Below are positions 1-64,000 of a stretch of 64,000 nucleotides of DNA, in pieces; the stretch's first letter is position 1, and every line of letters starts with the position of its first letter. A program made the translations under genes and the position numbers. The DNA is from Prevotella sp. (GTDB lineage Bacteria; Bacteroidota; Bacteroidia; Bacteroidales; Bacteroidaceae), in NCBI GenBank assembly GCA_022781445.1, contig JALETQ010000003.1, positions 25,698 through 89,697 of the forward strand, in the 5' to 3' direction. The notes beneath the pieces were generated by a model that did not search any database, was not told where the DNA came from, and worked only from the letters and a program-made list of their open reading frames with translations.

Positions 1-523
1 TGGCTGTCGGCAGGAGGTGCAAGTCCCCTGCCCCATTGCCGTAAATGGAACGGAATGAGGGCGATACGGGATAGCCCAAGGCTGTCAAAACGTCGGCATA
101 ATTTTGGAAAGAAGAAGGTAATTCGATGCGTTCTTTCCGCTGTCTGGAGGTAAGTTTTTTTCGTAAACGGCGGTGTTTGTCGATGTGTCGCACCCGCATA
201 CCGTCGCATACCATGCGCATCCGCAGGTATTTGGTACGTAAAACATCGTGTAAATCAGCCACATCCGTAAAATCTTGCTGTCGTAGTTGGCGATAGAGCC
301 GCCGCAGTCCGCCCCATCCTTGATGCTCTTTTTTGAAGTCGGCAGCCATGAACGACACGTTTGGTGCCATGTTTTCAAAAAACGGACGGGCGAAAGCCCT
401 ACTCATCATGGTGATGCGCAAGTCAGGATAGGTCGTCGCCAGCGTATGGACGACGGGCACGGTCATGGCCACATCGCCCAAGGCTGAAAACCTCATCAGC
501 AGCAAATGTCTCTCATTTTTCAT
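1..523 (-). CDS. Glycosyltransferase family 9 (heptosyltransferase-like), C-terminus cut by window edge
   Basis: Hand translation from the ATG at 523 on the minus strand: MKNERHLLLMRFSALGDVAMTVPVVHTLATTYPDLRITMMSRAFARPFFENMAPNVSFMAADFKKEHQGWGG..., a GT9-type N-terminus. Open to the window edge, so absent from the ORF track. Confidence 0.85.
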   Translation of the reverse strand, partial: MKNERHLLLMRFSALGDVAMTVPVVHTLATTYPDLRITMMSRAFARPFFENMAPNVSFMAADFKKEHQGWGGLRRLYRQLRQQDFTDVADLHDVLRTKYLRMRMVCDGMRVRHIDKHRRLRKKLTSRQRKERIELPSSFQNYADVLTALGYPVSPSFRSIYGNGAGDLHLLPTA

Positions 524-1124
524 GCTTTCCGTAAAGCACCGGGTTGGTCGAAGGATCGTTATACATCTTCATTTGCTTATACACCTTCATGTATATGCGT
601 CCGCCGGCGATGTCGTCGAGCAGTCGGTCGATGGCTGTCGACAGATCGGTGCGTTGTTCGAGCAGCACGTCGAGCTTGGCTTTGCAGGTCATGCGGTGCT
701 GTTCGGTCGCGTCTTGCCGCATGGCTTGTTCCTCCATGTGGTAAATTTTGAGTGCAAGGATGGAGAGTCTGTCAATGGCCCATGCCGGACTCTCGGTGTT
801 GATATGGGCGTCGGGCAGCACGTTCACGTCCTGATAGAGCTGCCGGAAGTAGCTGTCGATCTGCTCGACAAGGTCTGTCCGGTCCTGATTGCTGCGGTCG
901 ATGCGTCGTTTGATGGCAAGGGCTTCGACGGGATTGATGTTCGGATCGCGGATGATGTCTTCCAAATGCCATTGCACGGTGTCGATCCAGCATTTGGCAT
1001 AGAGATGATATTCGAGGCTGTCGTTGGCGTAAGGATTGGCGATGGGGGTATCGACGTGGTCTTTGACATGATAATCGCGGATGACTTCTTGGAAAATCCG
1101 GTTGTATTTTTCTGTTTCTTTCAT
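513..1124 (-). CDS. DUF4254 domain-containing protein
   Basis: ORF 513..1154; likely start at MKETEKYNRIFQEVIRDYHVKD. DUF4254-like and overlaps the GT9 start by 11 bp. Confidence 0.8.
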   Translation of the reverse strand: MKETEKYNRIFQEVIRDYHVKDHVDTPIANPYANDSLEYHLYAKCWIDTVQWHLEDIIRDPNINPVEALAIKRRIDRSNQDRTDLVEQIDSYFRQLYQDVNVLPDAHINTESPAWAIDRLSILALKIYHMEEQAMRQDATEQHRMTCKAKLDVLLEQRTDLSTAIDRLLDDIAGGRIYMKVYKQMKMYNDPSTNPVLYGKHEK

Positions 1125-1388
1125 GTTTGGAATAAGCTGGTTTACTGCAGGCAAAGTTAGTGATTATAACCCGTTTGTCCAAGTAAAAGCCCACAAAACG
1201 TCGCTTTCTTGCCGGGACTTCGCTCGTTTGGACTGCCGGAAAATGCTTGCGGGGAAGCCTCGGTTTTGTTTTTTCATGCCGTTTCCCCTCATTTCCGGAT
1301 TGGCAATCAGCACCTTTGCCGCCCTTGTGCCGGAAGTCGGCATCGACATTGCCCCACCCTTCCCCGATGCTCCTGCCGCAGCCTTCGG

Positions 1389-1472
1389 CAAAACCTGCCC
1401 TTTTACAAGGCAGAAGTTCCCCTTTCGGTCGGTAAAAGTTCCCCTTTCAGCATGCAAAACCTGCCCTTTGGA
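1389..1472. repeat. 22-bp-register array (array A), units around AAAGTTCCCCTTT / AACCTGCCCTTT
   Basis: The C of each CTTT-type core lies at 1400, 1422, 1444 and 1466, exactly 22 bp apart. Confidence 0.8.
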
Positions 1473-1620
1473 CAGCCCGAACTGCACGACTATCGGGCAA
1501 AATCCGCGCACGGATATAGGTAAACGATTTGGGTTCAAATGGTTACGTTCACTGAAATCAACCACTTTCCTGCTCTTCCCGGCAGTATAGTCAAACCGTC
1601 GGTGCGTGCGAGCGGTGAGT

Positions 1621-1822
1621 TTGAACCCAAATCGGTCATGAGAGCGTTTGTTTATACATTTCATGTCGCTCATATCACTTTCCGGCCGGTTTCGTCTGCC
1701 GGCCGACATCTTGCCTGTCGTTTTGTCTTGCCGTAGCCCGCTACGCCTGCAACAAACCGACAAACCATCTGCCAACCATCAAAAGAAACCAACTCGGAAT
1801 CTAATGACCGATTTGGGTTGAA
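1621..1822 (+). repeat. Dispersed palindromic intergenic repeat (RPT1), long copy
   Basis: Terminal inverted repeats ttgaacccaaatcggtcat (1621-1639) and atgaccgatttgggttgaa (1804-1822), 1 mismatch in 19. Interior resembles the copies at 16.5, 13.9, 60.0 and 62.9 kb. Confidence 0.8.
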
Positions 1823-2150
1823 AGGCGCGGCTCGTGTGTCGCCGTTGTCAGATTCTTCCGTCTTTTCCCCTTTTCTACCTTAATATATATGTGCTCGGGA
1901 CGCCGTTTGCCACCTCTGCCCCACCCCGTTGGCAAGGTTGTCGCCCGTCTTCGGACATGTCATTTCGCCCGTTCCCGTCGCTGTTTTTTCATTTTTTCAG
2001 CAGAAAACACCCCTGTCATGTCCCTTGCCCGGGGATGTAGAAATTGTTGCCAATCAGTCTTTTGATGTGATATTGCCGCCCGAAAACGTCTCAAAAATTG
2101 CACAGTTTTGCGTGGTTTGTGCAATTCTTAGTGCTTTTTTAATCAAAAAA

Positions 2151-2182
2151 TTTGCACATCCGAAATAAAATTCGTTTCTTTG
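2151..2182 (+). promoter_or_regulatory. Bacteroidota-type promoter upstream of acpP
   Basis: TTTG (2151-2154), 20-bp spacer, TTTCTTTG (2175-2182); near the TTTG/TAnnTTTG consensus. Confidence 0.5.
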
Positions 2183-2237
2183 CAGCCGCATTTTTAACAG
2201 TGAAAGTAATTTATAAACATCTTAAAATTCAGAAATT

Positions 2238-2474
2238 ATGTCACAAATTGAAGAAAAGGTCATTGCCATTATTGTAGATCAGCTCGGTGTAGACGAAGCA
2301 GAAGTAAAGCCCGAAGCAAGTTTTACCAACGACCTCGGTGCCGATTCTTTGGAAACCGTAGAACTTATCATGGCGTTTGAGAAAGAATTTGGCATCTCCA
2401 TCCCCGATGACAAAGCTGAAACCATCAGTACCGTAGGCGATGCCATCGCATATATCCAAGAGAATGCAAAATAA
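2238..2474 (+). CDS. acpP: Acyl carrier protein
   Basis: 78 aa with the phosphopantetheine site [20 protein letters not shown]. Confidence 0.97.
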
Positions 2475-2486
2475 AAAGCAATGATA

Positions 2487-2535
2487 AATGAAGGATTAGA
2501 CGGCATGAATTGTGCGCTAATCCTTCATTCATTTT
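2487..2535 (+). terminator. Hairpin between acpP and fabF (terminator/attenuator-like)
   Basis: Perfect 13-bp stem aatgaaggattag (2487-2499) / ctaatccttcatt (2517-2529), followed by cattttg. Confidence 0.5.
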
Positions 2536-2643
2536 GAGGGTTCTGAAAATTGCAAGCCGTGTTTTGCAAGCCCGAATCACAACAACCGGTTAGGACGTGG
2601 ATTTTTAGAACACGCCCTTTCATTCTATAATACCTTTATAACC

Positions 2644-3906
2644 ATGGAACTTAAAAGAGTAGTGGTAACGGGATTGGGTGCCGTAACCCCGGTGGGTAAT
2701 ACGCCGGAGGACACTTGGAAGAATCTCCTCGCCGGCAAAAGTGGTGCCGCTCCCATACAAAGTTTCGATACAAGCCTGTTCAAAACCCACTTCGGTTGCG
2801 AGGTGAAGGATCTGAACATCAACGATTATATCGATCGGAAAGAGGCTCGTAAGCTCGACCGTTATACCCAGCTGGCCATGATCAGTGCCATGCAGGGTGT
2901 GAAAGATGCCGGGCTCGACCTTGAAAAAGAAAATCTGGACCGCATCGGAGTTATCTACGGTGTCGGTATCGGTGGTATTAAAACTTTTGAAGAAGAGGTG
3001 TCTTACTACAGTCTTCATCGCGAAGACGGACCCAAGTTTTCGCCTTTCTTCATTCCCAAGATGATTTCGGATATTGCCGCAGGTCACATTTCGATTCATT
3101 TTGGTTTCCACGGCCCTAACTATGCAACCACCAGTGCCTGTGCATCTTCTACCCATGCGATTGCCGATGCTTTCAATCTCATACGATTGGGCAAGGCCGA
3201 TGTCATCGTGTCGGGAGGTGCCGAAGCAGCCATCACGGCATGCGGCATGGGAGGTTTCAACGCCATGCACGCCCTTTCGACCCGCAACGACGACCCCGAA
3301 CATGCCAGCCGTCCGTTCAGCAAGAGCCGCGACGGCTTCGTGATGGGTGAGGGTGCCGGCTGTCTTATCCTTGAGGAACTCGAGCATGCCAAGGCGCGTG
3401 GTGCCAAGATTTATGCCGAAATGGTAGGCGAAGCTGCCACTGCCGATGCTCATCACATCACCGCCAGCCACCCCGAAGGTCTCGGAGCGCGTCTGGTGAT
3501 GGAGAATGCCCTCGCCGATGCCGGCCTGACCATTGCCGACATCGACTACATCAACGTACACGGCACGTCCACTCCGGTGGGTGACATCTCAGAGGTGAAG
3601 GCCATCAAGGACGTCTTTGGCGAAGAGGCTTATAAGCTCAACATCAGCTCCACCAAGTCAATGACCGGGCATCTGCTCGGCGCGGCCGGTGCGATAGAGG
3701 CGTTGGTGACAGTCCTGTCGGTACGCGACGACATTGTTCCGCCGACCATCAACCATGCCGATGATGACAAAGACGACGAAATAGACTATCGTCTCAATTT
3801 CACGTTCAACACGGCTCAAAAACGCGAAGTGCGTGCCGCATTAAGCAACACCTTCGGTTTTGGTGGCCACAATGCCTGTGTGGTCTTCAAGAAATATGTT
3901 GGATGA
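2644..3906 (+). CDS. fabF: 3-oxoacyl-[ACP] synthase II
   Basis: 420 aa; TSACASSTHAIADAF, NVHGTSTPVGD and SMTGHLLGAAG motifs. Confidence 0.97.
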   Translation: MELKRVVVTGLGAVTPVGNTPEDTWKNLLAGKSGAAPIQSFDTSLFKTHFGCEVKDLNINDYIDRKEARKLDRYTQLAMISAMQGVKDAGLDLEKENLDRIGVIYGVGIGGIKTFEEEVSYYSLHREDGPKFSPFFIPKMISDIAAGHISIHFGFHGPNYATTSACASSTHAIADAFNLIRLGKADVIVSGGAEAAITACGMGGFNAMHALSTRNDDPEHASRPFSKSRDGFVMGEGAGCLILEELEHAKARGAKIYAEMVGEAATADAHHITASHPEGLGARLVMENALADAGLTIADIDYINVHGTSTPVGDISEVKAIKDVFGEEAYKLNISSTKSMTGHLLGAAGAIEALVTVLSVRDDIVPPTINHADDDKDDEIDYRLNFTFNTAQKREVRAALSNTFGFGGHNACVVFKKYVG

Positions 3907-4951
3907 CATTATCAACAGACTGAAGCTCCCTTTCCGAAAGGAAAAGGAGCTTTACTTGTCTTTGCGTGATGTGTTGGGATTCTATCCCAATCATATAGAA
4001 CTGTACCGGCAGGCACTGATGCACAAGAGTGCCGGTCGTCGCGAAAAAGGAAAGCCTGTCAACAACGAAAGGCTCGAATTCCTTGGCGATGCCATCCTCG
4101 GAGCGGTGGTGGGCGATGTCGTTTTCCATCGTTTTGAAGGCAAGCGCGAAGGCTTCTTGACCAACACCCGCAGCAAAATCGTGCAGCGCGAAACCCTCAA
4201 CCAGCTCGCTCAAGAGATGGGAGTCACCAAACTCATACAGTCCAAAGAACACAGCCTGTCGCACAATAACTACATGGGCGGCAACGCTTTTGAGGCGTTG
4301 GTGGGTGCCATCTATCTCGACAAGGGTTATGACACCTGCATGAAGTTCATGAAGAAGCGCATCCTTGACCGACTCATCAACCTCGATAAGGTGGCTTATA
4401 AGGAAGTGAATTTCAAGAGCAAGCTCATCGAATGGAGCCAGAAAAACAAGATTTTGCTCGAGTTCAGGCAAACGGAAAACTTCAGAGACAAGGAAGGTAG
4501 TCCGGTGTTTGGTTTTCAAGTGTATCTCGAAGGATTGTCCGCCGGTAACGGAAAGGGCTACTCCAAGAAAGAGGGACACCAGAAAGCCGCCAAGGCAACC
4601 CTTGAATTATTGCGCAAAGACTCGAAATTTCTCGACTCTATCTTTGCCGCCAAGGGCGACCGAACCAAGATGGAAGAGCAGCCCGTGGGCAATGTTCCGA
4701 CCCTTGAACCCGAAGTTTCAACCGATGTAGCTCCTGCCGCTGACAGCCGGCAAGCCTCCCAACGACCTCCCAAGAAGGAGGGTAGGGGAAGCAAGGTTGC
4801 CGACAAGCCTGCTGTCGATACACCGCCTATCGATGAATTCGACCTGAGCGACATCACTGCCACTCCCCAAGAGCTGACCAAGGAAGATGTCATTGCCGCT
4901 GCAGAAGCGGCTGCTTTCTCCGAAGGCGATGGTAAAAGCGATGCCGTTTGA
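3896..4951 (+). CDS. rnc: Ribonuclease III with long low-complexity C-terminal extension
   Basis: NNERLEFLGDAILGAVVGD signature plus a dsRBD region; MLDDIINRL start overlaps the fabF stop by 11 bp (track ORF begins at 3860). Confidence 0.93.
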   Translation: MLDDIINRLKLPFRKEKELYLSLRDVLGFYPNHIELYRQALMHKSAGRREKGKPVNNERLEFLGDAILGAVVGDVVFHRFEGKREGFLTNTRSKIVQRETLNQLAQEMGVTKLIQSKEHSLSHNNYMGGNAFEALVGAIYLDKGYDTCMKFMKKRILDRLINLDKVAYKEVNFKSKLIEWSQKNKILLEFRQTENFRDKEGSPVFGFQVYLEGLSAGNGKGYSKKEGHQKAAKATLELLRKDSKFLDSIFAAKGDRTKMEEQPVGNVPTLEPEVSTDVAPAADSRQASQRPPKKEGRGSKVADKPAVDTPPIDEFDLSDITATPQELTKEDVIAAAEAAAFSEGDGKSDAV

Positions 4952-5084
4952 GCCTCTTCTTCCATCGAAGTCAAAACTTTTTGACGGGTTTGCGACATCG
5001 TCTCGACCGAGTTTTCGTTTGGTATCAACCGTCTTTTTCGAGATACGAAAGGAAACTTTGATAACTATGTGAAGCAGAATGGAG

Positions 5085-5131
5085 TACCCTGATGACCGGT
5101 TTGAGATAAAGCCAAATCGGTCATCAGGGTA
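5085..5131. terminator. Perfect-looking hairpin made of RPT1-type arms, downstream of rnc
   Basis: taccctgatgaccggttt (5085-5102) / aaatcggtcatcagggta (5114-5131), 1 mismatch in 18, followed by ttttc. Confidence 0.55.
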
Positions 5132-5264
5132 TTTTCATGCACTTCCGTATGGGTTTTCTTATACCGAATCTCCCCGATGGCCATCCAAAGGACAGCTATC
5201 GGGGAGATACACTTTCAACGCTTGTTGTTTCAAATCGGTTGAAACTTGCGGCCAAGGCCGTCGA

Positions 5265-6005
5265 TCATACCGGGAATCCCTGTTTTCTGAGCGTCTGGAT
5301 AAGCGTTGCCGACATGGCTTCGTTGTCTTTCTTGGTGTACCGGCAATCGGTAAACACCTGTGCCAAGGTTTCCTTGTGGTTGATGCGCACGAACTCCTTG
5401 TTCTCCGGCAGCTCTTCTTTCTCGCCGTAGTAGTCGTTGATTTGTGCCGGTGAATAGTCGCGATAAACTTCCTCATGGACGAAAGCGCGCAGCGGAAGGC
5501 GGTCGGTCAGGGGCGGATTCTCGTCGGGCCATCCCACCGTCAGCGTGGCAACGGGCATCACAAGGGCAGGCAGTTGCAGGATGTCGATGATGGCTTGCGG
5601 CATATATACCGTTGTTCCGAGGTAACAAATACCCAGTCCGGCTTCTTCGGCAAGGCATGAAAAGGTCTGCGTATAGAGCAAAGCATCGGATGCGGCATTG
5701 ACAAACGACAGGAAGTTGTCGTAGCCCGGGTGTGCTTTTCGTTGTTCGCACCATTTCGTCGTGCGGCGAAAGTCGGCACAGATGGTCAGAACCACGGGAG
5801 CCTGTGTCACCATCGGCTGGTTGAAATGAGCCGGGGCGAGCTTTTCTTTCATCTTCCGGTCGCGCGTGACGACCACACTGTAGAGTTGCAGGTTGCCCAT
5901 CGTCTGGGTGCGCGCGGCTTGTTCGAGCAACTTGTCGAGCAGTTGTTCATCGACATCCTGCGACGTATATTTGCGGATGGTGCGTCGTGTCTCGATTGTT
6001 TTCAT
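5265..6005 (-). CDS. Nitroreductase family protein
   Basis: 246 aa; MKTIETRRTIRKYTSQDVDEQLLDKLLEQAARTQTMGNLQLYSVVVTRD, SCLAEEAGLGICYLG. Confidence 0.9.
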   Translation of the reverse strand: MKTIETRRTIRKYTSQDVDEQLLDKLLEQAARTQTMGNLQLYSVVVTRDRKMKEKLAPAHFNQPMVTQAPVVLTICADFRRTTKWCEQRKAHPGYDNFLSFVNAASDALLYTQTFSCLAEEAGLGICYLGTTVYMPQAIIDILQLPALVMPVATLTVGWPDENPPLTDRLPLRAFVHEEVYRDYSPAQINDYYGEKEELPENKEFVRINHKETLAQVFTDCRYTKKDNEAMSATLIQTLRKQGFPV

Positions 6006-6032
6006 GGTTGTTGGCTGATGATGTTGTCGTTG

Positions 6033-6767
6033 TTATCGGATATTCGGGCTGTCGGTCCGGCTGTGAACGAGCGTGCCTATTTCCTCACCCGTCATGACAC
6101 GTTTGAGATTACCCGCCTTGTCCATGTTGAAAACATAGATGGGCAGATGGTTTTCGTTGCACATTGTCACGGCGGTGAGGTCCATCACCTTGAGTCCTTT
6201 GGCGATGATTTCGTCATAAGTGATGCTGTCGTATTTCACGGCAGAGGCATCTTTCTCCGGGTCGGCGGTATAGATGCCGTCCACGCGGGTGCCTTTCAGC
6301 ATCACGTCGGCTTCGATTTCGATGCCGCGGAGCGACGAGCCTGTGTCGGTCGTGAAGTACGGACAGCCCGTGCCGGCCGAGAAGATGCACACATATCCGG
6401 CTTCCAAGGCTTCGATGGCTTTCCATTTGGAGTAGTATTCGCCGATGGGTTCCATGCGGATGGCGGTCAAAACCTTGTTCTTCACGCCCGCGGCAGCCAG
6501 TGCCGAGCTGAGGGCGAGCGAGTTGATGACGGTGGCACACATGCCCATCTGGTCGCCTTTCACGCGGTCAAACCCTTTGGTTGCGCCGCTGAGTCCTCTG
6601 AAAATGTTACCGCCTCCGATAACGATGCCTATCTGTACGCCCATCTCCTGTATTTCTTTTATTTGCGAAGCATAGTCGTTGAGTCGTTGTGCGTCGATGC
6701 CGTAGCCTTGGTTTCCCATCAGGCTTTCGCCGCTCAGCTTGAGCAGTATTCTCTTAAATCTTGCCAT
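6033..6767 (-). CDS. pyrH: Uridylate kinase (UMP kinase)
   Basis: MARFKRILLKLSGESLMGNQGYGID...GIVIGGGNIFRG; start at 6767 rather than the track ORF start. Confidence 0.96.
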   Translation of the reverse strand: MARFKRILLKLSGESLMGNQGYGIDAQRLNDYASQIKEIQEMGVQIGIVIGGGNIFRGLSGATKGFDRVKGDQMGMCATVINSLALSSALAAAGVKNKVLTAIRMEPIGEYYSKWKAIEALEAGYVCIFSAGTGCPYFTTDTGSSLRGIEIEADVMLKGTRVDGIYTADPEKDASAVKYDSITYDEIIAKGLKVMDLTAVTMCNENHLPIYVFNMDKAGNLKRVMTGEEIGTLVHSRTDSPNIR

Positions 6768-6778
6768 ATATCTGTGAG

Positions 6779-7531
6779 TTAAATGTTTGAATCGTGTTGT
6801 TCGGAGATGACGAAAGCCACCTCTTTGAAAGCATATTGCCGGTTTTTTCCGTTGCGGTCCTGCAGGGTGATGATGCCGTTTTGCGCCACCTCGATGATTT
6901 TTGCCTCGAAAATGCCTTCTTGGTCTTGGTAAGGATGGTATCCGTTTCGTCTGTAGAGCGAAGCGTGATAACGGCTTTGTATGTACCCGTAGTCCTGTTG
7001 TTCCACCCGGCGGTAACAGGTTTCGAAGGCGCGGAGAATGTCGTCGAGCAGCGTTTGCCGGTCGATGTCGGTACCGAGCAGTTGCTTGAGCGACACCGGA
7101 TTGGGCGCATCGCTCACAAAGACCGTCTGGTTCACGTTGATGCCCGTGCCGAAGATGCACTTCTTGAGGCTGCCTTCAGCCACCGACAGTTCGATGAGAG
7201 TGCCTCCGAGCTTGCGGTTGCCCACGTAAATGTCATTGGGCCATTTCAGCAACACCTCGATTCCGCGACTGTCGAGAGCCTCCTTGAGGGCAAGGGCGTG
7301 TGCCATCGACAGCACGAACTGACGGTTGACGGGCACCGAGGAGGGGCGCACGGCCATCGAGAACAGCAGGTTCTTGGAGTGTTCGCTCTCCCAGCGGTTG
7401 CCGGCCTGCCCCCTTCCGGCGGTCTGATAGTCGGCAACGGCCACCACACAGGTATCGTCCGGCACTTCGATCGGTTGCAGCATGTTGTTCGTCGAGTCGG
7501 TTTCTGTGATGCTGATGCGTTGGAATTTCAT
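6779..7531 (-). CDS. birA: Biotin--[acetyl-CoA-carboxylase] ligase
   Basis: ITETDSTNNML, QTAGRGQAGNRWES, LKWPNDIYVGNRKLGGTLIE. Confidence 0.93.
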   Translation of the reverse strand: MKFQRISITETDSTNNMLQPIEVPDDTCVVAVADYQTAGRGQAGNRWESEHSKNLLFSMAVRPSSVPVNRQFVLSMAHALALKEALDSRGIEVLLKWPNDIYVGNRKLGGTLIELSVAEGSLKKCIFGTGINVNQTVFVSDAPNPVSLKQLLGTDIDRQTLLDDILRAFETCYRRVEQQDYGYIQSRYHASLYRRNGYHPYQDQEGIFEAKIIEVAQNGIITLQDRNGKNRQYAFKEVAFVISEQHDSNI

Positions 7532-7546
7532 GAATGGCGATGGAGA

Positions 7547-7906
7547 TTAGAAAGCGTTCGGTATATGGTTCACCGTCATGTGCCCGTTGTCGTCGGCATC
7601 GACGGTGATGATGTCAAACCGTAGTTCGGCATTGCTGCCAGATTGTTTGACATAGGCATCGGCAGCCTTTCGGAGGTTTCTGATTTTTTCGTCGTCCACG
7701 GCTGCTGCAGCATCGGTCAGGGCATGGGCCTTGCGCGTCTTCACTTCGACGAACAGCAGTCGCGTTCCCCATTCGTCGGTTGCCACGATGTCGAGTTCGA
7801 GATGACGGAAACGCCAGTTGCGATCGCGGATGTACCATCCCTTTTGGCGGAGGTAAGCCGCAGCCAGTTCCTCACCTTTCTTTCCCAATTCGTTGTGTAA
7901 AGCCAT
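7547..7906 (-). CDS. YraN/UPF0102 family protein (endonuclease-like fold)
   Basis: 119 aa; NELGKKGEELAAAYLRQKGWYIRDRNWRFRHLELDIVATDEWGTRLLFVEVKTRK. Confidence 0.93.
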   Translation of the reverse strand: MALHNELGKKGEELAAAYLRQKGWYIRDRNWRFRHLELDIVATDEWGTRLLFVEVKTRKAHALTDAAAAVDDEKIRNLRKAADAYVKQSGSNAELRFDIITVDADDNGHMTVNHIPNAF

Positions 7907-8017
7907 GTAATGCGTTGATTTGGTTCATCCGATTGTTGCGTGGAATCCTCCACGGACAGCGTCTGTTTGTGCCTGAAAGGGCATCCGAGTTGTGCAAAAT
8001 TACGATATTTTTCGCTC

Positions 8018-8043
8018 TTGTCCAATTAAAAACCTTACTTTTG
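8018..8043 (+). promoter_or_regulatory. Promoter of the deaminase gene
   Basis: TACTTTTG at 8036-8043 with TTG at 8018-8020. Confidence 0.45.
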
Positions 8044-8058
8044 TGGCAAACTATACTG

Positions 8059-8514
8059 ATGATGAACGACGAAAATCTGACTACAACCGACTCGCGATTC
8101 ATGCGCATGGCATTGGAAGAAGCACGCCGGGCGTTCCACCGCGGCGAAGTGCCCGTGGGGGCTCTGGTGGTGTGTGGCAACCGTATCTTGGCAAGAGCGC
8201 ACAATCTCACCGAAACCCTCCATGACGTAACGGCACATGCGGAGATGCAGGCTGTGACGGCAGCAGCCGATGCGCTGGGCGGCAAATACCTTGAATCGTG
8301 TACGCTTTATGTTACTGTAGAGCCGTGCGTGATGTGCGCCGGGGCGTTGGGATGGTCGCAGATAGGCCGCATCGTTTATGGTGCCGCTGATGCCAAGAGG
8401 GGCTACAGCCTGCTGGCTCCCCATGCCCTGCATCCGCGAACGGAGGTCACCGCCGGTGTCTTGGAAGAAGAATGCGGCGAACTGATGCGCGATTTCTTCC
8501 GTCAACGACGCTGA
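8059..8514 (+). CDS. tadA: Nucleoside/tRNA adenosine deaminase
   Basis: FMRMALEEARRAFHRGEVPVGALVV, TAHAEMQAV, LYVTVEPCVMCAGAL zinc-deaminase motifs. Confidence 0.9.
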   Translation: MMNDENLTTTDSRFMRMALEEARRAFHRGEVPVGALVVCGNRILARAHNLTETLHDVTAHAEMQAVTAAADALGGKYLESCTLYVTVEPCVMCAGALGWSQIGRIVYGAADAKRGYSLLAPHALHPRTEVTAGVLEEECGELMRDFFRQRR

Positions 8515-9113
8515 CCTTCCTGTCCGCCGGTTTCGTCCGGCCATCGGAAACGGCATCCGCCCGTATTCTTCCCTTTCTCTTTGGTCATCCGCAATGACGC
8601 TTTTGGCACAACAGACAGCCTTCAACCGATTATGGTGTACGCAGGTTTGAATCAAGAATATACTTCGTTTTTTTTGCAGCCGGTCTGTTGGTTTGTGGTC
8701 GTAACGAGCCATGTCAATACTCAACGGCCATCCAACTGTTTGAAAATCGTACACAATAGACTTGACAATCAAGACTTATTCGGAATCAGCCGAGGGAAAT
8801 CGGGAGTTTGTGAAATTGGAATGCAGGCCTTGTGACCGTAGAAAGCAACGATGGGTACAGCTTGAATAGCCTAAACCTGAAAAATCATTACTTAAACTAA
8901 GGAATATCCGTGAAAGGTGATATGTGAGAAACCTTGCCTTGAACACGGTATCATCCAATCGCATATGAAATGGCAAACCGGTATAGTTTCGATTGCCTTG
9001 CAGCATGGTTGTCGGTTTGTAAAGCTGAAGCGTGCAGTTTTTGCCACCAACCTACAATCCGTCTGCTTGGTCATCGAACTATACCGATCCTTATTCAGAT
9101 GTCCGATGAGGGG

Positions 9114-12100
9114 TTAACGAATCACGATTTTGAGTGACGTTATCCGGTTATCGTGGTACACATTCACTACGTACACACCGGCAGCGATGCCGTTGAGGGA
9201 CAGTTTTCCGTGAGGACTGCGTCTCACTTGTCGGCCGTCCAAGTTGAACAGTGCCATGCCGTTGCTTGGAAGTGACGACATCAGGTAGCGACCTTGACGA
9301 TATACCACACCCGAAGCATGACCACACTCGTCGATACCGTCAACGGTGCGGCAGTATTGTTCGGAGAAGTCCGAAACGTTTCCGTCGCCATAGTATGCCA
9401 TGACCTCATAGCAAACCTTATCGAGCGGAGCGGTATCGTCAAACGAAGTGACGTAAGGCAGCAAAAAGAGGTCGTTGATGACTACACCGTTGCGCATCAC
9501 GTTGTATCCCATCAACATCGAGGCATCGGGCGAGAGGGTAAAGGTAGGTTCATCGGTGATGTGTCCGAAGATGTACCAAGAGCACTTCCCGCGGTCTGGA
9601 TCGTTGTTGTCGGTATAAAACTTATTGAGCGATTGCCAAGTTGTTCCATTGTCTTCGGAAAACAGGTCGCTCTTTCCTGCCACGAAAGCGTCGTTGTTTA
9701 CGTAGAGAAGCGGAATTTGCCGGCTGTCGTAATCGTGTACCTTCACACCGATTTTGAGTTCTTTGGATGCGTCGATCTTGAGCGGTTCATCAAGCATGAC
9801 GGTTATATGCGTGTTGGTAAGGAGGTTGTCGATTTCCTGTTCGCGCACCAATTTCCCGTCTTCGAAAACCACAATGGAGGCTTGTATGCCCTTATCGTCC
9901 TTGAGATTGGAGTATTGGTTAATCATGGTTCCAATGGCGGTGAGGTATTTCCCGTCGTAAAGCCGCAGCTCGTCTTGGTCGAACGCATTGGCACCGATGA
10001 GCGGACTACCTGCATTTCCGAGTGTGAGCATCTTTTCATTCATCTTCCGCACATAACTCAACGGATAGGAATTTGAGGCGTCTTTCCATGCTATTCTGAC
10101 GGAGCCGTCAGCTCTTTCTTCTCCGATGATGCCTTGCGGAGCCTCTCTCTCCGGCTCGGTGGTGATTTTGAGGTTGTCGATATAGATGTAGTAAGGCATC
10201 TTTCCTTCACCAAACTTGCGCAGACGCAAGATAAACATCTTGTCTGCTACATAGTCGGTGAGATTAACATACTTCATGGTTTGCACGGTGGGCAGTTCGG
10301 AAATGAGGTGTTGGTCTACGACAGTCCAAGTGTTTCCGAAGTCGGTCGATACTTCGACGGCAAAGGCATCGGGTGCTTGCGGAGTGCCATAGGCAATCGA
10401 GAAGTAGTAGAACGATAAGGCAACGTACTTGGCTTTGGTGGCATCCATGAGTCGCGACACCACACCGTTGGAGTATGTTTGTTCAACATTGGTACCGGCC
10501 ACTAATGCTGCCGAACCCTGATAGCCCACATAGGGTGCGGTTCCCCATACGGCATCGCTCTCGCTACCCTGTTCGACGAATCGTACCCAGTAGTTGTCTT
10601 GCAGGTTCTCGCGGTCAAAGTCGTCGAAGAAGGGCAGGTCGAAATTTTCGGGTACTGCCACGCTTCGTGCATCCGAACGCGGCGAACACACTTCGTGTCC
10701 GAGTGCATCTTCAAAAACAGCTTCGACGGTAAATGATGGGAAGCCTGATGCCACCTCGTCAAGAGTAACCTCAAGGGTTTCGCTGTCGGGCGTGACAGTG
10801 TTACGCAGATGATTATTTTCGTATATACGATAGGACTTCAGTGTGAGCGATTCGTAAGTCGTGAGGTCTTTCTTCCACGTGATGGTAACCTGTCGGAGAG
10901 TCTTCGATACCGCCGAAATCACTTCAGGTTTGGAAGGGATAAGGCGGTCGTCGAGATCCATCTGCAACAACCACGACTGTGGAGTCTGCCCCATGGATAC
11001 ATATATGTCTTTGTTTCCGCCAATGGTTGTGCCGTCTGCCGAAATGGCAAAGGGAATGGCTTGGGTCTTGTCGGCCGGATTGAGCGAGAAATCGGGTTTC
11101 ACCTCGGGTGCAAAAAAGCTCATGATGTAGGTCAGGTCGAAGAGCCTGTCGGTCGAATAACGGTAGTAGAAAGGTCTGTTGTAGGCATTGTCGTCGTATT
11201 CGTAGAAGCCATAGCATGCTACACCGGCCACGTTGCCTTGGTTGTCAATGGCCATGGTTTCGACCGAACCTTCTTCGTCGAAGGTGGGAAGGGGCTTGTA
11301 GCTGTTGTTGTTGATGTCGTAAATACGGTAATACATCGAACTGCTGAGGGTGAAAGTGAAGTATCTGCCGTTGGGACTTAGGTCGAAAACCTTCATGTCG
11401 CAGTAGTCTTCGAGTTCCTCATCGTTACCGATACAGTGAACGACGAAGCACTCTCCGTTCTTCCAGAACACGGCATAGTTGTTCCATTCTATTTGAACGG
11501 TACCCACAATGACCTTTCCGTCGGCAGAAATGTCGATGGCTCTGCCGTTTTTTCCACCTTCGGGCATGGGAAGCTGTTCCATTTTCCATGTGCCGTCGGC
11601 ATCCTGTGTCCACTTGCAAGGCTTGAGATAGGCGAAGTTGCTGGCGGCCGAATAACCCACGACCGTCTTGCCGTCTTCGGTTAGCGCGGTGGCATAGGTT
11701 CCGTCTTCGAGCTGCTTGAAGGCGGACATGTCAAGGTTTCCGTAGGGCAATCGGGTGATATTGCCATTGTTCCATACGGTAGCCACATTGATGGGGCCGG
11801 TAAGTTCGTTCCACGATATGACGTGCGAAGGGTCTTTGGCTGTGCCGCAGATCATGCCTGCATCGTTCACGCCGTCGAACTGTCCGGCCTTGCCGTAGTC
11901 GTTTTCGTCGAACGAAGTCAGCCAAGTCAGTGTTTTGTTTTGCAAGTCATAGAGATAACCGGTCGAGTAAAGTCCGAAGATACGGTTGCTAAGACCTATG
12001 CCGACCATGTATCGACCGTTGGGCGAAAGAGCGGTTCCGTAGGTTCCTTCACCGGGAAGAGTGAAGCCGTTGGTTGCCCAAAGGCCGGATGTAATCCAAC

Positions 12101-12137
12101 ACGTGAGCAACCATGAAAGGATGATTTGTTTTTTCAT
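9114..12137 (-). CDS. Large secreted protein with HAF-like repeats, jelly-roll-like region and T9SS type A-like C-terminus
   Basis: 1007 aa; signal peptide MKKQIILSWLLTCWITSGLWA; repeated SPNGRYMVGIG / DISADGKVIVGTV; C-terminus GMALFNLDGRQVRRSPHGKLSLNGIAAGVYVVNVYHDNRITSLKIVIR. Confidence 0.8.
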   Translation of the reverse strand: MKKQIILSWLLTCWITSGLWATNGFTLPGEGTYGTALSPNGRYMVGIGLSNRIFGLYSTGYLYDLQNKTLTWLTSFDENDYGKAGQFDGVNDAGMICGTAKDPSHVISWNELTGPINVATVWNNGNITRLPYGNLDMSAFKQLEDGTYATALTEDGKTVVGYSAASNFAYLKPCKWTQDADGTWKMEQLPMPEGGKNGRAIDISADGKVIVGTVQIEWNNYAVFWKNGECFVVHCIGNDEELEDYCDMKVFDLSPNGRYFTFTLSSSMYYRIYDINNNSYKPLPTFDEEGSVETMAIDNQGNVAGVACYGFYEYDDNAYNRPFYYRYSTDRLFDLTYIMSFFAPEVKPDFSLNPADKTQAIPFAISADGTTIGGNKDIYVSMGQTPQSWLLQMDLDDRLIPSKPEVISAVSKTLRQVTITWKKDLTTYESLTLKSYRIYENNHLRNTVTPDSETLEVTLDEVASGFPSFTVEAVFEDALGHEVCSPRSDARSVAVPENFDLPFFDDFDRENLQDNYWVRFVEQGSESDAVWGTAPYVGYQGSAALVAGTNVEQTYSNGVVSRLMDATKAKYVALSFYYFSIAYGTPQAPDAFAVEVSTDFGNTWTVVDQHLISELPTVQTMKYVNLTDYVADKMFILRLRKFGEGKMPYYIYIDNLKITTEPEREAPQGIIGEERADGSVRIAWKDASNSYPLSYVRKMNEKMLTLGNAGSPLIGANAFDQDELRLYDGKYLTAIGTMINQYSNLKDDKGIQASIVVFEDGKLVREQEIDNLLTNTHITVMLDEPLKIDASKELKIGVKVHDYDSRQIPLLYVNNDAFVAGKSDLFSEDNGTTWQSLNKFYTDNNDPDRGKCSWYIFGHITDEPTFTLSPDASMLMGYNVMRNGVVINDLFLLPYVTSFDDTAPLDKVCYEVMAYYGDGNVSDFSEQYCRTVDGIDECGHASGVVYRQGRYLMSSLPSNGMALFNLDGRQVRRSPHGKLSLNGIAAGVYVVNVYHDNRITSLKIVIR

Positions 12138-12289
12138 AAGCAGAATTTTAATGATACAATGTTTGAACTTTTTTTATTTTAAAACGTCAAAGATGTTGGT
12201 GCTTCAAATGGGAAAAAGTGTTGTCGGCAGTCTATGGTAGGATTCCACCTGATGAATCAAGAGTAGGTTTGCTCCTACATCGCTTGTCG

Positions 12290-12416
12290 TAAGTACCACT
12301 TTCCGGCATAATTTGTTCGCTTTCAGGTTATTTGATGGTTCTTTCTGTTAGCTACAGCCCGCTTGCCTGCCACAAACTAACCCACAAGCGGTTTGGAATC
12401 TGATGACCGCTTGGAA
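12290..12416 (+). repeat. Degenerate RPT1 copy
   Basis: Shares cactttccgg, agcccgctNNgcctgc(c/a)acaaac and ggaatctgatgaccg with the 1621..1822 copy. Confidence 0.55.
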
Positions 12417-12556
12417 GGCCGAAAGTGCACAGCCGGCAAACCGGTCGTTGGCAAAGATGTGAAAATCGTCAAGACAGTTCGCTGCAAATTTATAAATTTA
12501 TGGTGATAATTGCAAATAAAACTGTTTGGAAAGTGAACTAAATAAGGTAGGGCAAA

Positions 12557-12588
12557 TTTGTGAATGCAAGAAAAAAAACATACTTTTG
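12557..12588 (+). promoter_or_regulatory. Promoter of the thioredoxin-fold lipoprotein gene
   Basis: TTTG (12557-12560), 20 bp, TACTTTTG (12581-12588). Confidence 0.65.
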
Positions 12589-12613
12589 CATGCACAAAAC
12601 ATCGACATTCATC

Positions 12614-13789
12614 ATGAAAAAGAACATTTCAGGTCTACTCTCGTTCTTTATTGCCCTCGCGGCCTTGACGGCCCTCATGGCTTGCGGGGAAAAGAAATTC
12701 CATGTCACGGGGCATGTGGGACAGGCAAAAGATTCCGTACTCTATTTCGAAAACATGGCTCTCGACGGCATTCACGTCCTCGACTCGGTGAAACTCGACG
12801 AGAAAGGCAGCTTCGATTTCGAAGGTAGGGCACCCGAGGCACCCGACTTTTTCCGCCTGCGCATCGCCGGGCAAGTCATCAACCTGAGCGTCGATTCCAC
12901 CGAGACCATCCGCGTCAGTGCCGATTATCCCACCATGTCGACGCGATATAAGATCGAGGGGTCGAAGAACTGCGAGATGATCAAGATGCTCGCCATCAAA
13001 CAGACAGAACTGCAGAAACAGGTCAATGACATCATTGACAACCCGACATTGGGCATCAGAGCCACCGAAGACAGCATTGCCGGCATCGTGGAGGCCTACA
13101 AGCGGCATATCGTGCGCGAGTTTGTCTACAAAGAGCCGATGAAAGCCTATGCTTACTTTGCCCTTTTCCAAAACATCATGATAGGTAATGATACCCGCAT
13201 GATATTCAATCCGCAACGGTTTGCCAAGGACGTGAAGGCATTTGCTGCCGTGGCCACGAGTTGGGACACCTTTTTTCCCGGTTCGCTTCGCGGCCAAAAC
13301 CTGCACAACATCACTATCGAAGGCATCAAGGACAAGCGCATCGAGGAAACCAGACGGCAGGAACTCACCGTCAGTGCCGACAAAGTGGGCATGGCGAACC
13401 TCATCGACGTGTCGCTCGTCGATAACAGAGGTGCCACCCGAACGCTGTCGCAGCTTGAAGGAAAGGTAGTGCTCTTCGACTTTCATGTGTTTGCCTCGAA
13501 AGATTCGCACAAACGAATCATGTTGCTTCGAGAGCTTTACAACAAGTATCACGATCGTGGCCTGGAAATCTATCAGATTTCGCTCGACAATGATGAACAC
13601 TTCTGGAAGACACAAACCGAGGCGTTGCCTTGGATTAGTGTGCGCGATGACGGCACTCGCACGCAGGCTTACCTCTCTGCCGCACCCGGTGTGCCTTGTA
13701 GTTTCATCATCGACAGAAATAACGAAGTGGTGATGGGACCCCGGCAAATCACCAATCTCGATGCCGATATCGCCCGTTATCTGAAATAA
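12614..13789 (+). CDS. TlpA/AhpC-type thioredoxin-fold lipoprotein with DUF4369-like N-terminus, lacking the CxxC motif
   Basis: MKKNISGLLSFFIALAALTALMACGEKK lipobox; C-terminal thioredoxin-like domain VVLFDFHVFASKDSHKRIMLLRELY...GVPCSFIIDRNNEV. Confidence 0.8.
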   Translation: MKKNISGLLSFFIALAALTALMACGEKKFHVTGHVGQAKDSVLYFENMALDGIHVLDSVKLDEKGSFDFEGRAPEAPDFFRLRIAGQVINLSVDSTETIRVSADYPTMSTRYKIEGSKNCEMIKMLAIKQTELQKQVNDIIDNPTLGIRATEDSIAGIVEAYKRHIVREFVYKEPMKAYAYFALFQNIMIGNDTRMIFNPQRFAKDVKAFAAVATSWDTFFPGSLRGQNLHNITIEGIKDKRIEETRRQELTVSADKVGMANLIDVSLVDNRGATRTLSQLEGKVVLFDFHVFASKDSHKRIMLLRELYNKYHDRGLEIYQISLDNDEHFWKTQTEALPWISVRDDGTRTQAYLSAAPGVPCSFIIDRNNEVVMGPRQITNLDADIARYLK

Positions 13790-13846
13790 TCCACCGGTCG
13801 GTTGTCGAACACGGCTGTGTTTTGGTGACCGACGGAAAACAAGGTA

Positions 13847-13889
13847 ATCGCCGGCAACAGTAGTCATTTTAACTACCGTTGCCGGCGAT
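13847..13889 (+). terminator. GC-rich hairpin downstream of the thioredoxin-fold lipoprotein gene
   Basis: atcgccggcaac (13847-13858) / gttgccggcgat (13878-13889). Confidence 0.5.
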
Positions 13890-13890
13890 C

Positions 13891-13975
13891 TTAATCCCAA
13901 TCGGTCATTAGATTCCGAGTCGGTCGACGGACGAAATCGGACGGAAAGTGATATGAACGACAGGAGATGTATAAA
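13891..13975 (-). repeat. RPT1 copy, reverse orientation, one end missing
   Basis: aatcccaatcggtcattagattccgagtcgg...cggacggaaagtgatatgaacgacaggagatgtataaa closely matches the reverse complement of the 16.5-kb copy. Confidence 0.8.
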
Positions 13976-14084
13976 AAACACCGAAAACGTGTCGGCAAGC
14001 TACCGATATATGGTCGGCAAATTCCGATCAGAACATGGAAGCCGAACCATTCGCCGACGACCTTCGGTTCGACAGCCGGCGTGC

Positions 14085-14900
14085 TTAACCGAGCCGGCGT
14101 GCGCTTTGTTCATAGAACTCCCGCAGCACATCGATCATCTCTTCGGGCAGATATTCGTAGGCTTTGTTTGCCATCCATTCGGGAATTTCGTAGAAAGCCT
14201 CTGCCAACGAGCCGACGATGGCACCTTTCGTGTCGGTATCGCCTCCCGCCATCACTGCCAAACGGATGGCATTTTCAAAACCGGTCGACTCCAGAAAACA
14301 GCTGATAGCCATCGGAACGGTTTCCTGACAGGTGGCATCGAAGTGCCCCGAGCGACCAAAGAGGTTCACTTCTTTGGGCGAGGGAATGCGATAGTCGTAA
14401 TGTTTGTGGATGTTGTTGAGAAGCGAATCTTTGGATTCACGACAGCTTCGGAGGTTGAAAATGAGAGAAGCGATGCAACGGGCACCCTTGATTCCCTCGG
14501 GATGGTTGTGGGTGATGGCAGCCGACTTCTCGGCTTCGTCCAACACTTCATGGATGTCATCAAACAACCAGCCGATGCTGCTCACACGCATGGCAGATCC
14601 GTTGCCACAGCTTCCGTAGGGTTGAGGCGCATCGCTCAGCAGCCATTGCTGAAACATCGCGCCGTAACCGCCCGTTGGGTTGGGATAGCGGTGACACCAT
14701 TTGCGCAACGTGGATTGGTAATCGGTATTGTGCAACACGGCATCGGCAATGGCAATGGTGCAGATGGTGTCGTCGGTGAAACTGCATTCGGGGGTAAACA
14801 ATTCGAAAGACGAATTGTGGAGTGGGGCGAACTCGAATCGCGAACCTACAATATCTCCAATGATGGCACCTAACATATTTTTCGGGTTAAAGGGTTTCAC
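14085..14900 (-). CDS. ADP-ribosylglycohydrolase (DraG-like) family protein
   Basis: MLGAIIGDIVGSRFE, FTDDTICTIAIADAVL, GGDTDTKGAIVGSLAEAFY; start may be at 14876. Confidence 0.9.
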   Translation of the reverse strand: MKPFNPKNMLGAIIGDIVGSRFEFAPLHNSSFELFTPECSFTDDTICTIAIADAVLHNTDYQSTLRKWCHRYPNPTGGYGAMFQQWLLSDAPQPYGSCGNGSAMRVSSIGWLFDDIHEVLDEAEKSAAITHNHPEGIKGARCIASLIFNLRSCRESKDSLLNNIHKHYDYRIPSPKEVNLFGRSGHFDATCQETVPMAISCFLESTGFENAIRLAVMAGGDTDTKGAIVGSLAEAFYEIPEWMANKAYEYLPEEMIDVLREFYEQSARRLG

Positions 14901-15043
14901 AAATCGAAAAAAGCCGACGCGCAGGGCTATACGGATTGCTTGCCTTGCTCAAACCGGGGAGGGGACAGACGAATGATGAAGGTCAAGAAACATTCTGTCC
15001 CGAAACATTGGCTGAAGCATCGTTTTCTCACGAAAAAAAGAGG

Positions 15044-15115
15044 TGGTCTCACCGAGAATCGAACTCGGATCTAATCTTTAGGAGAGACTTGTTCTATCCA
15101 TTGAACTATGAGACC
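15044..15115 (-). tRNA. tRNA-Arg (anticodon CCT)
   Basis: Minus strand GGTCTCATAGTTCAATGGATAGAACAAGTCTCTCCTAAAGATTAGATCCGAGTTCGATTCTCGGTGAGACCA; cloverleaf with CT-CCT-AA loop. Confidence 0.93.
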
Positions 15116-15596
15116 GCATTGATAGGTGTTGCAAAAGTACAAAAAAAAATGTATTTGTCCAATCTCATGACCTAACTTTATTTGAGTCGATGCCCTTTGC
15201 GTCTGATTTCCGTTTCTTGCAGTGGCGTATCGGCAATCAGCCTCTGTCGACAGTCGATACGGATCTCTTGCCCGACAGACTGTTGCCACAGAAATGCCGA
15301 TTCCCCTTTTTATCGTTGTTCTTTGAGAATGGTCAATTCGTGATTGTTTGTCCCCTCGACATCATTTTTTTGCGAAAAAACAAAGTGTGTTACACGATTA
15401 TTGAGTATATTTGCACGATAATTAACGATACATCAACGTTTCAAAAAAAATCAGATGCCGACAGAATGACAGACCACCCTTGACCCGCAATCTTCCGGAT
15501 AAGCACCGTCGTTTGTCGCTTCGTGAAGAATGGTACGGTCGTTTGAAAATGTGCATCCGAGAGACAAGGGATGGACAAAATATCTAAAGGTGTCAC

Positions 15597-16199
15597 ATGC
15601 AGATAAATACAGGTAAATATATACGCTTTATGAATAAATTTCTTGCCATCGTCACTATTGTTGGTATTGCCATTATCGGATTTTCTGCCTGCTCGAACAA
15701 CGGCAAATCGGGAGCTGTCAAGGAAGACGGACTGCCCGAAAGATCCATCGACGATATCGAAATGGTCATGATGACCGACAGTGGTAACCATGTTGCCGAC
15801 CCCGATGGCTTTGTATTGCCCAAAACAATCGAACAAACCAACAAACGTATTTACAAACTTCAAACGGCATCGGGTGTCAATATGGCTTTCGTCGTGGCAG
15901 GTAAAATCAAGACCGAGGACATGAGAGAGTTCGCACTCCAAGTGGGAACGAAGTACGGAAAAGCTGCCGGCAACAACCAAAAAGCCATCGTGGTGGTCAT
16001 GGCGGTCGAAAATCCCAAATGGTATATGGCGATCGGCAACGGACTGAAAAAGGAATTTCCCGACACCGTCTGCCAACAAATCAATAACGAGAGCATTGCT
16101 CCGCACCTCGGGAGAGGTAACCCCGATAAGGCTGTCAATGCTGTGATGGACGCTGTTTACGAGCGCATAAAACCCAAAACAAACGATAGCGACTTCTGA
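15597..16199 (+). CDS. TPM-domain (YgcG-like) lipoprotein
   Basis: Lipobox IIGFSACSNN; DPDGFVLPKTIEQTNKRIYKLQTASGVNMAFVVAGKI...GTKYGKAAGNNQKAIVVVMAVENPKWYMAIGNGL. Confidence 0.8.
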   Translation: MQINTGKYIRFMNKFLAIVTIVGIAIIGFSACSNNGKSGAVKEDGLPERSIDDIEMVMMTDSGNHVADPDGFVLPKTIEQTNKRIYKLQTASGVNMAFVVAGKIKTEDMREFALQVGTKYGKAAGNNQKAIVVVMAVENPKWYMAIGNGLKKEFPDTVCQQINNESIAPHLGRGNPDKAVNAVMDAVYERIKPKTNDSDF

Positions 16200-16278
16200 C
16201 GTTTGAACCGAAACGGAGGCGTCTGACTGGCGAAAAACAAGAAAATCGCATCGGATATGCGAATTTTTCGCCAAAAAG

Positions 16279-16310
16279 TTTGGCGTTTTCAAATAAAGGC
16301 CTTAATTTTG
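16279..16310 (+). promoter_or_regulatory. Promoter of tRNA-Asn
   Basis: TTTG (16279-16282), 20 bp, TAATTTTG (16303-16310). Confidence 0.6.
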
Positions 16311-16332
16311 CAAACGCTTTCAGAGAAAAGCT

Positions 16333-16406
16333 GCTTCAGTAGCTCAGTTGGTTAGAGCACCTGACTGTTAATCAGGGGGTCGTTGGTTCAAGCCCATCCT
16401 GAAGCG
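16333..16406 (+). tRNA. tRNA-Asn (anticodon GTT)
   Basis: GCTTCAGTAGCTCAGTTGGTTAGAGCACCTGACTGTTAATCAGGGGGTCGTTGGTTCAAGCCCATCCTGAAGCG; cloverleaf with CTGTTAA loop. Confidence 0.95.
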
Positions 16407-16407
16407 C

Positions 16408-16445
16408 AAAGATAAGGATTACTTCGGTAATCCTTATCTTTTGTT
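16408..16445 (+). terminator. Intrinsic terminator of tRNA-Asn
   Basis: Perfect 15-bp stem aaagataaggattac - TTCG - gtaatccttatcttt, then tgttt. Confidence 0.8.
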
Positions 16446-16530
16446 TGTCCCCTTATCGCATCTTTTCCGACGGCTGTCGACGAACTGTCGTGAATGATAC
16501 CGGCTCGATCGAAGAGCCCGGGATGGTATT

Positions 16531-16641
16531 AATCCAAATCGGTCATCAGAGCGTTTGTTTATACATCTCCTGTCGTTCAATATCACTTTCCGTCCGGTTT
16601 CGTTTGCTTGCCGACTCGGAATCTGATGATCGATTCGGGTT
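16531..16641 (+). repeat. RPT1 copy, 111-bp form
   Basis: Ends aatccaaatcggtcatcaga (16531-16550) and tctgatgatcgattcgggtt (16622-16641), 17/20 complementary. Confidence 0.8.
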
Positions 16642-16942
16642 GAAATGAAACGGATGGCTATGGTATTGAAATGGATGTCGGTCGTGCTTCTGTCGAATTG
16701 TTGCAAACCTCCGTTTCCGGTCCTACAGCAGTCTGTTTCTTTTGTCTCGATACATTTCGCTCCTATATATATAAAAAGGTGTATGCGAAATCATCAATGC
16801 CGTGGACATCTTTGCCGTCCTTCTGTCGGTTTGGTCTGTATGATACCGTACGGACATGACCGTCCTGATGGAAGCAAAGGTGTGCCGAAGGAATTGCGGT
16901 TGGGCAGGGTAGGGACGATGGAGAATCCTCGTCCGGCAGATG

Positions 16943-17956
16943 TTATTCGGTGTAAAGCAGTTGAAGAAGGGTTTGTCCCACGGCTTTCAGCGTATTCTTG
17001 TCGATGTGCTTCATATCGTCCGAGATGGTGTGCCATGTAGAACCGAAGCTGCTTTGCTTGTTGTCGGCATAGAAAGGAATGATGTCGATGGTGGGAATTT
17101 TGGCAAACTGATTCATGGGCAGGTGGTCATCGTTGATGGTTCCACCCTCTTCGTTGGGGAAATAGTCGCTGAACCCGGCAATACGGGCGGCATTCCACAC
17201 CTTGTCGATGATGTGTTGGGCATAGTAACGCGATACGCCTTCTTGGTAGAAGCGGGCGTTCTCGCCGCCTACCATGTCCAAAAGGATACCGTATTGTGCT
17301 GCGAACTGTTTGGGATAGGTTTCATTCTGTGCCCAATATTTCGACCCCAGTGCCCACGATTCGTCCTCGGTGCGGTTGAGCCATTGGGGTGTTCCCCAGT
17401 CTTCGGCATCGAAGCAGATGAAGTCTACCCCTACTTGGAGCGTCGTGTCGGCTTGGATGATGCGTGCCAACTCCAGCATCACGGCCACACCGCTGGCACC
17501 GTCGTTGGCAGCCATGACAGGTTTGCGCCAGTTGGTGCTGTCGGGATCGTTGTCAGCCCATGGACGGCTGTCCCAGTGGGCACAGATGATGATACGCGGT
17601 TTGTCGGGGTCGCCCTTGGTACGGGCAATGATATTGGTCGATTTAAGTATCGTCCCGTCGTAGCCTTTCAGGTCGGCCTTCTGTTCGATGGTTTCACATC
17701 CGTACTGTTGGAACTTGGCAATGATCCATTGTTTGCACTGTTCGTGAGCCTCGCTGTTCATTGTTCGAGGACCGAAAGCGCATTGTTTGTCGCAGAACTG
17801 CCATGCCGAGTCGGCATCAAACGTGTTTTTTACCACGGCAGCAGTGTCGGTATCGGTTGTCGTATCGTTGTTGGTTTTCTTCTGGCAGCCTGTCATGGTG
17901 ATGCCGAGCAGGGCCGTGCAGGCAAATGCTATTGCAGCGAATGATTTTTTGTTCAT
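16943..17956 (-). CDS. M28 family peptidase / glutaminyl-peptide cyclotransferase-like lipoprotein
   Basis: Lipobox ITMTGCQKK; IICAHWDSRPWAD, AANDGASGVAVMLELARI, FDAEDWG. Starts in an ATGA overlap with the upstream gene's stop. Confidence 0.88.
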   Translation of the reverse strand: MNKKSFAAIAFACTALLGITMTGCQKKTNNDTTTDTDTAAVVKNTFDADSAWQFCDKQCAFGPRTMNSEAHEQCKQWIIAKFQQYGCETIEQKADLKGYDGTILKSTNIIARTKGDPDKPRIIICAHWDSRPWADNDPDSTNWRKPVMAANDGASGVAVMLELARIIQADTTLQVGVDFICFDAEDWGTPQWLNRTEDESWALGSKYWAQNETYPKQFAAQYGILLDMVGGENARFYQEGVSRYYAQHIIDKVWNAARIAGFSDYFPNEEGGTINDDHLPMNQFAKIPTIDIIPFYADNKQSSFGSTWHTISDDMKHIDKNTLKAVGQTLLQLLYTE

Positions 17957-19785
17957 GATGTTTGTGTTTGTCGGGCAGCTTGAATCCGGTCCATCAATCG
18001 CAGCCAGTTGCCGCCCCATATCATTGAAATGTCTTGCTCGGTGTAGTGTTCGAGCAGTAGTCTTCGGGTGAATTGTATCATTTCGGAGGCATCGGCCAGG
18101 CCTCTGATACCCCCGTCGCCGTCGAAGTCGGTACCTAATCCCACGTGTTCGATGCCCATGATGTCGATGGCATGCTGCAGATGTGCAACGGCATCTCTGA
18201 TGTCGGTTTCACCCGTTTGGCGCAAGAAGCCGGCATAGAGTGTGATCTGCATCACACCATCGTTTTTGGCAAGGGTTCTCATTTGTGCATCATCGAGGTT
18301 TCGTGGATGGTCGCATAAGGCTTTACAGCAGCTATGCGAGCAAACGATGGGCTGACGACTGATGTCGATGGCATCGTAAAATGATTTCTCGGCACCGTGG
18401 CTCAGGTCGACTATGATGCCTTGTCGGTTCATCTCTTCGATGACCTCTACACCCAGCCGGCTCACACCTCCGTGGGTGTTTTGACCGCGGGCAGAGTCGC
18501 AAAGGTCGTTGTCACCATTGTGGCACAGGGTGATATAGGTGATGCCTCGTGATGCAAAGTGTGCCACATGACCGGTCTGACCTTCCAAGGCCAGTCCGTT
18601 CTCGATGCCGAGCAGGATGGATTTGCGCCGGAGGCGTTTGTTTTGTTCGATGTCCTGTGGGGTTCGTGCAATCGCGACGCGCTCCTTGTCGGTTGCCACC
18701 AATGCCTCGATGCGGTCGAAAATAAAGTTGGCGTAGTCGAAAGGACGGTCGATGTCAAGTGAAATGCTCTCCCGGAAAGGTCTGTCGGTTTTGGGTTGGG
18801 GCAGATAAGCTACCATCGTCACGGCATCCAGCCGTCCGTCGGTCATCTTGGGGATGTCTACCAGAATGCGATTGTCGCGCTTTGTGAAGTCGATTCCCTG
18901 ATGAAAGAACATCGGTGTGTCGCAATGTGAGTCGAGTGTGATGTGCTTTTGATGGAAACGCTTGGCCCGGCGAAAACAATTTCCTTCATCGACAAGCCAT
19001 GCAAAGAGCTTCCTTCCTTCTTCTCCGAGCCATTCGGGATGCCATTGGACACCCAGAATGGCTTTGTCCTCGCAGCTTTCGATAGCTTCAATGACACCGT
19101 CTGGAGCTGTTGCAGATATCCGAAGGTGTTTGCCTCCGTCGGCAACTGCCTGATGATGCAGGGAGTTGACACAGATAGTACCTGTCTGTCCGTAGACAGA
19201 ATCGAGAATGGTATCGGGTACAATGGTGACCGTGTGTGTCGGTGTTGCCTGCTCACATTCCTGCGAATGTTTGAGAAGTGAAGGCACCGTGTCGGAGAGT
19301 GCGCGCCGATGACTCCATTCTTCGCCGAGGTCCTGAATGATTTTGCCACCCAGAGCGGCTGCCAGCGTCTGTATGCCGCGGCAGATGGCGAGTATGGGAA
19401 TTTGTCGTTGGAAAGCCAGTCGGGTAATCATCAGCTCGGGAAGGTCGCGCCGATGGTTGATGGAATGTAACTGCGGGGAGGGCTGTTCGCCCAGCCACAA
19501 GGGATTGATGTCGCCGCCTCCGCTGAGCAACAGGGCATCGATGGTTTCGAGAGTTTCTTCGATGATGCGATCATCTGCCACAGGCGGGATCATCACCGGA
19601 ATGCCTCCGGCTTCGACCACCTGCAGATAATAATGTTCGCAAAGACATACTTGACCTTCACGGTAGTTGGCTGTAATGCCGATGATGGGTTTTTCATCGG
19701 TTGTGTGAAGTCGTTCGGAGGCCGCTTGAAGGTAAGTCGACAGTTCGAACGGAAAGGGATTGTGTGCCATGCCGATATTTTTCAA
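17953..19785 (-). CDS. Fusion: N-terminal peptidase C26 (gamma-glutamyl hydrolase, PuuD-like) + C-terminal membrane dipeptidase (peptidase M19)
   Basis: N-terminal: ALLLSGGGDINP, ILAICRGIQTLAAALGG, GVQWHPEW. C-terminal: TLDSHCDTP, IVDLSHGAEKSFYDAID, CSHSCCKALCDHPRNLDD, HVGLGTDFDGDGG, GGNWLRLM. Confidence 0.9.
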   Translation of the reverse strand: MKNIGMAHNPFPFELSTYLQAASERLHTTDEKPIIGITANYREGQVCLCEHYYLQVVEAGGIPVMIPPVADDRIIEETLETIDALLLSGGGDINPLWLGEQPSPQLHSINHRRDLPELMITRLAFQRQIPILAICRGIQTLAAALGGKIIQDLGEEWSHRRALSDTVPSLLKHSQECEQATPTHTVTIVPDTILDSVYGQTGTICVNSLHHQAVADGGKHLRISATAPDGVIEAIESCEDKAILGVQWHPEWLGEEGRKLFAWLVDEGNCFRRAKRFHQKHITLDSHCDTPMFFHQGIDFTKRDNRILVDIPKMTDGRLDAVTMVAYLPQPKTDRPFRESISLDIDRPFDYANFIFDRIEALVATDKERVAIARTPQDIEQNKRLRRKSILLGIENGLALEGQTGHVAHFASRGITYITLCHNGDNDLCDSARGQNTHGGVSRLGVEVIEEMNRQGIIVDLSHGAEKSFYDAIDISRQPIVCSHSCCKALCDHPRNLDDAQMRTLAKNDGVMQITLYAGFLRQTGETDIRDAVAHLQHAIDIMGIEHVGLGTDFDGDGGIRGLADASEMIQFTRRLLLEHYTEQDISMIWGGNWLRLMDRIQAARQTQTS

Positions 19786-19794
19786 GAAGAGCTA

Positions 19795-20262
19795 TCAGTC
19801 CTCTTCAAAGACGATGGGGATTTCTCTGCGGATGCTTTCTTCGAGAGAAATGAGCGTTTCGGTGGCCACTACGCCCGGAATGGATTGCATCCTGCCGTTG
19901 AGTAGTTCTTTCAGTTGTTCGTTGTCTCGGGCATACAACTTTACCAACATGGTGTAAGGGCCTGTGGTGAAATGGCATTCCACCACTTCTTTGATGTCGT
20001 TGAGCCTTTCAACAACGTCTTTATACATACTTCCTCTTTCAAGCGTGATGCCCACATAGGTACAGGTCGTGTAACCCAAACTTTTGGGATTGACATCAAA
20101 ACCGCTGCCGATGATGACCCCGTCCTTGATGAGATGTTGCACACGTTGGTGGACTGCGGCTCTCGATACGCCACATTCTGCAGCTACGTCTTTGAACGGC
20201 ATACGGGCATTTTTAGACAAAATGCCGAGTATTTTTTTGTCAAGTTTGTCTGTTCTTTCCAT
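19795..20262 (-). CDS. Lrp/AsnC family transcriptional regulator
   Basis: MERTDKLDKKILGILSKNARMPFKDVAAECGVSRAAVHQRVQHLIKDGVI...; AsnC ligand-binding region follows. Confidence 0.93.
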   Translation of the reverse strand: MERTDKLDKKILGILSKNARMPFKDVAAECGVSRAAVHQRVQHLIKDGVIIGSGFDVNPKSLGYTTCTYVGITLERGSMYKDVVERLNDIKEVVECHFTTGPYTMLVKLYARDNEQLKELLNGRMQSIPGVVATETLISLEESIRREIPIVFEED

Positions 20263-20501
20263 ATAATATGGTTCTTGTTGACTGGTTGGGCGGTCATTTG
20301 TCTTCACAATCGACGTAAAGATGCACATACCGCCATCTTATAATGTCGCAAAAATAGAAAAAAGAAACGGAATATGCAAAACATATTCCGTTAAATTTGT
20401 TCATTTTCAAGCCTTGTCGAACCGTGCTGACATGAGTTGTCAAACAGCTTACCGACAGCTGATGCGACAGGCTTACCGCCCCTTGAACAGGAAGAAGCTG
20501 T

Positions 20502-21707
20502 TCAGTCGAAGTCTTTGGCCAATCCTCCTTCGCTGGTTTCCTTGTAGAGAGAAGGCAGGTCGTGACCGGTTTGACGCATCACATTGACGACTCTGTCGAA
20601 CGAAACACGGTGCTTGCCGTCGGAGAAGGTGGCATAGAGGTTGGCATCCAAGGCACGGCAGGCGGCAAAGGCATTGCGTTCGATGCAGGGAATCTGCACC
20701 AATCCGCACACCGGGTCGCAGGTCATGCCCAAGTGGTGTTCGAGTCCCATCTCGGCAGCGTATTCGATTTGCGCCGGACTGCCTCCGAAAAGCTGGCACG
20801 ATGCTGCCGAAGCCATGGCACAAGCCACGCCCACTTCGCCCTGACAGCCCACGTCGGCACCCGATATAGAGGCATTTTCTTTGACCACATTGCCGAAGAT
20901 GCCGGCGGTGGCGATGGCGCGAATGATCCTGTCGTCGCTGAAATTGTGCGCTCTCGACAGATGATACATCACGGCAGGAAGCACGCCGCACGATCCGCAG
21001 GTGGGTGCCGTGACGATGGTTCCGCCCGAGGCATTCTCCTCGCTCACCGCCAAGGCATAGGCATAAACCAAGCCTCGCGACTGCAACGACTGTTTGTAGC
21101 CGGTTGCCTTGATGTAGTACACCGGGGCTTTGCGTGCCAAATTGAGCGGACCGGGCAGCCTTCCTTCGGTGTTGATGCCACGTTCGACCGCCTCTTGCAT
21201 GGATTTCCACACTTCGCGCAGATAGTCCCATATTTCTTCTCCTTCACATTGCCCCACGTATTCCCAGTAACTTCGTCCGTTGGCTTCGCACCAATGGAGA
21301 ATTTCCGACAGTGTTTTCATGGAGTAAACGTCTTCTGTGTGGGTCACCAGCCGGCTTTCCTTGCCTTCCGAAAGGGCACCGCCACCGATACTGTAAACCG
21401 TCCATTCGTTGACGTTTTTGCCTTCGGAGTCGATCATGGAAAACTTCATGCCGTTGGGATGGAAAGGCAGGAAGACGGTGGGTTGCCATTCGATGGTGAC
21501 CGGAGCTATTTCGGTCAGCACCTCTTCGATGGCCTTGTCGGTCATGTGGCCGCGTCCGGTGGCCGCCAGACTGCCGTAGAGTGTCACATGATATGCCACG
21601 GCAGCCGGATAATGTTGTGCATAGAGTTGGGCGGCTTTCTGCGGTCCCATGGTGTGACTGCTCGAGGGCCCCAATCCGATTCGATATATTTCTCTTAATG
21701 ATTTCAT
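20502..21707 (-). CDS. sdaA: L-serine ammonia-lyase
   Basis: MKSLREIYRIGLGPSSSHTMGPQKAAQ; VTAPTCGSCGVLPAVMYHL; GLEHHLGMTCDPVCGLVQIPCIERNA. Confidence 0.95.
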   Translation of the reverse strand: MKSLREIYRIGLGPSSSHTMGPQKAAQLYAQHYPAAVAYHVTLYGSLAATGRGHMTDKAIEEVLTEIAPVTIEWQPTVFLPFHPNGMKFSMIDSEGKNVNEWTVYSIGGGALSEGKESRLVTHTEDVYSMKTLSEILHWCEANGRSYWEYVGQCEGEEIWDYLREVWKSMQEAVERGINTEGRLPGPLNLARKAPVYYIKATGYKQSLQSRGLVYAYALAVSEENASGGTIVTAPTCGSCGVLPAVMYHLSRAHNFSDDRIIRAIATAGIFGNVVKENASISGADVGCQGEVGVACAMASAASCQLFGGSPAQIEYAAEMGLEHHLGMTCDPVCGLVQIPCIERNAFAACRALDANLYATFSDGKHRVSFDRVVNVMRQTGHDLPSLYKETSEGGLAKDFD

Positions 21708-21832
21708 GAGAGGTTTTTTGTGATGTTTGGTATTTGATAAGGTCAAAAGGTGTTTCTTCGGTTGCGGACGATGTCTCATGGCGGAATGTTCTTCCGCACA
21801 TGATTCATCCGCTTGCCGTTGTCGGTACTGCC

Positions 21833-24022
21833 CTACTTGATGAAAAGCAGTTCGCGATACTTGGGCAGTGTCCACCATTCGTCGCTGACAATGAGTTCGA
21901 GCTTGTCGATTTGTCTTCTGATTTCGTCCATTTTCGGAACTACATGGTCGTGATAGGCAATGGCTTTTTCGCGATTCGATTCTATTTTGTTTGCCACTTT
22001 GCGGGCTTGTGTCAGCTCTTCGACCCCCGTTTCGATGGCTTGTGTGCGCTGTGCGATCTCCTTGATGAGTTTTTTGTTGCGCTCGGTGAGCAGGTGAGCC
22101 TCTTCTTTCTCGAAGACCTCGTACATGTTTTTCACGTTTTCAGCCAAGACACTCTGATATTGGGTGGCAACGGGTACGATGTGATTCATGGACATATCGC
22201 CCATGACACGGGCTTCGATCTGCACTCTTTTGGTGTAAGTCTCCCACTTGACGTCGTTGCGTGCTTCGAGTTCCTTGCGATTCATGACACCCATTCGTTC
22301 GAACATGGTGATGCTATCTTCGTCGAGATAGCGGTCGAATATCAGCGGACAGGATGTTTCCACGTCGAGTCCGCGACGTTTCGCCTCGGCAGTCCATTCC
22401 TCATCGTAGCCGTTCCCGTCGAAATGGATGGGCTGACAAGTGCGGATGTCGGTTCTCACCACGTCAACGATGGCAGAAGTGAGTTCTATGCCTTGTGCCG
22501 TCAGATTGTCGACCCGCTGCTTGAAAGAAGTCAAAGCCTCGGCCACGGAAGTGTTGAGGGCAATCATGGCAGAGGCGCTGTTGGCTTCCGAGCCTACGGC
22601 TCTGAACTCAAAGCGGTTTCCGATGAACGCAAACGGTGATGTGCGGTTACGGTCGGTATTGTCGACCATCAACTCCGGAATGGTCGGGATGTCGATTTTC
22701 ATGCCCTGTTTGCCTGTCATCGTAAAGAGATCGTCCTTGTCGGCCTTTTCGATGTGTTCCAACAGTTCGGACAACTGTTTGCCCAAGAATGACGAGATGA
22801 TGGTGGGCGGAGCCTCGTTGCCGCCCAGCCGTTGGGCATTGGTGGCACTCATGATGCTGGCTTTGAGCAGTCCGTTGTGTCGATACACGCCCATCAGCGT
22901 TTCGACAACGAACACCACGAAGCGCAAATTGTCCTCTGCGGTCTTGCCGGGGGCATGGAGCAACACGCCGGTGTCGGTGGAAAGGCTCCAGTTATTGTGT
23001 TTACCGCTGCCGTTGATGCCTGCGAACGGCTTTTCGTGGAGCAGCACTCGGAAGCCGTGACGGCGTGCAACCTTCTTCATGAGAGACATGATGAGCATGT
23101 TATGGTCCACCGCAAGGTTGGCTTCTTCGAAGATGGGAGCCAGCTCAAATTGATTGGGTGCCACCTCATTGTGCCTTGTCTTGACAGGTATGGACAATTC
23201 GAGAGCGCGTATTTCGAGTTCTTTCATGAACGCCTGTACCCTTTCCGGAATCGTTCCGAAGTAATGGTCGTCCATCTGTTGGTTCTTGGCAGAGTCATGA
23301 CCCATGAGCGTTCTGCCGGTGAGCATCAGGTCTGGACGTGCCGAAAAGAGGTCTTCATCGACCAAGAAGTACTCTTGTTCCCATCCGAGATTGCATCTCA
23401 CGCGTTTCACTTCCGGATAGAAGAAGCGGCTCACCTCGGTGGCTGCATGATTGACGGCTCTCAGTGACTTCAGCAGAGGTGCCTTATAATCGAGTGCTTC
23501 GCCGGTGTAGGCGATGAAAACCGTGGGAATACAGAGGGTATCGTCGATGATGAACACGGGCGATGTGGGATCCCATGCTGTATAGCCGCGGGCTTCGAAG
23601 GTGTTGCGGATGCCACCGTTGGGAAACGAACTGGCATCGGGCTCTTGCTGAACGAGCAGTTTTCCCGAAAATTCTTCCATCGGACAGCCTTGCTTGTCAA
23701 TGCTGAAAAAAGAGTCGTGCTTCTCGGCCGTACCTTCATTGAGGGGCTGAAACCAGTGTGTGTAGTGGGTCACCCCATTGTCAACCGCCCATTGTCGCAT
23801 TCCTTCTGCCACGGCATTGGCGATGTCGCGGTCAAGACGGGTGCCGTTGTCGATGACATCCATGAGCTTTGCAAATACTTCTTGAGAAAGATAACGCTTC
23901 ATCTTTTCCCGGTTAAATACGTACTTCCCGAATAACTCTGCCGGACGTGTGGCCGGTGTTTCCGCCTTGACGGGTTTCTTGGAGAAAGCCTTTTCCACCA
24001 CTTTGAATCTTAAATGGGCCAT
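21833..24022 (-). CDS. glnN: Type III glutamine synthetase
   Basis: 729 aa; LGWEQEYFLVD, VKTRHNEVAPNQFELAPIFEEANLAVDHN, GINGSGKHNNWSLSTD. Confidence 0.95.
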   Translation of the reverse strand: MAHLRFKVVEKAFSKKPVKAETPATRPAELFGKYVFNREKMKRYLSQEVFAKLMDVIDNGTRLDRDIANAVAEGMRQWAVDNGVTHYTHWFQPLNEGTAEKHDSFFSIDKQGCPMEEFSGKLLVQQEPDASSFPNGGIRNTFEARGYTAWDPTSPVFIIDDTLCIPTVFIAYTGEALDYKAPLLKSLRAVNHAATEVSRFFYPEVKRVRCNLGWEQEYFLVDEDLFSARPDLMLTGRTLMGHDSAKNQQMDDHYFGTIPERVQAFMKELEIRALELSIPVKTRHNEVAPNQFELAPIFEEANLAVDHNMLIMSLMKKVARRHGFRVLLHEKPFAGINGSGKHNNWSLSTDTGVLLHAPGKTAEDNLRFVVFVVETLMGVYRHNGLLKASIMSATNAQRLGGNEAPPTIISSFLGKQLSELLEHIEKADKDDLFTMTGKQGMKIDIPTIPELMVDNTDRNRTSPFAFIGNRFEFRAVGSEANSASAMIALNTSVAEALTSFKQRVDNLTAQGIELTSAIVDVVRTDIRTCQPIHFDGNGYDEEWTAEAKRRGLDVETSCPLIFDRYLDEDSITMFERMGVMNRKELEARNDVKWETYTKRVQIEARVMGDMSMNHIVPVATQYQSVLAENVKNMYEVFEKEEAHLLTERNKKLIKEIAQRTQAIETGVEELTQARKVANKIESNREKAIAYHDHVVPKMDEIRRQIDKLELIVSDEWWTLPKYRELLFIK

Positions 24023-24189
24023 AATTTTTTTACTTTTGATAAATCGACAGATTGCCGATGATGAGACTAATATCCTTTATTGATTGAAGATGAAGGGATG
24101 ACGGTTGCACCGGTCGTGATGAAGATGCCTTCCGGTCAGTCATCATCCCTTGACGGGGCAGATGGACTTCCTTTGCAGACAGGTGGCTG

Positions 24190-25068
24190 TCAGGGTATGA
24201 AACAAACGGAATCCGAGCAGAATACCGGCAGTTCCATTTGTCCTTCATACACGAATGTGGCAGGACCGGTGAGCATCACGTGATTGGTTTGTTCGTCCCA
24301 GTTCACGAATAGGGTGCCTCCGTCCATGACGATGCGACATTTCTCGTCGGCGCGTTTGCTTATCTTGGCGGCTACGGCCGTGGCACATGCACTCGAACCG
24401 CAAGCCTGCGTGATGCCCGAACCGCGTTCCCACACTCTGGTGCGGATGCAGTTGGGGGCGATGACTTGTGCGAACACCACGTTGCAACGCTGCGGAAAGG
24501 CCGGATGGCGTTCGATGGCCGAACCGTAGAGGGTCATGTCCTGTGTGCTCAGGTGTCCGCCGAAGATGACATAATGGGGTGTTCCGAGATTGACAAAGGT
24601 ACCGATGAACTCTTTACCTGCCACTTCGATGACGTTGCTTCCCATGAGGTTGAAGAGGCTTTTGTCGCTGAGAATAGGTTCGCCCATATCGACCGTCACG
24701 TTGATGAGCGCACCGGAGGTGTCGGTATTGAGATGAACATTGCATGAACCCGACTTCGTTTGGAGTATCATGTCGGACTTTTCGATCATGCCGTGTTCGT
24801 AAGCATATTTGGCTATACACCGGGCTGCGTTTCCACACATCTCGGCTTCCGAGCCATCGGAGTTGAAAATGCGCATCGAAAAGTCGGCTTCCTCCGACGA
24901 GTCGAGTTTCTTAAACAGAATCAGCCCGTCACCGCCGATGCCCGTATTGCGGTTTGTCCACACGATGGCGGCATCAACCGGGCGTTCGATATGCTGGTTG
25001 GTGGTATCAACAAAGATGTAATCGTTTCCTGCACCATGCATCTTTGTAAATTTGATGATTTGCTTCAT
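24190..25068 (-). CDS. dapF: Diaminopimelate epimerase
   Basis: FTKMHGAGNDYIFVDT, MRIFNSDGSEAEMCGNAARC, ITQACGSSACATAVAA. Confidence 0.95.
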   Translation of the reverse strand: MKQIIKFTKMHGAGNDYIFVDTTNQHIERPVDAAIVWTNRNTGIGGDGLILFKKLDSSEEADFSMRIFNSDGSEAEMCGNAARCIAKYAYEHGMIEKSDMILQTKSGSCNVHLNTDTSGALINVTVDMGEPILSDKSLFNLMGSNVIEVAGKEFIGTFVNLGTPHYVIFGGHLSTQDMTLYGSAIERHPAFPQRCNVVFAQVIAPNCIRTRVWERGSGITQACGSSACATAVAAKISKRADEKCRIVMDGGTLFVNWDEQTNHVMLTGPATFVYEGQMELPVFCSDSVCFIP

Positions 25069-25482
25069 GAAATTAGTTTTATGCTTTATACCTTATTAAA
25101 TAGTTTTGAATTTGAAATGTATTGCGATAGATGACAAGTTTGAGCATTATGCCTTTACTCAATCTTTGTCAAAGATAGCGAGATGTCAATGCATTGTTTC
25201 TGCGTCCTGTGTCCCAAGGTTGTTATCTACATGGTTACCTGTCGTTTGCAAAAGTACGTTTTTTTGTCGAATAAACGATTTGGGAAATTGCTAAAATTTA
25301 TGTTCGTTCTGCAAAATCTGCATTCTCGCGATTGGTATGTGTTCCTCCGGTGATGCAGCTGGTGTTTGGGGATTGCACATCCTTTTCTTCCGTCTGTCTG
25401 CCAAAAACAAGCCTTTCCCACTTGCCGTTTGTACTTTTCTTTGTACTTTTGCCCCGTCATTCATGGAGTAAATCACTGAATC

Positions 25483-27150
25483 ATGGTAGATTGGATAGAG
25501 CAACTCGTCACCCGTCACTCGGCTCTGCAAACCGTTGTTGCGCTCTCGCTCATTTGTGCGATAGGCTTGGCGTGCGGTAAAATCAGAGTTTTGGGAGTGT
25601 CGCTCGGCATCGCTTTCGTGTTCTTCATCGGCATCATTGCCGGTCATTTGGGCTTGTCGGTCGATCCAACGATGCTCGATTATGCCGAGAGCTTCGGGCT
25701 CATCATCTTTGTTTATACCCTCGGTCTTCATGTCGGACCGGGTTTCTTCAGTTCCATGAAACACGAAGGCATGGCTTTCAACGCATGGGGACTGGGACTG
25801 ATCGGCGGCGGTACGGCTCTCGCCATCGCCTTGTCGTGCTTTTCCGGTGTGCGTATGTCCGACATGGTGGGGCTGTTGTGTGGTGCTACCACCAATACGC
25901 CGGCACTCGGTGCCGCACAACAAACCCTCCTGCAGGTGGGGCAGTCGAGTGCCCGGGCAGCTTTGGCGTGTGCCGTGGCATACCCCTTGGGTGTGGTCGG
26001 GGTCATCTTTGCCATCATGGTGCTGCGTAAATGGGTGGTGCGTCCGTCCGACTTGACCGTCCGACTCCACGACGAAGACAATCACACTCATATCGATCAG
26101 TTTGTTGTCGTCAATCCTGCCTTGGACGGGAAGACCGTTGCCGAAGTGGCAAGATCGTCCCATCTCAAGTTCATCATTTCACGCATTTGGCGGCAGGGCG
26201 AGGTCATTCTGCCCTTGTCGTCCACCCGATTGGTAAACGGAGATAATGTGCTGATCATCACCAATGTCAATGATGTTGATGCCATCGAGATCCTTTTCGG
26301 CGAAAAAGTCAAGACCGATTGGAATGCCGACAAGATAGACTGGAATGCCATTGATGCCAAGATAGAATCGAGAATGCTTGTCGTGACACGCGCGGAACTG
26401 AACGGAAAGCATCTCGGAACGCTCAAATTGCGGCAGGCTTACGGCGTCAATGTGAGCCGGGTGCTGCGTGGCGACATCACCTTGCTTGCCACCGAGGACC
26501 TCCGGCTGCAGTATGGCGACCGACTGATGGTTGTCGGAACCTCCAAAGCCATCGACAGTGTCGAGTCGGCGTTGGGCAATTCGGTCAAAATGCTCCACGA
26601 ACCCAACCTCGCCGCCATCTTCATAGGCTTGGTGTTGGGGCTTGCGCTGGGTACGCTTCCGCTGAGCCTGCCGGGTATGAGCATCCCCGTGAAGCTGGGT
26701 ATTGCCGGCGGTCCCATCATCGTAGGCATCTTGGTGGGAGCTTTCGGCTCGCGCTTCCACCTCATCACCTACACCACCAACAGTGCGTCGCTCATGCTTC
26801 GCAAGCTGGGCTTGTCGCTCTATCTGGCATGTCTGGGACTGAGTGCGGGCAAGGACTTTCTCGAAACGGTGGTGCGTCCCGAAGGGTTGATGTGGATAGG
26901 CATCGGTTTCGTGCTCACGGTCGTTCCCGTCATTCTCATCGGCTGGATGGCATTGCGAAAGCACCGCTATGATTTCGGCACTGTTTGCGGCATCCTTTGC
27001 GGTGCGATGGCAAATCCGATGGCACTCAGTTATGTAGGTGATACCATCGAAGGCGACACGGCTCCGGTGAGCTATGCGTCGGTATATCCGCTCAGCATGT
27101 TTGTCCGGGTGATTGTCGCACAGGTACTTGTGATGTTCTTTGCCGCCTGA
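25483..27150 (+). CDS. YidE/AspT-type putative transporter with TrkA-C (RCK_C) domains
   Basis: 555 aa; GLFVYTLGLHVGPGFFSS-like duplicated TM halves (IIFVYTLGLHVGPGFFSS, LSLYLACLGLSAG) flanking two RCK_C-like segments. Confidence 0.88.
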   Translation: MVDWIEQLVTRHSALQTVVALSLICAIGLACGKIRVLGVSLGIAFVFFIGIIAGHLGLSVDPTMLDYAESFGLIIFVYTLGLHVGPGFFSSMKHEGMAFNAWGLGLIGGGTALAIALSCFSGVRMSDMVGLLCGATTNTPALGAAQQTLLQVGQSSARAALACAVAYPLGVVGVIFAIMVLRKWVVRPSDLTVRLHDEDNHTHIDQFVVVNPALDGKTVAEVARSSHLKFIISRIWRQGEVILPLSSTRLVNGDNVLIITNVNDVDAIEILFGEKVKTDWNADKIDWNAIDAKIESRMLVVTRAELNGKHLGTLKLRQAYGVNVSRVLRGDITLLATEDLRLQYGDRLMVVGTSKAIDSVESALGNSVKMLHEPNLAAIFIGLVLGLALGTLPLSLPGMSIPVKLGIAGGPIIVGILVGAFGSRFHLITYTTNSASLMLRKLGLSLYLACLGLSAGKDFLETVVRPEGLMWIGIGFVLTVVPVILIGWMALRKHRYDFGTVCGILCGAMANPMALSYVGDTIEGDTAPVSYASVYPLSMFVRVIVAQVLVMFFAA

Positions 27151-27309
27151 CACTGCCTTGTTTGTCGGTGTTTTGCTCCCTCAACGCCGAATTTCATTTC
27201 TTTTTCTGAACATATAGCTTGCCATTCCTGGGTCATCGTTATCAAGAGTCATTAAACGTATGAAACCTATTCGGGCTGAAGATCGAGGGTCAAGAATGAC
27301 GAAAACCGA

Positions 27310-27347
27310 TCCCACACTCTTCTGCAAAGAGGGTGGGAGCAGTTTTT
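27310..27347 (+). terminator. Probable terminator downstream of the YidE-type transporter
   Basis: tcccacactcttctgcaaagagggtgggagcagttttt; interrupted stem then T-run. Confidence 0.4.
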
Positions 27348-27424
27348 CACGTTCTTGGACGGCTGGCATCGGAGCGTGTGTTTGTCCTTTCACGTGTACC
27401 GATGCCGCCGTATCGATGTAGGAA

Positions 27425-28885
27425 TTATCGTTTCAACTTGCGCAATATGGGAGCCATGTTGAACTCATTGGGTTGGAAGGTCACCATATATGCACCGATT
27501 TGGAACATGTCGTTAAGGTCGAATTGTGCCATCACATTGATGGTGCGGTTGATGTAGGTGGGCAGGATGCTCACGTTCTCGGCATATTCGTAACCTTTTT
27601 CGACCAGCATATCGGTGATGTAGGGCGAACGAATGGCAAGGTTGTCGTTCGTAATCACAAGGGAAGCATAATATTTTCCGCCGTCTTCAAGCAAAACAAT
27701 GATGGGGAAATCCTTGGAAGTGGTGTTGATTGTCGGACCGAGCTCCGATGTTTCATCGCTCTCGTAATAAGGTTGTTCCTTGAACCACGCCAAGGCCTCG
27801 TCCATCGTCATCGTGCCAAACTCAACCAACGGCATGGGGAAGTCCACCGTTTCGGGCGGTACTTGTCCGTCGAGGTTCGTGTAAGCGTAGTGCATTACGG
27901 GGGCGAAAATGCCCTGTCCTTCGGTTTTGTCGGCCATGAGCACATAGCAAGCCGACTTGATTTTGCGGTTGTAATACACCACATAACCCTCGTTGTCGGT
28001 CATGCTGGTGTAGGTATAACCCATTGTCTTGAGGTAGGCGGTGACGCTCGCCGGTGTCGGAATATGGGTGGTGTCCACGTAGATGGCTGTTTCTTCCAAC
28101 GCGCTTTTGGTGGCAACGTCATACCAATATTTAATGGTCGTCCAAGTGCTGTCGGCCGTTTGATACACATAAATGCCTTTTTCGGGTTTCGATAAAGTGG
28201 TGTTGAGTATGTGACCCATGCGTTTTTCGTAGAGTTTCATGAGTTCCACGGGTGCATACTTGCCATAGAAAGGCATCCATGTTCCGGTTTCGACATCTTT
28301 GAGCGGTGCGATTCTCGTCCACGAATGGGCATCTTCATCGTATGCACCATAATAATAATCAGCACCGTCGGCGCGTGTGTCAATGACAATCGAAGTAAGG
28401 TTGGCTGCATTGACATACACACTGACTTCACCATTCTTCGACGCCTCGGGTTGCAACACAAAACCACTCTTGCGGAGGAATGCCTTGAACGCAGCCTCGT
28501 CGCCTGTGGCGATGTTGCATTTGGCATACTTGTAACAACCTTCTTTGTCGAAGCGATATTCCCACGAATAAGTCGCAACCTCGGTTGTCTTGGTGGCGGT
28601 GAGTTTGTCGTCACTGTTCTTCACCACGTCAAAGCCCCTTGCCTGTTCGGCAGCCATGACGGCATCGAGGGTCGAACCAAAGCTGTTCGAAGGTATCTCA
28701 AACTGCTTCTCGATGATGGTGGGGTTTTCGTCGGCACCGTAAAAGAACACGATGCTGTCGACTTCCTGCGAACGGAACGTCTGTCTTTGTCCGTTTTTAT
28801 ATATGTGAACGCCTTGGGCGGATATGCCGGTGGCAAGGAGGATCATGCCTGCCGCGAGTGTGATGGATTTGAAAAGACTTCTCAT
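27425..28885 (-). CDS. Secreted protein of unknown function
   Basis: 486 aa; signal MRSLFKSITLAAGMILLATGISAQG; no catalytic motif recognised. Confidence 0.75.
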   Translation of the reverse strand: MRSLFKSITLAAGMILLATGISAQGVHIYKNGQRQTFRSQEVDSIVFFYGADENPTIIEKQFEIPSNSFGSTLDAVMAAEQARGFDVVKNSDDKLTATKTTEVATYSWEYRFDKEGCYKYAKCNIATGDEAAFKAFLRKSGFVLQPEASKNGEVSVYVNAANLTSIVIDTRADGADYYYGAYDEDAHSWTRIAPLKDVETGTWMPFYGKYAPVELMKLYEKRMGHILNTTLSKPEKGIYVYQTADSTWTTIKYWYDVATKSALEETAIYVDTTHIPTPASVTAYLKTMGYTYTSMTDNEGYVVYYNRKIKSACYVLMADKTEGQGIFAPVMHYAYTNLDGQVPPETVDFPMPLVEFGTMTMDEALAWFKEQPYYESDETSELGPTINTTSKDFPIIVLLEDGGKYYASLVITNDNLAIRSPYITDMLVEKGYEYAENVSILPTYINRTINVMAQFDLNDMFQIGAYMVTFQPNEFNMAPILRKLKR

Positions 28886-29349
28886 TTCTTGATGAATTTG
28901 TAGGATTGATGTTGTGTTTTGATGATGTAGCTTCCCCGGTTGAGTTTGTCGGAAGCGATGGAGAGGCTGCCTTTACCGTCGGTTTGGCAACGGTCGATGA
29001 CTCTTCCGTCGAAGTCGTAGAGATACACGGTTTCGTTCGGGTTGAAATACATCAGGGTGATGCGGTCGCCCGCATAGCGGATGAATGGTGAAATGAAGTC
29101 ACCGGCTGTTTCGCCGATGTTGTCGGTCTCGACAAAAGTAATCATGCGGATGTCACCGGCATCATATACAATGTCGGTTTCGGTTGTCGAGAAGATCGTT
29201 TTTTCGTCTTGTGTGGCGACCTTCGGGCGTTCGGAAAGACTGTAGGTAATCTTGTCGCCCGATGTCAGCCAAACGATAATGGCCGACGACTTCGCATGCA
29301 TACCGGCGACAATCGTCAGCAGGAATAGAAGGATGGTTGCTTTCTTCAT
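28882..29349 (-). CDS. Small secreted protein with T9SS-like C-terminus
   Basis: 155 aa; signal MKKATILLFLLTIVAGMHA; C-terminus VYLYDFDGRVIDRCQTDGKGSLSIASDKLNRGSYIIKTQHQSYKFIKK. Confidence 0.7.
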   Translation of the reverse strand: MKKATILLFLLTIVAGMHAKSSAIIVWLTSGDKITYSLSERPKVATQDEKTIFSTTETDIVYDAGDIRMITFVETDNIGETAGDFISPFIRYAGDRITLMYFNPNETVYLYDFDGRVIDRCQTDGKGSLSIASDKLNRGSYIIKTQHQSYKFIKK

Positions 29350-30123
29350 TGTTCATATCTGGAGGAACAAGGTTCTTGCCCTGGCACACCGTTCCTCTTT
29401 AGGAATGGCAGGGTGGTTGAAAATGGTGGTTTGTCATGAATGTGACGGTATCCGGCGATTCGTTCATCAACTGGAGAAATCCGGCGATTCGCACTCACCG
29501 TAGCAATGTTCTACTGTTCTGCAACAGTTGGAGATGATGCAATATTACAACATTTATTTTGAAAATGATGTTTTTGTGCCCTAAAATCTTTTTTCATTCC
29601 TTTCTCCCTCGAGATTCCGAACGGGCAGGATGGTTGTGTGAAAACCGATAAGAGCGTTTCTTCCTGTGTATTTTTTAGTTGTCGTTGGTGGCAAAAAGAA
29701 GTTGAAAGTCTGTTGGATAATATGGTTTTACAATAGAATGGCGTTTGTTTTGTGTTAAATTCGGATATGATTTCTGTAAAATCATTGTTTTTTATCATTA
29801 TTTTTTGTAATATTGCACAAACAGGTATGGGCAGACAGTCTCAAACTACGGTTCATTTCTGACCTGAAACAAACAGCCGTTGATGACAAACACGTCTTCT
29901 TTCTGTCACGTCTCAAGTGACCGGATAGCTCGAACGAAACATTCCGTAACGACATATTGGGTGGTAAACATACATATCGCGTCGGTATCATGTCCGGAGA
30001 TGACCATGCCTGTGCCGACAGTCGACAGAGACAATCTGTGGCTCATGGGCTTGTGAAGGAGAGACAACGTGATGCAAAGGAACCGAAATCTTCTTAATCA
30101 ATCATCTATAATCAACTGTTATT

Positions 30124-32649
30124 ATGAAAAAAAAAGCATTGTTCTTATTGTTCTTGCTCGTCGGATTGGTTTGGACGGAAAGCGTCCGGGCAACAGGCAA
30201 GATTACATTCAGGACCTCCAGAACCGCAGGCGAAAGTATTGAAATGAACCTGAAAGCGTTGGGCGACATCAAAATCGATGGTGTCAATGAACCCGGTAAA
30301 CAGGGATATGCCGGCTATACGCTTACATCGAGCGAAGTCGTCATTGAAGGTGACATCACGTTTTTTGCCTGCAATGACAACGATCTGACCGAACTTGATG
30401 TGTCGCAGTGTGCCACTCTCGACACGATGCAGGTCATTTTCAATTATCTGACATCACTCGATTTGAGTCAAAACAAAAAATTGAGAAAGGTTTTTTGCTA
30501 TGAAAACATGTTGGAAACGCTCACGCTCGGCAATCTTCCCGAACTGGGTGAGCTTTTGTGTCAGACAAACAAACTGAAGAACGTCAACCTTCTGGGGTTG
30601 CCGAAACTGAAGAAATGTTGGGTTTCGGAGAATCCGATCACAAACATCGATTTGTCGGCCAACAAGGAACTCGAAGAGTTTTTCTCCGATTTTTCGGGAC
30701 TGAAATCACTGAATATTTCGCAAAACACGAAGCTGAAAAGGCTCAATGTGGGCTATACCGACATTCAGGCATTGGATTTGAGTGCTTGTCCGGATCTCGA
30801 ATTGTTGTATTGTGGCGATCGCGGACGGATGAATGTCGATGTTTCCGTTTGTTCAAAACTCAAGGAATATGCTTTCTTCAAGAATCATTGCACGGAAGCA
30901 GACTTCTCGGGCAATCCCGATATCAGATACATCGAGTGCTACCAGAATGACTTTACTGCCGCCAAGATGAGCAAGCTCGTTTCATCGCTGCCTGCCCGTC
31001 AGCCGGCGGACAATGCCATGTTGGTGGTTATCAATACGGCTGATGAGTCTGAAAATAATGTATGTACCAAGGCGACTGTCAAGGCGGCACAGGGAAAAGG
31101 ATGGAAAGTCATGGACTATGCGAAGGGTGCCTACTCCGCATATGAAGGAAGCGAGGACAACGAGGAGCAGCCGGAAGGCAGCTATGTGAAAGTGAAAACC
31201 AGCAAACCGGCCGGTACCGAGTTGACGTTTTATGCCACCGCGCTGACACCGATAGAGGTGGTCGGGGCAGAAGTCGTGAAGTCGGTAGCCACGACGTTGA
31301 CTCTGAAAGTGGTACAACCGGAAATCATCATCAAAGGAGAAATGATGACTTTTGCCGCACAAAATGCAGGTATCACTGAAGCAGAGGTCGACAATAAAGT
31401 AATGTTGTCGCTTTGGCTCGACAATAACGAGATGACCAAACTTGATCTGCGCAATGCCGAAACCTTGTTGGTGCTCAACGTGGAGAAAAATAAACTCAAG
31501 TCACTCGACGTGTCTTCACTGGGCACTCTCGAGAAACTTGTCTGCGGGAACAACCTGATTGAAACGCTTGATCTGGCAAACAATGTGAATCTGCAAGGTG
31601 TCCAGTGTGAAAATAACAAATTGGGTACGCTCGACGTGTCGAAGAATCCGAACATCGGACTCATCAAATGTTACGGCAACAACATCGGCGTGGATGCAGC
31701 CAAGGCATTTTTTGAAGGTCTGCCCGAGTGCAAGAACTTCGTCGTCGAAGACCGGGGTGTGATTTGTTTCATCAACAAAGGCGATGCAAACGAAAAGAAC
31801 CGGGCGTGGAATCAGGATGTCCGGAAAGGTGTCGGCAAGAAATTCATGGTACTCGATTATGCCAACGGAGAATACGGCACTTACGGAAAAACTTATGAAG
31901 GCATGGATAATCCCGATGCTCTGAAACTCTATGTGGGTGGCGTGATGGTCACAGAAGACAATGCCGGTGACGTTCTCGGTGATGGCGGAAAGGTGGTTTA
32001 CGACATGGAGAACAAGGTTCTTACACTCAACAATGCGAATATTACCGCCATCGAAGGCAGTGCCGGTCTTGCCAACAGTAGTGTCGAAGGGCTGACCATC
32101 AGGCTTGTCGGCACCAATACCGTCAGCTCTCAAGGTAATTATGTGGGATTCGGTATGAGCAAAAAGACCACCATCACAGGTGACGGAAAGCTGATTCTTA
32201 ACGGCGGCAGTGCAGGAATCTATCTCAATAAGTCACAGCTTGTCATCGCTCATTGTACGGTTGAGGCCAACGGACAGGTGGGAATCGTGGGCTATGACGG
32301 TGCTTCGGGCGAGGAAATCACCGTCGATGATGCAACCCTGAAAGTAAATGGTGTCAAAGGGGCGGCATTCTTCCTCACCCGTTTCAACACCGTCGGCTGC
32401 CACTTCCCCGACAATGTCTATTTCAGCGAGCAAGAACGCGCTGTCGTTAATGCCGATGGAACTTTGTTTATGGGCGAATTTACCATCGTACCCGATGTGA
32501 ACGGTGTCGGGAAGACAGCTGTTTCGGATGTCGATGCGGGGCCGGTTGTTGTCTTCGGTCTCAATGGTTGCCGCCGGAATGAGTTGGGCCGTGGATTGAA
32601 TATTGTGAAATCAGCCGACGGAAAGACCCGAAAAGTTTTGGTGGAATAA
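30124..32649 (+). CDS. Secreted leucine-rich-repeat protein
   Basis: 841 aa; signal peptide; repeats LTSLDLSQNKKLRKVFCYENMLETLTL..., ITNIDLSANKELEEF, MTKLDLRNAETLLVLNVEKNKLKSLDVSS. Confidence 0.88.
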   Translation: MKKKALFLLFLLVGLVWTESVRATGKITFRTSRTAGESIEMNLKALGDIKIDGVNEPGKQGYAGYTLTSSEVVIEGDITFFACNDNDLTELDVSQCATLDTMQVIFNYLTSLDLSQNKKLRKVFCYENMLETLTLGNLPELGELLCQTNKLKNVNLLGLPKLKKCWVSENPITNIDLSANKELEEFFSDFSGLKSLNISQNTKLKRLNVGYTDIQALDLSACPDLELLYCGDRGRMNVDVSVCSKLKEYAFFKNHCTEADFSGNPDIRYIECYQNDFTAAKMSKLVSSLPARQPADNAMLVVINTADESENNVCTKATVKAAQGKGWKVMDYAKGAYSAYEGSEDNEEQPEGSYVKVKTSKPAGTELTFYATALTPIEVVGAEVVKSVATTLTLKVVQPEIIIKGEMMTFAAQNAGITEAEVDNKVMLSLWLDNNEMTKLDLRNAETLLVLNVEKNKLKSLDVSSLGTLEKLVCGNNLIETLDLANNVNLQGVQCENNKLGTLDVSKNPNIGLIKCYGNNIGVDAAKAFFEGLPECKNFVVEDRGVICFINKGDANEKNRAWNQDVRKGVGKKFMVLDYANGEYGTYGKTYEGMDNPDALKLYVGGVMVTEDNAGDVLGDGGKVVYDMENKVLTLNNANITAIEGSAGLANSSVEGLTIRLVGTNTVSSQGNYVGFGMSKKTTITGDGKLILNGGSAGIYLNKSQLVIAHCTVEANGQVGIVGYDGASGEEITVDDATLKVNGVKGAAFFLTRFNTVGCHFPDNVYFSEQERAVVNADGTLFMGEFTIVPDVNGVGKTAVSDVDAGPVVVFGLNGCRRNELGRGLNIVKSADGKTRKVLVE

Positions 32650-32814
32650 CGTCATTGGCCGCTCTCTTTGGATATATTATGTTCAATGAGACCGGTCTCG
32701 CATGAGCCGTCATGGCTCACCCAGCCGTACCGAAATGTCGTACCATGATATTCGGTGCGGCTGTTTGTCTCCAATCGATCATAGGTCCGATTTGGGCTTA
32801 GAGATGATCGTTTC

Positions 32815-32930
32815 TCAAAAGGGTAGGTTTTGCAAGGCAAGAGTTCCTCTTTCACACGGCAAAAGGGGTACTTTCACGAGGCGAAAGTTCCCCTTTTACA
32901 GGCTGATTCATGTCCTTTTACAAAACAGGC
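32815..32930. repeat. 22-bp-register array (array B)
   Basis: Cores gagttcctcttt, aaaggggtacttt, aaagttcccctttt, atgtcctttt; CTTT-type C at 32849, 32871, 32893 and 32915. Confidence 0.8.
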
Positions 32931-33156
32931 GTGGCATGGTGACTCTTGATGGAGGGGGAAAGGTGTGCCGAAATCCCATAAAAAAGATGCGTCGGGTCGG
33001 GAATCGTGTTCCGTCGTCGACGCATCTTTGCGGTGAATGAAAGTGCTTGGGAGATATGGAAAGCGCGTTATTTCACCCGAAGCGGGTGGTGACAGGCAGT
33101 TGCCGTCGGACGATTGCTGTCGTCGAGTTGCTTTCGGATACCTTCAGAAGCCTTGA

Positions 33157-34149
33157 TCAGAGGTTCGGGTTGATTTTGTTCCATTCCGAAACGGGAGGAA
33201 CGATGTTGAGGGTAACCAACTCGTCGCGCATTTTGCAGAGGTGTTCGTAGCTCTGGTCGAGCTTGGCGTTCTCCTCGGGAGTGCCTTGCGGAACCTCAAA
33301 GTGTGCGCCGTCTTTGTCGAGCGTGGTCTTCATGGCCATCATGATGTGGTCGTACTTGTCGGTCTTGGCATAGGTTCCCACGGGGAAACGGAAAGCTTCA
33401 CCGCCCATGACCGCACGAATCATCTCAACAGAGAGGTAAGCGGGGCTTTGGAATGAAGAGCGACCGCGGAGCTTGATGATGGCGGCACCGCCTTGGGTAA
33501 CGTCCTTTTTCATCTGTTCCCATTCTTCTGCGGGGAATTCGGCAGTACCGATAATGTCGGTAAGTTTGCGTCCCTTGACGGTCACGTGGCTTCCGAAGAC
33601 AGCCATTTGTTCACCGTGTCCGCCGTAGGTGGCGCATCCTTCGATTTCGCTTTGCATGACATTGAACTTCTTGGCGAGGGCACTTTGGAGACGGGTGGTG
33701 TCAAGGCCGGCAAGTGTAGTAACCTGACCAGGTTTCAATCCGGAGTAAAGCAGGGTCACAAGTCCCGTCAGGTCGGCAGGATTGAATATGATAACCACAT
33801 GCTTGACATCGGGGCAATAGGTCTTGATGTTCTTGCCAAGGCTTTCGGCGATCTCGCAGTTGCCTTTCAACAAGTCTTCGCGGGTCATGCCATCCTTGCG
33901 CGGAGCACCGCCCGAAGAGATGATGTACTTGGCGTTGGTGAAGGCTTCTTTGACGTCGGTGGTGGCAGTGATTTTCACATCACCGAATCCGCTTTGGCGC
34001 ATTTCTTCTGCAACGCCCTCGGGAGAGAACACGTCGTAAAGGCAAATCTCGTTTGTAAGCCCCATCATGAGGGCTGTTTGTACCATGTTGGAGCCGATCA
34101 TTCCGGCTGCACCAACGATTGTCAGTTTCTCGTTTGTTATAAATGCCAT
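33157..34149 (-). CDS. mdh: Malate dehydrogenase
   Basis: LTIVGAAGMIGSNMVQTALMMGL, SSGGAPRKDGMTREDLLKGN, TYGGHGEQMAVFGSHV. Confidence 0.93.
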   Translation of the reverse strand: MAFITNEKLTIVGAAGMIGSNMVQTALMMGLTNEICLYDVFSPEGVAEEMRQSGFGDVKITATTDVKEAFTNAKYIISSGGAPRKDGMTREDLLKGNCEIAESLGKNIKTYCPDVKHVVIIFNPADLTGLVTLLYSGLKPGQVTTLAGLDTTRLQSALAKKFNVMQSEIEGCATYGGHGEQMAVFGSHVTVKGRKLTDIIGTAEFPAEEWEQMKKDVTQGGAAIIKLRGRSSFQSPAYLSVEMIRAVMGGEAFRFPVGTYAKTDKYDHIMMAMKTTLDKDGAHFEVPQGTPEENAKLDQSYEHLCKMRDELVTLNIVPPVSEWNKINPNL

Positions 34150-34437
34150 AGCTTTTTTGTATTATAGTTAAACATGGTTGGACATATTCACCTTGCAAAG
34201 GTACAAATAAAACATGGCAATCAATTATTTTTCGCCTTTTATTTTGAACCCGGGCAGGTCATCGGAGTCCGGGCAGGTTTTGTGTGATTGTCGGGCATTC
34301 GGATTGCCGTTTTGTTGCCGTTATTGCGTGCTGCGGCAAGACGAGGCGGCAACCAAGCGGCCGGGAGTTGCCATCAACAGTATGAAATGAAGGCGTCTTG
34401 AAAGCGATGTTCTTGGATTTCGGGCGGCTGTAGGAGG

Positions 34438-35163
34438 TCATCCGAAGATGGATTTGAGGACATCGGTCGAATGCAGGTCGGGAAAGGCCGGCACATGCAG
34501 GCGGTAGTAGTGCAGAATGAGGTCGGTGATGCGGTTGCGGTCATGGCGTGTCATGCGGTAAACGTGCATCGTCTGGTAACTCAACCGCATGAGGGTACCC
34601 ACACGTTGGGCATCGGCGGGCGGGAGTATATCGCCGTGAAGGGGGGCTTCGGAGGTGAAACAGCCGTTGCGCAGGTCGAAGAAATCGCCTGGATGGTAGT
34701 CCTCAAGGTTGGGAAAGAAACCGATGAAGCGCGTGAGGCGCATGGTGAAAACGAGATGAAAATTGGCAAACTGCTTGTCGATGCGGTCGTACCATTCGAT
34801 GCTCTTGCAGACAAAAGAAAAGAGAGATTCGTTCTGTTGTTCGCCACGTGTGGCATAATGCAGGAACTCAGCCAGAAACAACGATACCGGAAGTTTGACG
34901 GGATCGAAAGGAATACTCGAATAGGGCAGCAGCAACTGGGCGTCGGAAAGATGCTGGAGATTGGCGGAAGGACGGTGGTCGAAGGTCGTCTCGAGCCGGG
35001 TGAGCGGCTGGAAAAATTGTTTTTTCAGCCTGCCTTTCTTCGTTCTGGGAATCCTGACCAGAAAAGAAAGACGTCCATACAACTCGGTCAGCATGTCGAC
35101 CACGAGTGAATGGTCGCCATACTTGATGGTGCGCAATACGATGGCGGGTGTTGTTGAAAGCAT
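34438..35163 (-). CDS. recO: DNA repair protein RecO
   Basis: MLSTTPAIVLRTIKYGDHSLVVDMLTELYGRLSFLVRIPRTKKGRL; start at 35163 inside the longer track ORF. Confidence 0.9.
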   Translation of the reverse strand: MLSTTPAIVLRTIKYGDHSLVVDMLTELYGRLSFLVRIPRTKKGRLKKQFFQPLTRLETTFDHRPSANLQHLSDAQLLLPYSSIPFDPVKLPVSLFLAEFLHYATRGEQQNESLFSFVCKSIEWYDRIDKQFANFHLVFTMRLTRFIGFFPNLEDYHPGDFFDLRNGCFTSEAPLHGDILPPADAQRVGTLMRLSYQTMHVYRMTRHDRNRITDLILHYYRLHVPAFPDLHSTDVLKSIFG

Positions 35164-35718
35164 TCTTCTTGTCTTTTCCGGGTGATGGCCCGGTTCTGTT
35201 ATTGCCTGGGCGGTAGCCCTTTCGGAGTACCGGTCGGTTCTCTCTTTCGGCAACGCCTGTTGTGTGGACCGATGATTGTGTCGTGGACGGTGCAAACTCC
35301 CGGACTGTCCGACGGACTTTTTCAGCTGAAGGCGTGACGCGTCTTGAGGGATTGGGTGGTACAAAGCTACGAAGAATAATCTCCACCGCCATCGAAAAAA
35401 TACGTTTTTTGATTTCATACTTCCGGATTCTTGTCCGATAAATCGGTGGTGAAATACCGGACCGTTCATGCCTCACGGCCTGTTCGTCCCGACGACAAGT
35501 GGAGGAAAACGGATACAAAGCGTTATGGCCGGTGCGAAAAGTCAGGGCCAAAACGGTCTGATGACCGATGGGGAATAACGGCTTCCTGCCCCTTCAAAAG
35601 CGCGGTCTTCTCCCTAAAAGATAGCTTTTTTAGGATAAACCTTGTGTGATTTCCTTTTTTATTCGTACTTTTGTACGCATTTTTGTCAGTATTAAAATAA
35701 CAAACAGCATAAAAAAGA

Positions 35719-37887
35719 ATGGCAGCATTAGGAAAAATCAGAAGCAAAGGCAAGATACTCATAGGAGTAATCGGCTTTGCCCTCTTTGCATTTGTCGCCG
35801 GAGACTTGGTCAAAGGTTGTGAATCGAGCAACAACGCACGCAAGCAGAAACTTGCAGAGATTAACGGAGAGAGCGTAAATGCGCTGGATTATCAGAAGTA
35901 TGTCGAAGAATACGTGGAGGCTTCCAAAACCGAAATCGCGCTCCAACAGAGCATGGGAATGGCCGCACAGACTCCTACCGACGAGCAAATACGCGAAAAG
36001 GCATGGCAAGACTTCGTGAATGCCAAGATGATCGAGACCGAAACATCCGAACTCGGCCTGATGGTTACGGACGAAGAAATTCAGAATGTCATACAGCAAG
36101 GCACCCACCAGTTCCTCGGCAGCATTGCCATCCCCCAATTCCACAATGCAAAGACCGGCCGTTTCGATGCCAATGCGCTGAAACAATTCCTCAACAGCTA
36201 TAAGCAGGCGCAACAGAGCAATCCGCAAATGGCCGAGCAAATGGCTCCCGCGTACAAGTACTGGATGTTCAAGGAAAAGCAACTCCGTCAGGCATTGCTC
36301 ACCCAAAAGTACATGGTACTCCTCCAAGAGAGCGTTCTCTCCAATCCGGTCGAGGCAAAACTCAACTTCAACGGTCGCCAACAAGAAAGCGATATCCAAC
36401 TGGCATATATCGATTACAAGTCAATCAACGACAATCAGGTGAAGATTGAAGAGGCTGACCTGCAGAAAAAATACGATGAAGTGAAAGAACGCTTCGCCAT
36501 CGGACAGGAAATTCGTGAAATCAAATACGTTTCCGTACAAAAAGTTGCATCGGCAGCCGACCGCAAGGAGTTGCAAACCAAAATGAAAGCATTTGCTGCC
36601 GAACTGCAATCGGCTGCCAATGCCGAACAAGTGGTGCGCAAAAGCCAATCGCTTGTTCCCTATGCAGGTGTTGCGGCTGCCAAGTCCGTTTATCCCAACG
36701 ACGTGGCTGCCAAACTCGATTCCATGGCTGTCGGCAGTGTTTCGGCCATGTTTGAAACACCGCAAGACAATACTTTGAACGTGGTGAAGCTCATCAGCAA
36801 GACCTCGATGCCCGACTCCATTCAGTACAGAATGTTGTCGGTAATGGGCAAAACCCCCACCGAAACCAAAACGAAATCGGACAGCGTGCTTGCCGCCCTT
36901 CAAGATGGAGCCGACTTTGAGGCTGTGGCCAAGAAGTACGGACAGACCGGAGAGAAAGCATGGCTCACCGGAATGCAACAATATCAGACAGCGTTGCAGG
37001 CAAAAGACAACATGCCCATCATCAACGCTCTCAACGAAGCAACCCTCAACGAATATAAGATGGTGAACGTATCGCAGGCGACAGTCATCGTCCAAGTACT
37101 CGAGCGCAAAGCCATGCAAGAGCGTTATGACGTGGCGGTCATCAAGAAGTCCATCGACTTCAGTGACGAAACATCACAGGCTATATACAACAAATTCACC
37201 ACGTTTGTGGCCGCCAACCGTGACATCGCTTCCATGGAGAAGAATGCCGCCAAGGCCGGTTACAGAGTGCAGGAGCTTCCCGGGGTTACCACTTCGGCAG
37301 GCAGCGTGGCCGGCATCGCCGGTACCCGTGAGGCACTCAAGTGGATTTTCGAAGCCAACGAAGGCGATATGTCCGAAGTATTCAAGTGTGGCAACAACGA
37401 CCAACTCCTCGTTGTGGCTCTCACCAAGATATATCCCAAAGGCTATCTGCCGCTCTCTCACCCCCAAGTGAAAGAGATGGTGAAGCAGGAAGTACTCAAA
37501 GACAAGAAAGCCGAGATGCTTGTTGCCAAGCTCGAAGGAGTGAAGAACATGGCCGTCGCCCGGCAAAAAGGCTGCAAGACCACCGAAGTGAAGCAGATTA
37601 CTTTCGGTGCTCCGGCGGTGGTTCAGGCAGTGATGGCTTCCGAACCCGCATTGAGCGGTGCCGTGGCCGCTACCGCACAGGGTAAGTTCGTGAGCCATCC
37701 CGTGAAAGGAAATGCCGGCGTCTACCTCTTCCAAGTGACAGCCAAGCGTACACTCCCCGGTAAGTTCGATGCCCGACAAGAGGCGCAGCAGGCTGCCATG
37801 AGTGACCTCAACAACCTGTTCCAAATGTTGCAGTTCGACCTTCAGCGCAAAGCTCAAGTGATTGACAACCGTTATTTGTTCATGTGA
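35719..37887 (+). CDS. SurA_N/PpiD-like peptidylprolyl isomerase
   Basis: 722 aa; N-terminal TM GKILIGVIGFALFAFVAGDLV, SurA_N-like INGESVNALDYQKYVEEYVEA, two parvulin-like regions. Confidence 0.88.
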   Translation: MAALGKIRSKGKILIGVIGFALFAFVAGDLVKGCESSNNARKQKLAEINGESVNALDYQKYVEEYVEASKTEIALQQSMGMAAQTPTDEQIREKAWQDFVNAKMIETETSELGLMVTDEEIQNVIQQGTHQFLGSIAIPQFHNAKTGRFDANALKQFLNSYKQAQQSNPQMAEQMAPAYKYWMFKEKQLRQALLTQKYMVLLQESVLSNPVEAKLNFNGRQQESDIQLAYIDYKSINDNQVKIEEADLQKKYDEVKERFAIGQEIREIKYVSVQKVASAADRKELQTKMKAFAAELQSAANAEQVVRKSQSLVPYAGVAAAKSVYPNDVAAKLDSMAVGSVSAMFETPQDNTLNVVKLISKTSMPDSIQYRMLSVMGKTPTETKTKSDSVLAALQDGADFEAVAKKYGQTGEKAWLTGMQQYQTALQAKDNMPIINALNEATLNEYKMVNVSQATVIVQVLERKAMQERYDVAVIKKSIDFSDETSQAIYNKFTTFVAANRDIASMEKNAAKAGYRVQELPGVTTSAGSVAGIAGTREALKWIFEANEGDMSEVFKCGNNDQLLVVALTKIYPKGYLPLSHPQVKEMVKQEVLKDKKAEMLVAKLEGVKNMAVARQKGCKTTEVKQITFGAPAVVQAVMASEPALSGAVAATAQGKFVSHPVKGNAGVYLFQVTAKRTLPGKFDARQEAQQAAMSDLNNLFQMLQFDLQRKAQVIDNRYLFM

Positions 37888-37911
37888 TCGCCCAAGCGGT
37901 AACCGATATCG

Positions 37912-37944
37912 AGAGGATTCTGACCCGTCAGAATCCTCTTTTTT
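37912..37944 (+). terminator. Intrinsic terminator downstream of the PpiD-like gene
   Basis: agaggattctgac (37912-37924) / gtcagaatcctct (37927-37939), then ttttttgg. Confidence 0.8.
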
Positions 37945-38013
37945 GGTCGCTTTCCTTTGTATTTCAATATATTTTACCTATCTTCGCATCACTATTTATC
38001 ATACTCTACTTAC

Positions 38014-39528
38014 ATGAATCACCTTATCATTACCGCGTTGCTCACTCTTCTGACTACCTTCGGTTTTTTAACCCCCGACCATGTCATGGCCGGAAACAAT
38101 CCCAAACGTGAATTCAGGGGAGCATGGATACAATGTGTCAACGGACAATTTCAGGGTCTTTCCACCCAAACCATGAAACAGACGCTTGCCGGACAGCTTG
38201 ACGAGTTGCGCAGAGACGGCGTGAATGCCATCATCTTTCAAGTACGGCCGGAGTGCGATGCACTCTATCAGAGCAGCCTCGAACCGTGGAGCCGGTTCCT
38301 GACCGGCAAGCAAGGTGTTGCCCCGAATCCTTATTGGGATCCCCTGCAATGGATGATCGAGCAATGTCACAGCCGCGGAATGGAACTCCACGCGTGGATC
38401 AATCCCTATCGTGCCCGTACCAAGAATACCCGGCAGCTTGCAGCCTCGCATATCGGCATGCGTCGTCCCGACCTTGCCTTTTCCTATGACGGGCAGCTCA
38501 TTCTTGACCCGGGTATCCCCGAAAACCGCAATTACATCTGCCGGGTCGTCGATGACATCGTGAGCCGTTACGACATCGACGGACTCCATATCGACGATTA
38601 TTTCTATCCGTACCCGGCTCCGGGACAAGCTATCCCCGACAATGAGACTTTCAAGAAATATAACAATGGTTTCAGAGATCGCGGGGATTGGCGTCGTGAC
38701 AATGTCAATGTCTTTATCAGACAGTTGGGCCAAACCATCCATCAGCGTAAGCCTTGGGTGAAATTCGGGGTGTCGCCCTTTGGCATTTACCGCAATCAGA
38801 AGACTGCACCCAATATCGGCAGTGCCACTTCGGGGCTGCAAAACTACGACGACCTCTATGCTGACGTGTTGTTGTGGGTCAACAACGGATGGGTGGATTA
38901 TGTCGTTCCGCAAATCTATTGGCAGATAGGACATCCCGCAGCCGACTACGAAACGCTCATTACATGGTGGAACAAATATGCCGGAGCGCGACATTTATAT
39001 ATAGGTGAAGACGTGGAACGTACCGTCAAATATCCCGATCCCGGCAATAAGGCGAGTCACCAGCTTGCTGCCAAGCGACGCCTCCATGCCCGGATGCGCA
39101 ATGTGAACGGAACGGTGTTGTGGTATGCCAAGGCGGTAGTCGATAACGTTGGAAACTATGGTGCGGCTCTCCGTACTGCCTATTGGCGCACGCCGGCTCT
39201 GCCGCCGCGGATGCCTTTCATCGACGATAAAGCTCCCAAGAAACCCCGAAAAGTGACAGTGCTCGACATCGACAACGATAAAGTGTTGTTTTGGACACCT
39301 CCCAAAGCCAAACATCCGCTTGATGAGGCGGTGCGCTATGTGGTGTACCGTTTCGGTGCCAATGAGACGATTGACCTCGATGATGCCACGAAAATCGTTA
39401 CTGTCACCGCCAATACCTTCTACAAACTGCCGCAGATGCAGCGGTCGGGTAAGGTCACTTATGTCGTGACGGCACTCGATCGGATGAGCAATGAAAGCCG
39501 TGGTGTGAAGAAGCGTGTATCGCTCTAA
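38014..39528 (+). CDS. Family 10 glycosyl-hydrolase-like (GHL10/DUF187) secreted protein
   Basis: REFRGAWIQCVNGQFQGLS, VNAIIFQVRPECDALYQSSLEPWSRFLTG, ELHAWINPYRAR, DGLHIDDYFYPYP. Confidence 0.9.
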   Translation: MNHLIITALLTLLTTFGFLTPDHVMAGNNPKREFRGAWIQCVNGQFQGLSTQTMKQTLAGQLDELRRDGVNAIIFQVRPECDALYQSSLEPWSRFLTGKQGVAPNPYWDPLQWMIEQCHSRGMELHAWINPYRARTKNTRQLAASHIGMRRPDLAFSYDGQLILDPGIPENRNYICRVVDDIVSRYDIDGLHIDDYFYPYPAPGQAIPDNETFKKYNNGFRDRGDWRRDNVNVFIRQLGQTIHQRKPWVKFGVSPFGIYRNQKTAPNIGSATSGLQNYDDLYADVLLWVNNGWVDYVVPQIYWQIGHPAADYETLITWWNKYAGARHLYIGEDVERTVKYPDPGNKASHQLAAKRRLHARMRNVNGTVLWYAKAVVDNVGNYGAALRTAYWRTPALPPRMPFIDDKAPKKPRKVTVLDIDNDKVLFWTPPKAKHPLDEAVRYVVYRFGANETIDLDDATKIVTVTANTFYKLPQMQRSGKVTYVVTALDRMSNESRGVKKRVSL

Positions 39529-39551
39529 GTACGATAATCGACCGACATGAC

Positions 39552-39599
39552 AAAAAGCACGCGTTCAGAGCGGAGAAGGCTCGGAACGCGTGCTTTTTA
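39552..39599. terminator. Bidirectional-looking intrinsic terminator
   Basis: aaaaagcacgcgttc (39552-39566) / gaacgcgtgcttttt (39584-39598), perfect 15-bp stem. Confidence 0.75.
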
Positions 39600-39638
39600 T
39601 TCTTCTCTGTATTTTCCCTCCTTTTCTGACTTGTTATG

Positions 39639-39722
39639 TAGTCGTCCCTTAAAAAGAGACGCTAAGCGGGAATTGATTCATCAATGACCTCTCTCTTAGC
39701 ATCTCTTTTTAAGGGACGACTA
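39639..39722. repeat. 84-bp element with 28-bp terminal inverted repeats
   Basis: tagtcgtcccttaaaaagagacgctaag (39639-39666) / cttagcatctctttttaagggacgacta (39695-39722), 27/28 complementary. Confidence 0.8.
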
Positions 39723-40463
39723 ATTATGATAACAGCTCTTTTTCGATGAACCGGTACGTTTAACCGAGAATTTGTTCGATTGCCAATCGAACAATCTTGG
39801 TTCGGTTTCTGGTTGGGACTTATCTTTCTTTGCTGTTTCGGGTTACCCTTTCTGTCAACCTTCTTTCTCCTTTTTCTTTCTCTCCCGCTTCTATCATTTA
39901 CTCCGATAAGCGTTGTCTCAGGATACCTTTCTAAGTATCCTTTCATATTTCTCTCCTGCTTCAGAAAGTGAGAAAACCGATGTGGGATAATGGATGAAGA
40001 CTTCAGGCTTGATGTCCATGGAAACTTCAGTACCATTACCGGAGAATACAAATGATCCATAGGGGAGGAGGTTTACAAGATAAAACTTCTGACTTACTTG
40101 TTTCGACAAGTAATTTTATATATCCATCCAATCTTTCTGGTTGCATTCATTGTTGAATATATATATATATGTTGTGTTTGTTAATTTATTTTGTTATATT
40201 TGCGAAGCGTTAGATGATATATTCGTTAAAATTGGTAATCGTGTATGGCAACAAATAACATAAATAAGAAGTTTTTGCTGTCTTAAAACAAACTACAATG
40301 CTTAGCGGACAAATATCACAATTAGGTAGACCTGATCTTCAAACAGTACCATGATCGTCAATAATGATAGTATTCCGGTTTATCAAGACCTAAGAAAAAT
40401 ATGATGTAAAAACCAATCTTGAAGAAGTCTCTTAAAACAATTATTTAATCAAAATATTCTATT

Positions 40464-43433
40464 ATGAAAAGATCAATTAAAACGGTTAGTCTCTTAATCA
40501 TGTCTTTTCTATGTATTCTTCCGGTTGCGGCAGAAGATTGGAGCTATGATTTTGAAACGGCCAAAACGGACATCGGTAAATTGTTTCATGAACACCGAGA
40601 AGTAAAATGGAATAACATGATATGGAAGATATATTGTGTTAGAAACAATGACGACCGTATGGATTATGTCAACGGCAAAGGTTCCATGCGTATTTATGGC
40701 ACAAAAGCGTCCATGAATGATATGCCATACGTAGAAATGAAAAACAACAAAGAGGGTGGCATAGGTGTGATTTCATTTGATTATAGAGCCTATGAAAGAG
40801 AAAAAGAAAGCCAAACGACATGGATTGTTCAGATGACGGAAGATGACGGATTGCATTGGCAAACCATCGGCAAACCATTTACTCCGACAATGGAGGTGCA
40901 AAGTTTTGAGGCGAAAGTCAACAAGAATAATGTCCGCATACGGATTGTACGGGAAGATTATGGAGTCTTTCAATGGAAAGATCTGGGATTTACGGCGATT
41001 TTTAACATCGACGACATGTCAATCACGGACGCATCGATGGTCGATCCAAATGCACCTTTCATTGATGTTGTGGAAAATAAAATAGATTTTGGAGAGGTAT
41101 ATAAAGGAGAAACCAAAACAATTACTTGCAAACTTTTATATAAGAACTTAACATCTCCCATCAAACTTATGATGGATGATAATCCTTCTTTCAGTTTGTC
41201 AAGGACAGAACTTGCAGTACAAAATGGAGAGAATGATGATTCATTTGACATAAGTTTCATGCCAGCCGGTTATGGCACATATAAGACTACCATAACGCTT
41301 CAATCGGGGGAAACCGAAAGTTTCATAACTCTTTCGGGCATCGGTCTTCGAAAGCCTGGCGATTATGGCTATAGTGGTGGGAAAGGCACAAAAGAAGAAC
41401 CTTATCTGATCACAACAGCTACAGACATGGTTGATTTGTCTGAGGCTGTGAACGATAAATATACCTATGATGGCAAATTTTTCAAAATGACTACAGATAT
41501 AGATATGTCTGAGATCACGAAGATCTTGCCGATTGGTAACAATTTCGGATCAGATGGAACGGCAATTAAAGCCTTTTGTGGAACTTTTGATGGAGACGGG
41601 CATACCATCACCAACCTCCGAATGTCGTTCAAAGGAAAAGAAGAAATAGGGGGCGCGTTATTTGGTGTTATTCAAGGTGCCACGATTAAGAATCTTAACA
41701 TAGACGACAGTTCAATCCAATCTGATGCACTCACGGCCGGATTTGTTGCAGCTGTATTGGGGGGTACCATCTCAAATTGTCATTTGGGCAAGAATGTAAT
41801 AATCAACAGTACACACCAGGCCTATGCCGCAGGCATTGTGTGTGGAGTGTTTGGAGACTCTGTGATGATAAGCGACTGTTCTTCACATGCTAAAATATCT
41901 GCAATAGGAATGGGGGTTGCAGGAATTTTGGCCAGTTGTGGTATAAAAGGTAATGTCATTAAACGATGCGTGAATTATGGAGACTTAACGTCAAATGCGG
42001 GAATTGTCGGTGGAATTGTCGGACTGGTAGAAGACGCCGGAAGTGTTTCCGTCAAAGATTGTGCCAATTTTGGGAAGATTACTTCACCAAGCAATGTCGG
42101 TGGTATCGTGGCACTATTGTCTCCTTCATCATTCGGACCTCTTGATGTTTATAATTGCTACAACAATGGCGACTTGGACTGCTTTGATAACGTGCATCCG
42201 ATAACATTACCCGTTACAGGTGAAATGTCAGCCATCCATATTGTCAACAGTTATTATTGTCGCGAAAAATATACAGACGAGGTGCAAGGTGCCACAGGAA
42301 AAACAACACAAGAAATGAAGAATGATACATTCATGAACTTGCTAAACAATGGGAGAAAAGGTCCGTGGATGCGTTCAGACGATATCAATGACGGATTTCC
42401 TCTTCCCTCTGATACCATAGCATCAGATTCAGTTGTTGACAATTGCATGTTGATCGCTGATGAAGTCACAGTACCGCAAAATGCTTACTACAGAATGTTT
42501 ATCAAACATTATAATGGGAAATTGACAGATTATGTCAATGCGAAGAACCGTTTTGTTGTAAAATATCAATCGGATAATGAGAATGTTGTGGCATCTTGGG
42601 GGAATTCATTCAAGACGGTTGCAAGTGGAGAGGCAAATATAAAGATGATCATTGCCGGTTCATTGGATGGTTCCCTTAATGCATTTGACGAAAATAATAT
42701 CCTTGATGAGGTTACTTTCCGAGTAAAAGTGGACGACTATGCGGTACCACAAATACCTCCTATCAACATTGCTTGGGGAACAAGTAAACACGAGGCCGTG
42801 AGAATGGAAGAATCCATTGGTCATCAAAATTTTACCGAAAACTATTGGAAGATGCACCCTTTGGTAAGTGAAGAGGCTCATAAAGGCGTTGAAGTGTTTC
42901 TGACAGACAATTTCGAATTTCCTTTATCAATGCTCTATTTCAATTCCCAAGACGAATTAATAGCATCCGATATGATTGTATCTTCATGGGAACGCATCAA
43001 GACCCCTGTCATTTCACCGATTTGTAAACTGTTAAAAGAAAAAGGATTCAGGGAGATGGGGCTTGATCCGGAAACGGGACAATGGCAGATGTATAATCAA
43101 GATAATCAAACGAAGGCTACATGCGGACTTGTTTTTGTGCAAAACCAGAGTTATTACTATCTTAGTTTGTATTATGATCCGCAAACACCTGATCATATAG
43201 AGAGAAACAGTCTTGATAAAGATTTCCCCAAAATCAAAATTAACTATTGTGATTCGGAGATCGGAATAACTGCTGATGATAATATCGGGCAGAGCATCTC
43301 GATTTTTGACTTCAATGGCAGATGTCTTTATAAATCCGTCATAGAAAAGGGGACAAACGTTTTTGACATTCCGTCAAACGAACCTTTGTTGGTAAAAATC
43401 GGAAATTGCGCTCCGGTTAAAGTTATTCGTTGA
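40464..43433 (+). CDS. Large secreted protein with GLUG-like repeats and T9SS-like C-terminus
   Basis: 989 aa; signal MKRSIKTVSLLIMSFLCILPVAAE; GLUG-like GIVGGIVGLVEDAGSVSVKDCANFGKI; C-terminus ISIFDFNGRCLYKSVIEKGTNVFDIPSNEPLLVKIGNCAPVKVIR. Confidence 0.78.
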   Translation: MKRSIKTVSLLIMSFLCILPVAAEDWSYDFETAKTDIGKLFHEHREVKWNNMIWKIYCVRNNDDRMDYVNGKGSMRIYGTKASMNDMPYVEMKNNKEGGIGVISFDYRAYEREKESQTTWIVQMTEDDGLHWQTIGKPFTPTMEVQSFEAKVNKNNVRIRIVREDYGVFQWKDLGFTAIFNIDDMSITDASMVDPNAPFIDVVENKIDFGEVYKGETKTITCKLLYKNLTSPIKLMMDDNPSFSLSRTELAVQNGENDDSFDISFMPAGYGTYKTTITLQSGETESFITLSGIGLRKPGDYGYSGGKGTKEEPYLITTATDMVDLSEAVNDKYTYDGKFFKMTTDIDMSEITKILPIGNNFGSDGTAIKAFCGTFDGDGHTITNLRMSFKGKEEIGGALFGVIQGATIKNLNIDDSSIQSDALTAGFVAAVLGGTISNCHLGKNVIINSTHQAYAAGIVCGVFGDSVMISDCSSHAKISAIGMGVAGILASCGIKGNVIKRCVNYGDLTSNAGIVGGIVGLVEDAGSVSVKDCANFGKITSPSNVGGIVALLSPSSFGPLDVYNCYNNGDLDCFDNVHPITLPVTGEMSAIHIVNSYYCREKYTDEVQGATGKTTQEMKNDTFMNLLNNGRKGPWMRSDDINDGFPLPSDTIASDSVVDNCMLIADEVTVPQNAYYRMFIKHYNGKLTDYVNAKNRFVVKYQSDNENVVASWGNSFKTVASGEANIKMIIAGSLDGSLNAFDENNILDEVTFRVKVDDYAVPQIPPINIAWGTSKHEAVRMEESIGHQNFTENYWKMHPLVSEEAHKGVEVFLTDNFEFPLSMLYFNSQDELIASDMIVSSWERIKTPVISPICKLLKEKGFREMGLDPETGQWQMYNQDNQTKATCGLVFVQNQSYYYLSLYYDPQTPDHIERNSLDKDFPKIKINYCDSEIGITADDNIGQSISIFDFNGRCLYKSVIEKGTNVFDIPSNEPLLVKIGNCAPVKVIR

Positions 43434-43473
43434 TATCATTTCCGACAAAGAAGCAGCTGCTCACAATGAAGAA

Positions 43474-43614
43474 ATGTCTCCTATAGTGGAGAAACTAACA
43501 GAGACATTTCTTCAAATCTGCAATCATCAGCACAAAGACCATATAAAAGATGGCATATCCTATGGATGGAAATTCGAGGATTTTATGATGAAACATATTA
43601 AACAAATATCATGA
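43474..43614 (+). CDS. Candidate small protein (46 aa), ATGA-coupled to the next gene
   Basis: MSPIVEKLTETFLQICNHQHKDHIKDGISYGWKFEDFMMKHIKQIS*; TGA overlaps the ATG at 43611. Below the track's length cutoff. Confidence 0.4.
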   Translation: MSPIVEKLTETFLQICNHQHKDHIKDGISYGWKFEDFMMKHIKQIS

Positions 43615-44990
43615 ATACTATTATGTATAGGAATAATATAATCAAATACATCCTAACACTATTGTTGGGAGCAAGTGTGAATGTCGTCATCAATGCACAA
43701 AATTTCTCAACCATTGGTGAGATCAAACGACTTACCTCAAATACACATTTTACCATCACTTTCCAGCCCAATACGGTACAAGTTGCGATGTTGGAAAGAA
43801 ATGATACGGGTAATGTCGGCGGGACTTATTTATGGGATGGTAAAGACGGATTGTTTTTATTTAATGACATCTTGCCATCCTGGCCGATTAATGATCTAAA
43901 AGTCGGTGATTTTGTTAACGGGACTTTGTCCGGAGAGTGGGAATATAAGTATTGGGATGTTTACAATGCCGATGGAGAAATAACCATTGGAACAAATGCT
44001 CCCCTCGTGCCATTACAAGCAACAGGGAAGGATATAGTCGAAAATGGGGTATATAACAAATTTGGTCTGTATGAAATAAATGGAGTCTACAACCTTGATC
44101 GTTTGCAATTCATATCTGACGATGGGGTAGTGTTTAGCCTGGAAGATATTTTTCATCAGTTATTGCCCGGTATATCAAGTCATGGAACACTGAGAGCAAT
44201 GTTCTATCAAGGTGAAATTGCCAACTATCTTTGGCCATATCAAACCAACGCTTTTACACCTGATGATAAACCTTTTACACAAGAATCAAACATCAGTTCT
44301 GATGTGGTTTATAGTATTGCCGACCTGAAGAAATGCCTGACAAGTACTAAGCTTGAGATAAAAGATGGTTATAAAATTCAAGTAATTAACTCATTGGGCA
44401 ATGCTTATTTTCTCTGGGATGGGAAACAAGGTCTATTGTTACATGATGGTTTAAGAAAAATGGCAGGCATGATCAACAGGGGCAGCGTGATTACATCAGG
44501 TTCACTCTTTTGTGATACCCGAGCGGGTTTCTTTGGATTTACAGGTTCTGAAGATTTAGTCATAGAAGATAATCAAGCCGACATCGCGCCTGTCAATAAG
44601 AAAATAAAAGACATTTCGACCACAGATTTGTTTGGATATTTCAGATTATTTGGTCAAATTGAAAAAGGAAGGTATGGCAACTATGTTTTAAGGGATGGCG
44701 ATACTTATATAATACTGACAGATCACTTCAAATATGGAATTGATCTTGAAAAACTAATAGGCAAACAAGGTTATGTGAATGCTGTATACCATGTCGTGGG
44801 CAACTGTTTCATTGTGCATCCGGAGACATTCTTTGTAGAAGGAACCGATGGGATAACATCGACGCGTTTATCAGAACAAGAGAACCATAAAAAGAATTTC
44901 TACACAATAGACGGGAAACAAATAACAGACGTGTCAAGTATACAAAAAGGTATAGTCGTTGAAAACGGAAAGAAAGTGATAAGAGAATAA
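43611..44990 (+). CDS. Secreted protein with internal repeats, unknown function
   Basis: 459 aa; hydrophobic N-terminus; repeated segments GGTYLWDGKDGLFLFND / NAYFLWDGKQGLLLHDG; C-terminus FYTIDGKQITDVSSIQKGIVVENGKKVIRE. Confidence 0.75.
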   Translation: MNTIMYRNNIIKYILTLLLGASVNVVINAQNFSTIGEIKRLTSNTHFTITFQPNTVQVAMLERNDTGNVGGTYLWDGKDGLFLFNDILPSWPINDLKVGDFVNGTLSGEWEYKYWDVYNADGEITIGTNAPLVPLQATGKDIVENGVYNKFGLYEINGVYNLDRLQFISDDGVVFSLEDIFHQLLPGISSHGTLRAMFYQGEIANYLWPYQTNAFTPDDKPFTQESNISSDVVYSIADLKKCLTSTKLEIKDGYKIQVINSLGNAYFLWDGKQGLLLHDGLRKMAGMINRGSVITSGSLFCDTRAGFFGFTGSEDLVIEDNQADIAPVNKKIKDISTTDLFGYFRLFGQIEKGRYGNYVLRDGDTYIILTDHFKYGIDLEKLIGKQGYVNAVYHVVGNCFIVHPETFFVEGTDGITSTRLSEQENHKKNFYTIDGKQITDVSSIQKGIVVENGKKVIRE

Positions 44991-45060
44991 TAAAAGCCGT
45001 GATGCAATTCTGTTTGGTGAACCCAATGGTTTGTTCATACAGACGGATGTGGACGATATT

Positions 45061-45186
45061 CCCAATAGGTCATCAGGCTTCCTGGTTCAAGATCTTACGA
45101 CATTTTTCGTTCTCTTGTCGGTGTCTGTCTGCCGATTGGCAATCGAACAACCCAGATTCGGTTTCCGTGAACGATTTGGGTTGAAG
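45061..45186 (+). repeat. Degenerate RPT1-like copy
   Basis: Ends cccaataggtcatcagg and acgatttgggttga; contains cgattggcaatcgaacaa. Confidence 0.45.
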
Positions 45187-45399
45187 AAAGGCGACCGGGT
45201 CGGTATGGTTCGAGTCGGTCGCCTTATCTTTGCGCCTATATTTTCGGTATCAACTCTTGCATAGAACAGGTCGCTACTTTTGGCAGAACGTGTGAATCTT
45301 GCTATATTTGCGCTTGAAAAGAAGGTTTGGGCTAAACCGGAAATATAATTCTGCGCGGTCTGGTGACCGTTTTTGGTCAAATCAATAAAAAAAGAAAGT

Positions 45400-46179
45400 A
45401 TGGATGCTGTTTTTTTAGGACTGTTGTTACCCTTTCTGGGTACTGTCATCGGATCGGCCTTTGTGTTTTTCATGCGCAAGGAGATGCCCGTTTTGCTTCA
45501 GAAAGCCTTGTTGGGCTTTGCTTCGGGTGTCATGGTTGCCGCCTCAGTGTGGTCGTTGCTCATTCCGAGCATGGACGTTTCTGCCGACCAAGGCAAATGG
45601 GCGGTGATGCCTGCGGTGGTGGGTTTCCTGCTGGGTGTGGGTTTCTTGTTGTTCTTGGACTATGTGACACCTCATCTACACATCGGTGACAATCGTCCCG
45701 AAGGTCCCCGTTCGCACTTGTCGCGCACTACGATGCTGGTTTTGGCCGTGACGATTCACAACCTGCCCGAAGGCATGGCGGTGGGCATTTTGCTGGCAGG
45801 GGCGTTGCAGGACGGCATGGAGATACCGATGGTTGCTGCCTTGACGATGTCGCTGGGCATTGCCATTCAGAACATTCCCGAAGGTGCGGTGGTGTCAATG
45901 CCCATGCGTGCCGCTGGCAATTCGCGTATGCGGTCGTTCGTGATCGGCACGCTGAGTGGTGTGGTCGAGCCGTTGGGAGGCATTTTGGTGATTCTGCTGG
46001 CAGCGTGGTTGGCTCCTGCCATGCCCTATATGTTGGCATTTGCCGCAGGAGCCATGCTGTATGTGGTGGTCGAGGAGCTGATACCCGAGGCATCGGAAGG
46101 CGAACACTCCAATCTCGGAACGATAGGTTTCGCGGTCGGTTTCGCCCTGATGATGGTACTCGACGTGGTGTTGGGTTAG
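45400..46179 (+). CDS. ZIP family metal transporter
   Basis: VLAVTIHNLPEGMAVGILLAGAL, GIAIQNIPEGAVVSMPMRAAG. Confidence 0.92.
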   Translation: MDAVFLGLLLPFLGTVIGSAFVFFMRKEMPVLLQKALLGFASGVMVAASVWSLLIPSMDVSADQGKWAVMPAVVGFLLGVGFLLFLDYVTPHLHIGDNRPEGPRSHLSRTTMLVLAVTIHNLPEGMAVGILLAGALQDGMEIPMVAALTMSLGIAIQNIPEGAVVSMPMRAAGNSRMRSFVIGTLSGVVEPLGGILVILLAAWLAPAMPYMLAFAAGAMLYVVVEELIPEASEGEHSNLGTIGFAVGFALMMVLDVVLG

Positions 46180-47867
46180 TCGGGTTTCTTGCTTCCCACT
46201 CTTGCTTCGACTACATTGAGCACATAGTCCGCCAGTTTTTCGCACTCGTTGATGATGTCCATGAAGTAAGTTCCTATGGTGTAGGTGTACCGGTGCTCAT
46301 TGACATTGGTGATGTTTTGGCTCTTGAGTTGGTTGCGATAGCGGTTGATTTCGTTCTCGATGTTGAACGAGCGGGTGACATCGATATTCTCTTTTCTGCC
46401 CTTGAGCATCATCGCCATTTGTGAAAGTGCCTCATCGGCAAGCTCCATCATCTGCTTGATGCAGTCATATTGTTGTTCGGTGAAATCTTCTTTGCCCGTT
46501 TCTTTGCGGCTGATGATGCGGGCAATGTTGTAACAGCTGTCGCCGATACTTTCTATTTCGCTGATTTCGCGGAGCATGGCACGTATCTTGGCTTTGGTCT
46601 CGTCGCTCAGATGCGCATCGCTCACCTTCTCGAGATACTTCGCAATCTCTATTTCCATGTTGTCGCTGATGCCTTCGTATTTTTCGATGCGGGCGTAAGC
46701 CTTGGCAAAGCGTGTTTCGTCGCGTTCCACGAGGAGTTCTCTCACCATGCCGTACATGCGCTGTATGCGGTCGGTAAAGAGCGATATTTCCTTTTGGGCT
46801 TCGAGTACCGACAACTCGGGAGTTTCCATGATACCTCCCTGAATGTAACGTAGGCGGAACTCTTCATCCTCATCGTTCTTGCCGGGTTTGACAATCCAGC
46901 ACACTACGCGTTCTATTTGGGGAATGAACCAGATGAGGATGGCGGTGTTGGTGATGTTGAAAGCGGTGTGAAAGGCAGCCAGTGCAAACGAGAGGTGTAC
47001 GGGATCGGGATGCTTGTTCGAGGTGGGATCGAAGCCGACGACGTTGCAGCAGATGTTGACAAAGGGATAGAGTACGCACAAAATCCACATCACACCGAAG
47101 ATATTGAATACCAAGTGAGCCATCGCTGCACGCCGTGCCTGTGTGTTTCCGGTGAGGGCTGCAAGATTGGCGGTGAGCGTGGTGCCGATGTTTTCACCCA
47201 TGACGAGTGCCACACCCTGATAAATGGGCAGCACACCACTGGTACACAACACCATCGTGATGGCCATCAGCGCAGCCGACGATTGGACAATGCAGGTGAG
47301 CAGTGTGCCGATGACAAGGAAAATGATGATGGTGAGATAGCTGTCGGGATTGAAAGAGGCAAAGAAGTCGATGAGATCTTGATTATGGCCGAGGTCCATC
47401 TCCTTGCCCGTCTGGCTCAGAACGCCCAGCGAGAAAAACATGAATGCCACGCCGTAAAGAAAGTCACCGAGGTAGCGATGGCGCTTGGAATATATCAACA
47501 TGATGCCGATGAGGAAGGCGGGCCACACGAAGTCGGTGATGTTGAGCGAAAAACCGGCAGACATGATCCATGCCGTTAGCGTGGTTCCGATGTTGGAACC
47601 CATGATGACTGAAATGGATTGTGCCAACGTCAGCAGTCCGGCGTTGACAAAAGACACCGTCATGACGGTGGTGGCACTGGAGGACTGAACCGCCACTGTG
47701 ATGAGCATGCCGGTGAGAACACCCGTGAAACGGTTGGTGGTCATGGCTCCCAAGATGTGGCGCAGTTGTGGACCTGCCATCTTTTGCAGGGCTTCGCTCA
47801 TCACTTTCATGCCGTAGATGAGTAACGCCAATGCTCCGATGAGCTTCAAGATAATCGTAATAGACAT
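46176..47867 (-). CDS. Na/Pi cotransporter family protein with PhoU-like C-terminus
   Basis: 563 aa; TVAVQSSSATTVMTVSFVNAGLL, GSNIGTTLTAWI, CIVQSSAALMAITMVL, GENIGTTLTANLAAL. Confidence 0.92.
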   Translation of the reverse strand: MSITIILKLIGALALLIYGMKVMSEALQKMAGPQLRHILGAMTTNRFTGVLTGMLITVAVQSSSATTVMTVSFVNAGLLTLAQSISVIMGSNIGTTLTAWIMSAGFSLNITDFVWPAFLIGIMLIYSKRHRYLGDFLYGVAFMFFSLGVLSQTGKEMDLGHNQDLIDFFASFNPDSYLTIIIFLVIGTLLTCIVQSSAALMAITMVLCTSGVLPIYQGVALVMGENIGTTLTANLAALTGNTQARRAAMAHLVFNIFGVMWILCVLYPFVNICCNVVGFDPTSNKHPDPVHLSFALAAFHTAFNITNTAILIWFIPQIERVVCWIVKPGKNDEDEEFRLRYIQGGIMETPELSVLEAQKEISLFTDRIQRMYGMVRELLVERDETRFAKAYARIEKYEGISDNMEIEIAKYLEKVSDAHLSDETKAKIRAMLREISEIESIGDSCYNIARIISRKETGKEDFTEQQYDCIKQMMELADEALSQMAMMLKGRKENIDVTRSFNIENEINRYRNQLKSQNITNVNEHRYTYTIGTYFMDIINECEKLADYVLNVVEARVGSKKPD

Positions 47868-48411
47868 ATTGTTTTTTGTGAAGTGAAGTTATCTCGGTGA
47901 CACGAGCGACAGGAATGAAGCCCGATGGAGGTACGGTAAATGTCGGCCACCTTGCGAAAGAATGAGCGTTTGTCGGAGAAAGCGGCAGCATCATGCCTGT
48001 CTGAAAAGCAGCAAGCAGGAAAGAGCGAAGCCAAAAAAGGGACAAACGGTCGCAAAGGTGTAGAATCTATCATCTGCCAATTGTTTAACAAGTGCCGGAA
48101 CGCATGTCCGACAAGGGTGAACGGTGTGCCACAAGGCATCCTTTCAATGGTACGGGACGTTGAATTCCGCATCCGAAACCGCTCTAATCTCTTGCAAAAT
48201 TACGGAAAAATTCCATTTCGTCGATTGTAAAAGATATTACATTTGTGTTACATCTTGAACGGGCAGGCTGCAAAAAAGCAAACAAGCCGTGCATATAACG
48301 AATTGTTCGTCAATGGACTATAATTTCCCGGGAGTCATCCGAAAAGTGGTCATGAAAATGAAATGTCGAAGTCGTTGCACAGCCTGTGCGGAGGAGAAAG
48401 GGCGGCAGACA

Positions 48412-49347
48412 TCAGACCTTGTCGGCCAAGTTACCGTCGGTCGATGGCTTGACGGTACGGTGTTTGACTTTCATACGGTCAAAGCCTTCGCCATAAACGC
48501 CTGTTACGGAACTGAGAGAAACGAAGGCGGCCGGGTCGCAATCGTGGATGATCTGCATGATTCGTTTGTATTCTCTTTGTCTGGCAAGCACGAAAAGCAC
48601 TTTCGACGCATTGCCCGTATAGGCTCCTTGGGCTTCGAGCCTGGTGCAGCCGCGACGGGTTTCATTGTTGATGCGGCGGGATATTTCATCGTATTTCTCG
48701 GAAATGATGAAGAACTGGATGGATCGGTGCATGGAATGAATGACCTGATCGATACAGAAGGCGGTGACATAGAGTACCACGTAGCCGAAGATGACACGTT
48801 CCCAATCTTTCAGAACAACGTAGCTGGAGGTGATGATGACGATGTCACAGATCATAATGACGTGACCCAAGGAGATGTCGCGGTACTTGTTGATGACAGC
48901 AGCCACGATGTCGGTGCCGCCGGCACTGCCGTTGGAGGCGAGACCCAGTCCCACGCCGCAACCGCAAAACACGGATCCGATGATGCACGCCATGAAAGGC
49001 TGGTCGCGCAACAGCGACAGCGAAGCGGCAAAATCACGCGTGAGCGACAGCGACAAGGTGAGTACCGTCACACCGAAAACCGTCTTCACGCAAAACCGCC
49101 AGCCCAAGACCTTCAGGGCAACCGCCAGCAAAATGATGTTGATGGTGAAGTAAGTGACCTGTGCAGGTATCTTCAGCACACTCCATTCGAGGATGGAAGC
49201 GATGCCGGGTACACCGCCGGTAGTGATGTTGTTGGGGAGCAGAAAGACCGACCAGCCGATACAATAGGACAGCATGGCAATGGTTATCATGAGGTAATCG
49301 CGAATTTCCCGGTGGATGGCTTTGCGCGAGACAGACGGTGTATTCAT
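48412..49347 (-). CDS. YitT family membrane protein (DUF2179 C-terminus)
   Basis: GWSVFLLPNNITTGGVPGIASIL, GLASNGSAGGTDIVAAVINKYRDISLG, C-terminal DUF2179-like region; start could be 49383. Confidence 0.88.
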   Translation of the reverse strand: MNTPSVSRKAIHREIRDYLMITIAMLSYCIGWSVFLLPNNITTGGVPGIASILEWSVLKIPAQVTYFTINIILLAVALKVLGWRFCVKTVFGVTVLTLSLSLTRDFAASLSLLRDQPFMACIIGSVFCGCGVGLGLASNGSAGGTDIVAAVINKYRDISLGHVIMICDIVIITSSYVVLKDWERVIFGYVVLYVTAFCIDQVIHSMHRSIQFFIISEKYDEISRRINNETRRGCTRLEAQGAYTGNASKVLFVLARQREYKRIMQIIHDCDPAAFVSLSSVTGVYGEGFDRMKVKHRTVKPSTDGNLADKV

Positions 49348-49565
49348 TTCTTGATGGGTTGGGGCAGTTTGTTTTGGTTGCAAATGTACTATATTTTTTT
49401 CAAATGCCGCAATGCTTCGGGTGTTCTTCTTCGGGACATAAAGGCGGAATGTCGCCTACGAATGACCGACTGACACCGCCATGTAGGAGTGTTGTCGTCA
49501 TGGTTTCGCAAGTCCCAATCGGCCGTGAGTCCGAGTGGAACCCGATTGGTTGTCGGACTGAATGG

Positions 49566-50915
49566 TTATGCCTCAACCTCTTGTGTCTTGGTTTCACGGA
49601 TGAAGAACACGCTGGCGGCACCCAGAAACAGCAGTACGCCCGCCACAACCATCATGTTGGTCTGCACCGAACCCACCAAACCCAGGATGATGCCACCCAG
49701 AAGGGCAGCCACAATCTGGGGAACACAGATGGTGCCGTTGAACAATCCGAGGTAAACTCCCATGTGTCCGCGACCCTGAAGGGCGTTGGTGACCATGGCA
49801 AAAGGCATGGCGAGGATGGCTGCCCATGCACAGCCGATGAGCAGGAAGGGAACAAACTGCATATACTGATTGCTGAAAAGAGGAACGGTGGCAAAGCCGA
49901 TGCCGCCCAACACAAGGCTCAGTGCGTAGGCAAACTTACGGTTCTTGAAGCGTGGAAGAACCACAGCCCATGCCACACTGCCCAAGGCTTGTACGGCGTA
50001 GAGGATGCCCACCCAGTTGCCTGCCACCTGATAATCGGATGTTTTGGCCGCATCGGCCAAACTCATGTCCACACCCCAACACGTGGCAGCGATTGCTCCG
50101 TTGGTGTAAGTCCACATATACATGAAGGCTGCCCAGCAGAAAAACTGTACCAATCCCACTTGCCAAAAGGTGGCGGGGGCTTTCTTCAGCAAGTGGATGA
50201 TATTGACTTTCTCTTCATTGAGAGGCTTGGACAAGCCGTTGTAGGCTGCATAATCCTGCGGATTCCATTCCTTGACTTTTATGGTAGTGTAGATGACGCA
50301 GAGTATCAGTATGGCAGCACCGATGTAAAACGACCAGATCACCGAGTCGGGCACGATGCCTTTGGGGGCTTTGTTGGAAATGCCGATGGCAGTAAAGACA
50401 AAAGGAAAGATGAAACCCGCCACCGAACCGGCATTGCACAGGAAGCTTTGGATGCTGTAAGCCAGTCCTTTCTGCTTCTCGTTCACCATGTCGCCCACGA
50501 GCATTTTGAACGGTTGCATCGCCATGTTGATGCTTGTATCGAGAAACATGAGTGCCACCAAGCCGAAAATCATGGCAGTAGACACCGCCATTCCGAACGA
50601 ACCGGCATTGGGAAGAAGGCACATCACGAGTACCGAGCAGGCTGCTCCTATAAATAGATAAGGTATACGACGACCGAAACGCGTCCATGTCTTGTCCGAA
50701 AGAGTACCCACGATGGGTTGGACGATGATACCCATTAAAGGTGGAAGTATCCAAAAATAGCTTAAGGAATGGGGATCGGCACCGAGTGTGGCGAATATTC
50801 GGGTGATGTTTGCACTCTGAAGTGCATAAGCAATTTGTACACCGAAGAATCCGAAACTAAGATTCCACAGGTTCCAAAACGACATGTCGGGTTTGTTCTT
50901 CAGGTTGTAGTTCAT
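49566..50915 (-). CDS. MFS (GPH/SLC45-like) sugar transporter, probably malto-oligosaccharide
   Basis: FWNLWNLSFGFFGVQIAYALQSANITRIFATLGADPHSLSYFWILPPLMGIIVQPIVGTLSDKTWTRFGRRIPYLFIGA; sits beside LacI and Sus genes. Confidence 0.88.
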   Translation of the reverse strand: MNYNLKNKPDMSFWNLWNLSFGFFGVQIAYALQSANITRIFATLGADPHSLSYFWILPPLMGIIVQPIVGTLSDKTWTRFGRRIPYLFIGAACSVLVMCLLPNAGSFGMAVSTAMIFGLVALMFLDTSINMAMQPFKMLVGDMVNEKQKGLAYSIQSFLCNAGSVAGFIFPFVFTAIGISNKAPKGIVPDSVIWSFYIGAAILILCVIYTTIKVKEWNPQDYAAYNGLSKPLNEEKVNIIHLLKKAPATFWQVGLVQFFCWAAFMYMWTYTNGAIAATCWGVDMSLADAAKTSDYQVAGNWVGILYAVQALGSVAWAVVLPRFKNRKFAYALSLVLGGIGFATVPLFSNQYMQFVPFLLIGCAWAAILAMPFAMVTNALQGRGHMGVYLGLFNGTICVPQIVAALLGGIILGLVGSVQTNMMVVAGVLLFLGAASVFFIRETKTQEVEA

Positions 50916-51074
50916 GTTGATTCGTGCTTGGAAAGGCTTTGAAGAATGCTTGAAACGGCATGTGTATGGCGGCACACGCCCTTGCGGCTTGCCGCTGCCG
51001 GGTTTGTTCTTCTGCCTTGATGGTTGTTGAAAGGGTGAGTCTGATGGATGTAATCCTGTTTTCTGGAAGGCTGT

Positions 51075-52100
51075 TTATCGGGTGGTTCCTCTCACGATGA
51101 GTCGGGTCCGCACCACCCGCTTTTCGATTTTGTCGGCCGGGAACAGCCCTTCCACCTGTCCAATCAGGATGTTGGCAGCCTCTTCGCCGACAATTTTGCC
51201 GCGTTGTTCGACCGTGGTCAGCATGGGTTCGCACGCTGTTGCCCGTTCGCCGTTGGTAAAACCGCAAATCGAAATGTCTTCGGGTACACGGTAACCCATA
51301 CGTTTCACCGTATATAATATGCCGATGGCCGTGTCGTCATTGACGGCAAAAAAGGCATCGGGCGGTGTGTCGAGTGCCATGACATCGGGTGTGATCATCT
51401 CGGCATCGGTGCGGTTGTCGCAGTAGCGCACGAGTCTTTCGTCAAATGTCAGGCCGTTCTTGAGGAGTGCATCGCGATAGCCGTTGAATCTGTTTTTTGA
51501 AATCTCGAGGCGCATCGTCGACCCGTAGTAGGCGATGTTCCTGCAGCCCGTGTCAATGAGATGGCTCACGGCAGTGTACGCTCCCATATAATCATCGACC
51601 ACAACGCGGTTGGCATTGATGCCCGTACATATCCGGTCGTAGAATACTAACGGCATGCCCAGATCCAACAACTTTTGGAAATGCTCGTACTGCATGGTGT
51701 CTTTGGCTTGCGAAACGATGACGCCTGCCACCTTGTTCTCGTAAAAAGACTGGCAGATACCTACTTCGCGGAGATAATTTTCGTTGCTTTGTGCAACCAT
51801 CAACCGGTATCCTCGGGCGGAAGCCTCTTCTTCAATGCCGCTCAAAATCGACGAAAAATAATAGTGATTGAGCTGTGGCACGATGACACCGATGACTTTT
51901 CTGGGCTTCATTCGGTTGTTACGCAACGAAGCAGCCATGGCGTTAGGGAAGAAATTATGTGATTCGGCGTAGGCCTTGATTGCTGCACGCCGCTCCTCGC
52001 TGATGCGCGGACTATCTTTCAGTGCGCGCGAAACCGTTGCCACAGACACGCCAAGTGCCTGTGCAATATCTTTCATCGTGATGGGAGTTTCTTCTTTCAT
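51075..52100 (-). CDS. LacI family transcriptional regulator
   Basis: ITMKDIAQALGVSVATVSRALKDSPRISEERRAAIKAYAESHNFFPNAMAASLRNNR. Confidence 0.95.
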   Translation of the reverse strand: MKEETPITMKDIAQALGVSVATVSRALKDSPRISEERRAAIKAYAESHNFFPNAMAASLRNNRMKPRKVIGVIVPQLNHYYFSSILSGIEEEASARGYRLMVAQSNENYLREVGICQSFYENKVAGVIVSQAKDTMQYEHFQKLLDLGMPLVFYDRICTGINANRVVVDDYMGAYTAVSHLIDTGCRNIAYYGSTMRLEISKNRFNGYRDALLKNGLTFDERLVRYCDNRTDAEMITPDVMALDTPPDAFFAVNDDTAIGILYTVKRMGYRVPEDISICGFTNGERATACEPMLTTVEQRGKIVGEEAANILIGQVEGLFPADKIEKRVVRTRLIVRGTTR

Positions 52101-52255
52101 ATCGAATTGTTTGATGATTTTCTTGGGTTGTTGGCATCGGATTCAGATAGCTTTTCTCGTTTCCTTAAAAGCGTCGTAATGTCTTTGCAATTACAAAGAT
52201 AAACAAATTATGCAACAGAAATTCTTTCTTTATGGATTAGTTAAGGAATGGCAAT

Positions 52256-52279
52256 GCAAGCGTTTGCGCAATACGTATT
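52256..52279. promoter_or_regulatory. Candidate LacI-family operator(s)
   Basis: GCAAGCGTTTGC (52256-52267, near palindrome with central CG) and AATACGTATT (52270-52279, perfect palindrome), between divergent lacI-type and susC genes. Confidence 0.5.
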
Positions 52280-52412
52280 GGATTTTTTGCATTAAAAACG
52301 TGCTACCTATGTGTAATAAATTTAATTTTGCAGCAACAATGCGCCCTTTCGGCGTGACTAACCTATCGAAGAAATTTTAATAATTCATTTTAATAACAAT
52401 CTTAAACAAACA

Positions 52413-55400
52413 ATGATGAAGCAGGTTAAACCCGGAATCCGTTACAGGATTCTATCCCTTCTATGCGGGATTTTCCTTTCAGTCAGTGCTTTTGCGCAGC
52501 AAATAACTGTCAGTGGGCACGTGAAGGATGCCACCGGCGAACCGATTATCGGTGCAACAATCCGTGTTGTCGGAGTCACCGGAGGCGTGATGACGGATAT
52601 TGATGGCAACTTCAGTATCAGTGCAAACGCCGATGCAACACTCGATGTGACGTACATCGGATATAAGAACCAGCAGGTAAAAGCCGCTCCAAACGTGGTG
52701 ATTACCTTGGAAGAAGACTCCAAATCGATTGGCGAAGTTGTTGTCATCGGTTATGGTGCTGTGAAGAAATCAGACCTGACGGGTTCGGTAACCGCCATGA
52801 AACCCGACAGCAAGAACAAAGGTCTCGTTGTCAATCCCCAAGACCTGATCAGCGGAAAGATTGCCGGTGTGAGCGTCATCTCCAACGACGGTGCTCCCGG
52901 TGCCGGTGCTCAGATCCGCATTCGTGGCGGTTCGTCGCTCAATGCCAGCAACGACCCGCTCATTGTCATTGACGGAATGGCGATGGACAACAATGGCGTG
53001 AAAGGTCTTTCCAATCCCTTGGCGATGATCAATCCGCAGGACATCGAGTCGTTCAACGTTCTCAAAGATGCTTCGGCTACCGCCATCTACGGTTCGAGAG
53101 GTTCCAACGGTGTCATCATCATCACCACCAAGAAAGGCAGAAAGGGCATGGCTCCCACCGTATCTTACTCGGGATCGGTGACTGCCGGTATCAAGCGCAA
53201 GACCATCGACGTGATGGACGGTAACCAATATCGCTCGTTTATCGAAGGTCTCTACGGAACCAACAGCGACGCTTACCGCGCTTTGGGTACTGCCAACACC
53301 GACTGGCAAGACCTCATCTACCGCACTGCCGTCAGCCACGACCACAACGTGACTGTGTCGGGTGCACTCAAGAATCTTCCCTATCGTCTCAGTCTTGGTT
53401 ATACAGACCAGCAGGGTATCTTGAAGAACACGGGTTTCCAGCGCATCACCGGTGCTTTGAACCTCAATCCTTCATTCTTTGATGACCACCTCACCCTTAA
53501 CCTCAACGCCAAAGGTATGTGGGCCAAGACCAATCATACCGATGTGAGAGCCGTGGTGGGCAATGCCGTTTCGATGGACCCCACACAAGATCCCTACGCC
53601 TATACTTCGGTTTATCACCAAGGACTGTTGGTCAATCCTGCCACCGGTCAGTCGGTGATGGGGCAGACGCTGCAAAACTTCGGCGGTTTCTTCCAATGGA
53701 CTACCAACGGTATCGACGGTGACCCCACGTGGCCTTTCAGCTACAACACCAACGCGACCAAGAATCCCCTGTCCATCCTCGAAGGCCATCGCGAGCCGGC
53801 ATACAGCCGTACTTTCATCGGTAGTGCCGACATCGACTACAAGGTTCATGGTTTCGAAGATCTCCGTTTGCACGCCACACTGGGTGCCGACATCTCCAAA
53901 GGTACGCAATACAAGGAAGTTGCTCCTTTCTCTCCCACCTCTATCTATTATGGTAGCAACGGATATGAAAGCATCTTGAAGCGCAACTTGTCGCTCAGTG
54001 CTTACGCGCAATACTTCAAAGACTTCAACGATCGTTACAAGAATCACTTCGATATCATGGCAGGTTACGAGTGGCAACACTTCTGGCGCAGTCAAAACAG
54101 TGATTATGTAGGTGTGTATCCTTCCACCCACACCCTCAATGCCGGCAAGGAACTGCCCCACCAACCCTATCGTTTCAAGACCGAGAGCTACCTCGTTTCG
54201 TTCTTCGGACGTGCCAACTGGAGCCTGATGGATCGCTACTACCTCACCGCCACTGTTCGTGAAGACGGTACTTCGCGCTTCAAGGATCACTGGAAACTCT
54301 ATCCTTCTGTGGCTTTCGCATGGAAAATCAATGAAGAAAACGTTTTCAAGGACATCAATTGGCTCTCTGATCTGAAGCTCCGCTTGGGTTACGGTATGAC
54401 CGGTCAGCAGGCCGGCGACAAGATCAACGACTTCAACTGGCTCTTGCTTTATGAACGCAACACCGGTTCGGACAGCTACTATCCGCTCCTCGACGACGGT
54501 ACTCTCTATCGTCCGTCCAACTATACGCCCGATTTGAAGTGGGAAACCACCACCACTTATAATATAGGTCTCGACTTCGGTGTCTTCGACCAACGCCTCA
54601 CCGGTAGCGTCGACTGGTACTATCGCAAGACCGACGACCTCTTGAACTATGCTCCCGTAGAGGCTTTCGTCATGATGCGCAACAACGCTTGGCAGAATAT
54701 CGGTTCGCTCAAGAATACCGGTGTCGAACTGGCATTGAGCTGGAAGGCTATCCGCAGCAGAGACTTCTTCTGGACCTTGGACTATAATTTCACCTACAAC
54801 CAAAACAAGATTACCGACCTCAACGGTGTGTCGACCGACGGTTCGCCCGTTCCCAACACCGACAACATCATCGGTATTGACAAATATGTGCAATACAACC
54901 AAGTGGGCCATCCCATCAACTCGTTCTATGTTTACCAGCAAGTGTACGACAAGAACGGCAAGCCTCTGGAGAATGTCGTGGTCGACCGCAACGGCGACGG
55001 CGTGATCAGCACCGCCGACAAGTATCTCTACAAGAGCCCGGCACCCAAATACACGATGGGCTTCGCCTCCCGAATGGAATACAAGAACTGGGACCTGGGC
55101 TTCTCCATGCGTGCCAACATCGGCAACTATGTGTTCGATGCCTTCATGGCCCAAAACAGCAACATGAGTGCCGGACAGGTCTGGAGCAACTCGCTTAACT
55201 TCATGGGCAACCGCCCTGTAGAAGCATTGGAACGCAACTGGCAAACCAACGAAAACGCTTCTTTGCTGTCAGACTATTATGTACACAATGCCTCGTTCCT
55301 CAAACTCGACAACATCACCTTGGGTTACAGCTTTGCCAACCTCTTCAAGGGCAACAGCTACAAGGGCATCAACGGTCGTGTTTATGCAACGGTGTCCAAT

Positions 55401-55514
55401 GTGTTGACCATCACCGACTATGACGGTATCGACCCCGAGGTTCCCAATGGTTTCGACAACAACATCTATCCTCGTCCCACTTCGTTCATCTTCGGAGTGA
55501 ACCTGAACTTCTGA
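52413..55514 (+). CDS. susC: SusC-family TonB-dependent outer-membrane transporter
   Basis: 1033 aa; carboxypeptidase-like N-domain, plug motif VVVIGYGAVKKSDLTGSVTAM, ATAIYGSRGSNGVIIITTKKG. Confidence 0.96.
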   Translation: MMKQVKPGIRYRILSLLCGIFLSVSAFAQQITVSGHVKDATGEPIIGATIRVVGVTGGVMTDIDGNFSISANADATLDVTYIGYKNQQVKAAPNVVITLEEDSKSIGEVVVIGYGAVKKSDLTGSVTAMKPDSKNKGLVVNPQDLISGKIAGVSVISNDGAPGAGAQIRIRGGSSLNASNDPLIVIDGMAMDNNGVKGLSNPLAMINPQDIESFNVLKDASATAIYGSRGSNGVIIITTKKGRKGMAPTVSYSGSVTAGIKRKTIDVMDGNQYRSFIEGLYGTNSDAYRALGTANTDWQDLIYRTAVSHDHNVTVSGALKNLPYRLSLGYTDQQGILKNTGFQRITGALNLNPSFFDDHLTLNLNAKGMWAKTNHTDVRAVVGNAVSMDPTQDPYAYTSVYHQGLLVNPATGQSVMGQTLQNFGGFFQWTTNGIDGDPTWPFSYNTNATKNPLSILEGHREPAYSRTFIGSADIDYKVHGFEDLRLHATLGADISKGTQYKEVAPFSPTSIYYGSNGYESILKRNLSLSAYAQYFKDFNDRYKNHFDIMAGYEWQHFWRSQNSDYVGVYPSTHTLNAGKELPHQPYRFKTESYLVSFFGRANWSLMDRYYLTATVREDGTSRFKDHWKLYPSVAFAWKINEENVFKDINWLSDLKLRLGYGMTGQQAGDKINDFNWLLLYERNTGSDSYYPLLDDGTLYRPSNYTPDLKWETTTTYNIGLDFGVFDQRLTGSVDWYYRKTDDLLNYAPVEAFVMMRNNAWQNIGSLKNTGVELALSWKAIRSRDFFWTLDYNFTYNQNKITDLNGVSTDGSPVPNTDNIIGIDKYVQYNQVGHPINSFYVYQQVYDKNGKPLENVVVDRNGDGVISTADKYLYKSPAPKYTMGFASRMEYKNWDLGFSMRANIGNYVFDAFMAQNSNMSAGQVWSNSLNFMGNRPVEALERNWQTNENASLLSDYYVHNASFLKLDNITLGYSFANLFKGNSYKGINGRVYATVSNVLTITDYDGIDPEVPNGFDNNIYPRPTSFIFGVNLNF

Positions 55515-55539
55515 TTCAAAATGATTAAACAGCAAAACA

Positions 55540-57174
55540 ATGAAAAGACATTTTAGATTTAAGCATATATTCCCGGCCATCATGCTCATGCTGGCTTTCG
55601 GAATGACATCGTGTACGGGCGATTTGGATGTGGAAAATATCAACCCCAACAATGAAAACGAATTGGATGTCAACGCGCTCTTCAACAAGTGCTACGCCAA
55701 TTTGGCAATGGCAGGTAACGGAGGAGCCAATGGAGATACCGATATCGACGGTCTCGACGGCGGTACCACCGGCTTCGTTCGCCAGATGTTCAATGCCAAC
55801 GAGCTGACGACCGACGAAGCCATCTGCGCATGGGGCGACAACGGTATTGCCCAGTTCAACTTCAATCAGTACGACGCTTCCCATCCCATGTTGCGCGGTT
55901 ACTTTTACCGTCTCATCAACGGCATCAGCTATTGCAACAAGTATGTAGAAGTTGCCGGCGACCATGACAAACGCATGACGGCCGAAATCCGCTTCCTGCG
56001 CGCGTTCCAATACTACCTGCTTGCCGATGCCTTCGGAAACATTCCGTTTGCGCTCACCGACAAGAAAGCCGACAAAACCCAGTACACCCGCAAGCAGGTG
56101 TATGACTTCTTGGAGAAAGAGTTGCTCGCCATCGAACCCGATCTGGCCGATGCCGCTCCCAAGACCTCTGCACAGGCTGGTTACGGACGTGTGGACAAGG
56201 CTGCCGCATGGCTGCTCCTCTCGCGCCTGTACCTCAATGCCGAGGTATTCACCGGTACCGCACAATGGCAGAAAGCTGCCGACTATGCCGAAAAGGTGAT
56301 GAACTCAAGCTATCTGCTCAGCACCAATGGTCGTAACGGATGGAGTGCCTATCAGATGTTGTTCATGGGTGACAATGGTGAAAGTGCCGCTTCGGCCGAA
56401 GCCATCTTCCCCATCCTGCAGGACGGATTGAAAACCACCAGCTGGGGTACTTCGCTGTTCCTCATCGCCAGCACCTTCTCAACCGACATGAACAATCCTT
56501 CTTCACCCACGCAAACCAACGGTGTGTCGGGTCAGGCTTGGGGTGGCAACCGTGCCCGTCCCGACCTCATCCGCAAGTTTTTCCCCGGCGGCGATGTGCC
56601 CGAAGTCAATTCTTACGAAATGCCTTTGAAGGCCCACGACGACCGTGCCATCTTCTGGGGTAAGGACCGCAGCCTCGACAACGGTGCCCAACTCAAGGAC
56701 GTAGGTACTTTCAAGAACGGCTATTCGGTGGCCAAGTTCGTCAATTTCAAGAGCGACGGCAGTGCCGCATCAAGCACAACCTTTGCCGATGCCGACTTCT
56801 TTATGCTTCGCAAGGCCGAGGCCTACCTCAACTATGCCGAAGCCACCGCACGCCTCAACGGCGGTTCGACCACGCAAGCCGGCACCGATGCCGTCAACGC
56901 TTTGCGCAAGAGAGCCAATGCACAACAGAAGGCAGGCTACAGCCTCCAAGACCTCTGCGACGAATGGAGCCGCGAGTTCTATTTTGAAGGCCTGCGCCGT
57001 CCCACGCTGGTCCGCTTCGGTTTCTTCGGCGGCAACAACGGTTACAAGTGGCAATGGAAGGGCGGAACCTTTGAAGGACGTGACTTCGAAGCCTACAAGA
57101 ATGTATTTGCCATCCCCACCGACGAACTCTCTTCGAGCGGCGGCAGAATCGTTCAGAACAATGGTTACAAATAA
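55540..57174 (+). CDS. susD: SusD-family starch-binding outer-membrane lipoprotein
   Basis: Lipobox GMTSCTGDLD; YFYRLINGISYCNKYVEVAGDHDKRMTAEIRFLRAFQYYLLADAFGNIPF. Confidence 0.95.
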   Translation: MKRHFRFKHIFPAIMLMLAFGMTSCTGDLDVENINPNNENELDVNALFNKCYANLAMAGNGGANGDTDIDGLDGGTTGFVRQMFNANELTTDEAICAWGDNGIAQFNFNQYDASHPMLRGYFYRLINGISYCNKYVEVAGDHDKRMTAEIRFLRAFQYYLLADAFGNIPFALTDKKADKTQYTRKQVYDFLEKELLAIEPDLADAAPKTSAQAGYGRVDKAAAWLLLSRLYLNAEVFTGTAQWQKAADYAEKVMNSSYLLSTNGRNGWSAYQMLFMGDNGESAASAEAIFPILQDGLKTTSWGTSLFLIASTFSTDMNNPSSPTQTNGVSGQAWGGNRARPDLIRKFFPGGDVPEVNSYEMPLKAHDDRAIFWGKDRSLDNGAQLKDVGTFKNGYSVAKFVNFKSDGSAASSTTFADADFFMLRKAEAYLNYAEATARLNGGSTTQAGTDAVNALRKRANAQQKAGYSLQDLCDEWSREFYFEGLRRPTLVRFGFFGGNNGYKWQWKGGTFEGRDFEAYKNVFAIPTDELSSSGGRIVQNNGYK

Positions 57175-57188
57175 AAAAGCTTACGAAC

Positions 57189-58349
57189 ATGAATACTATC
57201 ATCAAATCTTTTCTGACTTTGGTCTGTGGGGTCTGCCTCTTTGCATCGTGCGATGACGACCTCAGCAACAACCCGACGCTTCAGGAACCGGCCACCTTCA
57301 AGCTCAATACACCGAGTTACGCGGCTCAGGAGATAGACCTCGCACGCTCGTCGCAGGTCACCATGACGTGGTCACAGCCCGATTACGGCTTCCCGGCAGC
57401 TGCCGAATACCGGCTTCAGTTCTCGCTCAACGACAAGTATGTCGTTTCGACCTCCGAAGCCCTCAACGATCCCACCGGCAAACTGAAAGCCGACTACGAA
57501 ACTTTCGATGCCGTCTTCAAGGAATGCAAGGCCGAGGTCGATGCCGGCAAACTGGCCGCCGTGCTGCAGCGTCTGGCTCAATATGAGGAAGGACAGGTGC
57601 CCGACGTGCAGAAAGTATATGCCCGTGCCGTGGCGACGCTCAACGGACAGACCATTTACTCCAACTCGGTTGCCTTCCAAGTCAATCCCTATTACGTGGA
57701 ACTCAAGGATGCCCTGCCCGTGGTTTGGTACATGGTCGGCGGATGTATCGGCAATGGTACATGGAGCAATGATCAAGGTTCGATCGGTGCCGGACTCATC
57801 CCCATGTTCGTCAAGGCAGGCGAAGCCTACGACAAGGTGACCGGTAAGGGTGTTGTCGAGTATACCACTTACTTCCCTGCCGGAGGCGAGTTCAAGATTG
57901 TCCGGACACCGGGCAACTGGGATTACGGCATCTGCGCCGGCTTCGTACTCCGCAATGGCGGCGACGATCCGGGCAATATCGTGGTCGGTGCCGAAGGCAT
58001 CTACACCGTCACGCTCGACACCAAGTCCGAAACCTGCTCGATGGTGAAGTATAACGGCGTACCTGCCATCTTCGCCTCGATGAAGCTCGTGGGCGATGCC
58101 GTCGACGGAGGCAGCATCGAGATGACACCCGTTGAAACCTATGCCGGTGCCCAAAACCACATCTGGCGTGCCGATGTGACCATCAACAACGGTAGAGTGA
58201 AGTTCGTTTCGGGCGACACCCAATGGGGTGCCGATTCCTTCCCCTACGCCGTTTCGACAACCACCGGTAACGACATCGCCGTCAAGGCCGGCTCTTACCT
58301 CGTATTGTTCAACGACATCACGGGAGCATTCCAGTTCTATCAAAAATAA
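57189..58349 (+). CDS. susE: SusE-domain outer-membrane lipoprotein
   Basis: Lipobox CLFASCDDD; SusE-like N-domain; directly after susD. Confidence 0.88.
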   Translation: MNTIIKSFLTLVCGVCLFASCDDDLSNNPTLQEPATFKLNTPSYAAQEIDLARSSQVTMTWSQPDYGFPAAAEYRLQFSLNDKYVVSTSEALNDPTGKLKADYETFDAVFKECKAEVDAGKLAAVLQRLAQYEEGQVPDVQKVYARAVATLNGQTIYSNSVAFQVNPYYVELKDALPVVWYMVGGCIGNGTWSNDQGSIGAGLIPMFVKAGEAYDKVTGKGVVEYTTYFPAGGEFKIVRTPGNWDYGICAGFVLRNGGDDPGNIVVGAEGIYTVTLDTKSETCSMVKYNGVPAIFASMKLVGDAVDGGSIEMTPVETYAGAQNHIWRADVTINNGRVKFVSGDTQWGADSFPYAVSTTTGNDIAVKAGSYLVLFNDITGAFQFYQK

Positions 58350-58404
58350 CAATCGGTGACGGCAGGCGGAGTTTCGGCTTCGCCCGCCCCTCGCCTCATA
58401 TAAT

Positions 58405-59805
58405 ATGAACATGAAAATGAAGAAGATTTTTTATACCATAGGGCTGGTCTTGCTGGCGGCAAGCTGTTCCGATGAATATACCGACTGGGCCGATCCGCAG
58501 TCGCATGATGAAGATGTCAAGACTGTCACGATGCAGCTTGCACCCGTGAACGACATCGATCTGGCACTGGTGACCACCGACAGCGTGCAACTCTTTGCGC
58601 CCGTGGTTACCGCCGACCCTGTCAAGGGCAACACTTTCGACGTGACGCTCTACAACACCGACAAGACTGCACAAGCCACTCTCTCTGCCAATGGCAACGG
58701 ATGGGTCAAGACTTCCGAGCTGGCGCAGGCCGTCGGTGACCTCTATACCGTGCGTCCCGTATTCAGGAACATCCCTCTGGATGTCAAAGGCTATACCGAC
58801 GTGGGCGGAACCGTGGTGAAAAACGTGGGGTCGACAACCGCCAGTGTCAAGCCCGATGCACCCATGCTCGAAGAACACTATTACCTCACCGGAACCCTCA
58901 ACGCGTGGAACTTCAGCGACAAGTCATACGAAGTGACCAACGGTGGAGGCGACCCCTATGTCAATCCCGCATTCAGCATCACCCTGCCTGCCGATGTTGT
59001 GGGCAACGGCATCGAGTTCAAACTCACACCGTTATCGGGACTGGGCAGGCAAGACCTCTGCATTACCGCTGCCAAGAGTGGCGAAGAAGGCAGGATAGGT
59101 TTCGACAACGAAGGCGGTAACCTCAAGGTCACTCCCGTGGCAGGAAGCAAGTACTATCGTCTTGATTTCAATCTGCTCGAGAAAACCTATACCGTGACCG
59201 CCATGAACGATCCCGAACTCTTCCTCACCGGCGACCATTACAATTGGGGTGGTACATGGAAAGCCCTCGTTCCGGTTCACAGTACCACCGATACCTTCTG
59301 GACCATCATCTATCTCCATGCCGGTGAGCAATTCAAGTTTGCACCGCAAGCCGGCTGGGGCAATGACTTCGGCATGGAAGCCACCATCACCGACAACGCA
59401 GGTGTGGGCATCACCAACTCGGGCGGCAACATCACGGCCACCAATGCCGGATGGTATCTCATCAAAGTGGTGACCGGTGCCACTCCGAAGGTGACCTTCC
59501 AACATCCCGACATCTACCTCTTCGGTGCCACAGCGGGCAACCAATGGGACTACAACGATGTCAACAAGTTCACCGTTCCGACCACAGAAGATGGCGAGTT
59601 CGTGTCGCCTGCCTTCACCAATGACGGTGAAGTGAGAATGTGTATCCGTCTCGACGGCATCGACTGGTGGAAGACCGAGTTCATCGTCAATAAGTACAAC
59701 CGCATCGACTTCCGCGGAAAAGGAGGCGATCAGGAACGTGTCAATGTCAAAGCCGGCCAGCGGGCTTACCTCAAGTTCGGCGACGGATCGGGTATGTATA
59801 AGTAA
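58405..59805 (+). CDS. susF: SusF/SusE-like outer-membrane lipoprotein
   Basis: Lipobox LLAASCSDEYTDW; repeated starch-binding-like segments YYLTGTLNAWNFSDKSYE, LFLTGDHYNWGGTWK, IYLFGATAGNQWDYNDVNKF. Confidence 0.85.
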   Translation: MNMKMKKIFYTIGLVLLAASCSDEYTDWADPQSHDEDVKTVTMQLAPVNDIDLALVTTDSVQLFAPVVTADPVKGNTFDVTLYNTDKTAQATLSANGNGWVKTSELAQAVGDLYTVRPVFRNIPLDVKGYTDVGGTVVKNVGSTTASVKPDAPMLEEHYYLTGTLNAWNFSDKSYEVTNGGGDPYVNPAFSITLPADVVGNGIEFKLTPLSGLGRQDLCITAAKSGEEGRIGFDNEGGNLKVTPVAGSKYYRLDFNLLEKTYTVTAMNDPELFLTGDHYNWGGTWKALVPVHSTTDTFWTIIYLHAGEQFKFAPQAGWGNDFGMEATITDNAGVGITNSGGNITATNAGWYLIKVVTGATPKVTFQHPDIYLFGATAGNQWDYNDVNKFTVPTTEDGEFVSPAFTNDGEVRMCIRLDGIDWWKTEFIVNKYNRIDFRGKGGDQERVNVKAGQRAYLKFGDGSGMYK

Positions 59806-59831
59806 TTCCGACTTACTATTTGAATTCTATA

Positions 59832-59874
59832 GGAGAGAGAGACTTCCCCGTTGAAGTCTCTCTCTCCATTTTTT
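59832..59874 (+). terminator. Strong intrinsic terminator after susF
   Basis: ggagagagagacttc (59832-59846) / gaagtctctctctcc (59853-59867), perfect 15-bp stem, then attttttatg. Confidence 0.85.
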
Positions 59875-60004
59875 ATGTCCGTCAAACTTAACTAAATGTG
59901 GGGACGCACGGCTTGTATGTCTGCATGAACACGCACCGTAAACAAGCCATTCCCTTTCAGAAAACAGACACATGAGCCGTGTGTCCACCCATCATCACGG
60001 TGCT

Positions 60005-60096
60005 TTAACCCGAATCGGTCATTGGATTCCGGACGGAAAGTGATATGAACGACAGAAAATTAATAACAAACGCTCCAATGACCGTTTGGGGTGTAA
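60005..60096 (-). repeat. RPT1 copy, 92-bp form, reverse orientation
   Basis: ttaacccgaatcggtcattgg ... ccaatgaccgtttggggtgtaa with interior ggacggaaagtgatatgaacgaca. Confidence 0.8.
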
Positions 60097-60164
60097 CCTT
60101 CGTCAATGATTTCTTTTGACACTGTGTTGTCGCTCATCAACAAACCAAACCAAGAATGTGCGCG

Positions 60165-60275
60165 CATAGAACCTGCCCTTTCGCCCTGTCAAAGGGCAAC
60201 TTTCATCCCTCAAAAGGGCCCGAATGACAACGCAAAACAGCCCCTTTTGAAAAGGCATTTGTCATGTTTTTGTAA
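60165..60275. repeat. 22-bp-register array (array C)
   Basis: Core C positions 60178, 60200, 60244 (60222 and 60266 degenerate); includes aaagggcaacttt and acagccccttttg. Confidence 0.7.
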
Positions 60276-60754
60276 GATTTTGTTTTTCAGGTTGTTACCG
60301 GTGACATGGAAAAGTTCTCTCGTTACTGCTTCGTTCCATCCCGATGGGGTATGATAGTCAGACCGCAAAGTGTCAGGCGCACGAGGGAACGTAAAACCAT
60401 CGTTGTCATGACCGGTTCGGGTTGCATCAGCAGAATTGTGCAAAAGACAGGCTTGTTGTTGCACGGACAGTGCAAAAAATGAAAGGTTGCATCGGTGATG
60501 ACACCGCCTTTTTTACTATCTTTGTCAGTATAAGACCGACCGATATGCAGGATTGGCAGTGAGAAGCGGTCGGGAAAGGTAAAAAGAACATGAATCATCG
60601 TTTGACGTTGTCGCCGTTCGTTCTCGGAAAAAACGTCCTTTCGTGTCACCCGATGATGTGAAAACATATAGTGGCACGCGATATAGCTACCACCATTTCG
60701 CTCAATTCATTCCCCCATCAACAAGGATAATATCACCATTCAAACCCATATAAC

Positions 60755-62773
60755 ATGAAAAAAATCAACCTCATCATCCTTTTTCTGATGCTCGTCATCC
60801 TGTCCGTTCGTGCCCAAGGATGGGCTGCCGGCGAACGTGGAGTGATGCTGCAAGGCTTCTACTGGGATTCGTTCGATGCCACCAAGTGGACACGCCTGCA
60901 GGCGCAAGCCGACGAACTCGCCGACTACTTCTCGCTCGTGTGGATTCCGCAAAGCGGCAACTGTGGCGGACTGTCGATGGGTTATGACCCTCTCCACTGG
61001 TTTGACGACTACAACAGTTCTTTCGGTACGAAGGAAGAGTTGCTCAATCTCATTTCCGCTTTCAGGCAGAAAGGCATCGGCACCATCGCCGACGTGGTCA
61101 TCAACCACCGCAAAACGCTGTCGCATTGGCTCGATTTCCCGGCCGAGGAATATAAAGGGCGCACTTATCAACTCTTTTCGGATGACGTGTGTCTCAACGA
61201 CGACAACGGAGCCACCCGCCAGTGGGCCTCTGCCAACGGCTGGCCTCTGTCGGCCAACAACGACACCGGTGACGACTGGAACGGGATGCGCGACCTCGAT
61301 CACCGCAGCACCAACGTGCAGGCCAATGTCAAGGCTTACCTCTCCATGCTCCTCGATGACATGGGCTATGCCGGTTTCCGCTACGACATGACCAAAGGCT
61401 ATGCCGGCGAGTTCACCGGTTTGTATAATGCCGCTGTCCGCCCCGCCTATTCCGTGGGCGAATACTGGGATGGCGACGCTGCCAAAGTCAAGGCATGGAT
61501 CGACGCCACCAAGGTGGATGGCGTGGTGCAGAGCGCGGCTTTCGACTTCCCCTTCCGTTATACCGTTCGCGATGCAATCAATTCGGGCAACTGGTCGCGC
61601 CTCGCCGCCGGCGGACTTGCCGCCGACAAGGCTTATCAACGCTATGCCGTGACCTTCATCGAGAACCATGACACCGAGATGCGTTCGGCATCACAGGTGC
61701 AAGACCCCATCCGCAAAGATACCCTCGCCGCCAACGCCTATATGCTTGCCATGCCCGGAACGCCCTGTGTATTCCTCAAGCACTGGATGGACAACAAGCG
61801 CGACATCAAGACGATGATCAACGTGCGACACTTGGCAGGCATCACCAACACAAGTGCAGTCAATACCGCCTATGCCGCCGCGTCGGGTTATCTTGCCGTC
61901 CGCACCGAGGGTGAAAAGGCACCGTTGCTGGCTGTTGTCGGTACCGATGCCGCTTCCTATGCACCCGACTCCGAATGGAAGGCAGTGGCGGCCGGTCACC
62001 ATTACCGGTATTATCTCAACCGCTCTGCCGACTGTGCATGGGTGGATCTCCCGTCCGGCACCTACGACAGCCCGCCCACGGCCATCGTGACGGCCGTCAC
62101 CGGTGACCCCTCGGCACAAATCGTCTACACCATTGACGGGCCCGATCCCGACGCTTCGTCGGCAGTGGCTTCCGATGGCGACCGTTTTGACTTCCCCGTC
62201 GGAACGACGACTTTCAAGGCGGCACTCCTCAAAGACGGTGTCGTGGGCGATGTGGTGACGCGCGTTTACGAGGTGCGCGACTTCCAACCGCACGATATCG
62301 ACATCTATGTCAATACCGATGCCGTGGCATGGAACGACGTGAACTTCTGGTCGTGGGGCGGTGATGGCGGCCATGCGCCTGCCAACAGCTCATGGCCCGG
62401 TGACAAGGTGACAACGACAACGGTCATCGGGGGCAGGAACTGGTATCGGAAGACCTACCGCATGGAATCGTCGGATGACTTTGTGAACTTCGTTTTCAGC
62501 ACCGCCGGAGGCTCACCGCAGACGGTCGATGTCGAACATGTCAGCCGCACCTCCTTCTTTGAGGTGTCTGCCGCGACCGACGCGGTACAGACCGGCAAGC
62601 ACCTCGTCAATGAGGTGACCGGGACAACGGGCATCGGGACGCCGGCAACCGACCTCCGCCGTGCCGATACCTCCGTCCATACCCTCGATGGCAGGCTCGC
62701 GGCTTCCTCGAACGACGGCAAACTGCCGCGCGGCATCTACATCAGTCAAGGCAAAAAGGTGGTTGTGGAATAA
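60755..62773 (+). CDS. Secreted alpha-amylase (GH13) with CBM26-like module and T9SS-like C-terminus
   Basis: GVMLQGFYWDSF, GTIADVVINHRK, AGFRYDMTKGYAG, VTFIENHDTE; module NDVNFWSWGGDGGHAPANSSWPG; C-terminus SVHTLDGRLAASSNDGKLPRGIYISQGKKVVVE. Confidence 0.93.
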   Translation: MKKINLIILFLMLVILSVRAQGWAAGERGVMLQGFYWDSFDATKWTRLQAQADELADYFSLVWIPQSGNCGGLSMGYDPLHWFDDYNSSFGTKEELLNLISAFRQKGIGTIADVVINHRKTLSHWLDFPAEEYKGRTYQLFSDDVCLNDDNGATRQWASANGWPLSANNDTGDDWNGMRDLDHRSTNVQANVKAYLSMLLDDMGYAGFRYDMTKGYAGEFTGLYNAAVRPAYSVGEYWDGDAAKVKAWIDATKVDGVVQSAAFDFPFRYTVRDAINSGNWSRLAAGGLAADKAYQRYAVTFIENHDTEMRSASQVQDPIRKDTLAANAYMLAMPGTPCVFLKHWMDNKRDIKTMINVRHLAGITNTSAVNTAYAAASGYLAVRTEGEKAPLLAVVGTDAASYAPDSEWKAVAAGHHYRYYLNRSADCAWVDLPSGTYDSPPTAIVTAVTGDPSAQIVYTIDGPDPDASSAVASDGDRFDFPVGTTTFKAALLKDGVVGDVVTRVYEVRDFQPHDIDIYVNTDAVAWNDVNFWSWGGDGGHAPANSSWPGDKVTTTTVIGGRNWYRKTYRMESSDDFVNFVFSTAGGSPQTVDVEHVSRTSFFEVSAATDAVQTGKHLVNEVTGTTGIGTPATDLRRADTSVHTLDGRLAASSNDGKLPRGIYISQGKKVVVE

Positions 62774-62846
62774 TGCCGATTGCTTGACGTTCACTGTGCG
62801 TTGTCTCAACTCCGGTGGAAGGATGGATGCCCATCAGCACACAAAT

Positions 62847-63013
62847 CATCCCGAATCAGCCTAAGATTCCGAGTCGGTATGGTCTGATGGTCGAGCAGAT
62901 GGTTTGCCGGATTGTTGCAGGCGTAGCGGGTTCCGTCAACCCAAAACGATAGGCAAGTTGCCGACCGACGGACGATAACAGCCGGAAAGCGATGTAGATG
63001 GCAGATAAATGTA
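62847..63013 (-). repeat. RPT1 copy, long form, reverse orientation, diverged
   Basis: gattccgagtcgg...cagatggtttgccggattgttgcaggcgtagcggg...gccggaaagcgatgtag resembles the reverse complement of 1621..1822. Confidence 0.65.
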
Positions 63014-63044
63014 GAACCAAGCGTACCTATGACGGATTCGGAAA

Positions 63045-63085
63045 CATCCGCCAAGAGTTAGCAATGTGTGGGCTCTTGGCGGATG
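63045..63085. terminator. Hairpin between the amylase and AraC-type genes
   Basis: catccgccaagag (63045-63057) / ctcttggcggatg (63073-63085), perfect 13-bp stem. Confidence 0.45.
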
Positions 63086-63199
63086 GTTGTATATGTTTCC
63101 TCCTGAATATCGGATGGTATGTGTGATGTCTGGGTTTGTGAAAACTCTATACAATGGCCTCAATGAGCGTTTTATTTGCCCCTGAGGCCTTTATTTCTT

Positions 63200-63895
63200 T
63201 TATTGGGGGGGGGGGGGGGCTGCAATTGATTTTCGAAAGCTGCCGGGCGACATTCCTGCTGCCTTTGTGAAGATTTTGGAAAAATACGAACCTGAGGAGA
63301 AGCCCAAAGTTATTGCCACCTCTTCGATGGTGATGTCGGGTTTCTCGCGTATCATGGCTTTGGCATCCTCCACTCGCATCCTATTCACCCATTCGCTGAA
63401 GTTGCACCCGTGTTTTTGGTTGATGTATTGCGACAGATAAAAACGGTTGGTGCCGATGTCGACAGCCAGTTGATGAATGGTGATGCCGCTGTGACGATAG
63501 CCTTTGTGCAGCAACCAGTCGTCGAGGCGTTGCAGGTTATCGGGCGACAGTCCGCCCATGAACTCCTGGGAGTTGGGGTCGTAGTGTCGCTTGTGTCGCA
63601 GATCGTTGGTGTAGCCCGTTTTGATGGCTTCTTCGATTGATTTGTATTTGAGCCTGAAGTTTTGGAAAGCAATGAACACAAAAACATTGACGAATAGCTC
63701 GTAGCTGACATAAAACAGGTCGGGAACGATTTGGGTGAGCAGGTTCGTCAGTCCGATGTAGCCGTAAATGCTCAATAGGATGATGCCTCTTCGCATCCAT
63801 CGCGACAGCCAATACACCTCGTCGCTATAGTAATTGTTCATGATGTGATGGAAATTGCGGGACAAAATGATGTAGCGGCCAATCGAATAGGTCAT
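63200..63895 (-). CDS. AraC-family HTH protein, probably 5'-truncated
   Basis: C-terminal HTH ITIHQLAVDIGTNRFYLSQYINQKHGCNFSEWVNRMRVEDAKAMIREKPDITIEEVAITLGFSSGSYFSKIFTKAAGMSPGSFRKS; two TM-like segments upstream; ends in a poly-C tract. Confidence 0.75.
   Translation of the reverse strand: MTYSIGRYIILSRNFHHIMNNYYSDEVYWLSRWMRRGIILLSIYGYIGLTNLLTQIVPDLFYVSYELFVNVFVFIAFQNFRLKYKSIEEAIKTGYTNDLRHKRHYDPNSQEFMGGLSPDNLQRLDDWLLHKGYRHSGITIHQLAVDIGTNRFYLSQYINQKHGCNFSEWVNRMRVEDAKAMIREKPDITIEEVAITLGFSSGSYFSKIFTKAAGMSPGSFRKSIAAPPPPQ
63205..63219. repeat. Homopolymer (G)15 on + strand
   Basis: tattggggggggggggggggctg read directly as 15 consecutive G; encodes PPPP at the C-terminus of the AraC-type protein. 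Confidence 0.85.
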
Positions 63896-64000
63896 GTAGA
63901 TTCCCAGTGAGCCAATACCTATATATCCTTAATTCCGCAACACTATAATTTAACTTTATTTATAAGTTCCTGAGCAACAAAAAGTTGCCCAGGATTTTGC

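Follow-up and report, generated by a model that had tools for sequence, protein, structure and literature searches.

Intergenic rows of dyad words at a constant 22-bp pitch in Prevotella and other Bacteroidales

The BIME elements (RIB/RIP) of enterobacteria are built of alternating short palindromes that lie between genes, on their 3' side, sometimes with an IHF site. The matS sites, the SlmA and Noc sites and the iterons of plasmids are palindromic or phased sites for one protein, distributed chromosome-wide or arranged in tandem at about 22 bp. Among Bacteroidales, BrickBuilt of Porphyromonas gingivalis is a minisatellite MITE with 23-nt direct repeats, a leader and a tail, and inverted ends matching ISPg1/ISPg9 (PMC4596501). 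Direct repeats of the heptamer TAACTGA occur in Beggiatoaceae, Cyanobacteria and five Bacteroidetes, with about 170 mostly intergenic sets in one genome (PMC4679880). Finally, PINSR is a 188-bp intergenic non-coding repeat found in P. intermedia, where it has 177-184 copies, and in P. nigrescens; it was described as clade-specific, and the text of that paper gives neither its internal structure nor a function (Naito 2016, PMC4755523).

This report concerns three intergenic arrays in a 64-kb stretch of a 2.39-Mb Prevotella genome (G000; C57:25698-89697), referred to as the window, and the related arrays of other genomes. They are like BIMEs in having alternating palindromic units on the 3' side of genes, and unlike them in the strict 22-bp pitch, in the word that is replaced between species and in the fixed frame of four to five units. 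An origin as REP/BIME-type palindromes mobilised by RAYT (Y1 HUH) transposases would agree with the intergenic 3' location, the alternating orientation of the palindromes and the species-specific sequence; nevertheless, its probability is close to negligible, since the units are unlike the 20-40 bp GC-rich REP hairpins and a Y1_Tnp protein is absent from eight array-bearing genomes (G000, G012, G017, G396, G329, G131, G095, G231). In contrast to the arrays, matS, SlmA/Noc sites and iterons keep their sequence across related species and do not form 3'-biased rows of four to five. BrickBuilt is similar as a set of intergenic short tandem repeats within a larger element of a Bacteroidales genome; here, however, the units are 22-bp dyads in free orientation and there is no target duplication. 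The TAACTGA sets are also numerous, mostly intergenic and made of a short repeated word, but their unit is a direct non-palindromic 7-nt one and they are mostly found just upstream of start codons (PMC4679880).

The features of the window are as follows (no strand is assigned unless given).

1391..1469: array A, four 13-bp cores at 1391, 1413, 1435 and 1457, reading AAACCTGCCCTTT, GAAGTTCCCCTTT, AAAGTTCCCCTTT and AAACCTGCCCTTT.
32818..32918: array B, five cores at 32818, 32840, 32862, 32884 and 32906, reading AAAGGGTAGGTTT, AGAGTTCCTCTTT, AAAGGGGTACTTT, AAAGTTCCCCTTT and ATTCATGTCCTTT.
32980..33029: long inverted repeat AAAAAAGATGCGTCG...CGACGCATCTTT between array B and a malate dehydrogenase-like gene; likely a terminator separate from the array.
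60169..60269: array C, cores at 60169, 60191, 60213, 60235 and 60257, of which those at 60213 (AAAGGGCCCGAAT) and 60257 (ATTTGTCATGTTT) are degenerate.
60270..60299, plus strand: putative companion module after array C, TTGTAAG...GTTACC.

A preliminary description of this DNA had reported cores of the form AAAG-N5-CTTT in an exact 22-bp register, and all three arrays keep it. On re-reading, the C of CTTT stands at 1400, 1422, 1444 and 1466 in array A and at 32849, 32871, 32893 and 32915 in array B, and the cores of array C are present; to the four units given for array B a fifth has to be added, AAAGGGTAGGTTT at 32818, which had been missed. The orientation was said to flip between neighbours without loss of register; this is so in arrays B and C, whereas array A has a single orientation throughout, its inner words being unlike the outer ones. 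The exact AAAG-N5-CTTT frame is present in only some units of the window arrays, and the units at array ends are often AAACCTGCCCTTT or its reverse complement, which is one base off that frame. Array B occupies a convergent gap; on one side an ORF on the plus strand ends at 32649, and on the other lies the malate dehydrogenase-like ORF, at 33157-34149 on the minus strand. A CRISPR-like array was considered and rejected in view of the 9-bp spacers, the repeats that vary and flip, and the many dispersed loci.

When the 64 kb of the window are scanned for the register under relaxed conditions (three units, at most 5 mismatches of 24), period 22 occurs at exactly three places; the matches begin at 1391 and 32818 and, for array C, at 60147. 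Of the control periods (18-21 and 23-26) only 23 matched, once, and 60 dinucleotide-Markov shuffles of the window gave no array. Periodicity similar to that of the real DNA, which the preliminary description had named as a refuting outcome, did not appear in the shuffled control; an origin of the arrays from degraded coding or IS sequence was tested as well and is not what they proved to be. Identity at lag 22, computed free of any motif, recovers arrays A and B. Outside the window the pattern is the same: exact cores within 150 bp of each other in 290 kb of G000 are separated by 22 bp (12 times) or 44 bp (four times) and by no other distance, and in 400 kb of P. bivia the only further distances are 66 and 110, each seen in a single pair and each a multiple of 22. 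The whole G000 genome contains 12 tandem AAAG-N5-CTTT pairs versus none for the reversed pattern.

A three-unit scan with the AAAG pattern over one genome per GTDB species gave, among the matches listed, Bacteroidales only: Prevotella, Xylanibacter, Leyella, Marseilla, Bacteroides, Mediterranea and Bacteroidales MAGs; these loci were chosen by the AAAG pattern, and the genomes were sampled as stretches rather than whole. Tandem AAAG pairs number from 0 to 153 per genome within Prevotella, and the N5 between AAAG and CTTT is typical of the species: GTTAC/ATGAC in P. bivia, ATGCC/ACGCC in P. histicola, CTATG/GGCTG in G012 and TTGCC/CTGCC in G000. Since some Prevotella lack the AAAG frame, a frame-free test was used, i.e., identity at lag L over 66 bp with no motif, the thresholds having been set on the first genomes seen. 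Ten Prevotella genomes that had not been selected for arrays, 40 kb each, contain 19 lag-22 arrays in 8 of the 10, and the other lags yield on average 0.00-0.26 arrays per lag per genome. Lag-22 arrays were also found in G016 (4 in 100 kb), Prevotella oral taxon 299 (14 in 150 kb), Parabacteroides distasonis (4 in 100 kb) and Phocaeicola massiliensis (5 in 150 kb, of which 3 have a common TACGTCCTGC...GGGACG word). G005 has one in 168 kb, which is not above its other lags, and there are none in 300 kb of E. coli, Listeria, Acinetobacter and Bernardetia combined. The autocorrelation of intergenic DNA, proposed earlier as a check, accordingly prefers lag 22 in most Bacteroidales samples.

The words themselves are unrelated between genomes: GGGTAAT-N3-ATTACCC in G189, CGACTTAAGTCG in G429, CTTAGCTTTT in G434 and TGACGCA in G016. 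Their dyad symmetry is on average above the column-permuted control in every group tested, and a few genomes combine different word families; 40 kb of G358, for instance, contain several words. Most unselected Bacteroidales samples contain intergenic lag-22 arrays of genome-specific dyad words and almost none at other lags. We know of no other case of a pitch conserved without its word. A phage origin was rejected: in 71 viral contigs with a chance-like pair, lag 22 is not above lag 21. Two further kinds of 22-bp repeat were observed on the way. One is a near-perfect, minisatellite-like tandem repeat of GACATAAAGACATAAATGGGTT at 32163-32290 of a sampled stretch of G373, with the same period as the arrays. 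The other is a different array, TTGGAC-N6-GTCCAA, located 28-79 bp past stop codons in P. nigrescens (368275 and 431826; L296:18275, L242:31826) and kept between this species and G396 (C2:21457, C2:534152); one of its copies is carried by a conjugative transposon, where it follows traG.

In the P. intermedia/nigrescens clade a four-unit 22-bp array forms the core of a 190-bp intergenic element. A profile search found 102 copies in 800 kb of G396 (two chromosomes of this clade), and 82 of the 83 full-length ones are exactly 190 bp in spite of many variable columns, the exception being 22 bp shorter; its sister G017 has 46 copies in 348 kb, and a homologous element is present in P. nigrescens. 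Both G396 and G017 thus carry a high-copy intergenic non-coding repeat of about 188 bp, and the match in clade, length, copy number and location argues strongly that it is PINSR. The preliminary description knew of no named element that fits, which is not quite the case: a repeat matching PINSR has the array as its core and is, like PINSR, intergenic, non-coding and about 188 bp long (190 here), with about 180 copies in the same clade (PMC4755523). Relative to that description, the 22-bp array core, the boxes at fixed distances, the other words across Prevotella and the pitch in other Bacteroidales are differences. In the openly licensed literature we found only the PINSR paper on this repeat, and no description of a pitch that stays constant across Bacteroidales families while the word is particular to the species. 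What was already known is one published member (PINSR), tandem operators and BIME-like elements.

The full-length 188-190-bp frame is absent from G000, which gives array-part matches of 41-64 bp only, the best being array B (77% over 57 bp to the P. nigrescens element). Since these matches are only array-length, the window arrays are relatives of the PINSR core and not full copies. In P. histicola the row has five units; beyond it, at a constant interval, comes TTTGTAAC-N15-GTTACAAA, and TGTAA lies about 95 bp out. Most copies have a second TGTAA box about 30 bp away on the opposite side of the row. A strict search for the companion TTTGTAAC-TTGATAATCA-GTTACAAA in four genomes used too rigid a pattern. 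The module TTGATAATCA-N4-GTTA, at position 140-160 of the P. intermedia-type element and at +20 to +40 in P. histicola, may resemble an IHF/HU bend-site consensus, WATCAA-N4-TTR. The module after array C possibly resembles both the P. histicola companion and TTGATAA...GTTAT of the P. intermedia-type elements. On the left flank of several elements of G396 there is a further short repeat between genes, made of tandem copies of CTAGAANNTCTAG.

As to placement (gene calls are our own, except for records that carry annotation), none of the full-length copies in G396 overlaps a predicted gene; 37 of 83 lie in convergent gaps and 8 of 83 in divergent ones, against a background of 24% and 22%, respectively, among intergenic gaps of at least 200 bp. 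In G396 convergent gaps are enriched (p=0.006) and divergent gaps depleted (p=0.01). In co-directional gaps the lag-22 arrays are nearer to the upstream stop than to the downstream start (43/56 in G396, 21/24 in G017 and, with p=1.8e-10, 90/114 in others). Chromosomal positions are more even than random intergenic draws (CV 0.43 and 0.68; p=0.003 and 0.004), and all 34 arrays of four named Bacteroidales records are intergenic by our own ORF caller. Some arrays of P. distasonis and Phocaeicola occupy divergent gaps and are possibly ordinary local operators. To extend this to all arrays, as unrelated local operators with each regulator having tandem sites two helical turns apart, would accommodate the several words of such genomes as G358 and those P. 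distasonis arrays that stand just upstream of genes; we consider it very unlikely, because most genomes repeat one word at many unrelated stop-side loci.

The comparison of array position and unit number across relatives, which had been suggested, gave a divided answer: arrays are kept in place between sister species and change by whole units, and they are lost at deeper divergence. At each of the first five loci found to be syntenic between G396 and G017 the element is present with its orientation unchanged; the array mostly exceeds its flanks in conservation, and whole words are swapped at some loci. When the comparison is widened to 46 syntenic gene pairs, near relatives are seen to keep the array, and one uncultured Prevotellaceae pair (flanking proteins 62 and 94% identical) keeps an array whose words differ; within the same comparison, pairs with flanks about 60-75% identical have no array. 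Being missing at syntenic sites of distant species, the arrays are such that no single site is indispensable. Array B may have a counterpart in G377, as a degenerate array after the same gene, where it should be noted that ORF ends are uncertain at some loci.

The change by whole units, e.g., five units in P. nigrescens versus one in G396 at one locus, and the high copy number would be natural for a selfish or neutral repeat, MITE-like or minisatellite, that spreads and homogenises without a role for the host. The same can be said of one copy in G017 (C88, near 48419 of a sampled stretch), which lies within an insert of about 565 bp with inverted ends ACGTGAGTTCG/CGAACTCACGT and a 7-bp duplication TAGGAAC; the insert is absent from G396 and is a MITE-like carrier of the array element. 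We nevertheless find such an origin unlikely for the arrays in general. The 82 copies of the 190-bp element have neither a target-site duplication nor a sharp edge, and their ends are weakly inverted (TGTAAAGATAATT vs TGTAAATATTTTT, 10/13); the array is in place at the five sister loci and at most near-relative loci; its length is exact although the columns have diverged. Moreover, the pitch recurs with unrelated sequence in other genera, which is unlike any single repeat family, and the controls have no general preference for 22-bp repeats.

The preliminary description left two possibilities for the 22-bp pitch, a protein bound on one DNA face at two helical turns or a chain of small RNA hairpins. 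The latter, as tandem hairpins or as a bidirectional terminator or 3'-UTR stabiliser past stop codons, is suggested by the stop-side location and by the folding: arrays fold far better than dinucleotide shuffles (mean z from -2.5 to -7.3). At first this z-score and the word pattern of G396 led us to favour hairpins. In that genome units 2 and 3 never share a word (0/69 versus 26.8 expected), though each word is common at both places, unlike its sister G017, where they carry the same word in 13/27; in both, unit 1 is the reverse complement, or nearly so, of unit 2 or 3, and this relation has survived the word swaps between the sister species. However, when units are redealt among arrays, the folds are as stable as the real ones or more so (-46.3 vs -42.3 kcal/mol in P. 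histicola, -40.7 vs -35.2 in G396, -29.2 vs -26.6 in G000), so the strong folding is due to the dyad consensus. Paired stems would require compensating changes in the two arms, while symmetry as such is expected of dimer sites as well. Within five species taken singly there is no arm covariation at variable flank positions, apart from a weak signal in G000; the arms agree when many species are pooled because the word is symmetric in each of them. Compensation of the stem type is thus limited to the complementary word swaps of G396 and G017, and reverse-complement words within arrays are not enriched in most other species. In the 9-bp spacers of P. histicola, a purine after CTTTT and a pyrimidine before AAAAG are even anticorrelated (20% complementary versus 46% expected). 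Each of these spacers, in other words, tends to pair a GC-type side with an AT-type one. No T-tailed hairpin lies within array B, a search of the window with Rfam returned two tRNAs only and nothing at the arrays, and a pitch free of indels is not something that RNA requires. The redealing and the lack of covariation indicate that hairpins are not what is selected, and we regard the RNA-level element as rather improbable. Of the two possibilities, the protein is the better supported by the exact register, the free orientation, the symmetric dyad and the absence of arm covariation.

We presume, at roughly even odds, that each array consists of four to five operator-like sites in a row, bound by a symmetric protein, and serves as 3'-intergenic punctuation, the word tracking the protein. 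The symmetric site, the fixed helical pitch and the genome-shared word expected of a phased operator array of one protein are all found, and a symmetric consensus without arm covariation within species is as expected of independent half-sites. Each site would bind a sequence-specific, probably dimeric protein; for the AAAG-type unit the consensus is GYAAAAG-N5-CTTTTRC-N3, with 7-bp half-sites in alternating orientation about one helical turn apart and 22 bp (about 2.1 turns) per dimer. The bound dimers would then be aligned on one DNA face and able to touch their neighbours. In several species the row belongs to a larger element in which further boxes are phase-locked to it. These boxes, together with the post-gene place, the thinning in divergent gaps and the even spacing, suggest that the arrays punctuate the chromosome as BIME/RIP elements do. 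The bound row could mark a boundary of nucleoid or supercoiling domains, or, alternatively, act as a roadblock or insulator between neighbouring transcription units. The word may be replaced genome-wide as sites follow the changing specificity of the protein, with the pitch fixed by protein-protein contacts. Against operator rows it counts that a global DNA-binding protein does not usually have its whole word replaced from one species to the next, that some genomes have several word families and that arrays are absent at distant syntenic sites.

A bolder proposal, which we put forward tentatively and with some doubt, is that of a punctuation system common to Bacteroidales, in which each genome would carry anything from dozens to about two hundred rows of dimer sites. 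The 22-bp pitch, the stop-side placement and the unit number would be conserved across families, and the word would be replaced wholesale between species through a fast-evolving chromosome-wide protein that the sites follow in concert. The prediction is that the 22-bp rows are bound by a protein in which the residues that recognise the DNA change from species to species along with the word. To our knowledge, little is known about nucleoid organisation in Bacteroidales; such a protein, if it exists, would be a new handle on it. A member noted ten years ago as a lineage-specific repeat becomes one case of an order-wide architecture, and the arrays can be used as frame-free markers for intergenic annotation in Bacteroidales genomes.

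A second intergenic repeat of G000, AACCCAAATCGGTCAT, often occurs as inverted pairs about 70-180 bp apart. It has 48 matches in 290 kb versus 3 in shuffles, 13 of them within 400 bp of an array, and is probably a MITE. Its copies in the window are as follows.

1624-1639, plus strand: copy of AACCCAAATCGGTCAT.
1804-1819, minus strand: copy of AACCCAAATCGGTCAT.
16531/16626 and 60007/60078: further copies of AACCCAAATCGGTCAT.
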